From Filosporella fistucella (Eukaryota; Ascomycota; Leotiomycetes; Helotiales): a DNA stretch of 64,000 nt. The stretch's first letter is position 1. Each line of letters opens with the position of its first letter. The translations under genes and the position numbers were made by a program. The notes beneath the pieces are model-generated. The model was not told the DNA's origin. It worked only from the letters and a program-made list of their open reading frames with translations, and did not search any database. The stretch is from assembly GCA_030077755.1 (NCBI GenBank), contig JAQJZZ010000001.1, positions 1,736,001-1,800,000 on the forward strand, written 5' to 3'. Below, in pieces: positions 1 to 64,000 of this stretch.

Positions 1-783
1 ATCTTGTCTTCTTTGTTTCCGTATACGATTTTGACCTCCATGAATTGGGCGGCCCAAACTTGCTCTCCGTTAAAGCCGCTACTGGTATTTGCCTGGCTAC
101 TGTTATTGATGCTGGCTTTGGCCCCACCTTTGGCGACGTTGGGAACCCCTGAAGCAATAGCTCCAGCATCTACAGCGCCCTCGACTGAACCACCTGAAGA
201 CCGAGCAACACCAATCTGTACATCACCATCCGTGACGAATTGTATTCCAGTGACCATCCAAATTTTTGGGGTGTTGAATTTATGTTTTCCTAACTTTCCT
301 TTATATGAGATACTCGCTTGAGTTCGGATCCAGTCTCGCACTCCTTCCTGGGTCATGACTTCTTCCCTCATGAATGTCTCTGGTTTCTTGATCTTAAGTC
401 TGCGACCAGACTTGCCTTCAAGAGTTGCAGTCACGGTTGCGTCTCGATGGCCTTCAGCTGTGAAAAGGTCGGAAAATTTTAAGGCTAGCGATGAGTCTCT
501 GGAAACTGCGAAGGAAAGAGAAAATCCTCTGGCATCAGTCTGCTCTCGCCTTGTCCATTCTTGTATGTGCTGCTCGTATTTGGTCTGATTGAGACTGATT
601 GCCATTAGTATATGCACATTATTTAATGCTGTTCACAACTCACCTCTCCCGATACTCGAAGCGTTTAGATTCAAGCCCATCGTCCGGATCTAGGGGATTG
701 AGAAATAAACTTCCGAGACGTAAGTCTTCAGGATTGATTCCATGAGTGTAAGGGAGGAAACTGCGTTTCTGTTGTGGCGCCAT
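1..783 (-). CDS. gasdermin-like pore-forming protein, partial (3' end outside window)
   Basis: Two exons on the minus strand, 783-644 and 594 down to the window edge, joined by a 49-base intron with GTGAGT donor, a TACTAAT branch site and a CAG acceptor. The first of two nearby AGs is the one that keeps frame. At least 244 residues are visible with no stop before the edge. There is no signal peptide or membrane helix. The N-terminus carries an NPLDPDDGL segment, and the rest alternates polar and hydrophobic residues as a beta-rich protein would, with an IWMVTGIQFVTDG strand pair and a Gly/Ala/Ser-rich stretch after it. Size, layout and tight divergent pairing with a CHAT protease match fungal gasdermin-like proteins (the HET-Q1/RCD-1 group), whose cleaved form makes pores in the plasma membrane and kills the cell. 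The C-terminal inhibitory segment and cleavage site lie outside the window. Family assignment comes from pattern memory and context, not a profile search. Confidence 0.6.
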
Positions 784-1951
784 AATTGTAGGAATTGATA
801 GTACGATTTTTTTCTTTGAAACTCGGTGAGAGGTGAGAGAACTCCTGTCGACGATAATAAATAATACTGGAATGTTTCGACGAGTATGCCTCGAAGTGAA
901 AAACAATCGATGCTCCAGGCTGCTCTTGGGGGCAGTGCGTCGCAATCCTGTCACAAACTCAGCCCTCGCCACCACCACATCTCGGTGAGCAACTCGAGCG
1001 CCACCTTGAACATTTTATGACCTGAAATGTATCTTTGCGCCAGCAGAATTGGCTCCAGCGCACACAGAGAAGAAAACCTGATATCGGAGTCGGTGTAAAT
1101 CAATATAGTAGTAACATTTGACTCCAAGTATTAGGAGGAGCTCTGGGTCAAATTACGGCTTGAAGGCGTCCGAGGGGAGCGCGACTTGACCCTAGTGGCA
1201 CAGCCTCCAAGCTTGCCTAACGAACTTTCCAGCTTCTGTAAATATGACGTTCAAGCCTATGATATACTAAGATCACGAAAACAACTATTACGAGCAAGAG
1301 AATAATTACCTTCATTTTTTTTTTAACTTACCTGCCTCTGGATCACCAATTATCCAGGGCTACGTCAACGCTATTGACAACGCCCGCGACAGGGCTTTAG
1401 CCTGCAATTGTGACTCTGCAGTTCAACAACGCCTCAGCGCTTGAGGTCAGCTGCGAGAGGAATTCTCCTTCAGCATTCAATTGGATCAAATAAGGGAGCA
1501 ATGAAGGAGGCTCGCCGACTTGCTCGTCTGCGGCTCTATCACAATTTGACCACAAATTTCACTGCCACCTCCTGCTGCCGCAATGCAAATGGCGCCGAAG
1601 TCTGCAGAATGACCACAAGTCACACAGGAGGTAAAAGGGTGAGTGTTACCTGTTCATCATTATCTTTCGCCGCAATTAAACCAGCGCTTTGCAACTCTGA
1701 ACGAGATTTCCGGCGGGTTTGAAAACAGAAGTATCTGATCTCATATGACAACGTCTCTAGGACTACGAAAGCTAGAGCGAAAAGCACAACCACAATTTCA
1801 GCATAGGCTCCAAACTACCAGGGTAGAACAAAGTTCAAGTCGCACCTCACGACCCCGTCAAGTATATTGGTGAGATTTTATCTACGAAACCCAGTGCCCC
1901 CTCGCCTGTATATCACTCAGCAAAGTCCTAAAAGCTCTATCTCGCAATTCG
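784..1951. promoter_or_regulatory. shared divergent promoter region
   Basis: About 1.17 kb separates the start codons of the gasdermin-like gene and the CHAT protease gene, which point away from each other, so both promoters must lie here. A run of T lies near 1314-1325. The only open frame of any length (1441-1722) begins with TTG, has no recognisable content and is not called as a gene. Confidence 0.5.
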
Positions 1952-4744
1952 ATGTCAAAGTCCCTCAAAACTTCTAGTGATGTTGTCGACGCTTTGTGGG
2001 GAAAACCCAGTACTACAGATGGGGGCGAGGATGGCCGTACAACATACAGGACATACACAACAGAACAAGGAATTCAGAGCAAAAAAGCCCCCTTAGACAC
2101 CGGCTCATCAATTACTGGCACCCCCAGGAGCTACCAATCCTCCAAGTCTGGAAGTAATGAGAAGAAGCCAGCAACGCTACTCGCCTCGGAGATTGTCAGA
2201 ACGGCTCGCCGAAAAGCTCATGATGCGGAAAGTGCAGGTGATATTGAGGGTGGAATAGGCGCTTTGGAAGAAGCCTTACAAATTATCATGCAGCAATGGG
2301 ATTATCCCTCCGATTCTTTGAGGATGAGTGAAGCCGAAATATTTCTAGAGTTAGGAATGAAAGATGCCGCACGACACACATTGTCTCATTGCAAAATCAG
2401 TCCTAACACCAGGACGCTATCTACACCTCAACAAAACCCTTCCTCACAGAGACGGGGTTCCATCACCGACTCAATATTCTCCAAGCAGATGGCTGAGTTC
2501 AATCAACAACAAACTCAAGATCAAGAAAAGCTTCTACAGGCGTTACTTCAGGCAGAAGATTGGAAAAAAGCGAGGGAGGCTGCTGCTGAACTACATTGCA
2601 TCGACCGAACGGCTTTTGATATCGAAAAGCCGATGGACAGGTTCCAGAAGTGTCGGCAGTTGCTCGCCATTGGTCTTCTGGAAGAGACTAGTGATCTCGT
2701 AGCAGACAATGATAAGACACGCCTAGGTTTGGGAAAAGCGCTTCGAAACTACAACCACGGTTGTTATGCAACCGAACTGTTCCACAAATATTTGGATCCC
2801 CCGGAAGGGCAAGTCATCAATGGCTTCGACCATAGAGACTGCACCAATCTTTTCTTCTCAGCTGCTCGGATATGTGTTCTGTTCCATCAGAAAGGGATTT
2901 TTGACAGGGATGGCACATATCTCACACCCATCAGATTCACAAGAAAATTTCGAAAAGATGACTTGCCATGTAGTCCTGCTCTTACTGAAAGCAGCTGGGA
3001 TCTCCAAGCCCTACATTTCATGGAACAGGGGAGATCTCGAGCTCTTCGCGAATTAATCTTGAAGCAAAAGGCAGACGAGTCAAACCAACAAATCGTTACG
3101 GTGATGCAAAGGCGCTATCTTATGAAGCACGCAGTGTCGGCTGCCACACAGAGCAACAGAATCAAAAAGAGTCGAGACACCTATCGAGGAGAATCGGACG
3201 CCAAAAGTACTTCAATCCCCTCTCAACACCAAAACGACGCGCTTCTTGGACTTACTAATATAACGCCCCCTTCACCCTCTAATATTATACCTATCAGTGA
3301 TATCAACACAAGGAAAGACGCCCGACCGTTAGCGATTCGAGCCCTTCTTGATACGCCTGGATTGGATGACTACAAGACGCCAAATGCCACCATACCATCC
3401 CCATCATCGTATGATGGGTCAGACATGACCTCAGAGCATCCAAGACTGGGCAAAGAAGATGCCCAGCTACGTTGGCAAAAAGCAATCCTATATGCATTGG
3501 CCGTCAGTAACCCAACTCTCAACGCTGCAATTCCGAAGTCAAGCTTCCTCAATCAATTAAGTAGCATCGGAGCAAAGATTCCAAAAGACACAGCGATAAT
3601 TGAATATGCACTTGTCCAAACATCGCTTGAGGGTCTCATATCCGTCGTCATCACGCCAGATGGTATTCAAGAGTGCATTTGGCAGAAGACTGACAAGCTG
3701 AAACGGAGAGTATTGGAACTTCTGGAATGTATGCAATCTTATAGCACTAGCTCGAGAGATGCAAGCCCGACCTCTCCTCGTCGTGACATCATTCAAAATG
3801 CATTAGAACTATGCGCAACCTTACGGAACATTCTCATCAAGCCACTCGAACGGCACATACATGCAAAACAAAAACTTATCATTATTCCGTCCGGAGAGCT
3901 CGTTCACGTCCCATGGTCAATAATGCTCTCCAAACCCGTTTCTATAGTTCCAAGCCTCTCAATCTGGGACCATCTGGTGACACACACCCAGACTTCAAGA
4001 TCAAGCTCAACGCCGCTGAGAGTCTCTGTCGTCGGCAACCCGCCTCGTACGTCTGATGGAAGTCTCGTCGCTTCTGATATTCCCTATGCGCATTTTGAAG
4101 CGTTTTATATTGCTCGAATGCACCGTTCATTCCCTCTACTGACAAAGGCTCACGGCAAAGATTCATTTCGCCCGATGCTTCCTGGCTCCCACATTCTTCA
4201 TCTTTGCGCACACTCAACATTTAACGCTTCTCATCCCTCGCTATCCAGCATCCATTTCTTTGGCAACGCACTTACAGTGGCTGATTGGCGAAAGTTGGAG
4301 ATCAAGGCAGATTTGGTCATTTTCAGTTCATGTTTGTCGGCTGTCTCAAAAGCATTTCACAGCGGGAGTGCATTTGGTTTCGCTCATACTTTGCTCTCAA
4401 CGGGGACGAGAGCATTCATCGGAAGTCTTTGGCCAGTGGACGATCTCGCCACCCTCCTTTTGATGATGATGTTTTATGAAGAGTTGGTAAAATGTTCGCC
4501 TGCTGAAGCACTCCATCGAGCTCAGATGCGCATGAAAAATATAGATCTGGAGGATATCATGGATTTGGTTGAGAAGATTAAAGAGGTTGTGGAGAAAGAA
4601 GAAAAGATTAGAGAGTATGTCGATAATCACCGATACTGGATCAGAAAGCTCGACAACCTTGGGGAGGAGGATTTGAAGGTTCTCAGGGAAGAGAGGTGCT
4701 GGGCAGCCTTTGGAATCACGGGATATGGTTTCCAGGAGATCTGA
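1952..4744 (+). CDS. CHAT-domain (caspase-like) protease with helical repeat region
   Basis: Intronless, 930 residues, ATG start. Residues 1-65 are polar and probably disordered. Residues about 70-330 are helical and TPR/SEL1-like in amphipathic pattern. The C-terminal 350 residues form a CHAT (caspase HetF associated with TPRs) cysteine-protease domain. The His motif is HLCAHS with likely catalytic H754, in place of the usual HLACHG. The Cys motif is FSSCLSA with C794, followed by the typical GFAHTLLSTGTRAFIGSLWPVDD stretch near 807-829 that identifies CHAT. It should cleave a protein partner in the cytosol. The obvious partner is the divergent gasdermin-like product, since fungal gasdermin genes are known to cluster with S8 or CHAT protease genes. 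No NACHT or NB-ARC switch is seen, so the sensing part would be the helical region. The domain call is strong; the partner is inferred. Confidence 0.85.
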   Translation: MSKSLKTSSDVVDALWGKPSTTDGGEDGRTTYRTYTTEQGIQSKKAPLDTGSSITGTPRSYQSSKSGSNEKKPATLLASEIVRTARRKAHDAESAGDIEGGIGALEEALQIIMQQWDYPSDSLRMSEAEIFLELGMKDAARHTLSHCKISPNTRTLSTPQQNPSSQRRGSITDSIFSKQMAEFNQQQTQDQEKLLQALLQAEDWKKAREAAAELHCIDRTAFDIEKPMDRFQKCRQLLAIGLLEETSDLVADNDKTRLGLGKALRNYNHGCYATELFHKYLDPPEGQVINGFDHRDCTNLFFSAARICVLFHQKGIFDRDGTYLTPIRFTRKFRKDDLPCSPALTESSWDLQALHFMEQGRSRALRELILKQKADESNQQIVTVMQRRYLMKHAVSAATQSNRIKKSRDTYRGESDAKSTSIPSQHQNDALLGLTNITPPSPSNIIPISDINTRKDARPLAIRALLDTPGLDDYKTPNATIPSPSSYDGSDMTSEHPRLGKEDAQLRWQKAILYALAVSNPTLNAAIPKSSFLNQLSSIGAKIPKDTAIIEYALVQTSLEGLISVVITPDGIQECIWQKTDKLKRRVLELLECMQSYSTSSRDASPTSPRRDIIQNALELCATLRNILIKPLERHIHAKQKLIIIPSGELVHVPWSIMLSKPVSIVPSLSIWDHLVTHTQTSRSSSTPLRVSVVGNPPRTSDGSLVASDIPYAHFEAFYIARMHRSFPLLTKAHGKDSFRPMLPGSHILHLCAHSTFNASHPSLSSIHFFGNALTVADWRKLEIKADLVIFSSCLSAVSKAFHSGSAFGFAHTLLSTGTRAFIGSLWPVDDLATLLLMMMFYEELVKCSPAEALHRAQMRMKNIDLEDIMDLVEKIKEVVEKEEKIREYVDNHRYWIRKLDNLGEEDLKVLREERCWAAFGITGYGFQEI

Positions 4745-5729
4745 AGAGAGCAGAGAGAGGAAGAAGGGCCGCATAAAGCGCCATCACTCATCTATATAAA
4801 CTCCAATGAAGTTATATTTTTATTCAAAATATACATCATGTCGCGAATATCCTGTCTCTTTTCCACACATCTTACAGCTCCGAAAAAGTTTACACATGAG
4901 AGCGTCCAAAGCCACCTAGAACACATGAGGCGCGTGGGGTATTACAACATTTGTCGTCAAAGAAGTAAGAAGATAGAATTTGAAGACTAAACGCCACTTA
5001 CAAGGTATTTTGCTCACTGCCCCTCAAACCTCAACGAAGCCAAGGAAAGGGGAACGAGTGGGATTTTTCCACGCTTAATCAACAACCGATATTCGGTATC
5101 TATGGCGTGATAAAAGCTAATAAATGCCAACACGGCATTTCATAAATCTCTAGGTCCAATATAGAAATGATCAACGCACTTTAAGCTCAAAAACCATTTT
5201 GATATCTGATAGAATAACAAAATCGTCAAATCATTTACGAGCGCAAAACCACAAAAGTACTCTTACCCCCGCTCAGATCGAAATATCCCAGCCCAGCAGT
5301 TACACCCCAGTATCTGGTCCAAACAAAAAGCTTGCTTCAACTTATCACGAATCAAACTTGCTCATAGAATATATATACAACACATCTAGATCATCCGGAT
5401 GCTAGCTTTCCTGTATCTTGGGTCATTTTGTGTCACGGTTTTCAGCGCTAGCATGTGGTTACGTGCTTTTGGCTTTTACATCGACAGAACAGAGAGATGG
5501 CAATGGATAACCCAAAGCTTGGATTTCGCTGCATCTCCATTCCCGACGATCGGTATATTTGGGAATCCTGGCATAGAGCACGAGATGCATGGCCCAGGGT
5601 ACGGCGGCAAGCGCAAAGCAATCTTTGATGGGTATATGTATATCTGTGGGAATCCCCATTAAACTGGTGTCCCAGCACTGATTTTACTACTACGGCATTT
5701 TAAAATCTTGTATTGACGATATCTGAATC
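4745..5729. other. intergenic, promoter side of Dur3-like gene
   Basis: No convincing gene. Open frames at 5199-5405 and 5399-5662 are short, start with non-ATG codons or lack recognisable content, and overlap antisense frames. Two GATA-factor type hexamers lie here, TGATAA at 5108-5113 and TGATAG at 5207-5212. This would fit nitrogen control (AreA/NIT2 type) of the urea transporter, but such short motifs occur often by chance. Confidence 0.35.
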
Positions 5730-8301
5730 ATGGCGGACACAGTTGCTGCTATACCCCTCTCTCAGGTTGGTTATACCATATTTCTCTTCAATTATTCCTT
5801 GAACAAGATTGCTAATCTAAATGTGAATTAGGGGGCAGGATATGGAGTCGTTATTGGTCTCGGAGCACTTTTCGCTCTGGGAATGATTTTGGTGACTGAG
5901 ATTATGAAAAGAAGAGGAAATGTTGAAAACTCTGAAGAGTTCACAGGTATGAAGCATCTTCGTCTCTTTCAATAATCGAGCAATGAGTATTTTGCTGACT
6001 ACAATTTTCCTATCATAGTCGCCAAACGATCTCTCGGAACTGGCCTCACTGCAGCCGGTGTGACATCTTCCTGGACGTGGAGCACGACTCTTCTGTCTTC
6101 ATGTACCGTTGCATATCAATACGGTGTAGCGGGGTCATTCTTCTATGCTGCTTGCAATAGCACTCAGATAATGGTATTCAGTAATCTGGCAATTGTAAGT
6201 CGGGGTCATTTTTGCACAATAAAGTCTCATCAATTAATCTCTAATCACAGCAATGCAAACGAAAAGCACCCAATGCACGAACCTTTCTCGAAATAATTCG
6301 AGTCAGATACGGAACAGTCGCCCATTTCTCATTCATGTTTTTCAGTCTCGCTTCAAACATCCTAGTTGTCTCTTCTATCTTGATTGGTGGTGCAGCTGCT
6401 ATTAATTCCTTGACAGGCATGAGTGTTTATGCTAGTCTGTGGTTGCTTCCTCTAAGTGTCGCTGCATACACAATGCGGGGTGGACTTAGAGCTACTATTT
6501 TGACAGACTATGTGATTTTCCTCCCTGCGGTTGTCTAAACTTAGCTTATATGAGTAGATCCATACTGCCATCATTCTAGTCGTCATTCTGGTCTTTTGGT
6601 TCAAAGTCTATGCCACAGGTTCTCAAATCGGCTCACCAGGAAGGATGTGGGATCTCCTGATCTTAGCCGCGCAGCGAAACAACTACTCCGCCCCCACCAA
6701 AGATGGCAGCTATCTCACCATCCGCTCTCTTGGGGCCCTCAAGTTTGCCATTCTCAGCATTCTCGAGTATACCGGTGTCGTCTTCCTAGACAACTCGTTC
6801 CATCAGAAAGGTATCGCTGCTGATCCTGCTTCTGCCGTTCCAGGATATGTTCTAGGAGGTTTGGCATGGTATGCTATGCCATTTACTTTAGCTACTACGA
6901 TGGGGATATTAGCTGTTGCGTTGGAGAATACTCCTGCGTTCCCGACGTATCCGAGGAGAATGAATACGCAAGAGATTGGGGCTGGATTGGCTTTGCCGTA
7001 TGCTGCTCAGACTATTGATGGTAAAGGGGGTGCTGGAGCTGGTAAGTAGCTCTTCTCTGGATATAAGTATACCGAGAAACCTGACTTTAATTGTGTAGTT
7101 CTCGTTCTCATGTTCATGAGTTGTACCAGTGCAATTTCGAGTGTACTCATTGGTACATCGACTGTCCTCTCATATGACGTCTATAAAACTTGTAAGTAAC
7201 TTCCAGAATTTGAGAGTGCTCCATTGACAAGTGGCGACAGATATCAACACCAAAGCCACCGATGCTCAGGTTCTTCGGGCAGGACATTGGTGCGTTGCTG
7301 GCTTTGCTATCTTTATGGCTGCATTTGGATCCATGCTTCACGGTATTAATATTGATTTGGGGTTCATTTATGTTAGTCTCACATTGGCTATATTTCTAGG
7401 TCCAAGCTGACTATCGCTCTAGAACATGACGGGAATTTTTACTGGATCTGCATTGCCAGCATTAATCGCGACTTTCTTCTCATCCCGACAGGGACCTCTT
7501 GCAGCCACAGCCTCCATCTGGATAGGCTTCTTCGCAGCTGTGATTACCTGGGTTAGTTAACAAAATTCAAAAAGTCACCATTAACACCGAGTATTTACTA
7601 AACTAAATATGTATAGCTGACACTTGCTCATCGTTTCTCTGGAACCGTAACAATCGCTTCCGTCGGTCAAATCGATCCATGCTTATATGGCTGCATCGCA
7701 GGTATCGGTGCCGCAGCAGTTGTAACAATTAGTATCTCAATCTTTCAGAATGAGAAATATAGCTGGGAGACTCTTCGCGACATCAAACTTCTCGACGACG
7801 AAGGAAATGATAGAGATGTCGCATTTGCAGACCCAACATACGACCCTGAGCGACTTCGAAAAGCAGCTTATATTGCTCGAGGAATCACTGTCTTCCTGTT
7901 CTTAGCTTTGTTCATTATATGGCCTTTGACGTAAGTCCCTCCCACTTTCTTTTGCTTGTATGCAGATTTGGTGCATCAAGAAGCTGACAGGTTTTTCTAG
8001 TTTATATGGCACCGCATACAAATTTTCCAAGAAGTTTTTCACAGGTTGGGTCATCGTATCTCTCCTCTGGGCGTTCTTCTCTTTCTTCAGTGTCACTATC
8101 TACCCTATTATCGAGGGGCGACACTTGCTCCTTTCATGGGCTAAAGACTTGTTTGGTAAGGGAGGTAAAGGACAGCATAGAGATGAATTTGATCACCATC
8201 AGGGGAGACAACGTTATGACGAATCGGAAGAGTCGGCTGCAGGAAGGGAGGAGAAGGATGGTAGTAAGGATTCTGCTTCGCCTGTTAAAGCGAATGGGTA
8301 G
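5730..8301 (+). CDS. urea/H+ (polyamine) symporter, Dur3-like, SSS family
   Basis: Ten exons (5730-5765, 5832-5946, 6019-6194, 6251-6511, 6558-7041, 7099-7191, 7241-7371, 7423-7551, 7617-7930, 8001-8301) give 679 residues and close in frame. The short first exon ends in PLSQ and is followed by [11 protein letters not shown], the usual start of fungal Dur3 proteins. Multiple hydrophobic segments follow in the sodium:solute-symporter pattern, including [12 protein letters not shown] and the [14 protein letters not shown] segment typical of the family. The tail after about residue 630 is hydrophilic and charged (Gly, Lys, Glu, His), as in other fungal members. It should import urea, and perhaps polyamines, at the plasma membrane. 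The many small exons and regular donor sites suggest an intact gene. Upstream GATA motifs hint at nitrogen repression. The neighbour downstream is another nutrient permease. Confidence 0.9.
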
Positions 8302-9259
8302 ACTAGGAAGAGATCCAGGGCGGGAGAGATATAGATTAGATGGTTTTCGAGAAGAGTTTAGAGGAGTGAGACTAATAGATTTAGACATTTATTGGGTTAT
8401 ACCATACCTCATTCCAATTGAAATGGCAATATACATTACTCTAGCCATTCCTGGGACAACCAGGTAATGTTTGACAGCCAGTTGAATTTGGAGTCATAAT
8501 TCAGCCTATCCTCAAATCCAAAATTCAATAAACCAAATCAAATGACTTTATAATTGAGCACGATTCCGCTTATCGGGCACAATGGGTTTATATATGTATG
8601 TTTGAATCCTCCCGAGACGACATTGCAGTTCAACCGTATTTGTCCGTTTCCAGGAAAGGCTTCCCATCCAAGTATAGTAATCAGATGCACGTTTCAATGT
8701 CTGTATGAAGGGTCGGATAATGTTAAGTGGCCGCCAAGGGGAGCCAGAATGTCATTAGCCAGCTTAGCGGACATGTCCCCTATTGAAGATTTCTCCGACC
8801 GGTCGAGAAACTTGGCATCGTGATCCTCATCCATCGCAGCCAAGCAGCTTGCTTAAATAGTGTCGGTGACTTACTCAGGGTAAGTTCTTTTCCGATATCA
8901 AGATACCAAGAAGGTTATGACTTTCTCCGCAAACCTGCGCCTCCCCTCCGCAAACCCCGCACGTCTCTCCACGATGCATTACATCTCGTCCCAGCTGTTT
9001 GTCAACCCCGGATTCAATCTTAACCGTCATATATAAAATAGAGCTGTAGCTCCACTTTACTATCTATCTTCCTTCTCGCGCTTTGGTAGTGTCTTTTGAT
9101 CTAAAGTCTTCCGCGCTCCAAATCACAAGCTGGGCGCCAAGAAGAAGCTCCATATATACTTTCAAATCCTCTGATTGACATTTTCTTTTCATCTCCTTAT
9201 CTCACAACACTCTCTTCAAGACATATCTCCCATCAATCTTTTGGATATCATCATTCATC
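8302..9259. other. intergenic, promoter of the MFS transporter
   Basis: No gene seen. Open frames here are short and overlap each other. The region next to the transporter is C/T-rich, has a TATA-like run near 9029-9040 and holds the CreA-like motif cluster listed separately. Confidence 0.5.
8925..9011. promoter_or_regulatory. cluster of CreA-like sites with an 11-base direct repeat
   Basis: Four hexamers match the reverse of the carbon-catabolite repressor consensus SYGGRG (CYCCRS): CTCCGC at 8925-8930 and 8946-8951, CCCCGC at 8955-8960 and CCCCGG at 9006-9011. Two of them sit in a direct repeat, CTCCGCAAACC, at 8925-8935 and 8946-8956, spaced 21 bases, about two helical turns. They lie 250-335 bases upstream of the transporter ATG. 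Glucose repression of the transporter is inferred. Confidence 0.4.
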
Positions 9260-11042
9260 ATGGGGATGTTCTCTGCAAACGATAATTCGGCCTATAAGGC
9301 TCCCCCTGCTGTGTATAATTGGAGAGTGTACGCTCTCGCATTGTCCGCAGCTATGGGTTCCAGTATGTTTGGTTATGATTCTGCATTTATTGTAAGTATT
9401 GTGTCTGGAAAATATACAATTTCAATCAGAATACTTATTCGCGGTTAGGGTGGCGCTATCTCTCTTCCTTCATTCCAATCAAAATTCGGCTTGTCGTCAG
9501 CGCGAGGTAATGAACTTGCAGCTCTTCGTGCAAATATCGTCAGCACATTTCAAGCAGGATGCTTCTTTGGAGCTATCGCATGTTATCCTCTGTCTGAAAA
9601 GTTAGGTCGACGAATTCCTCTAATGATTTGCGGAATGGTCTTCAATATTGGTGTCATACTCCAACTTGCATCGAATGGTATCATTGGTCTCATCTACGCT
9701 GGTCGTGCATTTACTGGTAAGTTACTATTATCAATGGCTTATCGCAACCTTGATTGACTCTTCGAATAGGTCTTGGTGTTGGTGCTTCATCTCTCATCGT
9801 CCCGCAATATATCTCCGAATGCTCGCCACCCGCCATCCGAGGTCGTCTCATCGGCTTATTCGAAATCGTACTTCAATTCTCCTTGGTCATCGGCTTCTGG
9901 GTCAACTACGGAGTCAACGAGAACGTCTCGCCAAGATCAGACTCACAGTGGCACATTCCATTCGCGATCCAACTTGTTCCCGGCTGTCTTCTCGTCATCC
10001 TTATGTTTTTCCAACCCGAGTCTCCACGTTGGCTTTTGAAAGCAGGACGAGATGAGCAGGCCCTCAAGAATCTTACTCGCATCCGTCAATTGCCCGAGAG
10101 TGATGAATATATCCAATGGGAAGTCGAGACAGTCAAGGAACAAATTTCTCTCGAGGCAGAGTCAGGTGCTCACGCAACTTTCGCAAAGAAATTGAGAGCA
10201 GTGCTCTCTCCAGGCGTCAGGAATCGTCTTGCTATCGGCATGTCTCTCATGATGCTTCAGAATCTTTCCGGTATCAATGCTCTGAACTACTACTCTCCAA
10301 CAATCTTCCGATCCATCGGCTTCAGCGGAACAAGCGTCGGACTATTGGCAACTGGTGTTTTCGGTTTAGTCAAGGCCTTCGCAACTCTCGCATTCATGGT
10401 CTTTGGTATTGATCGCCTGGGCCGTCGCAAGTCCTTGATGATCGGTTCTGTTGGTGCCATGTTCGCCATGTTCTACCTCGCTGGTTTCAGCAAGATCTCT
10501 GGCTCTTTCGATGGAAATGCTAAACAGGATGCTGGTGCATATGTTGCCATTGTCATGATTTATCTTTTCGCCATCTTCTATGCTATGTCCTGGAACGGAA
10601 TCCCATGGATTTTCTGGTAAGGTTTCAGCCCTCTCTAGACGATCGATCTGAATTAACAATTTTTAGTGCCGAAGTCTATCCCACTGGAACCCGCAGTCTC
10701 TGTCTCGTCTTCACAACCTGTACACAATGGCTCGGTCAATTCATCATAGTATACTCCACTCCTTATATGATGACCAACATCAAATACGGCACATTCATCT
10801 TCTTTGGTGCCTCTCTCGTAGTAGGAATGATCTTCGTTATCCTCTATATGCCAGAAACGAAGGGCTTGTCCCTTGAGGAGATGGACATCATGTTCAACAT
10901 CGCTGGATTGGCTCACGGAAAGAGAACGAAGACAGATGAAATTATCAACGAGAGAAGGGCCGCTGATGAGGCACATGGTGGACATTCGAAGCATGACAGA
11001 GAAGAGGTTATGATTGAGAACTCGGCGGAAAAGAATGTTTAA
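9260..11042 (+). CDS. MFS sugar-porter family transporter, quinate permease (QutD)-like
   Basis: Four exons (9260-9391, 9449-9716, 9770-10616, 10667-11042) give 540 residues. The start has YNWRVYALALSAAMGSSMFGYDSAFIGGAISLPSF, which I recognise from quinate permeases and their relatives by the YDSAFIGG turn after the first helix. Sugar-porter signatures follow: GRR after helix 2, a conserved SECSPPAIRGRL loop, PESPRWLL before the central loop, DRLGRRKSL, and the terminal PETKGLSLEEMD. Twelve membrane helices are expected. The C-terminal tail is charged and rich in His and Glu. It would import quinate or a related sugar/polyol by proton symport at the plasma membrane. No quinate catabolic gene lies next to it, so substrate assignment rests on similarity only. 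A CreA-like cluster lies in its promoter. Confidence 0.85.
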
Positions 11043-11587
11043 GCTTGCAGATTATTGATGTATCTCACGTTGGAGTTGGAGGGGGTAGATTCACTAATCG
11101 AGTTTGAATAGGTAGAAATTACAATTAATATGATGCACTATCATGACCTTTCGCAATAGGCTCAGCGATATTTAATCAGAGATGTAATAATCTACCATCT
11201 CTAAAGTTAGAAATCTATGACTCGCTCATGCTATGACATTTCTGGTACAAAGCATATGATATTCCTAAGAAAGACGTTGATTTGAGTCGAAGGTAAAAGT
11301 TTTATCCGGTGCTTTCGTGATGTACATTGGCATTTCTTGTCCTCGTGCTCACCACAATATGTCAATTAGTGTCTAGTCTCGCTAGGGTAGCTCAAAGATT
11401 ATAGACAAGACATCTAATTTACTGCAGCAAGTGCATATTTTCAGAGATGTGCTATACGAACAGTTTTGCTCAAGTATTGTTAAACTTTTCGATCAACGTC
11501 CTCGTCTCTAACAATCCACCATCAAAAGAATCTGCGACAACGTCGTCTTCGTAGCAAAAGTTGCCTTTCAATAGCATTTTCGCAGCC
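11043..11587. other. intergenic between convergent genes
   Basis: This 545-base stretch is the shared 3' side of the MFS transporter (plus) and the NmrA-like gene (minus). No gene or RNA is seen. It probably contains both polyadenylation regions. Confidence 0.6.
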
Positions 11588-12627
11588 TCAAATGTCCCAT
11601 TCAAAGCTCTGAAAGGCTTGCTTCACACTCACCAATTCATCCTGCTGGATCCCCAACTGCTTTGCTGTTACCACTTCCTCTCCACCCCAACTCTTGTCCC
11701 CAAACTCCTCATAATACTTCAACATATGACCCATCAAGCTTCCCCATCCAGGCCAGAGTGTTTCAAAGTCCTCTACGCTTATCTGGATATAATCTGCTTT
11801 CTTACCAGTAGCTTCACTCCACATTCTCAATAACTCGCCGTTTGTAGTCTTCTCTGTCTCAGCGAGAACGAACTTTCCAGGGAGGGTGAGAGCAGGATTC
11901 TTGACGATAGAGAGAGCGAAGGTGCCGATATTCTTATTTTGATCGCCGAGAGCTGAGAGGATAGTGTCGTGAGAGATAGGTGAGAGCATGATATATTTCC
12001 CCGCGGACTTCTGTCCATGTGTGTCAGTATTCGTATGGACTGTGCTGGAAATTTGATAGGATCACTTACCAGGAGACTGGGGCTGAAAAAAGGATAATGG
12101 ATATTGCTAGCATAATATGTGTTCCACAAAAAAGTTGTCTTGGACAGCAAAGCTGCATCGTTTTTGATATAATCATCGACAGCGTTCTTTCCTATATAAT
12201 GCGAAATCTGGTATTTGCCTCTGGAAATCTTACTTGGGTTGGCCATTGTGCTCCAAATATAATGAGTCAAGGAAGGAGTCAGCGAAGCGGCTTTTGCAAG
12301 ATTGATACCTTGCTCGGTCTCAATCTTGGTAGCTGCTTCGGGGGCGAGTGAAGCGTAAAGCTCGAAGAAATTTGTGACGGCATAGATGATTTGCGCTCCT
12401 TCGAAGGCTTTGACGAGTGATGAGATGTCATTGAGATCTCCAGGGACAACTTCAACGCCGCTTTCTGAGAGAGCGGCGGCTTTTGGGCTTGTTGGATTCC
12501 GGGTTATTCCTCGAACTTTATATGTGCCATCGGAGAGGAAGGATCTGGCGACACTGCCGCCTTGACCACCGGTGGCACCGACGATGACTATAAGAGGCTT
12601 CGACATCGGTGTTGTGTTTTTAGACAT
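11588..12627 (-). CDS. NmrA-like / isoflavone-reductase-like NAD(P)-binding protein
   Basis: Two exons, 12627-12070 and 12010-11588, encode 326 residues; the intron is phase 0. Near the N-terminus is the Rossmann nucleotide-binding loop VGATGGQGGSVARSF (about residues 14-28), a GATGxxG form typical of NmrA-like proteins. It is followed by VRGITRNP, where an Arg would favour NADPH. The central part has the HYIWSTMANPSKISRGKY stretch, where NmrA-like proteins commonly have a degenerate active site instead of YxxxK. Members are either redox-sensing regulators (NmrA, HSCARG) or reductases acting on small molecules. Nothing in the neighbourhood chooses between these roles. Another ATG seven codons downstream (MSKPLIVI) could be the true start. 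Confidence 0.85.
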
Positions 12628-13952
12628 GATGGTCGATAGTTCGCCAAAAGAGGAAGATTTAAATGTATATTTCAGTGCAGGGAGATGGGATTGGTGATGA
12701 TAAACAGCTGACGATTAAAACTAAAGAACGGAGACTTCCCTTTTATACAATTTTCATTGCAATTGGTTCCACCATATACAACACTCCACACCTTCAAGAT
12801 ATTACACTCTTGTTAATAATGCTACCTATTAGTTTCGTGGAATACCGCAAAGCGGAGACGTTGTAACGGTAATCCGCCGGAGAGCGATGATTGAAAAATG
12901 GACCAAGGCTTCTTCCTGACAAATCAGTTCCTAGATGTATGCATCATGTATTCTTCCCTCTTACCGGGAGAGGTCGCATTACCCTCCAAACTTTTCGTAT
13001 GCGGAATTCCACTGCTTGAATAAACTTGCTTATCAATCGCGGTGGAGGTCCCAAGACGTGCTTCACCCCCACTCGGGAGGAGCATTTCTTTCAGTATTAC
13101 TATAAGAAGTCTAATTCCCCGAACAGAGGCTTCGATATATAAATTCATCCGACCAAAGAGGACTCAAAAAGTGAATTTGGGAGATGACCATTTGTGTGGG
13201 ACAGTATTAGATACGTAATACACGTAACCAAACCTTATCAAACGTTATTGCGACTACGGCGACTTCCGCCCCAGCTGTGAGACAATTCGATGCTTAAATC
13301 TCAAAAACCTTCTCTTTCCTCAAACATCACAGCCCTAGCGTGTAGCCTTTCTTGACCACATTCAGACATAAGCCTTCCAGAAGCACGAAAGTCTCGGAAG
13401 CTGGCCTTCAATCTGGAGTGGAATTCCGCATTGGGCAGTTCCACCCTAGAGAATGTTTTACAAAAGACATATGAGTGTAGAAGTGTGTGCTCGTGTGTTA
13501 GATGACACTGTCTGAGATGATGTGCGTGAGTCAAATTGAATGTTTCACCTGACATCCCTTGACTTATTTAGACTGGTGTGTAAACAGCTGTCTGACTCAC
13601 TTGACGACTAATATGCTTTGCACCAGTCAGAAGCTTGAAGAATCACCAAAGTGGAAGGCCAATACAACCTTCACCATGGTCGGCGATCATCGTCTGTATC
13701 CCGAAGGATCTCTCAACTAGAAAATTAACCATACAGTCTCTCCGTACTGAGATACTTCCCGTTCATCCCACCTCGTGAACTTTGTAGAGATATGGTAGAT
13801 CTCTGAAGACAAAATAATATGGCTAATAACTGGAATGTCTTATGAGTGAGTAGAATTGAGAATATTAAAATGATCCCTTTGCCCAGGAGGGATTCTCATC
13901 GTGCGATTCTTGGCCTGTATATTCCATAGCTGAAAAATAATTTTCAAACAAA
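12628..13952. other. intergenic, shared 5' region of two divergent genes
   Basis: A 1.3 kb region between the NmrA-like gene and the multicopper oxidase. No convincing coding frame on either strand, no tRNA-like box and no long repeat. Both promoters must lie within it. Confidence 0.55.
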
Positions 13953-16059
13953 ATGCGGCCCTCAATTTCTCTGCTGGCTGGCAATCTATTGGCTGTTCAA
14001 GCTGCCACCGTCACCTACAACGTAAGTGTTCCACCGATAACGCATCCCTCGATGTCTGTATATGGCAATACTAATTCGTGTATACTCAGTGGAGCGTTGA
14101 CTGGGTCTGGGCAAAACCCGATGGCTTCGGTAGACCCGTAATTGGTAAAACCTTTCCTCATTGAATAAACATCATCTCTCTAACTTGAAAAGGCATCAAC
14201 AAACAATGGCCACCACCACCCATTGAAGTGAACCTGGGAGACCAGATCATCATCAACTTGACGAACAACCTAAAGAACGAGACCACAGCTCTACACTTCC
14301 ACGGCCCGAATCAGAAAGGCTCTGCTCAGCAGGAGGGTGCCGCGTGTAAGCTTTCATTCGAAAACTGATCTGTCTGTGGCTTATACATTCCTCAAAGTCG
14401 TATCACAATGCCCCCAAACGCCTGGGTCAACATTTGTGTACAACTTCACCGTAAAGCCTCTTAACACAAGCCTCTACCTTCCAGGGGACAATAAAGGAGT
14501 AGAGTCACTGACTGTAGGCAGGCAGCCAATACAGGGACACATTGGTATCACTCCCACATCGGAGGCCAGTACCTCGACGGTTTTCGCGGTCCTCTCATCA
14601 TCCGCGATGCAGCAGCCCCATACTTCAAATCCTTTGACACAGCATACACGATGAGCATTACCGATTGGTATCATCAACAAGCACCTGATCTTCTGTATTG
14701 GTATCAAACCAAGAAACTGAACAAGCGAGGCCAGGAACCTGTCCCAGATTCGACTCTCATCAATGATTCTCAAGATGTTACATTTGATATCGTGCCAGGA
14801 AAGACATACTTATTCCGCATTATCAATATGGGTGCGTTTGCGACTAATGTGATTAGATTCGAGGGACACAATATGACCATTGTGGAAATGGATGGTGTAG
14901 CTACTGTGCCGACTGTGACTGATAAGATCAAAATTCATGTCGCACAGCGATACCTGGTGCTCGTTACTGCTCTGCCTACAGCCGAAAAGAATTTTCAGAT
15001 CATCTCGGCGATGGACCCTATGATGTTTAATGGAGATCTGGTCCCGGCTAAGCAGATTGATACTGTAAGTCTCACTTGGGAGTGTATGGGGAATGATGCT
15101 GATGTTTTCAGGCGTATGGATTCTTGGTGTATGATAAGGCAGCTCCACTCCCTACGAAGAATAAAATCGACAACTACGATGCTATCGATGAGTTCAATGT
15201 GTTGCCTTTCGATAGAGCGCCCATCAATGGCCCCGTGACGCAAAGAATTGTAGCCAACTTTGACTTCGCATTCATCGATGGGGTTAGCAGAGGTACATTA
15301 CGCCACCACAAAATCGAGCCAAAATGGGAGGAAACTGATCATTCACAGGTACCATGAACGGCACCACATATCTCCCACCCGTCACTCCAACGCTGTATAC
15401 AGCTATGTCTGCCCCATTGAACCTCACTACAGACCCAAGGATTTACGGTCCAAACTCCAACACTGTAGTCTTCAATAACACACTTGGAATCGCAGAGATT
15501 GTAATCAACAACTTTGACAGCGGTCCTCACCCGTTCCATGTCCACGGACATATTGCACAAGTGGTCGCTCGTGGTGCAGCAGGCACAGCTACCAAGCAGA
15601 CAACATTCGATGGAAATTACGCACCCATTCCCATGCGTCGCGACGTGTTCAACGTAGCAGCATTCAGCTACACCATCATTCGGTTCAAAACAGGCAACCC
15701 AGGAATTTGGCTACTCCATTGCCACATCGAATGGCACATTGAAGCTGGTCTCACCATGACACTCGTCGAAGACCCGATTCAAATCCAGGAGCAGAAGCTG
15801 TTTGTGCCAAAACAGAATTATGACGTTTGCGCCAAACAGAAAATTCCTATCACTGGAAACGCAGCTGGAAATAGCCAGAACTGGTACGACTTTGGAAAGG
15901 TCAATAAACATCCTTTCAAGAATAATTGGGGGTACGTTCATATTGTCCCCTTTACCAATGAGCTGTTGCTAATTATTCAGTGCCCTTATCAATGACGATG
16001 ACACTTATTCATCCAAGGATAGCAAGATAAGACGCTGGGCTGGAAGATTCAAGTGGTAG
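13953..16059 (+). CDS. secreted multicopper oxidase, Fet3/laccase-like
   Basis: Eight exons (13953-14021, 14100-14154, 14193-14345, 14398-14450, 14522-15064, 15112-15292, 15349-15931, 15981-16059) close in frame to 571 residues. A signal peptide of about 18 residues precedes ATVTYNWSVDW. Copper-binding motifs are complete: LHFHG, HWYHSH, HPFHVHGH and HCHIEWH. The segments DWVWAKPDGFGRPVIGIN, RIINMGAFATNVIRFEGHN and IPITGNAAGN point to the Fet3/Abr1 (brown-1) branch and not to classic laccases. The C-terminus is short and basic (RRWAGRFKW) with no membrane helix, so this is a soluble extracellular form, unlike the iron-uptake ferroxidases. It may oxidise phenols or melanin precursors. The third-to-fourth exon junction (14345/14398) is the least certain. 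Confidence 0.85.
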
Positions 16060-16247
16060 ACGACGCAAATGAATGATATGAAGCGGGATTGACATGACGA
16101 TGCACAGGTAATATTTAAACATGACGCGATATGAGAGCAGATGGCGAACAGTATATAAGTAGGATTCAATATAAAGCAAAATGTGGGAATGTATCTGCAT
16201 GGCAGTGACCTCCAATCCAAACGCCAATCGCTATGATGTAAAAATTC

Positions 16248-17714
16248 CTAACCCATGATGACGGTAGCACTGCCGCCGACGACTCCTACCAAAATTAATG
16301 CTGTCAAGAAGCCCGCCCCAACTCTATCTCCAGTAGTTATTGTGGTTGCTCTCGTCCCGTCCGTCTTTGCCGAACTGTCGGCTCCAGCATTGGGGTTACT
16401 TTTACTTGTTCCGGTGCCTGCGACAGCACTAACCCATCCGGGTGCATAATCGACAAGATTGCTTTGGATGATCTCCAAGGCAGCCATTTGTTCTCCGACT
16501 CCCAAACTTCCATCATTTACCTGCTTCGTCCATCTCAGGCCACACTGGGTACCGGTGCTTCCAGCGGTACATGTCTTTGCTGCTGCCGTAGCGGATGTCT
16601 TGATCATCTGCATGATCTTAGGTCGAGTGTAGGGTGCGAGTTTCGTGGTAGCTGCTAACCATCTGCTCAAGTATGCTTTAAAGGACCGTTGATCATTGTT
16701 GCAGGTTCCACCTTCGCACGGTTCGTACATCACACCATCAGTGAAAAAGGCTGAAGTTGCATTCAGCAATCCTGTTACTCGCTCCTCCCACTTAGCACTG
16801 CCATTCGTCTGTGTCAAGTCAGTTATTGTCTTGTCAGTATACTCACACCTAACTTACATGATTATACATAGCAGCAGCTCCAAGCAGGTAGATACCAGTA
16901 TTGTAGGTCCAAAGATTGTGATCTTTCGACGTGCAATTGTCCGTATTTTGTGTTCCATCGAATACTTTATATTCTGGCGACATCAAGCCGACCCCGTACA
17001 CCCAGTCCCAAGTTTTCTCTGCCCAGTTCGCATAGGTCGTATTTCCTGTATATAATGCTAACCTAGCCGCTAAGTTGAAAACACATCCGTTCGAAATACT
17101 GTTCTTGTAATTATATCCGCTGTTGAAGGTGAAAATCTGCCACCTGAAGCCGCCGTTACATGTGGAGGTATCCCATCGAGGAATCTGTGTATTCAAAACG
17201 CCCTGTGCGAGAGCAAGCCATGATGGTGAAGTATCTGGTGGATCAGGAAATTTTGTCTCCGCCGCCGTCATTGCTGCCATCCCCCAAAACCCCTGGTCAT
17301 CGTTACCCTCTGTCTTCGTCTGGTTTACAGGCATGTAATCCCCATCGTCTCCTGCTTGATGTAATAAGGCCTGCGAAGTTGCTGCATTGTAGGATGTATC
17401 GCCTGTGTAGTACCAATAATTGATCATCGTCCCGAACCTGCAAGTCATATTAGCAAAGCCATGCAATTGCCCAGACGAAAGCCAAGTTCAACTTACATTG
17501 CTCCAGCCTCCCACCAGTAGTATGGATCTGGTAGATTGCCAGGAGTATCTCCGGTTCTATTGCCAGTATAATAGGTCATAAGATCGTATGCCACGGTGCT
17601 AGCAGCCTTGGATATCGAGTCTTTGGATGTGAGGTCAAGAGTGATAGCGGCATCTACGCCTCGGCCAGCAAGGACGCAGAAAGTCCCCGCATGGAGGTAT
17701 GATTGGAGACGCAT
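16248..17714 (-). CDS. GH76 family Dfg5/Dcw1-type alpha-1,6-mannanase, GPI-anchored
   Basis: Three exons (17714-17497, 17437-16858, 16808-16248) give 452 residues. The start is the ATG at 17714, because the upstream in-frame codon at 17756 is TTG and the ATG gives a proper signal peptide ending near GRGVDA. The mature start [12 protein letters not shown] is typical of this family. The catalytic Asp pair is in [33 protein letters not shown] and [14 protein letters not shown] are the usual substrate-groove blocks. The C-terminus has a Ser/Thr/Gly-rich stretch and a final hydrophobic helix ([18 protein letters not shown]), a GPI-attachment signal. Family members act at the cell surface on mannan side chains of GPI glycans and help transfer mannoproteins into the wall. 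The gene is convergent with the multicopper oxidase, 188 bases apart. Confidence 0.9.
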
Positions 17715-18905
17715 AGTGAGGATAAAGAAAACAAGAGAGTGTAGATATATAGCCAAGGAAATGATATCTCAAAGCTTTCTAACGAATGACCAAACAGCAA
17801 AAATGAGAGGTTTGTTACTTGGAAGACGATGAACTCAGCACACTTACAAAATCAAAGTGCGAAAACATGGGACGTCCGGAGAGCATCATGAGCCGCCAAG
17901 GGTTAAACTCCCAGCACAGCCATGATCAACTGTTTTGACTCTCCCACCACCGTGGGTACCGTGCCATCGGCTGCACAATATCAGATGGGCAATATTGCGC
18001 GGCCTGAAGGTAGTCAGGGGAAGGGGATCGCTGCCGAGAGTTTTATGTGGATTTTCGATGGGATTTGAGGGCGAGTAATGGTCTCCTGTGGGCTGCCAAG
18101 TGTACGGAAATACGACTCGAGACGCCGTTTCGTGTCGCAAAAACATTGGCAAAGTTTGGCCAGGTCATGACCTCCACCTTTAATTTTGGGATGGCGGTAG
18201 CTTCGTAATAAATACGGGGAGACTCAAGCCTCATCTGATTATTGAGATGGATTGTTGTGATGCATAAGAACCCAAACGTCCTCGATTCCAAATGTGAAGA
18301 GGGCAAGATGTGAAGTTGTGAAGAGCAGAGTGACATTGAAGAGCTCTTGGCGCAATCTCGATTGAGCTTCGACCCCTGGCACGTGACCCTACCCATGAAT
18401 ATCAGCTGGAAATTTCCCGCTCGGATTGAGCATGTCTTGGATGCTTAAACCGCGGTTTTCAGATTATGGCTCTCCAAAAGTCCTTCTCATCATTTGTCGA
18501 GCAGTATCAACTGATTGAATGCAATTGCGTGAGATAATTTACAATCTGGACCAAAAACTCGGGCGGAAATTGTTTAGCTGAAAACCCTTCCCAAGTTGAA
18601 AAACCCTGGTCCAACAGAGAATTTCCCCTCAACCGCGCTCTCGCTTTGAAAGTCAAGATCATAATGTCATACACGGAGATGTATATTATATACTTTAAGT
18701 GATGAAGAATATGATTAAATAATCTAATCCCAAGAATTGAACAACGCTATCTATATTTCCACCCAATGTCAAGACACCTAAACGCTAAACTCCCCTTTCC
18801 CATCTATTCCTCCCTAAACCTATTGTCTCTTGAAATTGCCCAAAGTAGCACTCTAATCTTTTCATATCTACGTTTTGATCCATCATAGATATCTACCTAA
18901 TTGGA
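17715..18905. other. intergenic
   Basis: A 1.2 kb stretch between the GH76 start and the 3' end of the DUF3494 gene. Open frames at 17886-18152 and 18043-18396 (minus) are low-quality and unrecognised. Nothing else is seen apart from the GH76 promoter, which must lie in it. Confidence 0.5.
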
Positions 18906-21000
18906 TTAAGCGTCCCAGAACACAGCCTTCTCCATCTGCCTAACCTCGTTTTTGTCTCCACCCTCAACCAAATTTCTTGCTTTCAGGGTTGGCACAGGAC
19001 AGCCTCCCGTCTGTGTCACAAATTGGGTGAAAGTAACAGTCTGTGTCTGCTTCGCAGGACATGTTGTTAGCGTCGATGTGGTATGAATAGTGACAGTAGA
19101 AACAGTGGGCACAATTGCCGTAGGGCAGACTTTTGACGTTGAGCGCACAACTGAAGTAGATGTGGAATATATAACTGAAATGAGAGTGCTTGTTGCAAGA
19201 TGAGTAGAAGTGCAAGCTGTTGCTTTAGAAGTGATGAGTTGAATTGATGTGAGATGTATTACCGAAATTGAAGTTGGTGCACAAGCACAGAAGCCAGATG
19301 ATGTTGATCCTAACCCTGTACCACTGGATGTCTTGGTTCCGCTTGAACTAGTGGACTTTGTCGACGATTTCAAGGTAGAAGTGGTGGTAGTTTTGGAGGA
19401 TGTGCTTGAACTTGAGGACTTGCTCGACGACTTCGAGGTGGAAGTGGTGGATAGTTTGGAGGATGTGCTTGTCTTCGAGCTCGTCGAGGTGATGGTGGAG
19501 GATTTGGTACTGCCAGAAACCGTAGCGCTGGAGGAGAGTTTAGACGAGCTGGTGGACTTTGTGGATGATGAGGATGTCTTCGAGGTGCTTGTTGAGAATT
19601 TCGAGGAGCTTGAGAGAGCGGTAGTGGTAGTCCGGATACTGCTGGTAAGTGAGGTGCTTTTGGACGAGGAGCTCGATACTTTGGATGAGCTGGAGGATTT
19701 TGAGGATGTTAAACTTGATGAAGAACTCGCTTTGCTAGACGATGAGAGAGAGGATGAGGTTTTCGACGAGGTAGGAAGGGTTGTGGATTTGCTGCTAGAA
19801 AGAGACGAAGAAGTTTTTGTCGAAGAGCTTGAAGAAGATGTTGTTTTGCTGCTGGAGAGAGATGAGGAAGTTTTGGACGAAGAGGTCGAAAGAGTCGTCG
19901 ATTTGCTGCTGGAGGAGGTAATAATGGTTGAGGTTTTGAGACCAGATGTGCTGGAGCTAGTGGGAGCTGTGGTGACTGAAGATGAGCTAGTCTTAGTGCT
20001 ACTGGTCAAACTGGTTGTAACAGCTGTACTTGTAGAGGACTTTGTAGAGCTACTAGATAAGCTACTGCTCAGTGAACTGGAGTATGTCTTAGTGAGGAAA
20101 ATTTGCGCTGCTGGGATCGAAGACAATGACAACTGGGGGCGCCAGGTAACTTACGAGGACGAAGTGGTTGAGGATGTAGTAATGATCGTGCTAGTTGATG
20201 ACACTGGAATGGATGTAGATGTGGTTTGGACAGGGCTCGATGTGGATGTTGAGGTAGGTACTTGTATATCGGTTGTCGAGGTAGGTGACGGTACGATCAC
20301 GGCGGGAACGTTAGGGCAAATAACGGTGTTCGAATTCATAGTGATAGAGCCACCAAGTGCATATGCACAGCCATCAAGTGTAGCACCGCTGTTGAAGGTG
20401 ATCGAAACGTGGGCGAGGATATGTCCACTAAATGCACTCCCAACCCCCAAAGTGGCAGAAGATCCCACTTGCCAGTTGACATTGTATGGCAATCCACCTC
20501 CAGTGAGCAGGACAGAGGAGCCGACAGCGGAAATAAGGCTAGATCCGATTTGAAATGTCCATGAATCGCTTGCTGAGCCTGTCCCGGCAAGTATTAATGT
20601 TCCCGTAAGGGCTGCAGAGGTACTGAATTTATATACTCCTGGTGGCAAGCTTCTCCCGCCGAGATCTCCAGTAAGCACCGTTGCTCCACCGATGACAACT
20701 AAACCATCATATGCAGTATTAGCATCACTGAGGGGTTGAGCTGAATCCGCTCCGAAGGTTTCGATTCCCGAGAAAACACCAGGAGGGAACCCGGTGATGG
20801 ACGTTCCTGTTGTTCCGAGGTTGCCATCAATGAATGTAGGTCCAGTATTAGTGACCGTCGCATAACTGAGTACTCCATAATGGTTGGCAGTGCCGAGTTC
20901 AATCTAGGGCTATCAGCAAATTGGACTTATGATTTCAAACAGACCATACCTGTGCAGATCCAAAGGTTGCAAGCCCTAGCAGTAAAAGGGATTTAAGCAT
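18906..21000 (-). CDS. secreted ice-binding-like (DUF3494) protein with long Ser/Thr/Lys tail
   Basis: Three exons (21000-20950, 20903-20155, 20076-18906) close in frame to 656 residues. A 17-residue signal peptide (MLKSLLLLGLATFGSAQ) fills exon 1 exactly. Residues about 20-235 form a DUF3494 domain, the beta-solenoid fold of fungal and bacterial ice-binding proteins and of adhesin-like relatives: NHYGVLSYATVTNTG, TFIDGNLG, GLPPG-type turns and GSAFSGHILAHVSITFNSGA. Residues about 245-540 are almost pure Ser/Thr with Lys, a likely O-glycosylated stalk. The last about 115 residues are Thr/Val-rich with cysteines, ending in a charged peptide with no clear GPI signal. Function could be ice binding or surface adhesion; many DUF3494 proteins have not been tested. 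The biased tail makes long meaningless open frames on the other strand. Confidence 0.85.
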
Positions 21001-23980
21001 CGCGAGTATGTAGTATGGAGAACAAGGATATCTCAGTAGATGTACAATCTAACAAGCGTTGATAGTACTGATATGCAACGGTGATTGATATGTGTCAATA
21101 CATGTAGGAATAGATCAATTTATACCATAGACTGGGGAATGAACGCCATCATGACGGAGGAGGAAGAATTTGGGGAGAAGGAAGTCAGAGCTTGATTGTG
21201 TAGAGACACTTTGATAGACGACTTGTTCCTGACAGGTCCTCATTATTGTATTCAGATGCCCCAACCCGAAGTAGACACTTAATCTCATATATTGCGTCCC
21301 GAGCACCTGTCGGTAGCTTGTTAGAAAGATTTCGAGAAATAGTCGGACAACAAGCGACATTGAAAAACAAATAAATCTCACAGAATCTAGCCCCCGACGT
21401 CAGAAGTCTCCTATTTTATGAACTGCTCTCGAGTAGAATTGGGCTTCGCTGTGGATTGGTTCACTTGAAGAATCGTGTAGAAGTTCCAAGCGGTCAGCAA
21501 TATTGAAGACAAGTCTCTCCCCTATCACTGGAAAGTCTCATGGAGCTTTATCCCCTCAAGAAAAGTGCTTGCAGATCTTTTCCTTTCAAGGACAGCATCT
21601 AATGGAAAAATGCCCTTACTGAATTGACCTGACTCCCGATGCAGGTACAACGTCCGTTTTCATCGACTTTCAGCTGGCCCAAAATTTTGAACAGCCAAAT
21701 CCAAGGAATTGATACAATAACATGTCCCGTTAGAGCATATAGACGGCACAGATTGTGGTGCCATACTTTGCGCCTACCATCCACAGTCTTGTATATCTGC
21801 TCGTGTCGCACAAAGCTCGAGAAATCGAGGAGATACAGGAAAGGAGTTCTTTTCAAAGCTGAGTCTCATGACATCATATCCCTCTTAATCTCGAATTATG
21901 GTCTCGGACCCTGAGAGTGGGCGTGGACGAGAATGTAGAAGACCATCGAACTGAGACATTGATATGTCGGAGTGGGCTGTTCTGGGACTGACAGCGGAAC
22001 AGACACACAGCAACGGCACAAAAAGGTCGCAATGGAATCTGAAGTAACAAGATTTATAGTTGACATGTCTGCAATTGATGGTGATGATGGAATGAAATAT
22101 CTGTGCTAAAAGTGAAAGGATTGCCGTGACGAGGCGATGAAGTCGAAGAATGATATTTATGTATTATGCATAAAATGTATAACTTACCTCAGAGACATGG
22201 ACAAAAAATATATCATGTGATGAGGAAATCAATATTCCTAAAGTCGAGACCGAGGCTTTCCTAAGTCATGATTTGCGTCGGTACACGCCTTTGGAGCGGA
22301 GACACATCTTGCTTTTTGAAACTCATTCTAGGCATTATATACATCAATAGAGGGGCAGGCAAGACCTATGTCATGTGATATGCCAAGAGGTGTGGCCCAG
22401 CAAAAAGTATTGTACATATGTCAGCCAAGTTCATTCAACTAACGTCGCTGCATCCACCTATTATGTCACTACCACACGATATAATAGAGAGATAAATAGT
22501 ACACTTGCAAGGTCTCTAAGATAGCAGAACAGGTACGGATCAGGCCACCCTTCACCAATACCAAGCGGAGTCGGTCCAACGCTGAATTAAGAAGGGTTAT
22601 CGTCTGCTTGGTCGACATCCGGAAAGTTCTACATCGGTCCACTCGACACAGAAAGGAGTGCCCCATTGTATCAACATCATCCCGCAGTTCGGAGTGTTCT
22701 GAGCTTGCGACCAGGCAGCTCCTTCCCTGGCTATTATCTTGGTATTGGACCGGCTTTACCAAACGTACTCTTTTCAAAATCTGCAAATCTTTTATATTTC
22801 CGGTCGAGAGTCCGCTTTGTCCTCCAAAGTCTGTCTCACACAGACTTTCACAATTTTATATACTATTTCTGCAGCATGTTGCCTACCCTTTTCACTCGAT
22901 GCACCCGGCCGAAGCAAACACTTAATTAACAGCATAGCATTTCGACCGAGTCTAATCGGCGACGTCTCCAACTTCATGGAGGGTGGAATATCTGCTCTTG
23001 TGGTCCTGAGACATTTCATGATTTGAACTCTCTCTCATAGCGACGGAAACAGTCTTGTTTGCAAAGTCGCGAGATGCCTTGAAGCCTCACCATAGTAAGA
23101 AATGCGAGAAGCAATCCACTTCAAAGCCAAGCGGGCTCCCAATGAAAGTTCATGCTACTTAGAATTGCGTTCGTAAAACATGCTTCCTCTGAGCAAGAAG
23201 TTCTTGTGACTTTCTTGAGTGATGAAGAGGTTGCCAGCATGGAAGACCTTGTCAAGCGCCAAACCGGCTCCTTACAATCATTGCCTTTATCATACTCTAT
23301 GCACTCCCCAAGTTTGGGAATCCACATTCAAGAATGTTTCAATCTCCAAACTATTGGTGGCTATAATTGGGTCATCACATCGCCTCTATGTGCTTTTATA
23401 TACTCGCTCCATTCTCCGGAAGTTAAGTCCCACCATTGATAAAATGGCTTTCATGCACAACATGGCAACTACCATTATTATACACTGCATTGGAAATAGT
23501 CCTTGTACATCTTGTGGATCTTTAGTCCCACAGGAAATCCATCTTGCATGTTTTATAAGAATGAAGTTATTATTCCCCTTTATTTCGAGAAGAAACTTGT
23601 TTTAAAAATCAGTTGAAGCTGGGGAAATCTCAAAGCCTGTGAGCTCGCTGAACCCCGAAAGTTTTACTTAGACTTTTCCGTGAGGACCACCATAGCACTA
23701 TTCCAAGTATGATCCTGAATATCCTCACTTGACAGATTTCCAAAAACCTCAGTGAACATAACAAGATTACATTTCTGCTTGGACGTGGCACCTCTGGGCC
23801 ACAAAGGCAAAAAATCAGTTTAATTGCAGCCTGCTTAAATTTCACGTGGACCGTCGTTAAAGATCTTTTCCGATTTGATTGTCTCTATGCTAATGGCTTA
23901 GCGTGAATGCGTGTTTTGATCAAACTGAACTGATGGCAACGACCATGAACCCACAAGCACAATTTGCATGAGGACAGTAC
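21001..23980. other. gene-poor region
   Basis: About 3 kb with no supportable gene. Many short open frames overlap on both strands, most start with non-ATG codons, and none resembles a known family. A 13-codon upstream open frame (23933-23971) ends ten bases before the P450 start. I see no tRNA-like boxes, long repeats or recognisable transposon motifs. Decayed repeat DNA is possible but not shown. Confidence 0.5.
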
Positions 23981-25728
23981 ATGTTCAAAATGTCGCTGCA
24001 GTGGGTTTCAGTGCTTCTTGCAGCTATCGCTGTGATCAGCACAATGCTTCTCAGCATGCAAAAGAACGAGGGGGAGCCATTGACTGTGCGGTCTAGAATT
24101 CCTTTCATTGGCCACCTCTTTGGATTCCTTCGATACCAAGGCGATTATTTGAAGATGTTGAGGTAAGCCAGCCTTCAATTTCTGATGTGTTTTGTCTAAT
24201 TATCCTATAGTGCGCAACACCAATCATTGCCAGTCTTCATGCTCCAGATTCTGTCCACGAAAGTCTATGTCATCAGCTCTTCAGACATTGCGCATGCTCT
24301 TCTTTGCAATTCTAAATCCATCGACTTCAATATGTTCCTCATTGAATTCTCAAATCGAGCTCTTGGAACAAGACGAGCGGTTCAAGAAATAGTGAAGAGA
24401 AATGGGGGCGATAATCGATATGTAAAGACTTCCATTGTTCCCCTAGCTCATCTCCTCGGAGTAGCCAACACCACTCCACACCAAATATCAGATATATGGT
24501 CACCATGTCTCAGGTAGAAAATGTAAAGCTGACAGAATAGCTGCGCTCAATTCATAAAGTAATGTATGCTGCTATGGCTTTCAGCCCCGCCCACCTCGAA
24601 GACAACCTTCGTGCCGTCACAACTCTTGCTGGCTTCCTCAATGGCATCAAAACCACGCCTACCTCTGTCCCACTCTTCCTCTGGCTCAGAAGTGTCTTCG
24701 CAATCGCAAACGCTGAATGCTTCTACGGTCCTCGAAACCCAATCTCCGAAAACCCCGATTTCATAAACTCGATCTGGGATTTCGATGAAGGTCTTCCTAT
24801 GCTCTGGTTCAATTTCTTGCCAAGCATCACGGCTCGGAAGGCATGGAAAGCTCGTACGGCTCTGACTCCCGCTTTCAAGAAATATTACGATGACTGATTG
24901 GATAAACGTGCGAATGAGTTCGTGAAAGGTCGGGCTATTGCGGGAAGAATGGAGGGATTCACGAACAGTGATCTCGCTAGCTTTGAGATTACCATTTGCT
25001 TCGTTACATTGACTAATACAGTTCCCAATGCCTTCGGCATGCTTTGCTTCATTCTCTCTTATCCATCCGATACTCTCATCTCTACTCTCACAGAAGAAAT
25101 CAAGAATATCTCCGAGAGAAAGCGAAATGAAGAAGGAAAAGAAGAACTCACCATCAACATCGCGGCCTACAACACTCACTGCCCAAACCTCATCGCCTGT
25201 TACCTCGACACCATCCGTCTCTGCGTCAGCGCTACACCCGTTCGTCTCGTCACTGAAGACATGGAACTCAAGAACGGCCAGGTTTTGAAGAAAGGAGGCA
25301 TAATCCAGGTTTGTGGTGGTGCCATGCATGAAGATGAGCGCGTCTGGGGTAAGAACTGGAATACCTTCGATCCATCAAGGTGGCTTGGCAAATCCGAGAA
25401 AGAAATGCGGGAACTGAAGAGGGCACTCCTTCCATTCGGTGGCGGAAGACATCTGTGTCCAGGCAGACATCTCGCTTTCCTCGAAATCGTCAGCTTTATC
25501 GCCGTGGTCCTGTTAGGATTCGACATCGAGATGGATGAGCAATGGTCTGAGAATGAGAAGGGCAAGGGATTCCAGATGCCGAAATTTAAGACTCAACAAC
25601 TTGGCGAGAATACAAAGAGACCTGAGGACGATATACAGGTTATTATCAAGAGAAAGGAGGAGTTCAAGGATGTAAGATTTGGATTCTGTGTTGATGGAGA
25701 GGGAGTACCAAGGATGTCTCCTCTTTGA
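23981..25728 (+). pseudogene. cytochrome P450 with in-frame TGA (CYP7/CYP8-like fungal family)
   Basis: Three exons fit (23981-24162, 24211-24513, 24585-25728; 543 codons). An N-terminal membrane anchor (VSVLLAAIAVISTML) is followed by RIPFIGHLFGFLRY, the proline-rich hinge. The haem loop FGGGRHLCPGR near the C-terminus supplies the thiolate Cys (codon 453). The I-helix region is around TICFVTLTNTVPN. Two faults are visible. A TGA at 24895-24897 (codon 266) interrupts otherwise conserved sequence in the same frame. The K-helix ExxR motif reads DTIR (D at 25207-25209), replacing a nearly invariant Glu. Translation would stop before the haem loop, giving an inactive product, so this is a pseudogene or a null allele of this strain. 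The layout (short N-terminal anchor, SATPVRLVTED after the K helix) resembles fungal relatives of prostacyclin synthase and 7-alpha-hydroxylase P450s. No biosynthetic cluster partners lie nearby. Confidence 0.8.
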
Positions 25729-26083
25729 GCTCGGGAGTTCAGCGATGCTTTCGGCTGATTTGAGGACTGCAAACATGTATCAGAGAGGAAGTTATGCAGC
25801 ATAGGACTTGTATGCGATTACATGTGATCCCATTTTGATATGAGCGTGAAAGTTTCGTGAATTCGCATTTGAGAAGACCGCGGGCGAATTGGATCTGAAG
25901 CAACGTCAACGCAGCATTTGGACATGATCCATCACCATTTCTTCAGCTACAGCGGAGAGGAGTAACATTATTGAAGCAATTTAAGGTCTTAAAGCTGAAC
26001 ATGATTCATTTCCATCTCATTAGAAAGTTATCTCATAAACACCAAGCCTACACATCGGGTATCACCTCACTATTCTATACCAA
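25729..26083. other. intergenic between convergent genes
   Basis: 355 bases between the P450 (plus) and the NCS1 permease (minus), 3' ends facing. Nothing but presumed polyadenylation regions is seen. Confidence 0.5.
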
Positions 26084-27789
26084 CTAATAGGCACTCTTCT
26101 CATCCACCCCCTTCTCCCCCATCTTCACACCCGTGCTCTCTACATCACTGTTCCCAATTTCTACCTCTCTACCCTCCTCATACCCGTAAATCGTCCCCTC
26201 AATTAAACTCTCTCTATGCGGACTCAAATAACTCAACGCAGTATAAACCACAATACTCGTCACAAACCCAAACAGCCAATCGAAAGTATATAGATTCCTC
26301 GCACCATCTGTGATGTGAACTTTCGCTCCTCCAATGGCAAGAGCTAGACCGGGGAGATTGGGACCGACGGAAATAAGCATAGCGAGTAGAGCACGCCAGT
26401 TCACGCCTTTGAAATAGTGGTATCTTCCAGCTGGGTTATACAGAGCCGGGACATCGAGATGTTGCTTATGTACTAGCCAGTAATCTGATGCGAGGATACC
26501 GGCTATAGGGGCTAGGAAGACGGCGTAACCGCCCATGAATGCTAGGAATGTTCCGGCGGAAGATATGATCTTCCATGGTACAATAACCCAGCCTCCGATG
26601 ATAGCAGCGATAATGCAGCCTCGCTCGATATTGACGTATTTGGGGAAGAGAACGGTCAGATCATTGGCAGCGGAAATGGAGTTCGCAGTTATGTTCGTGC
26701 CGACTTGGGCAATGTACCAAGATGTAGCGGCGAAGAAAGCAGCTGCTCGACCACCATGTCCGTTTGCAAGCCATTTCTCGATGATGACGAGAGGGTTCCA
26801 GATCAGCTCACCGTAGATGACTCCGGTAGCAGATGTGGTTACGATTCCGATGACAGCACAGAGTGTGAACAGAATGGGGAGAATGGGGAGCTGGATATAT
26901 TGTCCTTTACTGGAACGGGCGTATCGCGAGAAATCGGGAATGTTGCAGGCGAGTGTAGACCAGGAACCTGTTACTGAACTCATGCAGGAGAGCCAGAGGT
27001 ATGCTTTTGTCGAGCCGGAGACGGTAGCTTTCAAAGCGAAGATATTACCACTTCCGCCAGCTTTATGGACACACCAGCCCATAGTTGCCAGGGCTGTGAT
27101 GGGCGCTGCGATGAGCTTGGTCGCGAAGAGGTAGCGAAGTCTGGTTGGTGGAATCAAAAGGAGGGGAAGCTGGATGATCCAGAATAGAAAATAACTGATC
27201 ATTCCTTGAGTCGTGATGCCTTGGCCTTCTGGGATATGGTTTGGAATATTGGCGTACGATGGCCAGATGGCACTGATCATAATGGTCATACATTGTGCAC
27301 CACTTGCTCCTTGGATACCTAGCCAGAACATGGCCAGAATGGATCGAGAAACGATGGCGAAATACGCAAAGTAGTAACCGAATGATGCTCTGATGGCAAC
27401 TGAGAAGGGGATATGCAGTTTAGCACCGATAGCACCGTTGAGAACCATAGGGATTGCAACACATGATGTCCCGACAACGATCTATTCTTGTTAGAAATAG
27501 TCAACGGTGTACGAGCAAGACATACGATTGGAATAGCCTCTCTCCAACTTAAGCCTACCGCCAAAATTGAGGAAGCAGTCTCCCAAGTACCCAAATTAAT
27601 GGTATCCGTCGCCCAGTATGCCATCCAAGTCCAAATACTCCATGTCTGATTTTCGATCTTCACCGGATCCATATCCTCATTTGTCCAGACATGGTCTGGG
27701 GCAAGAGCAGACTTCTGCTTCGGCAGTTGCCATGCCTTGACAGAAGTGCATCGCTCTTTCAACTGCTGTTTACTTGGTACGTAACGCAT
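26084..27789 (-). CDS. NCS1-family permease (allantoin/uracil type, Fur-like)
   Basis: Two exons, 27789-27526 and 27481-26084, give 553 residues. The start has the family's WTNEDMDPVKIENQTWSIWTWMAYWATDTINLGTWE, the loop and first helix that carry substrate contacts. Later come TRLRYLFATKLIAAP, NIPDFSRYA and NSISAANDL (helix 8 motif), then GGYAVFLAPIAGILASDYWLVH. Twelve helices and a charged tail fit fungal Fur/Dal4/Fui-type transporters. Substrate could be allantoin, uracil or a related base; these are not separable by eye. It should be a plasma membrane H+ symporter. The minus-strand promoter just above 27789 holds a TATA-like stretch and several GATA motifs, suggesting control by nitrogen supply, as with the Dur3-like gene about 18 kb away. 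Confidence 0.9.
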
Positions 27790-27860
27790 TATGGCCTCGT
27801 TGAAGAAAGTGACAGATGAACAAGAAGCTCAAGGAGAGAACTTGAGCATGGTGACAGCTC

Positions 27861-28103
27861 CATATATAACGGGGCAAGAGAGATAAGGAGCTTACGATCT
27901 GGGACTAAGATATACTAGCGTGTCCATGTTGCAGCTCAGCATATGGCACAAACATAAATTTCTGCGCCAGCAAGCCCCACCAGTATGGTGTTCTGGAAGG
28001 CAGTTTAGGAAACACAACCTGGACAATGTATAGTACCGTTATCCATCCTGCCCGATAGCTGCGTGGCGGTTATCACGACGAATAGAGAATCTACAGCTTA
28101 TCA
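27861..28103 (-). promoter_or_regulatory. TATA-like box and GATA-motif cluster upstream of NCS1 permease
   Basis: Within 320 bases upstream of the permease ATG are four HGATAR-type hexamers: AGATAA at 27881-27886, CGATAG at 28053-28058, and TGATAA on the minus strand at 28070-28075 and 28098-28103. A TATATA-like run lies near 27861-27869. Fungal GATA factors (AreA/NIT2) activate purine and urea uptake genes, so the density fits. Experimental support is lacking. Confidence 0.4.
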
Positions 28104-29827
28104 TTCCCGGTCAGGACTTCGGTGCGGGAGGACCAAAGACGTACTATTTCCCCCATCGAATTGTTTCTGCTTTGGCTCTGTTATGAGTCTGCTGGCGGGA
28201 TTATGAGTTCCTTGAGGCGGATAAAGGCGGACTGATAGAGATGATAAGTGAGCTGTGAGTACAGGGTGAAGAAGCTGTTTGCGGAGAGATGCTGTCGGGC
28301 AAACATGGATGTTGGTGGGGAGGGATATTGAAAGTGGGCGTGATGAGGCGAGTTATTTGGGGAGGTTAGTGTGAATTCAGGGGTACTGATAGGATATGGA
28401 GTTGAAGACACAAGGGGATCTCGGCTTGGCCGTCACCCATTACTCGTGAGCTGTTGGAAACATCATAAAGTCAGTCTATTTCAATTCAATATAGCATCAT
28501 CATGTCCAATTACCTTCTCAAATGGCGATTTATACTTATCTGTCACAACCCATTCAGGAAAATCATCCCACAATCCTTCTGTAGTTTGCTATCGATTTAA
28601 TTATGTTATCAATGTTACCCAACCCAGAGTCAATCCATATCAAAACATTAAAACGGCACAATTTCACCCATATTAGGAGCTATCCCTCCACATTTCCTGG
28701 CCGCCATTGCTTCCTTTTCCTCCCTAGCGACTAGCGACACCTAACCTCAAATCAAGCATCTAACACGTGATACAGGCCGGCGGCCCGGGTACCAAAGTCT
28801 TACTTTCCGGTGGCGCTGGTGTGGGAGCTTATCTCTACCACGGCTTGCGTTCATGCTGATTAATTGGATTATGGCTGACAACGGAGATATTATTTTGTGT
28901 CTCATTTTGCTCAACGGTGATCGAGATCTTGACCATGGATTGGTGAACAAGTGTATCCCGACATGTCAATGTCAATTGGACATCAAGTATCATTGATCCC
29001 CATGAAATGGGAAGCTGCTGATGCATCGCTCGGGGAATTGGGACTTCTGCATACTGCAATTGTTTGCCTACGATTTGGGTAAGTCTCCCCGATATCTAGA
29101 CCAAGATCAAATGTTCTGGATTTTTTTTAACATGACATAGCAGATAAATTCCCTAGAAGTCAAAGCCAATCCAGACCAATGGACCTCTGCAGTGAGAGCT
29201 CCAGAAACCGCCTTATTTCTCCCACTAGTCTAGGAGGAGGTGGCTGGGGATTTTGAGGCTGGTCGGGCGATTGCATTGTATTGGCCTGTAACGATGGCGT
29301 ATCAGATGGCAGAGTGGTCGTTAGCTAAGTAGTTGGATTGGATGGCATTCGGAAAGGCTAAGGAATAGTAAACTACATTTAAGGAGCTTCTAAAGTGCTA
29401 TTAGACCCAAAGCTTCCTATTAAACTTCAATTGTATTCTTTGTACTTTAGTAACATTGCAACATGGAACCGTCCTCGAGATATACTTATTTCTCTCCACC
29501 GCCTGTGAGTATCAGCCCGTAAAGCAAACATTATATAGTACGTACCCCACAGTACAACTTTAAAACTGTAATCCATGGAAGGATTCGTGAGTAATCCCGC
29601 GCGGCTGTCGGGACCTAGTAGTATCCACAGCTTTAGGGAACAAGTGGTAGAGTAGAACTATTAGAACTACTTTCAAGCATTGATCGTGGATGATATTTGG
29701 AGCTACCTATCACTATTGAATTTTTAAAAGATGTTTAATTCTAAATGAGTTTAATTCCTTCCCATAAGGAGCCTGAAATTTGCCAAGAGCGTTATCCAAT
29801 AATGCAGAAAGTGAAAAGTTAGATGAG

Positions 29828-29970
29828 GCGTCGTGAAATAGAAGCTATTGGTCTGGTCGGCTAGGTGAGCAGGATCCAAGTGTATACGGAGGTACAGCCG
29901 GTCAAGTACCTCCGTAGAGAGTGAGAAATGAGATCATGCGTTGTGGAATAGAACCCATTGGTTTGCTCGG
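29828..29970. repeat. imperfect direct repeat, 33 bases, 110 bases apart
   Basis: The segment near 29828-29860 and that near 29938-29970 match at 27 of 33 positions by eye. Four of the six differences are transitions. The pair flanks the perfect inverted repeat at 29885-29916, so it could be the remains of a duplicated or flanking target sequence of a small element. Short and diverged, so only weak evidence. Confidence 0.4.
29885..29916. repeat. perfect 11-base inverted repeat with 10-base loop
   Basis: Left arm TACGGAGGTAC (29885-29895) and right arm GTACCTCCGTA (29906-29916) pair perfectly around a 10-base loop. This could form a DNA or RNA hairpin, bind a dimeric factor, or be a relic of a MITE end. 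No gene overlaps it. Confidence 0.7.
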
Positions 29971-30551
29971 GGAAAACCCAAGGTGCTAATTTTCAGCCCT
30001 GCGAGCACGTCCCCGTCTCATGTTACACTCCCGCTCTTGTCGATACATTGGTCGTCCACCGTGATTGGCCAGCTCGGTCACCATTCCTTTGAAGCTTATA
30101 GAAAGTCCTTCACCTTGGCCTTCACAGCATTTGAATTGTGAACAGAAGCCTGATCTTATGTTGGGTAAATGGATTTTAATGTACATTTAACCGTGCTTAC
30201 TACCTACAAGCCCTCTCAGTTCTCAGAAATCGCCCCCAGATCACCCAATTGCAAGGCCAGTTGAGGAGATATGAGCAGGTGATTGACCAGACCGCTCGGA
30301 GTTCTGTCGATATTTAGACATTTTTCAACTCGGGTGACAATTGAAAGGGCACGTAGGTAGGAATAGGGAATCTCGGAGCTCGTGGAGGTAGCCAGGGGTA
30401 GAGGCAATACCTATATAGCTACGCCTTGGACGTGGAATTGTCTTGAGAACTGACAAGCAAGTGCAGACTGGCAGCTTCTTTCCTCCCAAATAAAGATACA
30501 AAAACGCACATACAAACAACAAGTACTCTATATACTACAGCCCAAGTCAAC

Positions 30552-31067
30552 ATGCGTCTTCATCTCAACCTCCCTACTGCTCTCGTAGCCACCCTCTCTG
30601 CAGGGACCCTCATCTCTGCCGCCGCAGTGGCGAACCCAATCGCCTCCATCTCCACCGACACCAGCTCTGCGGTTGAAACTCACGAGCTCCTCCCCCGAAC
30701 CGATTATTTCCACGTCTGGTTGCAAAACTGCCGCTCCAACTTTGTGCTCCCTGGCTCTGGCGGCGTGGTGCCAGAATACAGTTACTACGTCGTGGCCCCT
30801 GACACGGCGTCCGACACGTGCGGAGCTGGTTCGGTCGACGGTGACGTCTCTGTGGGGCAGGAGTTTACCAGCCAGCAGCCGTGGGTCCACTCGTGGGCGA
30901 ACTTCATCTATAAGCCTAATAATGGCAACTGGTGGAATATCTACTTTGTCACCGACCAGTCGAAACAGGTTGGCACTTGTGTGGCGTCGAATGGTGGCGC
31001 CAGTCGTTGTTTGGGAGTTTTTGATGCGTGCACCTCTGTCGAGGTGGCCCATTGCTCGCTATTCTGA
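30552..31067 (+). CDS. small secreted six-cysteine protein, unknown function
   Basis: Intronless, 171 residues, ATG start, in a gene-poor setting. Residues 1-25 form a signal peptide (hydrophobic core TALVATLSAGTLISAAAVA). A Pro-Arg at about 48-49, after a Ser/Thr-rich propeptide-like stretch, could be a processing point. The rest contains six cysteines (60, 90, 143, 153, 160, 168), an even number suited to three disulfides, and many Trp/Tyr/Phe residues (WVHSWANF, GNWWNIYF). The body is more G/C-rich than its flanks. I do not recognise the family. Size, secretion, cysteine content and isolation fit a candidate effector or other apoplastic protein, which is inference only. The antisense 174-residue frame over the same bases is a shadow. 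Confidence 0.75.
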   Translation: MRLHLNLPTALVATLSAGTLISAAAVANPIASISTDTSSAVETHELLPRTDYFHVWLQNCRSNFVLPGSGGVVPEYSYYVVAPDTASDTCGAGSVDGDVSVGQEFTSQQPWVHSWANFIYKPNNGNWWNIYFVTDQSKQVGTCVASNGGASRCLGVFDACTSVEVAHCSLF

Positions 31068-31755
31068 GCTTGAGATGCTGAGTGCGAGCGTCATTGGTTC
31101 CTGAAGGGAAGAGAAACTAGATTGGCATTACGTTGAATATATACTCGTTGAGACTTGATAGCTTCTTTCATTGTGACTGCCTTAACTTTCTTGTTGCATT
31201 AATCCACGCATTTGTGAAGGACACCAACTTGACACCATTTCTATCAAAACGTTTTTACCCCTAGGTAGGTAGGCACTTAAATTCGATACTAAACTTCACT
31301 ATCAAGCTTTTGAGTAAGTTACATCAATATGAGGCTTGGATTCTAAACGAAAAATTGAGGAGCTGAGTGTATTGTGTGTCTGGGCTTGCCGATGCCAATA
31401 AAAAGGGACATATGATACTCTGACACAAGGGGAGGAGAACTGGAATAACTTTGACTAATAGCTGAATAGATAAATCGCTGTGCAGCAAGAGAGGAAAGGC
31501 AAATCAAGCCTTTGCAAGGTATCAGGTTTCAAAAATAAGTATTGCAGCGTTGATGCGCGCCTGTAGACTGACAGGCGCTAAAGCAAGTTAACAATATAGC
31601 GAGATATATATAACTATGTTCATCATAAATGACCCTTACGAACCTTCTCACATGTATTACTTAACTGGTGAGTTATCTGGAAACCCAAAATCAAGTCTCA
31701 TGCTCAAATCTGCCATGCTATTCTAATATACACCATCTAAAAGTACAATACAAAT
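31068..31755. other. intergenic between convergent genes
   Basis: 688 bases between the small secreted gene (plus) and the Rpn2 gene (minus), 3' ends facing. No gene or RNA seen. Confidence 0.55.
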
Positions 31756-34700
31756 CTATTCGTCGGAGAGGTATTCGTCCTCATTATCAGTGAAGTATTC
31801 AAACTCCCTGGGACACTCCGCCTCCTCAGCACCTTCCTCGTCCTCGTCGACAGCTGTGAGAACACCAGCTGCGGCAGCAGCACCAGTAGTCTCCTGGGCT
31901 TCTGCTCTACGGCGAAGGTTGAATGACTCGGTACGCAAATCCTCGAGAGTGGTGGGCGCAGCTGCTTTCTCGATAGAGGCTATCTTGAGCTTCTCCTCAA
32001 TCAAAACCTTTTCTTCATCTGGTGTTGAATCGATCATGAGAATTACACCTCCAGTTGGCTTCTTCACCGGCTTGTAACGACCAGCTGGGAAGCTGATGAA
32101 TTTGAGTTGAGCAGGGACAACTCTGGACATGTTCTCGATTTCATATCCGACTTTCTCCTTCTCAAGTTTCTTCTTGGCAGCCTCAGCTGCTGAGACTTCC
32201 TTTTCACCTTCATCCCTCTTCTCATCGGACTTTCCCTCCTTCTCCTTCTCCTCATCGAGATCCATTTTATCGGGAGCATTGATCTTGGGTGTAGTAGGGG
32301 TCTGATCAATATCCATGCTCTCTCTACGTTGGGCTCGTTCCTTCTTCTGAGCTCGTCGCTTGGCTTGTGCGGTTGTTGAAAGAACGGCGGTGGCGATGAA
32401 GGTAGGTGCCTCATCAGTCTTGACCTCTTGTTCTGGTGGATAATCGAATAAGCTTGGCCGAGTGGCACTGTGGAACTTGAAGCTTGGAATCTCCAGATCG
32501 TGATCCAAACCAATCATTGAAGTTGGTGTGAAACTCAATGATAGGAAATGGGTGAACGGGAACCAGTACCAGTATTGTGTGAAGACAGCCATACCAACAA
32601 TACCAGCCATGTTGAGGTTTCCGGATTGTGTTTGAAGTCCAATTGTGCAGTTTCGTCCACCTGCATCGATGATGCCCAATGCCAATGCACAACCGAACTT
32701 GGTCATAGCATCTTCATGTCTGTCGCTGACAATCTTCTTCAAATTCTTGCGAATGGCTGCTACCTTTGGATTCATGACCTCGTTTTGTTGGACCATGATC
32801 ATAGCAAGGGAGATTAATGCACCTTGACGGACAAAATCTGTTGGGTCCTTGATCATGGGCTCGAGCAAATCAATTGCCTCGTCAAGACCAGTACCCGCGC
32901 AAGAAATACCTAAAGCCATCGCAGCACCATATCGAACATGTGGATTGTAGGATTCGGAAAGAAGCTCGACCATCCGTGGTACACTACCTGGCTTTCGGAA
33001 GAGAATGAACCCCAAACTCATGACGGCGATTCTTCTAACATCGTCATTCACGTCGCTAACAGCAACGTGAAGCAATTTACGAACCGCCTTGTTGCTGCCG
33101 GTACCACAATAGGCCATTGCTACAGTCATGATACCTCCGTAACGAAGAGATGGATCCGGGTCGCTGAGAAGACCTTCAATGAGCTCATCTGCACCTTCTT
33201 GACGACCATACATAATGAGTGCCATCCCAAGGGCAAGTCCACGAACGATCTTCTCGTGCTGGGTATCATGTGCGTAAGTGACCATATCCTCGAGTGCTTT
33301 GAGGTTTCCAGTCCCCAGCATAATCAGGCCCATTGCGAGGCCCACTGCTTCTCCGTTGAGTGCAGAATCGGTGTAAAGCACGTTCTTCAAGATCTCGTAG
33401 ATCTCGTCGGATCCAGTAGCCATACCTGCAATACCAAGACCCAAAGCGCCACCATGCTGAATGACTTCCTCGGTAGCCTCCTTGAATTGCTCTTTTAGGT
33501 AATCTAGAGCATCTGCACCGTGATTGGCATAGATGAGTCCATAGGCATAAAGAGAACCACCTTGGCTGAAAATTGATCCACTAAGCTGAGTTCGGCGTGG
33601 TAGGTAGGGCTCTAGTAATTTTTTGCACTGCGACAAGTTTCCGCGATGAATCACACCAAGAGCTGCAGTAGCAGAGAATTTCGACCAGTTCACTGCCTTT
33701 CCCAACCACTCCAGATTATCTCTGAAGAATTTATCATTTGTTGTTCCTTGGTTCATGAACGCATTGCAGAAAGTGACTGCAGTGTGGAATATCGAGTTTC
33801 TGCCCTCCAGACTGTCTCTAACCTTGTTGAGGATGCTCAAATCAGTGTGATTGTTTCGGTAGAGGAATTCAAGGTTCAATTTGATCGTCTCGCTACCATC
33901 AAGAATCTTGCGTATGCTCTCGTATTTTGTGTACTCTTTGTCGGTGATGTTCACAGAATCGGGAGCCGGTGCTCCGGCACGATCGTTGAGTTCGCCCAGT
34001 AATTGATCTGTGTCTGTCGCTGCACATCGTCAGTACTAGCAATCAACATTAAAAATGGAACATACGGTTTTCACTCTGTGCTGCTGGCTTCTCTGGAAGG
34101 GATTTGATGACCTTGGCAAGGAATTCCTGCGTGCCATTGTCATACAAATCGAAGGCTATTTGGTATGCGATTGCTGAAGATGTTTGGTCGTCGTTTGCCT
34201 GAAAGTGTTAGCTTTGCCATTCAAAAGGCGCCCGTTCTTCAACCCACCACTAATCTCTTCAACATTGTCGATGCCTCCTCATCCTGATCCAGGTAGACGG
34301 CACATCTCGCGATCGAGAAGTAGTCGGGGGTAGGAATTTCGTTCAGTAAATCCAATATCATCCGCAGTATATCAGTACGAAGGCCACGTTCTTGCACAAC
34401 ATCCATGCAAATCCCCAACACATACTCCATAAGCTCCTCAGTTGGTCCAGGCGCCCCTTCTGTTTGCTTGCTTTTGTTTCTCTTTTCATCGTCACTGGCA
34501 CGCTTGATGACCATCCGTAGGACGTTCAGATTTCTAGCCTCGACAGCAATACCAACTACTTGCCTATATCTGCCCTCCTTCAAGCAGCTTTCAAAGAGTC
34601 TCTCAATCACTCGCTGCAAAGCAGTTTGTGTTCCCTGATCTGGAATCGCCAATCCATTCTTGCCTTCTGCGACAGTGGGTTCCACAAGATTCTCTGTTGA

Positions 34701-35276
34701 GACCCTTGAAAGTAGGGATTTCGAAGGTAATGTCGATTGGGAAAATGGTGTTGTGGGTGAAGTGAGGGCGGCGGCTTCAGAATCTTTCTTGTCTTTGAAG
34801 GAGGTAGCAATTGTCGGGAGAGAACCTTTTGATTTCACTTGTGGGACAGCATTCTTTGCGGCAGAAACAGTAATGTATGTGTCGACGCATCTTGAAATAA
34901 TGGTTTCCTCGAACTCGCCACCATTGTCGAGTTTGAACAAGTCCCCAGCTCCAAGAGCAAACTTCATGCTCTCATTGTAGTATTGAAGATGGTAATATAC
35001 CTTTGCCAGAACTAAAGACGCCAGCTGTCGTTCGGGGAAGGACTCATCTTCGTAGAGGGCTTCACTGAAGGGCGAGTTAGTTATATTCCAGCGTGCAAAG
35101 CATCGCAAAGAGCGTCTTCAAGTAATGATTGCTCACATTTGACCTATTGACCCTGCTACCTCCGTCCAGAGAGTATCAATATCATCGTTCAAGGTCTCAA
35201 GGGCGAAAACCTTGAGCTCGGGCTCTTCGTCGGACAGGAAGCCCAAGACTCCCGAGGCTGAAGTCAAACCAGGCAT
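31756..35276 (-). CDS. rpn2: 26S proteasome regulatory subunit Rpn2 (PSMD1)
   Basis: Four exons (35276-35137, 35064-34248, 34198-34066, 34019-31756) close in frame to 1,117 residues, near the expected length. The start reads GLTSASGVLGFLSDEEPELK, as in fungal Rpn2. After the helical N-terminus, the middle holds repeated proteasome/cyclosome (PC) repeats such as GVIHRGNLSQC, GLGIAGMATGSDEIYE, YGGIMTVAMAYCGTGSN, MSLGFILFR and YGAAMALGISCAGTG, forming the toroid. A Lys/Glu-rich stretch follows, and the C-terminus is acidic, ending EYFTDNEDEYLSDE. In fungi and animals this tail binds the ubiquitin receptor Rpn13. Rpn2 is a scaffold in the base of the 19S particle, in nucleus and cytoplasm. The exon 2 donor (GTGGGT) is weak but conserved flanks support it. 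Confidence 0.95.
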
Positions 35277-36123
35277 CGCTGATTTCGGTGTGATTTAATG
35301 TTGAAAGGCTCAAGAATTGAAAGCCGGATGGTAGGTAGATGTGCTGAAGAAGGAAAGGGGATGATGGTGAAGTTGTTGATGAGAAGCGTTCAATGTTGAT
35401 TATTGCCAACTGACTTCGCCAGGCACAGCTTGTCACGTAACCATCTGCACCTGAAAGCTTGGGCCAGTCGCGGCTGTGTACTGAGCTAAACCTATTCGGC
35501 TCTTTTGGCCTGAGGCTTCATACGCGTCAAACTGTACACGAATTTTATGTTTGTACGAGATCCATGAGCGAGCGAAAGGGTGAATAATGTGTAAATTTAT
35601 TTGTTTTAATTTTGAAGCTGCAAAATCTGAAAAATGTTACATCCTGAGCCTCCCGTCTGGGTGATATCCTCCTTAGCAGGAAATGCTCCACGTGCTCCTT
35701 CTGCATATGGTCTAACACTACGGCATCTTTCAGGAGGTAGTGTCGGCAAAGCCAAGGGAATTTTGAGATCTGTATTGTAGATGGCATTCTGTCAAACCAC
35801 TACCACCTCCAACTGTGACTTTTCATCACGACTTATCGCCCTCCATGTACCTGTAGACTGTGCCAATTGCTACAGCGATCACGACGACCTCTGCGGACTT
35901 GTTACGAAGCTACGGTGTTCTTCTGTCGTTTGTGATCGTCTTGATCCTTTGTTTGGGACCGTTTGCGCCCAGCATCAGTAAATCCTACCTGCCGAGGACC
36001 ATCGTGCTGCCAGATAGGAACAGCATTTATTATCAGATGAACGCCTTTTCGAAGAGTACATTGAGTTATTCGTAGCCTGGGGCAAGGCGCGCTTGGTCTG
36101 GTGCTGGAGACCGTAACGCAAAC
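35277..36123. promoter_or_regulatory. divergent promoter region, Rpn2 and capping subunit genes
   Basis: 847 bases between two divergent housekeeping genes. Open frames here (for example 35781-35981) overlap each other and are unrecognised; part is probably the 5' UTR of the downstream gene. No conserved proteasome-associated element (GGTGGCAAA) is visible. Confidence 0.5.
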
Positions 36124-38520
36124 ATGGATCTCCGCTCCATTATCAACACAGAAGCTGGCGAGAGCTCTATCTCGAAGCAAGCTGCACCAGTAACTCCAGT
36201 GCAGACTCATCCGCAACAAGGCTTTCGAGAATATAGTCATTCTCAGCAAGCCTCACCGGGCAAACATCCGTCTCAGGACTACGGCGCACAACCGGGAGGG
36301 CCGTATGCTTCACCTACAACCTACCAAAGCAATTATCAAGGTCGACCGCCTCCTCCTCCGCCTATTCAAGCTCCTCCACAAAATGACCTGCGATCTCCTG
36401 TTCGAACATTTTCTGCCCAGTCGCCATATCAGCATACGCCCTCGTCATCTGTCAGTCAATATCCCTTTCCACAAACTCATCAAACACCACAAAGCCCAGC
36501 TCCGCACAATCCATTTCCTCCCACCCTTCAGCAAAGGGAGAGCTACTCTCAGTCGAATCCTCCTCCACATCTTCAGCATCAAAATTCATACAGCAGACAA
36601 TCACCTGCTCCACAAACTCCTCCAGTCGGCATACCTGGTGCTCCACATCCCTACCTTCAGCATCAAAGGTCACAAAGTTCTGTCTCAAATTCAACTCCGA
36701 CCTCCGCACACAGCCAACACCAATATTTCAGTAATCAATATTCTCAAGAGAGTCCAGTGAATACTAATACTACTCCTCACTTTCCTCCTTCCCAAATTCC
36801 TCAACACCAACGCCAGCAATCTCAGCAATCTCAACCTGGTACTCCCCTTGGTCCTCCATTGACTCAGAAACCTTCGTCGGGAACTTTTGCTCAACCTTCC
36901 AGCCCATACCAACAACGAGGACAGTCACAAGGATCATTCTCTCTGTATCAGCAAACTTCCCCTGCCCCTCCAGCACCGGCTACGATCCCAAGATTGCCAA
37001 GCACACCGAGCGCCTACGATTCCCAGCGAACCTCTTTGAGCGATCAAGCACAGCACAGAAGATCACAAAGCGAAAGAGAACGGAGTATCAGTGTAAGCCC
37101 AAAGACTCGTCTGCCGAGCCAACCCAGAGGTGAAATAACGACTCCTAAATCGGAGAACGGCTACAGCACAAAACGGAAAATGGACGATCGAGAGATGCAG
37201 ATCGAAGAGCCGAGACGAATGGAACCAACTCAGATTAAGCAGGAGGTTCGGCAAGATATGAATGGAATTCAGCGTATACCTTCGTCATCTCCACAACAAC
37301 CACCCAAGAAACGAAGACGCTATGCCGAGCCACCTATATGGGCGCAGAGTGTGCGAAATAAGGCATTGTCAAATCTTGGGCCGTCGAAGGTGAATGGGAA
37401 GCTACCGGGAACAGTACCACATCTTGCACCTCCCATTAAAACTGAAACGAATGGAAGCCGTCAGCCATCTCCAGCGCCACGAGGACCCATAATCGAGGCC
37501 CCCAAAAGCCATCCTTCTGCGATACTGGGACCGTGGGAGGAAAGCATAACGGGAATCAAACCCACTGATTCGGTGTCGAAACTAGTGGCCGATTTTCTCT
37601 TCCAGAACGTAGTGACGCGAACTGACCTTGGAGAATTGACAAGCCGAGGCGTTGAGATTGAAATTGAGGCAAAATTAGGTCAACTCATTGATAAGGAGAC
37701 GAACGAGAGATTCTATCTGCCTGTAATGTCAGAGTGTGTACTTGCGGACAGCGCAAGGGTAGGGTTTAGAAGTTCCATGACAGAGGTATGTTTGCAGATG
37801 TAAATAATTTACAAACGCTAACTGCCACAGTCTCAACACCGGCATCTGAATGATTATCTGAACGCAAAAGTTGCGGAAACCCACCCGGCGAATCCCGGCC
37901 AGACAAAAAAGAGGGTGAAGATTGATTACTTGCATCGCCGAGAGATAGACAAGTTTTACGAACTTCCGCCAGCCATGCACATGCACCTTCCAGCCGCTGT
38001 TCGAGAGAAGCTGAACCCCCGACACGCCGTCAAAGTCAGAGTCAGTCATGACCAAAAGACTGGTCAGATATTGGCAAAGATCATCAAAGCTCGTCTCGTG
38101 GATTTAGACATTTTCAATCCTCAATTTCCACTTGATTGTCGCATCAGTATTAATTTTGAAATGAAGTATGATGGGGACATTGACGAGATAGTAGCTTCCA
38201 GTACAGGAGATCGACTTCCCGATAGAAACAAGGATCGCTTGAGTTACAGTCAATCGCACTACCAGATTGATCTGACCCAGGTGACCCAATTGACAACTGT
38301 AAATGTAAGTTATCTGATAGTAGCATGCGGCCATTGCTAATTTTTTAAGGGTCAAAATCGGGTTGATAAGGAGCATGAATTGGAAATCGAAATTGAGACC
38401 AGAGCTGTGCAGGAACAGGGCCAAAGAGCAGTTTCGGGCCAACCCAATGAATATCTGGCTTTGGTTGAAGGATTGGTGGATAATATGCGAGTTTTGTCTA
38501 GGAATGTTCCTCCACTCTAG
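36124..38520 (+). CDS. mRNA-capping enzyme subunit beta, RNA 5'-triphosphatase (Cet1-like)
   Basis: Three exons (36124-37785, 37831-38304, 38350-38520) close in frame to 768 residues. About 400 residues at the N-terminus are Pro/Gln/Ser-rich and disordered, much longer than in yeast. The C-terminal 300 residues are the tunnel-fold metal-dependent triphosphatase. They carry glutamate motif A, EIEIEAKLGQL, and motif C, ELEIEIE, near the C-terminus, which bind the divalent metal. Between them are KKRVKIDYLHRREID and LDCRISINFEMKYDGD. It removes the gamma phosphate from nascent pre-mRNA ends in the nucleus, and the guanylyltransferase subunit then adds the cap. A conserved basic patch, PPKKRRRYAEPPIWAQS, just before the domain resembles the guanylyltransferase-binding (WAQK-type) peptide of yeast Cet1. 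Function is well supported by the paired motifs. Confidence 0.93.
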
Positions 38521-39211
38521 GAGCATGAATAAAAGATGGACAACGTCTCAAATCAGGCGGCGGTTGGAAGTCATCCATATTTAGCGTTTCAGGGCTTTCC
38601 ATGATTGAATACCCTTTGGAGTTTTTACTGTGGCATAGGTTAGGGGCTTACCGTCTGCAATATCAAAAGCAGACTCATACATAATGAACATCATTGAACT
38701 TTTCTCGCCACACAGAAGAAGTCCCATGAGAGCAAAAGTGCTATAGTTGTATCATGCCTCGGATCTCGTTCGTGAAACATTCTTCGCTCTGTATATGGAT
38801 ACGACCATTTTCATGTAGATATTGGCTCATCGTATTTGTACCCACGAAAAGTATATGCAGCCTATTGAGAAAGATAGTCCCTAGTGTCGATTAGGGATCT
38901 GTTACCAAGAAAATGGACTATATGGCCAGAGACGAGAGTTCCACCAACTTTGTACTCTTTAATTTGATCAGGTGAGAGGGCGGGTCGTCCCACCGCTTGA
39001 AGAAGCCAAGGCGAATGAAGATCACTTCCACCACCGTCCATGCAGCTAAACGCGTCCACAGACGCGCTCTTGAACTCACCGCCTTGCACCGCACCTCAGA
39101 GGCACCTTGCTTTTTTCCGTTCACCATACTCTTGTGAAACATAACTCGTAATGAATAACTTCTATGTAGAATTTGACCGTTGATGACCAATTCCAATCAC
39201 ACGACTCTGAG
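38521..39211. other. intergenic
   Basis: 691 bases with no supportable gene. Minus-strand frames at 38862-39089 and 38918-39196 have no recognisable content. The region should hold the terminator of the capping gene and the promoter of the next gene. Confidence 0.5.
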
Positions 39212-42200
39212 ATGGAGAGACGAGATATTTGTCGGGCACTGAATGTGTCGGATGAAAAGCAATGTCTCGAGGTTGCTACTTCATCAAATGGTCTATTTTG
39301 TGCTTTTCACTCGAGACAATGCTATGGTAATTGTTTCTTAGCATTTCTGGGACTAAACAGCTGACAATTAAAGGCCTATACAGAGGTTACAAGAAACGTA
39401 ATGCTCGTCTTGACCGTCTCTCAGCCAATCCGCCACCATATCTCGCACAAACCAAAATCCCACTCGCCAACCAATTCTTCACAGATGTCACCACGGAAGC
39501 TGTGCTGAAGGAAATCCATGATCACCTCTTCTTGAAACATCAATTGTTGAATAAGGTTATCCAGGCGAGAAAATTACATATGACTCGTTTCTTCTCACAG
39601 GATATGGATTATGGGCACACGAATTATGTTAATGGATTGATGGGACTGAAAGCTGCTACCACAGTTGCACTTGAGAGGCTCGAGAGAAGAACAGCCGAGG
39701 TATTGTATGAAGACCAGAAATGGTTTGGGTGGGTGAGGGAGTGTCAGAATGAGGAAGAGAGGAACAGGGAGAAGGAGCAGAAGAAAGTTAAGCTGGAAGC
39801 GGCCATGTTCAAGAGGAATTGGAAGGCGAATGAGATGAGACAGAGGGAGATGAGAGCTAAGGAAGAGAAGCTCAGACAAGACGCTTTCTTGGAACAGATT
39901 TATAAGGAAAGGATGAAACAGAAAGAGAGTGAAATCGATGAGGATGATGAAGAGTGGGATCCTATTGATGATGTGTTGGAGGATAGTAGGGGAAGCTATG
40001 TTGGTGAGTTATGTTTGCTGGTGGTTTGAAAATCCGGAGCTAATCATCGCCGTTTAGATCTAATCCAGAATTTCCTCTGGATGGAAACTACCAAACCCGA
40101 AGAAAAGGAATCTGCGCCTGAAGCTACGATCCAGAGTGCAGAACCGCCAGCTCTTGCTGAAGTGACCGATGTGGTCCAAAATCTCGAAGTCGAAGCTCCA
40201 AAGACAGCTTCAGCATCTCATTCCAAACAGAAAGCCAAGGCGAAGAAGAAGCAGAAACCGGCTAATACGAAGCCAGCAGCAGAAGCTGAACCAGATATAA
40301 GTCTCATAGAGACGAAAGAGCAAATGTTCGATCGACTAGTGAACAGTGTTGAGCTTACAACGAGCCGAGTTAAAGGGTTGATCATTGCCGGGACTCCTGA
40401 GAAACCTACTTTGTCGCACAAAACTCTCACCTACTCAGAGGCCGAAGCTCATCGCCTTCAATCTGAGATAACGGAGATCAAACATTTGTTATTCTGCCGA
40501 TTGCTCCTCGGACATGCTACGTTGTTGCCTGCAGCATTGCGAGCAGAAAATGTGGAAAGTTTCTTGGCGGACCAAGAAGTGCCTTCCAGCGCATTGCGAG
40601 ATCTCTGTCTTAAGATGGAGATTCCTGGTCTTCAAGAAATTCGTGATGCCTGCGCTGATTTCTTTCGTTCTGATGAAGAGGCAGAAGAGGTTGACATGAA
40701 AGAGAAAGCGGCGCAGAAGGAGAAGAGGAAGAAAATGGTCGAGGAACCACATCCTCATGATCTCATGATGAAACCAATGAGGGGAAAACATGCTTTGCCT
40801 GATACTTGGAAACCGAAGCGCGAGCAAGCGAAAGAGTTGGAACAAGAAGAGGAAGAGGAAGAAGAAGACGAGGAGGATCCAATGGGCATGCCATCTCGTG
40901 ACCAGATTCTTGGTGGCGGACCAGATAGTGGTGGGCAGGCAGTTGATTTCGGGAAAGTGTCTAAGAAGAAATTATCAAAGGAGAAAATAAAAGTCAGGGT
41001 CTGTGGTAGATCAATCTGGAATTACCCAAGCGACAAGGCGATGACTCGCGGAGGTTGGCTTCACTTCTGTATCATTGCAAAGGAGAGTACTCTGCATGAC
41101 GCCGTGGCTTTGTGCCGTCATTGGGATGAGTTCTTCGAGCTGAATATTTTAGCACTGTGGGATTATTTTCCCAGCAAGAAGTGGGGTGAGTGGGTTGGAA
41201 ATAGGTATCGAATGCAGATGCTGCAATTGGTGAGTATATACGACTATGTACAATTTCTTGCTAATTCTTATAGGGATTCATCATGTACTTTGAGAGTTCA
41301 TCCCCCGATGCCGCAGAATTGACCGTCAGCCACCAACAAAGCGGGCGTCGTGGCAATGGCAGGCGAGCTCATGCGGTATTCGAAGCCCGAAATTTCATTT
41401 GTGCCCACATTAAACGAGACGATCCTCAAAGTCGCCGACTGATTCAATATCTCTCAATGCAAAGCCACAAACTTGTCATCCTAGTACGCGACGCAGAAAG
41501 TGGCAAACTTCTCGTTACTCCAGATGAGGAGGAACGATGGCTGTATCGTGAAAAGAGTGGATTGGGGAGAGCATCGAAGAATAATTTCAATGTTGTGAGA
41601 AGAGTTGGCTCGGTGTTCTTCGAGGAGATGGATAAACTTCGCGAGTGGAAATTTAGCTTCAAGGAGTACTACGATGTTTACATCTGGGACCTGGAACCAG
41701 GACAGCCATTTCCTGTGCTTTTCAATACCATACAAGAGGTCAGTTAAATATCAGCTGACTGATGTGACGCCACTAACAAGAAAGTAGATGCTGATCAAGG
41801 CTTTGCGCTGCAAACAAGGACTGGACACTTATGAGCTTGCTGCTCCGATCCTCAAAACCCTGCACCGAGATCCGGATACAGACATTGTTCGCGATATTAA
41901 GCCTGGCGAAAGCATTCAGAGCATCTATGATCTGATGCATAGTGAGAAGATGCATTTCTTCTACGGATCAATCAAGGACATGAAAGATGCAATCAAAGCC
42001 GAGGACGAGGAGGCAATCAACCAAGTACCCAAGAACTTATTCTACAACGATATTGATGCCTTAGAAGACGAGATTCTCTTTCCTGAAGATTCAGGCTCTG
42101 CCAATCCGCTGGGAGTCGGCGACCTTGAACCTATCAGCAAATGGGAGAAGGAAGGTCATTCTTTGCGACCCTTCATTGAAGGTTGGGAATCTGATTACAG

Positions 42201-43697
42201 CGACTCTGATATCGACGAACAAGATCTGGACTCGGAAGACCTGGATCCCGACGATGAAGATGATTCTTGGGAGGAGGGAGAGACAATTGATATGTCTGTC
42301 GCTCGCATACAGAGAGCGGTTATAGCAAAGAACGCTAAGGATAGGGCCAAGAAAGGTGATGACTCCCCTGTGAAGGCAGATGAGTTGATCGCTCGATTGT
42401 CATATCCCGAGGCCTGGCAAGAGGCGTTTCGAAAGCTTACACTCAAAATCGAACGGGAGCAATTTGTTGATCGTGGAAGCCCCGCTGTGATGAAAGATGA
42501 GTTCATGGAATTATTTGATAAGAGAAAAGCTTCTGGTAAGTTGTGACAACTCTAAATTGTTGAGGAGATGCTGATTTTCATAGTTTTCAAGGAGGTGTGG
42601 CATAAAGCTGATCTCACCCCACATGCTCAAGTAAATTATGTCGAAATGACGGAAATGGCCAGGAAAGCTCGTCAGTGGAATCAATTACAATTCGGATGCA
42701 TACAAGACATTATTGTCTTGCAGATAATCGACAAGCTTGATGTCCCTGTGGGCGATATCAAGGCAGCCTACAGAGCAATGGGCAAGATATCACCATTCTT
42801 TCGCCCTGAATTTTTCGAATCAGCTCAAGGCAAGCCGTTCAAAGATTCTCTTCTATTCAAGCAGGAAGAGCGAGCACAGAAATTTCCGGATATTAGATCC
42901 CATCAATCAAATACGACATGTTCAAAAGAGCTATTCACAGACTATGACGAGAAATTGAAAGCTGGAGACTACGTAGAAGACTTTCCTGAAGAATGGGACC
43001 GTACCGTCCGACCTATAGTCGCTCACCGTAAGCTCCCCATCTTTCGAACTTACACCTTCTAACTCATATAGTCTACAAAACCGGCATTCTTCGAACAAGA
43101 GCGGACACCTACCACGAAGGTCAAGCTTTCGCAGCCGCAGAGCCAGGTCGCACGAAAATGGACTTCTACCTCGACTACCGCTCCAACATCCCCACCATAA
43201 CCGGTCTCCATCATCTCACCAACCCCTCCTCCGTCCCCACTCTTAAAACTACCGCCTTGGCATTCGCAGCCAAAAATCCAAACGCCTGTTTCTCGATTCT
43301 CACTCTCTGGTCAGCACCCCACTTCTACCCCCTGACTATCGGCTTCGACAAGCGTGGACCGACTTCTTTCCAAGACATGCAGGGAAGGAAATTTGTCTGG
43401 TTGTTTATTCCTAAAGATATGCCATGTTCGGAATATAGTGTACATGAGAATGCAAGGCAGAGAATTGAGCCGTTTCAGAAAAAGGTGTTCGGGAAAGGGA
43501 AAGAAGAGAAAGTGGTGGTGAGGAGAGACAAGTATCTGGTTATGGGGAAGGATAGGGAAGAATGTTTTTGGTTGAGTGCTGCGATGGTTTATGCGGTGCA
43601 GAGACGGCCGTGGAGGTTGGAAGTGGATTTGTGGAGGAGTTTTGTGGGTGTGGATAAGGTGTTTTTGGAGAGATTGGATGAGAAGTGGTTGGATTGA
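39212..43697 (+). CDS. conserved large protein of unknown function with Cys/His N-terminus
   Basis: Seven exons (39212-39326, 39374-40003, 40058-41229, 41274-41738, 41788-42535, 42584-43027, 43072-43697) sum to 4,200 bases, closing in frame to 1,399 residues. The start is the ATG at 39212; the frame upstream has only TTG. Residues 7-37 carry C-x10-C-x11-C-x2-H-x3-C (FCAFHSRQC), a possible zinc-binding knuckle, followed by LYRGYKKRNARLD. Next come a coiled-coil rich in Lys/Glu (about residues 170-250), a low-complexity acidic/basic region, and a block with PLPD-like and GRSIWNYPSDKAMTRGGW motifs. The C-terminal half has several blocks, including LTLWSAPHFYPLTIGFDKR, that look conserved. No catalytic motif, signal peptide or membrane helix is visible. 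I do not recognise a named family; a nuclear or cytosolic structural role is only a guess. Confidence 0.85.
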
Positions 43698-43815
43698 AGT
43701 TAAGCACTTTGTAGATTATCGGTATACTATTGTCTTGATACCTTTGATATGGATATAGGTCACTCGGAACAGTCATTACATCTTCCAGAAATACTCCAAT
43801 GTCAAAGTGGTAGTA

Positions 43816-43970
43816 CTCTCCCCCCCCCCCCCCCCCCCCCCCTAAATAAATGTAAAAAAGTGGTCCCGATCTCTGACAGCGAATTTGCCCAGAGCCTCAG
43901 ATTGTATAGCCCCACAGGCTCCACCGTATTACATTTATTTAGGGGGGGGGGGGGGGGGGGGGGGGGAGAG
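43816..43970. mobile_element. MITE-like hairpin element with C/G-tract inverted ends and TA target duplication
   Basis: Terminal inverted repeats of about 40 bases: CTCT plus a 23-C run and TAAATAAATGTAA on the left (43816-43855), and TTACATTTATTTA plus a 25-G run and AGAG on the right (43929-43970). TA lies on each side (43814-43815 and 43971-43972). The middle, about 73 bases, has no open frame. Size, inverted ends and TA duplication fit a Tc1/mariner-type non-autonomous element. The unequal C and G runs (23 and 25) may reflect slippage, possibly including sequencing error. Confidence 0.75.
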
Positions 43971-44066
43971 TAATATCATCGAAATCAGTGGGCAACGGCC
44001 CGCTCCGAAACACCCTGCTTTCGGCAACACTCTATATGCAGTGCTACTATCCATGGGAACACGGGA

Positions 44067-44105
44067 ACCAACACCAAAACCAACACCAATACCAACACCA
44101 ACACC
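44067..44105. repeat. 12-base tandem repeat, about 3.25 copies
   Basis: ACCAACACCAAA, ACCAACACCAAT and ACCAACACCAAC follow one another, then ACC. Each copy differs only in its last base. It lies in the 5' region of the helicase gene. Confidence 0.8.
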
Positions 44106-44402
44106 TAAGCCTCAGCGAAGCCACGGCTTCTCTGTGCAACCATCCTCCCGTCTGTCGTATCAGGACATATAAAAGTGTTGCTCCCATACTCGGTGAGATG
44201 TCTTTGGTCTGAGATTGGGTCAACTCGCAAGGCGAAAACAGCAGCCCAATGGTATAAGTTCCTTTCAAGCGCCTAGCAGTGAGATTATGCAGGAGACCTA
44301 ATGCGTTTCGAGACTCGAATGAAGGTAAGAGAGAGGAGGAAGGCGTTTGTGAGTGCATGAAAGATGGAACGTTCTGGTCTTTATTCTTTCACTGTTGACT
44401 TC

Positions 44403-44432
44403 TTCTACTTCTACTTCTACTTCTACTGCTAT
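44403..44432. repeat. TTCTAC microsatellite, five perfect copies
   Basis: Five uninterrupted copies of TTCTAC end 74 bases upstream of the helicase start codon, likely in its 5' UTR or promoter. The tract may vary in length between strains. Confidence 0.85.
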
Positions 44433-44506
44433 TTGATTTGATTTCCACATGCTGTCCTATTGAAGTTTTGATTCAATTCTACACATTTCTAGCATACTCT
44501 GAGGTG

Positions 44507-47500
44507 ATGTTCAGCTCAGGATCACGATCGCGAGGCTATGGGAGAAGCGGACGAGGAGGCCAACGTGGCGGAAGGGGTAGGGGCGATGGAAGGAGAGGAG
44601 ATTATTTTGCAAGAGGAGGTATGAATGAGAGAAATGGTGGACCTCGCAGTGGCCCGCAAATCTGTCGATATACCGAGCAAGGGCAGCAGTGTCGACGAGG
44701 AGACACTTGTCCTTATTCCCACGATCTCTCTTCCCGCCACGACAGGCCAAGAGAACAAAGACAAGACACACCGGAGCAGCGACAGGAGCGAGAAGATTAC
44801 AACACTTGGAAAAGACTTATCAAGAGGGAACCAATACATAATGATATCTACACGATTGAGAGAATCTGGACAGGAGCTCTCTCAATCCTGGAGGACGGTG
44901 ACAGAGAATGGAAACAGATGCTTGTCAGAGATCTGGACAACGAGGAGAATTATGGACGGCAACACATTCGAACGATAATGGGCATGGAATCACATTCTGG
45001 TGGGAGCGGAACATTCATCAAGCTTTCGCAGAGCTTTCTCTCCGTCATCACACACCCTGCTATCCTCGATTGCTTGTCTGTTGATACATTTGTCGGAAAC
45101 TTGTACAACTTCATCAGTGGAAGCAACGGAACAAGAGTGGTTTCGTTTCTACAGCGTCTCTTCAAAAGCATAGCTGAGGCACATCGTACCTCTTCACTTG
45201 CTGCATCAACGGCTGAAGCACTTCTTTGTTCTACTACGGCAACTCTGTTGGAGGTGTTGAAAAGGGAACATCGTGCTTCATTCCATGAAGAACTGGTGGA
45301 TCTGATCGACGGCATTCAAAATACAACTGGGCTTACTGTGTTGAACAAAGATTCTTCAGCATTGCCAATCATCAACAATCGCTGTGACGAGCTTCGTACA
45401 ATCACGGCTCGTGCAATGGGACTTCTTCAAGAGTCTAAGCCAGCCCAAGTCAATGGTATCTCAACATCGGCACTTAAATCTACATATCCTAAGCAGACCA
45501 TCACCCCTAGCGGCCACCACAACAACGATTATCCCGACATCCCCAAGATCTCGATTCTTCCCACCGAAGATGAGATTAGTTGTGACCACCCAGAATTCCT
45601 CCCCACCACAGATCCCGATGAACCATATTTTCTAGACGATCCTGTGCAACGCCATCTTGATACTCATTTCCGTCTTCTTCGTCACGATATCTTTGGAGAA
45701 ATGAAAGAGGCTCTAGCCGGGTTAATTAGAGGCGTGAATGATAACCCAACGATGCTGAACAATCGCAAGCTCAATATCGGAGACATCAGAGCATATCCAT
45801 ATCCTAAAGCTCACGTGGGCTATGTTTCATTTGACCAAAGGCGCGGCATTGAAGCTCATATATCTTTTCCCCAGCTCCCTTCCCTCCAGAAGAAATCGGC
45901 TGCCGAGAAGCGGAAGTGGTGGGATGAATCGAAACGCCTAGAAGACGGCTCCTTGCTAACCTTTGTGGTGTTCATCAACAATAAATGCTCACTACTGTTC
46001 CTCACTGTCAGCCAACGAAATACCGATCCAAAAGCAGATTACAATCTTACCTCAAACCAACATATGTGCACAATAGTGACAAAACTTGCGACGCGAAGCC
46101 AGGCAGACGTTGAACTTTTAACTCGGTTGCATTGCCAAAAGACCAGCGGAGCATTAATTGAGTTCCCTGGAGTGCTCCTTGCTACGTTCATTCCGATTTT
46201 GGAGAATTTGCAACAGATGCAACGTCTGAGCAGACTCCCATTCCATCAATGGATTCTCCCTGAGTGAGTTATGTACACACCGTTGTCACCCAATGTTCCA
46301 CCACCATTGTATGCTAGACGCCCTTCTTTTGACTTTCCGCTCGATTCGATACTAAAGAAAGGAGGAACTCGACTTGCATTAACCCCTCAGGCATCGCCTG
46401 ACGATCTTCACATCATCGAACAGGTAGAAGCACAAACAACTCTCGATCGTGGGCAGTGCCAGGCTTTGATAGCTGCGCTGACTCGAGAGTTTGCATTCAT
46501 CCAAGGCCCACCAGGAACAGGCAAATCATATCTGGGTGTGCATCTCATGAGAGTGCTGTTGGCGTGTAAAGATCAGGCAAATTTGGGTCCAATTGTGGTT
46601 GTGTAAGTGTGCCCCTCACTACCTTGTCAATTGACCAATCTGACTTTCCCAGCTGCTACACGAACCATGCTCTGGATCAGTTCTTGGAACACCTCATCCA
46701 AGTCGGCATCGAGAAAATCATCAGAATTGGTGGCCAAAGCAAATCAGAGATTCTAGAGGGAAAGAATCTTCGCCTAGTCTCTCGAGGGGAGGGAAAGACG
46801 AAATCGGAAAGTTATTTGGTTGCCAAAACACACGAGGATCTAGGTACCAAGGAAAGCCGCATCAAGGCAGTGCTTGGAAGGCTCCATACAACACAAAACA
46901 AACCTTCCTGGGAAAATTTGAACTTCCACTTGAGGCGTAGATATCGGGAAATTTACGATCAGTTTTCTCGAGTGGATAAAGCTGAATTTAAAGTTGTTGG
47001 AAGACACCCCTTCGATATTTGGCTTCAAGGAATGAGAAATGATGGCGACAAGAATAAATGTCATAAGTCCGAAGATGCCCAGGGAAGTACCACTGACAAG
47101 AATATACTACTGCGAAATGCCAAACGAGATGTGCATAGTCTCTCTGCGCAGGCTCGACATAATCTCGTCGCCATCTGGGTACGAGAGATTTACGAACATT
47201 CTACTGACGAGTTGTTCGAGCTTGTTAAGGAAAGCCATCATTTACAAGAGCAAATTGCAAAAATTCACGATGAGGTTGACAGACGAGTTCTTTCGACAGC
47301 AGATGTTATCGGCGTTACTACTACCGGATTGGCAAAACGGATTTCGGTACTTCAGCATGTACATTGCAAGGTTATCATATGCGAAGAGGCAGGAGAGGTT
47401 TTGGAAGCCCACATGTTGTCCGTCCTGCTCCCGACTGTTGAGCATTTCATTCAGATTGGAGATCATCAACAACTACGCCCGACTATCAACAATCATGGTC

Positions 47501-50500
47501 TGTCACTTGAAAGCAAACGAGGTCAAGCATATCAATTGGACCGTAGTCAATTTGAACGCCTATCGGTTGGTGGTCCTGGAAGGTCGCCTTTCCCAGTAGC
47601 ACAATTGAATGTGCAGCGTCGAATGCGTCCAGAAATATCGAGTCTCATTCGACCCTTATACCCTCTTCTGATTGATCATTCCAGCACGAAATCGTTTCCC
47701 GATGTGGTTGGGATGCGACAAAATGTGTTCTGGTTGGACCATGAGAACATGGAGGAGCTTCCCAATGCTGACCGACATCAGAAGTCTCATAGCAATGATT
47801 GGGAAGTCAGCATGACGCACGCCCTTGTTCGTCATATTGTACGGCAAGGTGTTTACAGCAGTAGTGATATTGCTGTTTTGACACCGTACACGGGACAACT
47901 GCAAAAGTTGCGAGCGAAGATGAGGAACGATTTTGAAATCGTGTTGAGTGACCGAGATGAGGAAGTACTGGCGAAAGACGGGTTCCAAGAAGAGCTAGAA
48001 CCTCCTGCTGATGATCAGACATTCTCGACGCCGTCTCGAAAACCGCTTAAAAGGAAGAAGTTGAGCGAGCTCCTGCGTATCGCCACAGTAGACAACTTTC
48101 AGGGCGAAGAGAGCAAGATTATCATCATCTCTCTCGTGAGAAGCAACACAGAGAAGAAGGTAGGTTTCTTGAAAACGACTAATCGAGTGAATGTTCTTCT
48201 CAGTCGAGCTCAACATGGAATGTTCTTAATCGGGAATACCCCGACCTACTCGAATGTTCCGATGTGGGCACAAGTAATCGGCATGCTAGAAGAAAGAAAT
48301 TGTGTCAACAAAGCATTCGGCCTCTGTTGCCCAAGACACCCCGATATTGTCATGCAAGCCAGTGAACCGCTCGATTTTGAGACACTCAGCCCAGAAGGTG
48401 GTTGTCAACTTCCTTGTGATCGTCGCTTGACTGAGTGTGGTCACAAATGCCTGGCTCGATGCCATTCTGAGAGTATGCACGACGTTTTCAAGTGTCCACA
48501 ACCATGCCAACGTCTTCATACACCGTGCAACCACAGTTGCCAGAAAGCCACTTGTGGTGAAGATTGCGGTGTCTGCATGATAAAATTGGACGATATCAAG
48601 CTACCTTGCGGCCATATGAAGAATGCAGTTCCGTGCTACCAGACACAGAATTTGGACGAAATCTATTGCGATGTCGTTGTGGAGAGGGTAGTGCCTGGTT
48701 GCAAGCACAAATTGCAGATTTCATGTTCTCAGGACGTTACAGCAGTGCAGTTCAAGTGTCCTGCGCCGTGTGAGACGAACTTACAGTGTGGCCATCGATG
48801 TCCTGGCAGCTGTGGACTTTGTAACTTCAAAGATCAAGGAGGTCAACCAGTGATTAAACATCGCCAGTGCGAGAAGATTTGTGGGCGACGATTTACTACG
48901 TGCAGCCATAGTTGTAAGCGGAAGTGTCATGATGGCACCTCTTGTGGATTATGCCCCTCTCCTTGCGAAGTAAGCTATTTTAAATTTCGAGCTTTGTTGA
49001 TGACCGATATGCTAATCCCAAGCCCGAAATAGGTCCAATGTTCTCATTCGCGATGCACATTGCAGTGCCGGGAAGGCTGCGCGCCATGTGTCGAGCTATG
49101 TACGTGGTCTTGCGAACACCAAGGGGACTGCAAAATGCCCTGTTCGGCCCCGTGCAACAGGCTCCCATGTAATGAACGTTGTCCGAAATTTCTTTCTTGT
49201 GGACATCGTTGTCCAGGTATCTGCGGAGAGTTATGCGCAGAGGGGTACTGTCAGGAATGCTCTCAACGGCTCGACTCTCGTGTGGATTTCTTGGAAATGA
49301 AATCTTATGCTGAAATTGACATCGATGAGACTTCGATTGTCGTTCTGAGTTGTGGACATTTCTTCACCGCTGAATCTCTCGATGGGCTTATGGGTATGTC
49401 GGAGGTTTATGAGATCGATGGCCGTGGACAATTTACTGCCCTCAAAGATACCTCTTCGCTCTCACGAAATATACCTTCCTGTCCGGACTGCAACTGTCCG
49501 GTTAGACAATTTGCTACTCAGAGATACAACAGAGTTATCAACAAAGCAGTGATTGATGAGATGACGAAGAGATATTTAACAGCGGGAAAAGAGGGGCTGC
49601 AGAAGCTGGAAATCGAGACCGAGGTGTTTGAAAGTGCCTTAAAGTCAACAGCAGATGGCATGGCAGAAGAGATTCAGCAAGGAGTGTTGAGTAAAGTGGC
49701 GAAGCTAGCCCTTATGAAAGTATCCTCATTCAATACGCTTCTCAAGAAACAAAATGGTTCCGTGAAAGCATTCGAATCCAAAATTAAAAAATTCTGCGAA
49801 AGCGTTGCCGACAAGCACCAACCTGCACAAAAGCTGCACGAGGCAACGATTACTGCCAGCAGGAAGCATCTCGAATTGGGCACCCAGATGGGGAAGCTTT
49901 CTTTGGATAACACCAATCGTGATAATCGAGTTGCAATGGGTGGTCGTATGCTGCAGCTCAAAGCAAGCTCCGTTGTGCTTCACAACAATTTCACACTCGC
50001 CCAGCTGTTGAAACCCCACTCTGCCAGTCTACCAATTAATGTTCCTAACACTTCCACAAAACAATTCTTCCAAACCTGTGAAGCTTTCATTAAAGATTGC
50101 GAGAATCTTCCAAAGATGGCCGTCGAGACAACAATCTTATATGCTGGTGTCGCTCGCTGTCTTCAATCTTCTGCTGGTTCAACACATGATGCTTTAGCTC
50201 CTGTCGAGACGGCGAAGAATCTCCTGGCAGATGCTCTTAGGTTATGTAAGGAAAGATTTCAGAATGCCGAGACTCTGAAAACTGCTGTTGAAGGATCGAT
50301 CAGGATGTTGAGATCTCAGTGGTATGAGGAAGTCACGAAGGAGGAGATTGAATTGATTAAAACTGCGATGGTCAGTGGAGCTAGTGGCATTGCTACTCAC
50401 TCGGGACATTGGTATGTGATCTTGGAACTTAATTTGTTGGCTTGGTTTGAGAGAACTGACTTTCAAGGTACAATTGTGCACGAGGACACCCCTTTGCTAT

Positions 50501-50615
50501 CGGCGAGTGTGGCATGCCAATGGAACTGGCAAGATGCCCGGAATGTGGCGCAAGCGTGGGAGGTCAAAATCATGAAGCTGTAGCTGGAGTCACAAGGGCA
50601 ATGGGGATGGAGTGA
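44507..50615 (+). CDS. ZNFX1/Hrr1-like SF1 RNA helicase with CCCH, NFX1 and RZ zinc fingers
   Basis: Start is the ATG at 44507 (upstream in-frame codons are non-ATG). Exons 44507-46263, 46321-46602, 46653-48969, 49033-50411 and 50468-50615 close in frame to 1,960 residues. The N-terminus is Arg/Gly-rich (RGG repeats), then a CCCH finger (C-x8-C-x5-C-x3-H, about residues 49-68). The SF1 helicase core has Walker A GPPGTGKS (K about 654), ICEEAGEVLE (motif II), TVDNFQGEE and NVLLSRAQHG. Next are several NFX1-type zinc repeats (CGHKCLARCH, CGHRCPGSCGLC). The last exon ends in an RZ-type finger, WYNCARGHPFAIGECG...RCPECGASVGG. The family includes human ZNFX1, S. pombe Hrr1 and Neurospora SAD-3, which act in RNA silencing and antiviral RNA control. 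The first intron contains, in frame, a TGA at 46265-46267; see finding. Confidence 0.9.
46264..46320 (+). other. candidate 57-base intron or premature TGA in the helicase gene
   Basis: Read straight through, the frame stays open on both sides but has TGA at 46265-46267. A GTGAGT donor at 46264 and a CTAG acceptor ending at 46320 would remove it and preserve frame. However, the removed segment would code for a stretch with PPPLYARRP, which resembles conserved sequence of this helicase family. So either this is a real intron, or the segment is exon and the TGA is a nonsense change in this strain. Confidence 0.5.
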
Positions 50616-51012
50616 ATCCACATAAATTATCATGGTATAGGCTTGATATAGGAACATATTCTTACTGGTCAATTAAGATATCAGTAGGAAGGAATGGCTT
50701 GGCAGTTTTGTTTCTCGACTGATCCTTTCATCATACCCCATCATTTATAAATCTTTTTCACTTATTCCTCGCTTCTTTCTGCAGCATAATCTTCAATAGA
50801 ATGTTCAGCATTCCAGACTCCCCTCCCCTCCCTCGCCAACTAAGGAAGCCTCTTCATAAATACGTGAGGCAGCCCCTGAAGATCTTTTCCTTTCTTCAAC
50901 AGTATCTCTACTCTAGTATACTCCATTACCAAGATAGTGTCGATCTTGACTGAATTCAAGATGAATCCCGTTTTCAACTCCCACCTTGATTATTATCGAT
51001 GATGACGAACTT
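50616..51012. other. intergenic
   Basis: 397 bases downstream of the helicase stop. A short ATG frame at 50961 reaches a stop after 13 codons. No gene seen. Confidence 0.45.
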
Positions 51013-51546
51013 ATGACCCCAGCACCAGTCGAAACCCATCCTCCCTATCCTCACCGAAACAGCACTGCTTGTTCCTTCGCCATCACCAGATATAAGACTA
51101 AAACTAGCACTTCTTGGCTCTACGTAACTGCTACCAGGACCAAGACCGTGACTGTTACCGAGAAAACGGCTACGACTTTCTTGGTTACTAAGACTATGTA
51201 TGTTGTGCTTTTGTCTACTACCTATCTTTATTTTGACTGCGAGTTGAATAATTGAATAAAAGGGCGATTATTGAAAGTGTAGATTGAAATATGTGGAGGA
51301 CGTAAGAGTTAGCAACGAGGAGACTAATAAGGTGCAAAATGTAGAATCGATAAAGTCACAACCACAGCGTCGGAAACGGCTACCAATACTAAGACCTCCA
51401 CTGCAACTATTACTACGACTGCACGACTGCCACTAGAGTTAGAGGATAAGACATTTGTTATAAAAATGAAAAGTGTAGGGCGTGAGCTCTTGGCGAAAAA
51501 CTTTGGAGACAATTTAAATTTGAATTTGAATTATGGGTTGGGATAA
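51013..51546 (+). CDS. possible Thr-rich small protein, orphan
   Basis: Two exons (51013-51197 and 51345-51546) close in frame to 128 residues. The donor is GTATGT and the acceptor AG at 51344, with a CTAAT branch-like sequence about 15 bases before it. The exon 1 frame also runs on as an unspliced 81-codon version to 51255. The product is rich in Thr/Lys/Ala (TATRTKTVTVTEKTATT) and ends in a Leu/Asn-rich stretch. No signal peptide and no recognised family. The spliced version fits GT-AG and phase rules, but low complexity makes chance agreement possible. Confidence 0.35.
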
Positions 51547-51898
51547 GAGTTACGTTCTGTGAAGGTGACATTTGATTATCTTGATTTGAGTCTGAGTTTG
51601 ATGATTAGTTGAGATTTAGAAGCAAAGTTGTTTGCAATAATAATAAAAATGCATTTGTTTTGAAACATCTTAACTTCACAGACGTAGCAAAGCAGCTGAT
51701 TCAGAAAATTAGACCATTTATAATATCGGATCGAGTGTCAATATTCATGTAAGTTTAAGATCCTTATCATATTCGTTGGTTTGCTTTAAGTGAACAAAGG
51801 GGTATGATCACAAATGAATGAGTTCACAAACACAAGTATGAGCCAGATCCTCTTAGCCCTCCCACCATGAAACATGGTTCTGCCCAGCACAATAGATC
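51547..51898. other. intergenic, 3' side of GH11 gene
   Basis: 352 A/T-rich bases with no gene; the polyadenylation region of the minus-strand xylanase gene is expected here. Confidence 0.5.
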
Positions 51899-52768
<870 letters not shown>

Positions 52769-53750
52769 TTTGCTGATATGCTGGAGAAGATGGATGTTGA
52801 AGTTGTATTGAAAAGGGTGCGGAGAGATGAACAAGCTTTTCTGCCAAGTTGGAGAAATTAATAGGGGAGCGAAGCTTTATCTATCACCTTAGCATCATAG
52901 CCGGTTGGATAATCTCATCGCTAGTACGCAGTAAAAGGCAGTCATATCCCTATTACTCTCTCCAAAAGGAACCGCACTTCCCCTCTATCCCATCCTATTA
53001 CACCCCTGTATTTGCTCAACTGAAAAATATGAAACCAAATGATCGAAAATCTCAATCTCAAGTGACTTCCAACACTATACCTCTCGTCCCCGACTGGCCA
53101 AGCAATTTGAACCGCAAGCGAGTTTATATTGTATCCGCTGGCTAAATAGTTTAGAGTGCCAAATGCCGACGTCAAAATCTGGGGTAGTGACTGGGATGCA
53201 AATGCGGGGGAGGCGCACCGTATGCTGAGTGATTTAAGGAATCAGACGACTACTCAGGATAGAGGTTTGGGAGTTACAGCGAAAGTTACGATGGATAAAC
53301 TTTCCATGGAATCTGCTGTGGAAGTGAAAGTGTGAATGGCACGTGACTATGCTGTCTTCTAACACTGGGTCGAACTTCGATTGATGGGTGCAGAATATTC
53401 TCATATTAAATGGACAGGTCATTTAGAGAGGATAATCTGTATAGTATTGAAAACTGAGCCCTGCTTTTTACGTGATATTTTTCCTGGGCATTGAAGTCAT
53501 GGCATGTGGAAAAGCCAACATTCGAGATCAGTTATAATTCGACGTAGTCTACAAGAAATCATAGGAACAGAACAGAGAAACAAGTATGGCAATTCATGAT
53601 ACAACACTTGTTGTGTAACCCAACAACACAGGGAAGAGGAGACGTGCAGTCCTGCCGCTATAAATAGATCAGCCCAGAACTCCAACATCCACCACAACGG
53701 TACAACCCCAAACACAAAATCAGAGATCCAAATCCTCCTCCCCCACCTCT
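52769..53750. other. intergenic between xylanase and monooxygenase genes
   Basis: 982 bases with no supportable gene; the xylanase promoter lies at the left and the 3' end of the monooxygenase at the right. Several frames overlap on both strands and none is recognised. Confidence 0.5.
53140..53146 (+). promoter_or_regulatory. XlnR/Xyr1-like site upstream of GH11 xylanase
   Basis: GGCTAAA matches the consensus GGCTAAA/GGCTRR bound by the xylanase activator XlnR/Xyr1. It sits about 370 bases upstream of the xylanase ATG. Single short motif, so moderate at best. Confidence 0.4.
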
Positions 53751-55376
53751 CTACTCCATAGTCTCAACCTGTTCTCTAAAAGCCTCATAATAAGGCAACT
53801 CAAAACTGGGCTCCTTAAACGGCGTCAACTTCGCCAACAAAGAAAACGCCTTCGGCACAAAAGTATGCTGCAGAATCCCAATCGCCCAAACCGCATTCTC
53901 CAAAATCTTGACTCCAATTTTACTTTGTGGGTTCACAAGCCACGGTACGCCAGGCGGTAAAGATTGGATAGCATCCACATAAGGTCGATAATTTTTCTCG
54001 TACGCGGCGAGAGCAGCTGGTATATCGCCAGGATGAGCTGAGACTTCGCCAGCGAGGACGTAGGCTCCTATGAATGCTAACGATGTACCCATTCCAGTGA
54101 AGGGAGAGGGAGCATATCCAGAATCTCCTACCATGACGACTCGACCTTTTGACCAGCGTTTCAAGCGGACTTGGGCTACGTGTTGCATGTAGAAATCGTC
54201 TGCTTTCTCCATTCCCTTTAAAACTCTCTCGATTTCGAATCCTGCGTCTGAGAAGAGTGATGCGAAGAGAGTTTTCTGGGCTGGAATCCCTTCTTTGGCT
54301 GCTTTTGCTAGCAGTGCTAGTCGGGGATCATTAGGAGAGTATGCGACGAGCGTGAGGAACGTGCGTGTCCGACCAACATTATCTGGTCGAAGGAAGATAG
54401 ACCGCCCACCTCCGTTAGATAGCCAGTATGCTCTCGACCAAGAAGAGTCCGTAGGTCCGATATCGATGGAGAAATAAGCACAATATGAATTCAGGGAGCG
54501 AATCTCCTTTTCCTCGCCCGGAAACGTCATATCTCTGATCTTCGACCCCAGTCCATCAGCTGCAACCACGAGATCAAATTTTTCTTTCGGCCTCCCATTC
54601 ACATATTCCACCCACACACCATCCTCTCCCTCAACATCCCTCATAGAGGAAACATACTCTCCAAACACAAACTCCACTCTCCCTTCCCCTTCTTTACACT
54701 TGTCCACCAATATCCTCGCCAACTCTCCCCTCAAAATCTCTATATCGCACGCCGCACTATCACCTTTTCCACTCTCAAAATCAGCTTCGAATTTAGCGAG
54801 GATTTTATTGGAGGAATTGACGATGGAGACGCCCGCTTCGTTGGAAGATTTAGAGCGTAAGAGGGAGAAGATTCCCATGCGGCGGATTACGGTGCGTGCC
54901 GAGTCGCGGACGTCGATTCCTTGGCCTGCGATGCGGAGGGAGGGGGAACGCTCGAGGAGGACGATGGTGGCGTTTGTGCGGAGGAGCCCTAGTGTGGGGT
55001 GTTAGCAGGTCTTGATGGAAAGGAGAGAAATTGTGAAACCAGGTTAGAATAGGAGGGTTGCCAAGAATGCATCCATATACCGGGGAAAATGAGATCGTAC
55101 GAAGAAGGAAAGGAAGCAAGAAGAGCAAAACATGAATTCCGATGCCCTTCAAACTCCTAGAGTTCTCTAAAGTCTCATCCAGCAACGAAAACATTCCACA
55201 CTCTGACCCTGTCCCTCACTCGAGGATTCACTCAAAAACCACATAGAAAAAAATCACAATAAAAGACCAAAAGGGAGATAGAACGCACAATAAGCCACCG
55301 TGGGTCCGGCAACAGAAGCACCACTGATCAGAACCCTTGGTCCTGCTTTTCTCTCTCCTTGCTGCGAATTCGCCAT
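53751..55376 (-). CDS. FAD-dependent monooxygenase (TetX/PHBH-like)
   Basis: Two exons, 55376-55289 and 54988-53751, give 441 residues. The intron is 300 bases, long for this window, with GTGCGT donor and CTAG acceptor. The start has VLISGASVAGPTVAYWL, the Rossmann loop for FAD (GASVAG in place of GxGxxG). The middle has DLVVAADGLGSKIRDMTF, the DG motif, and the C-terminal half has GRVVMVGDSGYAPSPFTGMGTSLAFIGAYVLAGEV, the second FAD motif. These fit group A flavoprotein hydroxylases that add one oxygen to an aromatic or other small substrate using NAD(P)H. The substrate cannot be told from sequence. No polyketide or terpene gene is beside it, so secondary metabolism is not implied. Confidence 0.88.
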
Positions 55377-58249
55377 ATTTTCTATCAAATTATCTCCACG
55401 TCGTTCTATCCTAGCGCTGCAAGTTCCGCTCAGCTTTCAGTCCCTTAAATCGTCTTTTTAAGCGTTGATCTTTCAATGATCCAATTTGCAACTCGGATAT
55501 TCGATTACGTGTAAATCTCCCCTTCAAACTTCTTTTCGATACGGAATCAATACAAGAATGTCGAATCTCAGTTACTGAAACGTTCAGAACACAGAGAAAT
55601 TTAACAATGAGCTTTCTTGCGATACCCGATTTGAATCTGGAGAGTTCAATAACTGAGAAATAAAAAGAGCTATTTGAAGGTGAAGAGTCTGCCACAATTG
55701 ACGATATGAATCAGAGGTGAAGATAAAAAGCAGAGGAATGAAAGGATTCATATATCCCACCCCTCTACACACGGCGTCTTCTCACCGTACCTGAAAATAA
55801 CCTAAGGCAAGGTAAGGTAAGGTCCCATCAAAAATATCATCCAGAAGCAGAATACGGCCATTTCTCACCGTACGCATATGTCTGGCGGGAGAGATGCATA
55901 ATAAGCTAGTAAGCGAATGACTTCATTCCCACTTGTCTAATTCCCTATCCTATTGCTCAAGTAGAAATTCATACTGCGAGAGAAGATAAAAAAGGAATAC
56001 GGAAGAAGATGTGTAGTTGGTGAGGGAGGGGGAGTCTAGATTCTAGGAAGCTGGAAAGGAATGGAAAGAGGGAGAGGGGGTAGGAATATTCGTATTCTGG
56101 ATCTGGCTAGTGCCTGGTATGTAGTCGGTAAGAAATGGGATGATGGTAATGATAATGCTAATGATGTTTGAAAACGTGTGGGAAGGGAGTAAGGAAGTCG
56201 TATTCTACTTTGGGTTACTTTTCAAGATTATAAAGTAAGTTCCCAGAGATCATTGAGTTGGCGTATCACGTGATGACCCTGGTGATTAGTCCCGTGACAA
56301 GCTGTTCATGCTATATGGATCCATCACATTTTCTATTCTCAATCGCGAAGTTGCGCCGGCTGAAACAGTAGAATTTGTGGCGCTTATCATGAAGAGGATT
56401 CTCTGTGGACTGATGACTATCTCTGGCGGCTGTGACATTCTCCGTCTGGAAGAATGTAAGGGTTATGTTCATATACCTTTCCGCTTTTTTCTCGTCAGCG
56501 TATTTCTCAATACTTGAGTGAAATCACAATATACTATTGAATTAAATCTCGACTCTTGCTGCCCATGCAACAGATAATATCCGCGCGATCGCTTATTATT
56601 ATGCAATACGTGGTATTGGGGATTTTCCCCCATAGTCTGGATTTAGATGGAGGATGTGTCTCATCCGACAATACTTGAATGATGTCGTGATCAATTAATT
56701 TTGAGACTTGCGTGCAACATCACATGTTTGCTATTACCTGCCCAGTGTTTGCGATATCAGAGCTGTCTTCCAATTGTTATTGACTGCATCACAGAACATT
56801 TTCTGGTTGGGAACTGTAATTCACACTCGCCACGAGTCTAATTTGAGAGGTACATATCAATTCTTTTAATAACACAGGGATATGCTCAACTTTAGAGATG
56901 CTGCGACCTCAAGATTTCGAAAATGATTCATCCTGAAGTTGGCAAGCACATTGCAGCTTCGCTTCTGGTGCCATCCACAGCCTCTTTCGAAAATCTTTCA
57001 GAATAAGGTTCAATATGGAGTAGCTATTTGAGGGGTATCCAATAAGCATTAGGCCAGTCTACGCAGCTCTTCTCTCCCAGACCGGCCGAGGTATAGTCTT
57101 TCACAGATCTCGACCTACAAAACGTCATTGAAGCAATTCCGAAACTCTTCGGTGAAACTTCAAATGTTTGATATTTTAGGTAGATCAAACCAGATTTATA
57201 AACGGGAAACGAAAACGAGAGGCTAAGACGTTCAGATTGCCCGATCGGTCCATAATCAAACTGATTAAAAGATGTATCACGTGGGTTCCGAGCTTCCGGT
57301 AGGCTTTTTCTTCTCGCATGAAGGTGAAAAGTGACAAACAAATTGAAAAACCAAGGCGTGTGGTGTGGTTCAGCCAATTGAAAATACACGGAAATATAAT
57401 GATTCTGACCTGCATTTACGAAGTACGAACAGCAAGCCTAACAGGGAGCAAGTCCCGACTGCCGAAGAGCCATTCAATTCTCACCATTCATTTCACCGCG
57501 TCAACATGTGCAGCCACACCCGCCATGGTGATCACCATGCAGATTGCCACAAGGATCTAACTCCAAAAGGACTGGGATGATGAGCAGATGCTGAAAACGC
57601 TGCCAACGAAGCGTTTGGCCTTTTTGCTGCGCCATGTTGATATTCATAATAATTGACAATTTTGCATAAGTATCATGAAAGTGCATAACTAGGTGTATCT
57701 TTAGATTGATTTGCACGGCGTAGTGCAAGCTAAATTGCTATGACAAACACTGCGAGGTGAGAGCTGAAAATCCCCTGAGTTCCGTTCTTGGGAGGCAGTA
57801 AGAGGTCCGATGAGGTGGATACGCGCAAGGAACGGGCTGACTGCCTACGAAGAACTCAGCGTCTCATTCCATATATAAGAACATCCAGCGAGATGGCAAT
57901 TGAGATTCGATATCTAATCATTCGCCTCCCGCATCTCAATAAATTTTTATATATTCCCTTCCCAATACCTCGGCTCGTCTGATCTCGCATCGCATCTGGT
58001 GTACCAGAACCTCCGTAGCACCAAAACGTTAAAATTACACAGTCACTGCAGATCTCCCGCCCAGACCGGCCGCCGTCCTCCGTCATTACTCCTGCGTCAT
58101 ATCTCAACTCAAAACACAGAGCAGACTTTCACTTCACACCACCTGGTGGATTGTTCAAAACCACCCCATCCAGCACATTCACTTTATTCCTTTTGTCTGA
58201 GACATATAATTTCATTTCTTGTACATAGCTAGGGACACATCTGAGCAAC
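55377..58249. other. intergenic
   Basis: 2.9 kb between the monooxygenase start and the phospholipase gene, which point away from each other. No convincing gene on either strand. A 71-codon frame (57365-57580) has Cys/His-rich content but overlaps an antisense frame and is not called. Both promoters must lie here. Confidence 0.5.
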
Positions 58250-60235
58250 ATGAAGCTCCTTTCTTTGGTCGCGTGTCTCGCGTCTTTGAGTCTCTCTACC
58301 GGTAAGTTCGGAGACCTGGATCATGAGGATATACTGATAGAAGAAGGGAGCGTCGTAGTTCGGGACGCTTCACCAGAGATTCTTGCTGCCGAGGCACTTG
58401 CAATTCCTGTAGCAGCTCTCAAGCGCGCATTACCCAATTCGCCTTCAGGGGGATACGCCCCAGCTGCGGTATCTTGCCCCTCAAACAGACCAACAATCAG
58501 ATCAGCAACAAGTCTATCACCAAATGAAACCTCATGGCTTGAGAAGAGGAGAAATAACACAATTGGGCCCATGATCACATGGTTGAGTCGGATGAATGTT
58601 ACTGGGTTTGATGCAACAACATATATCAACAATATCCGTAACAATGCTTCCGCATTGCCAAATATTGGTCTGGCAGTATCTGGTGGAGGATATCGAGCAT
58701 TAATGAACGGGGCTGGATTTGCTGCTGCAGCCGACAGTAGAACCAGGAATTCCACCAACACGGGTCAGATTGGCGGTCTCCTACAAGCATCGACGTACTT
58801 TGCTGGTTTGTCTGGTGGTGGATGGTTGGTGGGGTCAATATACACCAATAACTTCAGTACAGTGGAAAATCTTCGTGATGGAAGCTCCGATTCAAATGTA
58901 TGGCGGTTCGACAACTCGATTCTGGAGGGACCGAACGGGAATGGTATTCAATTACTCAGTACCGTGGATTATTACAGTACCATCGTGGATCAAGTCAAGA
59001 CTAAGATTGACGCCGGTTTCAATGCATCTGTCACCGATTACTGGGGAAGAGCTCTTTCGTTTCAACTGGTCAACGCAACAAATGGTGGACCAGCCTATAC
59101 TTTCTCGTCCATCGCTCTTCAAGATAATTTCATCAATGGCGAAATTCCAATGCCATTCCTCGTTGCCGACGGTCGAGCACCAGGCACCGAAATCGTCTCT
59201 CTCAATTCTACCGTCTACGAATTCTCCCCTTTCGAACTAGGCTCATGGGATCCAACCACCTATGCCTTTGCACCTCTTCGCTATGTCGGCTCCAACTTCT
59301 CTGCCGGTATTATTCCAAGTAACGCAAAATGTATTTCCGGTTTCGATCAAGCGGGCTTCGTAATGGGCACTTCTTCGTCCCTCTTCAACCAAGTTCTCGT
59401 ACAACTGAACTCCTCTTCCATCTCCGACGGTCTCCGTACCCTCCTAACCAACATTCTTTCCGACATTGGTTTTGATAATAATGACATCGCACAATATCAA
59501 CCGAACCCTTTCTACCACTTCAACAACGATACAAACCGTAACGCCCAATCCGTCGAGTTAACTCTCGTCGATGGCGGCGAAGATGGTCAGAATATTCCTC
59601 TCTACCCACTGATCCAACCACAAAGGGGCGTAGATGTGATTTTCGCCGTGGACTCCTCAGCAGATGTCAATAACTGGCCTAACGGCACCTCCCTTGTAGC
59701 AACCTACGAACGCTCTTTAAATAACACCATCGAAAACGGAACCGCGTTCCCCTCTATCCCAGATCAAAATACATTCGTAAACCTAGGTCTCAATAACCAC
59801 CCTACGTTCTTCGGCTGCAATGCCTCAAACTTGACAGGGCCTGCTCCACTGATAGTCTACATCCCCAACGCACCGTACATAACGCAATCGAACGTCTCAA
59901 CTTTCACTCTTGAATACACGAATACCCAGCGTAATCTGATTATACAAAACGGATACGAAGTAGCAACCCAAGCTAATGGAACTATTGATGCTCAATGGCC
60001 AGCTTGTATGGCCTGCGCGGCATTGAGTCGCTCATTTACCAAGACGGGCACGACGGTGCCGGATATTTGTAACCAGTGCTTTACGCGGTATTGCTGGAAT
60101 GGGACAACAGACTCGAGGGACCCGACGAATTATATGCCAATCTTTAAGATTGGTGAGGTTTCCGCCGGGGAGAAAATGAGAGTCGGCCTTTGGATGGGGG
60201 TGCTGGCTGTGGCTGTCGCCGTGATGCTTGCGTAG
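58250..60235 (+). CDS. phospholipase B / lysophospholipase, GPI-type
   Basis: Intronless, 661 residues. The N-terminus has a signal peptide (LLSLVACLASLSLSTG). A prodomain-like stretch precedes the cPLA2-type alpha/beta core. AVSGGGYRAL supplies the oxyanion Gly triplet with its Arg. LSGGGW carries the nucleophile Ser188. LVDGGEDGQNIPL holds the catalytic Asp. All three marks of fungal PLB are present. Many N-glycosylation sites (NxT/S) and several cysteines in the C-terminal third (CMACAALSRSF, CNQCFTRYC) fit the secreted family. A final hydrophobic helix (LWMGVLAVAVAVMLA) suggests GPI anchoring. It removes both acyl chains from phospholipids outside the cell or in the wall, and members affect lipid nutrition and virulence in several fungi. 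Confidence 0.93.
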   Translation: MKLLSLVACLASLSLSTGKFGDLDHEDILIEEGSVVVRDASPEILAAEALAIPVAALKRALPNSPSGGYAPAAVSCPSNRPTIRSATSLSPNETSWLEKRRNNTIGPMITWLSRMNVTGFDATTYINNIRNNASALPNIGLAVSGGGYRALMNGAGFAAAADSRTRNSTNTGQIGGLLQASTYFAGLSGGGWLVGSIYTNNFSTVENLRDGSSDSNVWRFDNSILEGPNGNGIQLLSTVDYYSTIVDQVKTKIDAGFNASVTDYWGRALSFQLVNATNGGPAYTFSSIALQDNFINGEIPMPFLVADGRAPGTEIVSLNSTVYEFSPFELGSWDPTTYAFAPLRYVGSNFSAGIIPSNAKCISGFDQAGFVMGTSSSLFNQVLVQLNSSSISDGLRTLLTNILSDIGFDNNDIAQYQPNPFYHFNNDTNRNAQSVELTLVDGGEDGQNIPLYPLIQPQRGVDVIFAVDSSADVNNWPNGTSLVATYERSLNNTIENGTAFPSIPDQNTFVNLGLNNHPTFFGCNASNLTGPAPLIVYIPNAPYITQSNVSTFTLEYTNTQRNLIIQNGYEVATQANGTIDAQWPACMACAALSRSFTKTGTTVPDICNQCFTRYCWNGTTDSRDPTNYMPIFKIGEVSAGEKMRVGLWMGVLAVAVAVMLA

Positions 60236-61219
60236 GGAGGATTCACAATGGGCTTTTTGCACGATTTGGAAGTGGTCTTGGTTGTATATATTATTTTCTG
60301 CAGCACATAAGTGGGAAGCTAGAGGCGTTCTGACAGGACTCTGGGGGGAGGCAAATACTGGAAGGGAAGGCAAGGAAAGGAGGAAAAGGAGCGGCGTCTT
60401 TCTTGCATTTATTGCGTGGTGTTTCTTGCTAGCTCTGCATTGTACTGGGGATCACCAAGCAGAGCCAAAAATGGCAGTAGAAATGAGATTGAAATGAATA
60501 AAAATGTGAATACCTAACGTAATATCTCGATCAGCTCTGCATTCACCTACCATTTATTAGATTTATGTCTATTTGATCCACCTACTCCCATATTATATAA
60601 ATATTAGAAATATGCGGCCAAGTGTGACATTTAACATAGAGTGACGAGTGAAGGGAACGTAATTATACTTGCTCAAGCTAGGGAGAAGCAGGAGAGCGAA
60701 TGGATGCTGCACATATTCGACGGAGACGTATTCAACTATATGTTATAATGTTGGTTACAATCTGTTACCTCCTTTCACGATACGAAGTCTCCTCTGCTAG
60801 CCCTGAATTCTCATCTCAAGTCTTGGGAACTATGTCGCGAAAGTGCACGCTGTCACGTGGTAGGTTTGCCACCTCAATTTGCCTATGCCGGCGAACACAA
60901 TCTGCCCTCTTCAAGCTTTGAGACGGAATTTCGTAGGAAGTCTATATGGACGTAGAAATATGCCAGCATTTCATGTGAGCAACTCCCAACTGCCCGCCTT
61001 GGAAGTTGATATTCGCTGCAATAGTGGAGTCGCTGAGCCGGAAGTTAAGTTTCACGTGATGTGTTGGCATAGCAACTGATCGGGTCTATTTTGATTCCAA
61101 CATGATAAACAACTCAATTCTCCCCAACTTGACTTCTCATCAACAACTCAATCGACAACCACCGCCTGCGCGTAAATGTGAATGTATCATCTCCAAAATA
61201 TTTCATAACCATCATCAAC
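60236..61219. other. intergenic
   Basis: 984 bases with no gene. It contains CACGTG-type E-box hexamers, one near 60855 and one near 61055, upstream of the AT-hook gene. Their role is unknown. Confidence 0.5.
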
Positions 61220-64000
61220 ATGGATCAATCACCACCAAAGCGTGTGACGCGCGCCCGAGCGGCTGCCAAAACGACTGATACTGGTATCAAGACGACAAAG
61301 ATCGCGACTGCCGCTTCGAAAGCGAAAGTTACCCGGACTGCATCAACAAAAAGAAAGACGCGATCCGATGATACACACGAAGATGAAGAACAACAAGAAC
61401 AACAAGAGCCTAAAAACATAATCGAACCAGAACCAAGAACAACACGAGGAAGACCCAAAAAGATTCAGACCGAGCCTGAACCAGAACCAGAAATGAATCA
61501 ACCTCCGAAGCAGAGAGGTCGTCCCAAGAGGGCGGCAGTCGAAGCTCCACCTCCAGAGCCTGCACGAACAACAAGAGGACGCGCGAAGAAAGTGGACGTG
61601 GAGGAAGACGCCATTGTCGTCGAAGAGCTTCCCAAGAGACTTGTCCGAGCTCGTGCGACAACCGTTACAAAGCCTGCCCTTAAAAAGACAGTCAAATTCG
61701 AAGAACCCGACAAGGAGAACATTGTGCCTGTAATCAATGACACAGGAAAAGGAAAGGCAGAGGCTGCAACAGGCCTTCGGGCTAAACCTGTACGAAAGCC
61801 AGCCTCGACTCGCACGACTCGGGGTCGAGCAAAGAGTGTTGTAGAAGAGGAAAAGAAATCGTCGCCGCTTAGTCCAAAGAAAGCTACACAGATTACCACA
61901 GCAAGAGAAGCAACTTCGGAAGATGAATTATCCACAAACGTCAAGACACCCATGAAATCACTCATGAAGAGTCCTATGAAACCACCAGGAAGTGTGTTTG
62001 GTACTGCAAAGAAGCTAGACTTCTCTGGTGGAAATCCAGTTATTGTCAACAGAGCTTCGACTTCCATCACGCAGGATTTGAAAGGATCAGTAATGGCCAG
62101 TCCAGCACGTCGACCACCGCAGAGTCCATTTAGAGAGTCAATGAAGGCATCTCCACAAAAGATTGCCTTGGGAAATTCATTCCTCCAATCCCCATTCAAG
62201 CCTTCTCTCCCAGCGCCAAAGTCTGCAGCACAAAACTCGCCGTTGAAGGCGTCTATGCTCCAGTCGCCTGTGAGAAGACCACAATCTCCAATGAGAGTCA
62301 CAGAAGCAGGGTCTCCTAGCAGATCTACCAACAATGCCTCTCTTTTCGCCGGAACTCCAAAAGCCAGCACCTTCAAGATGACCAAGTTTGCGACTCCTCG
62401 AACTCTCACCAAAAGTGTTAGCCGCCCTGGTCAAATGCTTCCACCGAAATTGCCAACCAACTTCGCTACCGGAAGTCCTCGATCTGAAGAAACCGTAGAT
62501 GTGATGATGACATCTGAACCAGAGATGAGTGCCACCCTGAGTGCCGAGCCATTGATATTCTCTGGCAGGCTTTCATCCATTATGCCTCGAGATGCGGACC
62601 CTGCTCTCAACCCATCAAAGCCAATTAAAGAGAAATCTGAAGCACAAGGACAGGCTGAAAGTCATCCAATCGAAGAGCCAATGGCTGTGGATGAAGCTGA
62701 ATCAGACACCATTGTGGTTGAAAATACAGCCCAAGAGGAATCCAATACCCCACCTGCTTCCCCCTCTCGACACAGCACTGGGATTGCACCTGCTTTTGCT
62801 CTTCGGGAGAATAATGACAGCCCATTTGACGACTCAGACTCCGAAGATGAGCTTGCTTCGGGAGCTTCGATGTACTCGCCGGTTCCACTGACTGGATTCA
62901 AGATTTCCTCGCACGACTTTGCTTCTTCTCCAGCAACACCAACACCACCAACTTTCATGAAGACACCAAAGACCGCAGCTCTCCTGAGATCTGAGCGCAG
63001 AGAAAAGATCGGGTTCACCCCTTTGGCTCGTCAATTGAGTGATTGGATGGCATCTAGTCCTGACAAGTCCGAGAGTAACGCTTCCGACTCACAGCCTCAA
63101 TCGCCCACCAATGCAACTTTCGGCCAGGCATTCAATGATTCTGTACAGCCATCTCCGCTAAAGAGCACTTTCTTCGAGGACGAAATGACTGTTCGGGATG
63201 AGTTGGAAGCCGCTCCGGAGTCGGAAGAAGCTGATTTGATGGCTAATTTTGAGCCTGTTACGTTAGATGAAGAAGACTTGGCTCTTGCATATGAAGCTGA
63301 TGAGATGTCACTCTTGGAACCAGATCAGATTGAGTCTCATGCGACAGAGAACATGTTCACACCAGAGGAGACATTCGAGCCTCATGCTGTTGAAGCTGTT
63401 GAACTTGAGGAGACCATTCCAGAAGCTGAACAAGCAGTTGGAGCTATCGCATTCGAGGAGGGCCTTCCCGAAGTTGACCAAGTAGCTGATGCCTTCACCA
63501 GCATCGAGTCAATTGAGGTGATCCAGTATCTTGATATTGAGGAAACTCCTCAAGTCGAGAGCGAGGTACAAGATGCCATCAACCATGAGATTGCACCATC
63601 AGAAGCCAGCCAAGAGTATGGGGATGAGAATGCCATTCCAATCGATCCTGAATTACTCGCCCTCACACCCAGACCGGCTCCTCGAGTTTTCTCCACACCA
63701 AAGAAAATCCTCGGAGAGAGAGTCTGCCACACAGTATTCAAGGTCCCACTCAAGCCAGCTGCCGATCACACTCCAATGCGACCATCGCCATTGAAGCGTA
63801 GTGCTAGCATCTCGAAGCTTCCTGTTCAACGGCCAACCACATCTTTGACCCGGAAAAACACAGTCATCTCATACTCGCCCATGGAGAGCACACCCAGAGC
63901 CAAAGAAAATGACGAGTCTGAAGTTCAAAGCTCCTTTGCAACTCCGTCCAAGGAAGCTCCGGCGTGGTCAACTATGGGTACACCTGCACGGACACCTCGC
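61220..64000 (+). CDS. large AT-hook nuclear protein, partial (3' end outside window)
   Basis: From the ATG at 61220 the frame stays open to the window edge, 927 codons without a stop or apparent intron. The first 200 residues are Lys/Arg-rich with several AT-hook cores (TRGRPKK, QRGRPKR, TRGRAKK, TRGRAKS), the short minor-groove DNA-binding motif. Then follow many SP/TP-type sites set in basic or Pro contexts (SPFRESMKASPQK, KSPMKPPGS), fitting cell-cycle kinase control, and a long acidic, disordered middle (DSPFDDSDSEDELASGAS). Composition fits a chromatin- or chromosome-bound protein of the nucleus. No enzyme domain is visible; the conserved domain may lie beyond the edge. Confidence 0.8.
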   Translation, partial: MDQSPPKRVTRARAAAKTTDTGIKTTKIATAASKAKVTRTASTKRKTRSDDTHEDEEQQEQQEPKNIIEPEPRTTRGRPKKIQTEPEPEPEMNQPPKQRGRPKRAAVEAPPPEPARTTRGRAKKVDVEEDAIVVEELPKRLVRARATTVTKPALKKTVKFEEPDKENIVPVINDTGKGKAEAATGLRAKPVRKPASTRTTRGRAKSVVEEEKKSSPLSPKKATQITTAREATSEDELSTNVKTPMKSLMKSPMKPPGSVFGTAKKLDFSGGNPVIVNRASTSITQDLKGSVMASPARRPPQSPFRESMKASPQKIALGNSFLQSPFKPSLPAPKSAAQNSPLKASMLQSPVRRPQSPMRVTEAGSPSRSTNNASLFAGTPKASTFKMTKFATPRTLTKSVSRPGQMLPPKLPTNFATGSPRSEETVDVMMTSEPEMSATLSAEPLIFSGRLSSIMPRDADPALNPSKPIKEKSEAQGQAESHPIEEPMAVDEAESDTIVVENTAQEESNTPPASPSRHSTGIAPAFALRENNDSPFDDSDSEDELASGASMYSPVPLTGFKISSHDFASSPATPTPPTFMKTPKTAALLRSERREKIGFTPLARQLSDWMASSPDKSESNASDSQPQSPTNATFGQAFNDSVQPSPLKSTFFEDEMTVRDELEAAPESEEADLMANFEPVTLDEEDLALAYEADEMSLLEPDQIESHATENMFTPEETFEPHAVEAVELEETIPEAEQAVGAIAFEEGLPEVDQVADAFTSIESIEVIQYLDIEETPQVESEVQDAINHEIAPSEASQEYGDENAIPIDPELLALTPRPAPRVFSTPKKILGERVCHTVFKVPLKPAADHTPMRPSPLKRSASISKLPVQRPTTSLTRKNTVISYSPMESTPRAKENDESEVQSSFATPSKEAPAWSTMGTPARTPR

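What the first reader, a model, noticed from the sequence alone, without database searches (positions are those of the whole stretch)
1..4744. Divergent gasdermin-like / CHAT-protease pair: a probable fungal regulated cell-death module
The minus-strand gene (start 783) encodes a beta-rich cytosolic protein of at least 244 residues laid out like fungal gasdermins. The plus-strand neighbour encodes a protease with a clear CHAT domain (candidate dyad H754/C794) and a helical repeat region. Known fungal gasdermin-like proteins (HET-Q1, RCD-1 group) are cut by partner proteases encoded next door, usually S8 or CHAT. Divergent arrangement with a shared 1.17 kb promoter fits a co-regulated pair. The caspase-type fold paired with a gasdermin parallels the animal caspase/gasdermin system. 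No NLR switch domain is visible in the protease, so how it is triggered would be new.
Basis: partly seen in the sequence, partly recalled or inferred. Interest (0 to 1): 0.9.

Follow-up and report, generated by a model that had tools for sequence, protein, structure and literature searches.

The report
Fungal gasdermin paired with caspase-like protease
This fungus carries, back to back, a gene for a probable membrane-piercing cell-suicide protein (a gasdermin) and a gene for the caspase-like protease that probably switches it on; such pairs are already known in fungi, and this genome holds several more built to the same plan.

Summary

In the same genome 8 of 10 CHAT loci have a gasdermin-like gene head-to-head (one weakly supported). 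Across these eight, gasdermin and CHAT distances correlate (r 0.75; 125 of 40,320 permutations reach it), as if pairs diverged as units.

Fungal gasdermin/CHAT two-gene clusters, including a TPR-CHAT protease shown to activate its gasdermin in Podospora, are already published (seen in reviews; the primary paper is not held). So this is a well-supported new member of a known kind, with an unannotated gasdermin subfamily and a conserved tail. 'No NLR' is not new as a class. Cleavage, pore formation and trigger are inferred.

The parts
644..783 (-). Gasdermin-like gene, exon 1 (residues 1-46 and part of 47; relatives share the motif FLPYxxGxxPxxLRxGSLYxNP)
   Evidence: translation, splice site; relatives; family profile on this exon's frame, E 2.1e-20
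595..643 (-). 49-nt intron
   Evidence: of 11 acceptor choices listed, three keep the frame open; this one matches the relatives' junction, the other two drop residues that the relatives keep
1..594 (-). Gasdermin-like gene, exon 2, in-window part (pore-forming domain incl. IWMVTG...VWAAQF); continues 292 bases left of the window, stop included (to G000:C1:1735709), and there encodes the tail
   Evidence: fold (on the relative P0001)
784..1951 (.). Shared 1168-bp divergent intergenic region (probable common promoter region)
   Evidence: the promoter role is inference
1952..4744 (+). Helical-scaffold/CHAT protease gene, 930 aa, no intron needed
2165..3577 (+). N-terminal helical scaffold (model helices about residues 72-542), the probable sensing/regulatory part; residues 1-73 and 415-494 have pLDDT under 50
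   Evidence: secondary structure, pLDDT; several Craspase TPR-CHAT rows aligned from about residue 72 to 928, rmsd 10-12; others from about 215
3806..4717 (+). CHAT protease domain (Pfam PF12770); H754 at 4211-4213, C794 at 4331-4333

Best explanation
A two-gene pyroptosis-like module. The minus-strand gene makes a cytosolic gasdermin held inactive by its C-terminal tail (about 66 residues beyond the matched fold here, about 80 in the relative P0001: a variable acidic linker and a conserved end segment). The plus-strand gene makes a TPR-CHAT-type caspase-clan protease whose helical N-terminal scaffold senses an unknown cue. When triggered, the CHAT domain (H754/C794) cuts the gasdermin tail; the freed N-terminal domain inserts two beta-hairpins into the plasma membrane, oligomerises into a pore and kills the compartment. 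SHOWN here: gasdermin fold of a 61%-identical relative and sequence relationship; CHAT domain and conserved dyad; head-to-head neighbourhood, repeated in the genome; neighbours in relatives; correlated divergence of partners. INFERRED: cleavage, site, pore, death, trigger.
Against: No functional data. Model confidence is moderate (mean pLDDT 66.6; 66.8) and the gasdermin model is of a relative. The window protein alone finds no gasdermin in the PDB, nor do two paralogues alone or the C16 family profile, all at E <= 1 or laxer. The paralogues in the mixed profiles were chosen because they lie beside CHAT genes and score with the family profile, some very weakly. One gasdermin of this genome (C3b) has no CHAT neighbour, and two CHAT loci have no detectable gasdermin. 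No cleavage site was identified.
Confidence: 0.83

Rival explanations
1. The gasdermin is real but is activated without cleavage (as RCD-1, by meeting a different allele), and the CHAT protease acts on another substrate or degrades the gasdermin.
For: RCD-1, the closest fold match, is not controlled by cleavage according to PMC12881547 (passages); a gasdermin-like gene without a CHAT neighbour exists in this genome (C3b).
Against: The protein has a partly conserved extra tail beyond the fold matched to RCD-1; 8 of 10 CHAT loci are head-to-head with a gasdermin-like gene and partners co-diverge.
Confidence: 0.1
2. A special case of the best explanation: the module serves allorecognition (a het locus), so its alleles would be highly polymorphic within the species.
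For: Fungal gasdermins HET-Q1 and RCD-1 are het determinants (PMC12881547 passages), and a CHAT gene is one idiomorph of Aspergillus fumigatus hetB (PMC11138114 passages).
Against: Partners recur in several fungi with identities that fall much alike in both over six species sets, which looks like ordinary descent; no population data are at hand.
Confidence: 0.25
3. The minus-strand product is another MACPF/CDC-type pore former rather than a gasdermin (UniRef names the Rhynchosporium relative with 'MACPF domain-containing').
For: That name (P0009); perforin-like and CDC chains appear lower in the fold searches.
Confidence: 0.03
4. Chance neighbours.
For: None found.
Against: Same neighbours in three other fungi by consecutive tags; 8 pairs in one genome, 8 of 8 divergent; five single-protein searches of the whole genome reached 8 gasdermin loci, queries included, 7 of them beside CHAT genes, though three of the five queries had themselves been picked beside CHAT genes.
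Confidence: 0.02

Closest known systems
Fungal gasdermin + TPR-CHAT protease two-gene cluster of Podospora anserina (Clave et al. 2022; known here only from reviews PMC12881547 section 21 and PMC10197012 section 15)
   Same: Gasdermin gene clustered with a gene for a CHAT protease that bears TPR repeats
HET-Q1 / HET-Q2 (P. anserina)
   Same: Gasdermin with a C-terminal tail, protease encoded at the locus
   Different: HET-Q2 is an S8 serine protease and the genes are idiomorphs (PMC12881547 passages); HET-Q1 has 278 aa and loses about 40 residues (PMC10989679 passages), whereas this one has 341 aa
RCD-1 (Neurospora crassa)
   Same: Closest solved fold and the only PDB molecule matched by the family profiles
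   Different: RCD-1 is activated by allele mixing, not cleavage (review passages); the alignment to it ends at model residue about 269-275, before the tail
Csx29 / TPR-CHAT of Craspase, and separase
   Same: Helical scaffold plus C-terminal caspase-clan domain
   Different: Partners there are a CRISPR effector and Csx30, or cohesin; sequence identity 9-19%
CHAT-NACHT proteases beside gasdermin-like genes (loci C10b, C4b of this genome)
   Same: Head-to-head gasdermin-like gene
   Different: CHAT lies N-terminal to a NACHT/AAA match below the Pfam cut-off; the window protein has none at E <= 1

Membership tests
Fungal gasdermin (fGSDM) | Gasdermin N-terminal pore-forming fold | tested here: met
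   on a model of P0001, a 61%-identical relative (not the window protein itself)
Fungal gasdermin (fGSDM) | Sequence relationship to a characterised fungal gasdermin | tested here: met
   RCD-1-1 at 5.2e-6 only with genome paralogues added; family alone 0.081; single protein none
Fungal gasdermin (fGSDM) | Two long hairpin segments that can insert into membrane | tested here: inconclusive
   Strands around residues 71-107 and 171-220 of the model; stretches 78-99 and 177-215 have pLDDT under 50
Fungal gasdermin (fGSDM) | Short C-terminal inhibitory tail | tested here: inconclusive
   A tail with a conserved end segment exists; inhibition not testable
Fungal gasdermin (fGSDM) | Clustered with a protease gene | tested here: met
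   8 of 10 CHAT loci in the genome
Fungal gasdermin (fGSDM) | Forms pores and kills on activation | not testable with these tools
   Needs expression
CHAT protease (caspase clan) | CHAT domain above curated cut-off | tested here: met
   135.5 bits against cut-off 24
CHAT protease (caspase clan) | His/Cys catalytic dyad | tested here: met
   H754 and C794 in 33 of 33 aligned (window plus 32 of 44 hits)
CHAT protease (caspase clan) | Cleaves the neighbouring gasdermin | not testable with these tools
   Needs expression
TPR-CHAT | TPR repeats N-terminal to CHAT | tested here: inconclusive
   Only TPR_14 at E 0.27 in Pfam, below cut-off; fold matches TPR-CHAT and separase scaffolds
NLR-type CHAT protease | NACHT/NB-ARC domain | tested here: not met
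   No NACHT or NB-ARC match at E <= 1 in the window protein; NACHT below cut-off at C10b and C4b
HET-Q1/HET-Q2 system | Partner is an S8 serine protease | tested here: not met
   The neighbour is a CHAT protein
MACPF/CDC pore former | MACPF domain or fold as best match | tested here: inconclusive
   No Pfam match at E <= 1; MACPF/CDC chains rank below the leading gasdermin rows

The most novel reading that the evidence does not exclude
This is a distinct branch of fungal gasdermin/CHAT modules whose partners have been locked together since before Leotiomycetes and Dothideomycetes split: a separase/Csx29-like protease without any NLR switch holds the sensing function itself, and a conserved segment at the end of the gasdermin tail is the dedicated dock and lock for that one protease, so that the eight pairs of this genome run side by side as insulated death circuits rather than as a het locus.
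Probability: 0.2. Interest if true: 0.68.

Novelty: new member of a known kind. Interest (0 to 1): 0.45.

Why it matters
It shows that a protein family which the databases call only hypothetical or uncharacterized (once 'MACPF') belongs with the fungal gasdermins, and it gives one genome with eight head-to-head gasdermin/CHAT pairs of differing protease design whose partners diverge together. That makes a concrete open question testable: are protease-gasdermin circuits insulated from each other by co-evolved recognition?

Tried and rejected
Rejected: 'MACPF protein'; NLR protease; chance neighbours; S8 partner. My own idea that this pair is unusually conserved compared with other pairs was not borne out: a control gasdermin (C16) finds 25 relatives from 82% identity down, with Fusarium, Beauveria and Orbilia among the named ones, against 53 from 61% down for the window gene. 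The named hosts differ, but I claim no special conservation. The partner correlation within the four TPR-class pairs alone is not distinguishable from chance (r 0.48, 6 of 24 permutations): the signal lies between classes.

Led nowhere: the window gasdermin alone against the PDB (three unrelated peptidase chains at E 0.47-0.64); the window CHAT protein alone (three unrelated chains at E 0.67 or worse); two paralogues alone; the C16 family profile; the CHAT family profile gives only a designed helical protein at 0.0099. No paper of the library holds gasdermin, CHAT and Helotiales together; a search for partner co-evolution (96 papers, 20 listed) showed, on this subject by title, only reviews, one of which I had already read in part. 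Protein P0098 beside CHAT locus C6b finds nothing in Pfam at 0.01 or the PDB at 1. Weak members: C4b's gasdermin scores 0.016 with the family profile and was not reached by the genome-wide searches; C9's scores only 0.84 with the family profile but 7.2e-20 against C16.

Full report
What is there. The window is G000:C1:1736001-1800000 of a 45.8-Mb genome in 19 contigs. Its left edge cuts a minus-strand gene. With the flank (L002) the gene has exon 1 783..644, a 49-nt intron 643..595 and exon 2 running 292 bases past the window edge, stop included; the product has 341 residues. Relatives read through the splice junction without a gap, while P0005 carries extra residues just there, as if the intron had been read through. 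The divergent plus-strand gene 1952..4744 is one frame of 930 residues. The gap between the starts is 1168 bp.

By sequence the link is remote. The window protein alone finds no gasdermin in the PDB. The family profile alone gives RCD-1-1 as its only chain at E <= 10, at a non-significant 0.081. An alignment of 12 of the 53 relatives and 8 genome paralogues gives RCD-1-1 at 5.2e-6 and its maltose-binding-protein fusion at 1.5e-4, and nothing else at E <= 1. The family matches the family of a paralogue (C16, 26 sequences, collected by its own search) with 97.9% probability, 3.4e-13, and a profile of six paralogues finds the window gene at 1.6e-13 among 1965 frames of the window and 19 loci. Against this, the C16 family profile alone finds no PDB chain at E <= 1, and the paralogues were picked beside CHAT genes by scores that were in part very weak (0.0093 to 0.84 for four of the six).

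Anatomy. The gasdermin fold ends near residue 269-275 of the model. Beyond it P0001 has about 80 residues and the window protein about 66: a low-confidence, variable, acidic stretch (about 286-316 in P0001) and a conserved end segment (consensus PYVxxLxxTDWxMYxECxxYL), modelled as two helices. HET-Q1, by comparison, has 278 residues and loses about 40 (PMC10989679 passages). That this tail is the lock and that its linker is cut is inference.

Neighbourhood in other fungi. Locus tags are consecutive, with equal contig lengths, in Cadophora (IFR05_011242/011241), Oculimacula (5583/5582) and Cudoniella (g9326/g9327); in Byssothecium the two have equal contig length and nearby tags (52932/52949). 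In Rhynchosporium and Venturia the two partners are listed from sister species. The remaining named relatives appear with one partner only; the CHAT search scored only the 7998 best candidates, so absence there means little. Identities between species fall much alike in both partners over six species sets, the two mixed genera included; the largest difference is Cadophora-Oculimacula, 0.75 for gasdermin and 0.88 for CHAT.

The same genome. PF12770 finds 10 CHAT loci (a lower bound). Beside 8 of 10 lies a gasdermin-like gene, head-to-head in 8 of 8: C1 (window), C6a, C9, C4a, C16, C3a, C10b and C4b. C4b is the weakest (0.016, and not reached); C10b rests on 0.012 plus 1.8e-4, and C9 on 0.84 plus 7.2e-20. 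C6b faces a 292-aa protein without a Pfam match at 0.01, and C10a has no gasdermin-like frame in the 10 kb scanned. Five single-protein searches of the whole genome reached 8 gasdermin loci, queries included, 7 beside CHAT genes; three of the five queries had been picked beside CHAT genes, so the 7 are not independent, but the window gene as query led to C6a without that help. The eighth locus, C3b (0.015; 2.3e-13 with the family profile), has no CHAT match; other proteases around it were not searched for.

Protease designs differ: C-terminal CHAT with a TPR match above cut-off (C3a, C4a) or below it (C9, C6a), with no other domain (C16) or none but a TPR match at E 0.27 and other matches at E 0.14 or worse (C1), and N-terminal CHAT with NACHT/AAA below cut-off (C10b, C4b). 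Distances among the eight gasdermins and among the eight CHAT domains correlate, r 0.745, reached by 125 of 40,320 permutations; every leave-one-out is reached by 46 of 5040 or fewer. Within the four TPR-class pairs C9, C4a, C16 and C3a alone it does not stand out (6 of 24). So pairs diverged as units at class level. Two CHAT pieces are short (C4b 116 and C10b 213 aa), and most distances are large.

How it probably works, and what is known. Reviews report that about 80% of fungal gasdermin genes cluster with protease genes, 17-19% with CHAT or cysteine proteases, that some CHAT proteins are NLR-like, and that a TPR-bearing CHAT protease activates its gasdermin in P. anserina (PMC12881547 section 21 and PMC10197012 section 15 read; PMC10989679 passages). 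A CHAT gene is one idiomorph of hetB in Aspergillus fumigatus (PMC11138114 passages). The primary paper (Clave et al. 2022) is not held, so whether this subfamily is in its list is unknown. The window pair fits this scheme in what I could test. It is a new member of a known kind.

Limits. Nothing here shows expression, cleavage, pores, death or polymorphism. I did not study the window beyond about 9 kb, save for the profile scans of its frames.

Noticed in passing
L026:3018-3893 (-) and 4734-7820 (+) (G000:C6:644018-648820): A CHAT protease stands head-to-head with a 292-aa frame without a Pfam match at 0.01 or a PDB match at 1, which the gasdermin profiles do not detect: perhaps a different effector under CHAT control.
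   Followed up: partly
L023:4010-4984 (+) (G000:C3:2197010-2197984): A relative of the window gasdermin with no CHAT match nearby, about 38 kb from the contig end.
   Followed up: partly
L031:5251-10000 (+) and L033:1299-5363 (-): Two CHAT proteins with a NACHT/AAA match below the Pfam cut-off C-terminal to CHAT, each beside a gasdermin-like gene.
   Followed up: partly
L030:1217-8073 (G000:C3:6217-13073): A gasdermin/CHAT pair within 14 kb of a contig end.
   Followed up: no
L032:4209-4958 (-) (G000:C10:336209-336958): A 250-aa frame with only part of a CHAT domain (profile positions 144-259) and no gasdermin-like frame in the 10 kb scanned.
   Followed up: no
L002:2364-3401 (+), left of the window: An open frame of 345 aa left of the gasdermin looks kinase-like, below the Pfam cut-off (27.9 against 31.7 bits).
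   Followed up: no
P0068 (Cudoniella relative of the CHAT protein): Database protein of 1108 aa that also carries PF01070 (an FMN-dependent dehydrogenase domain, name from recall), possibly a gene-model fusion.
   Followed up: no
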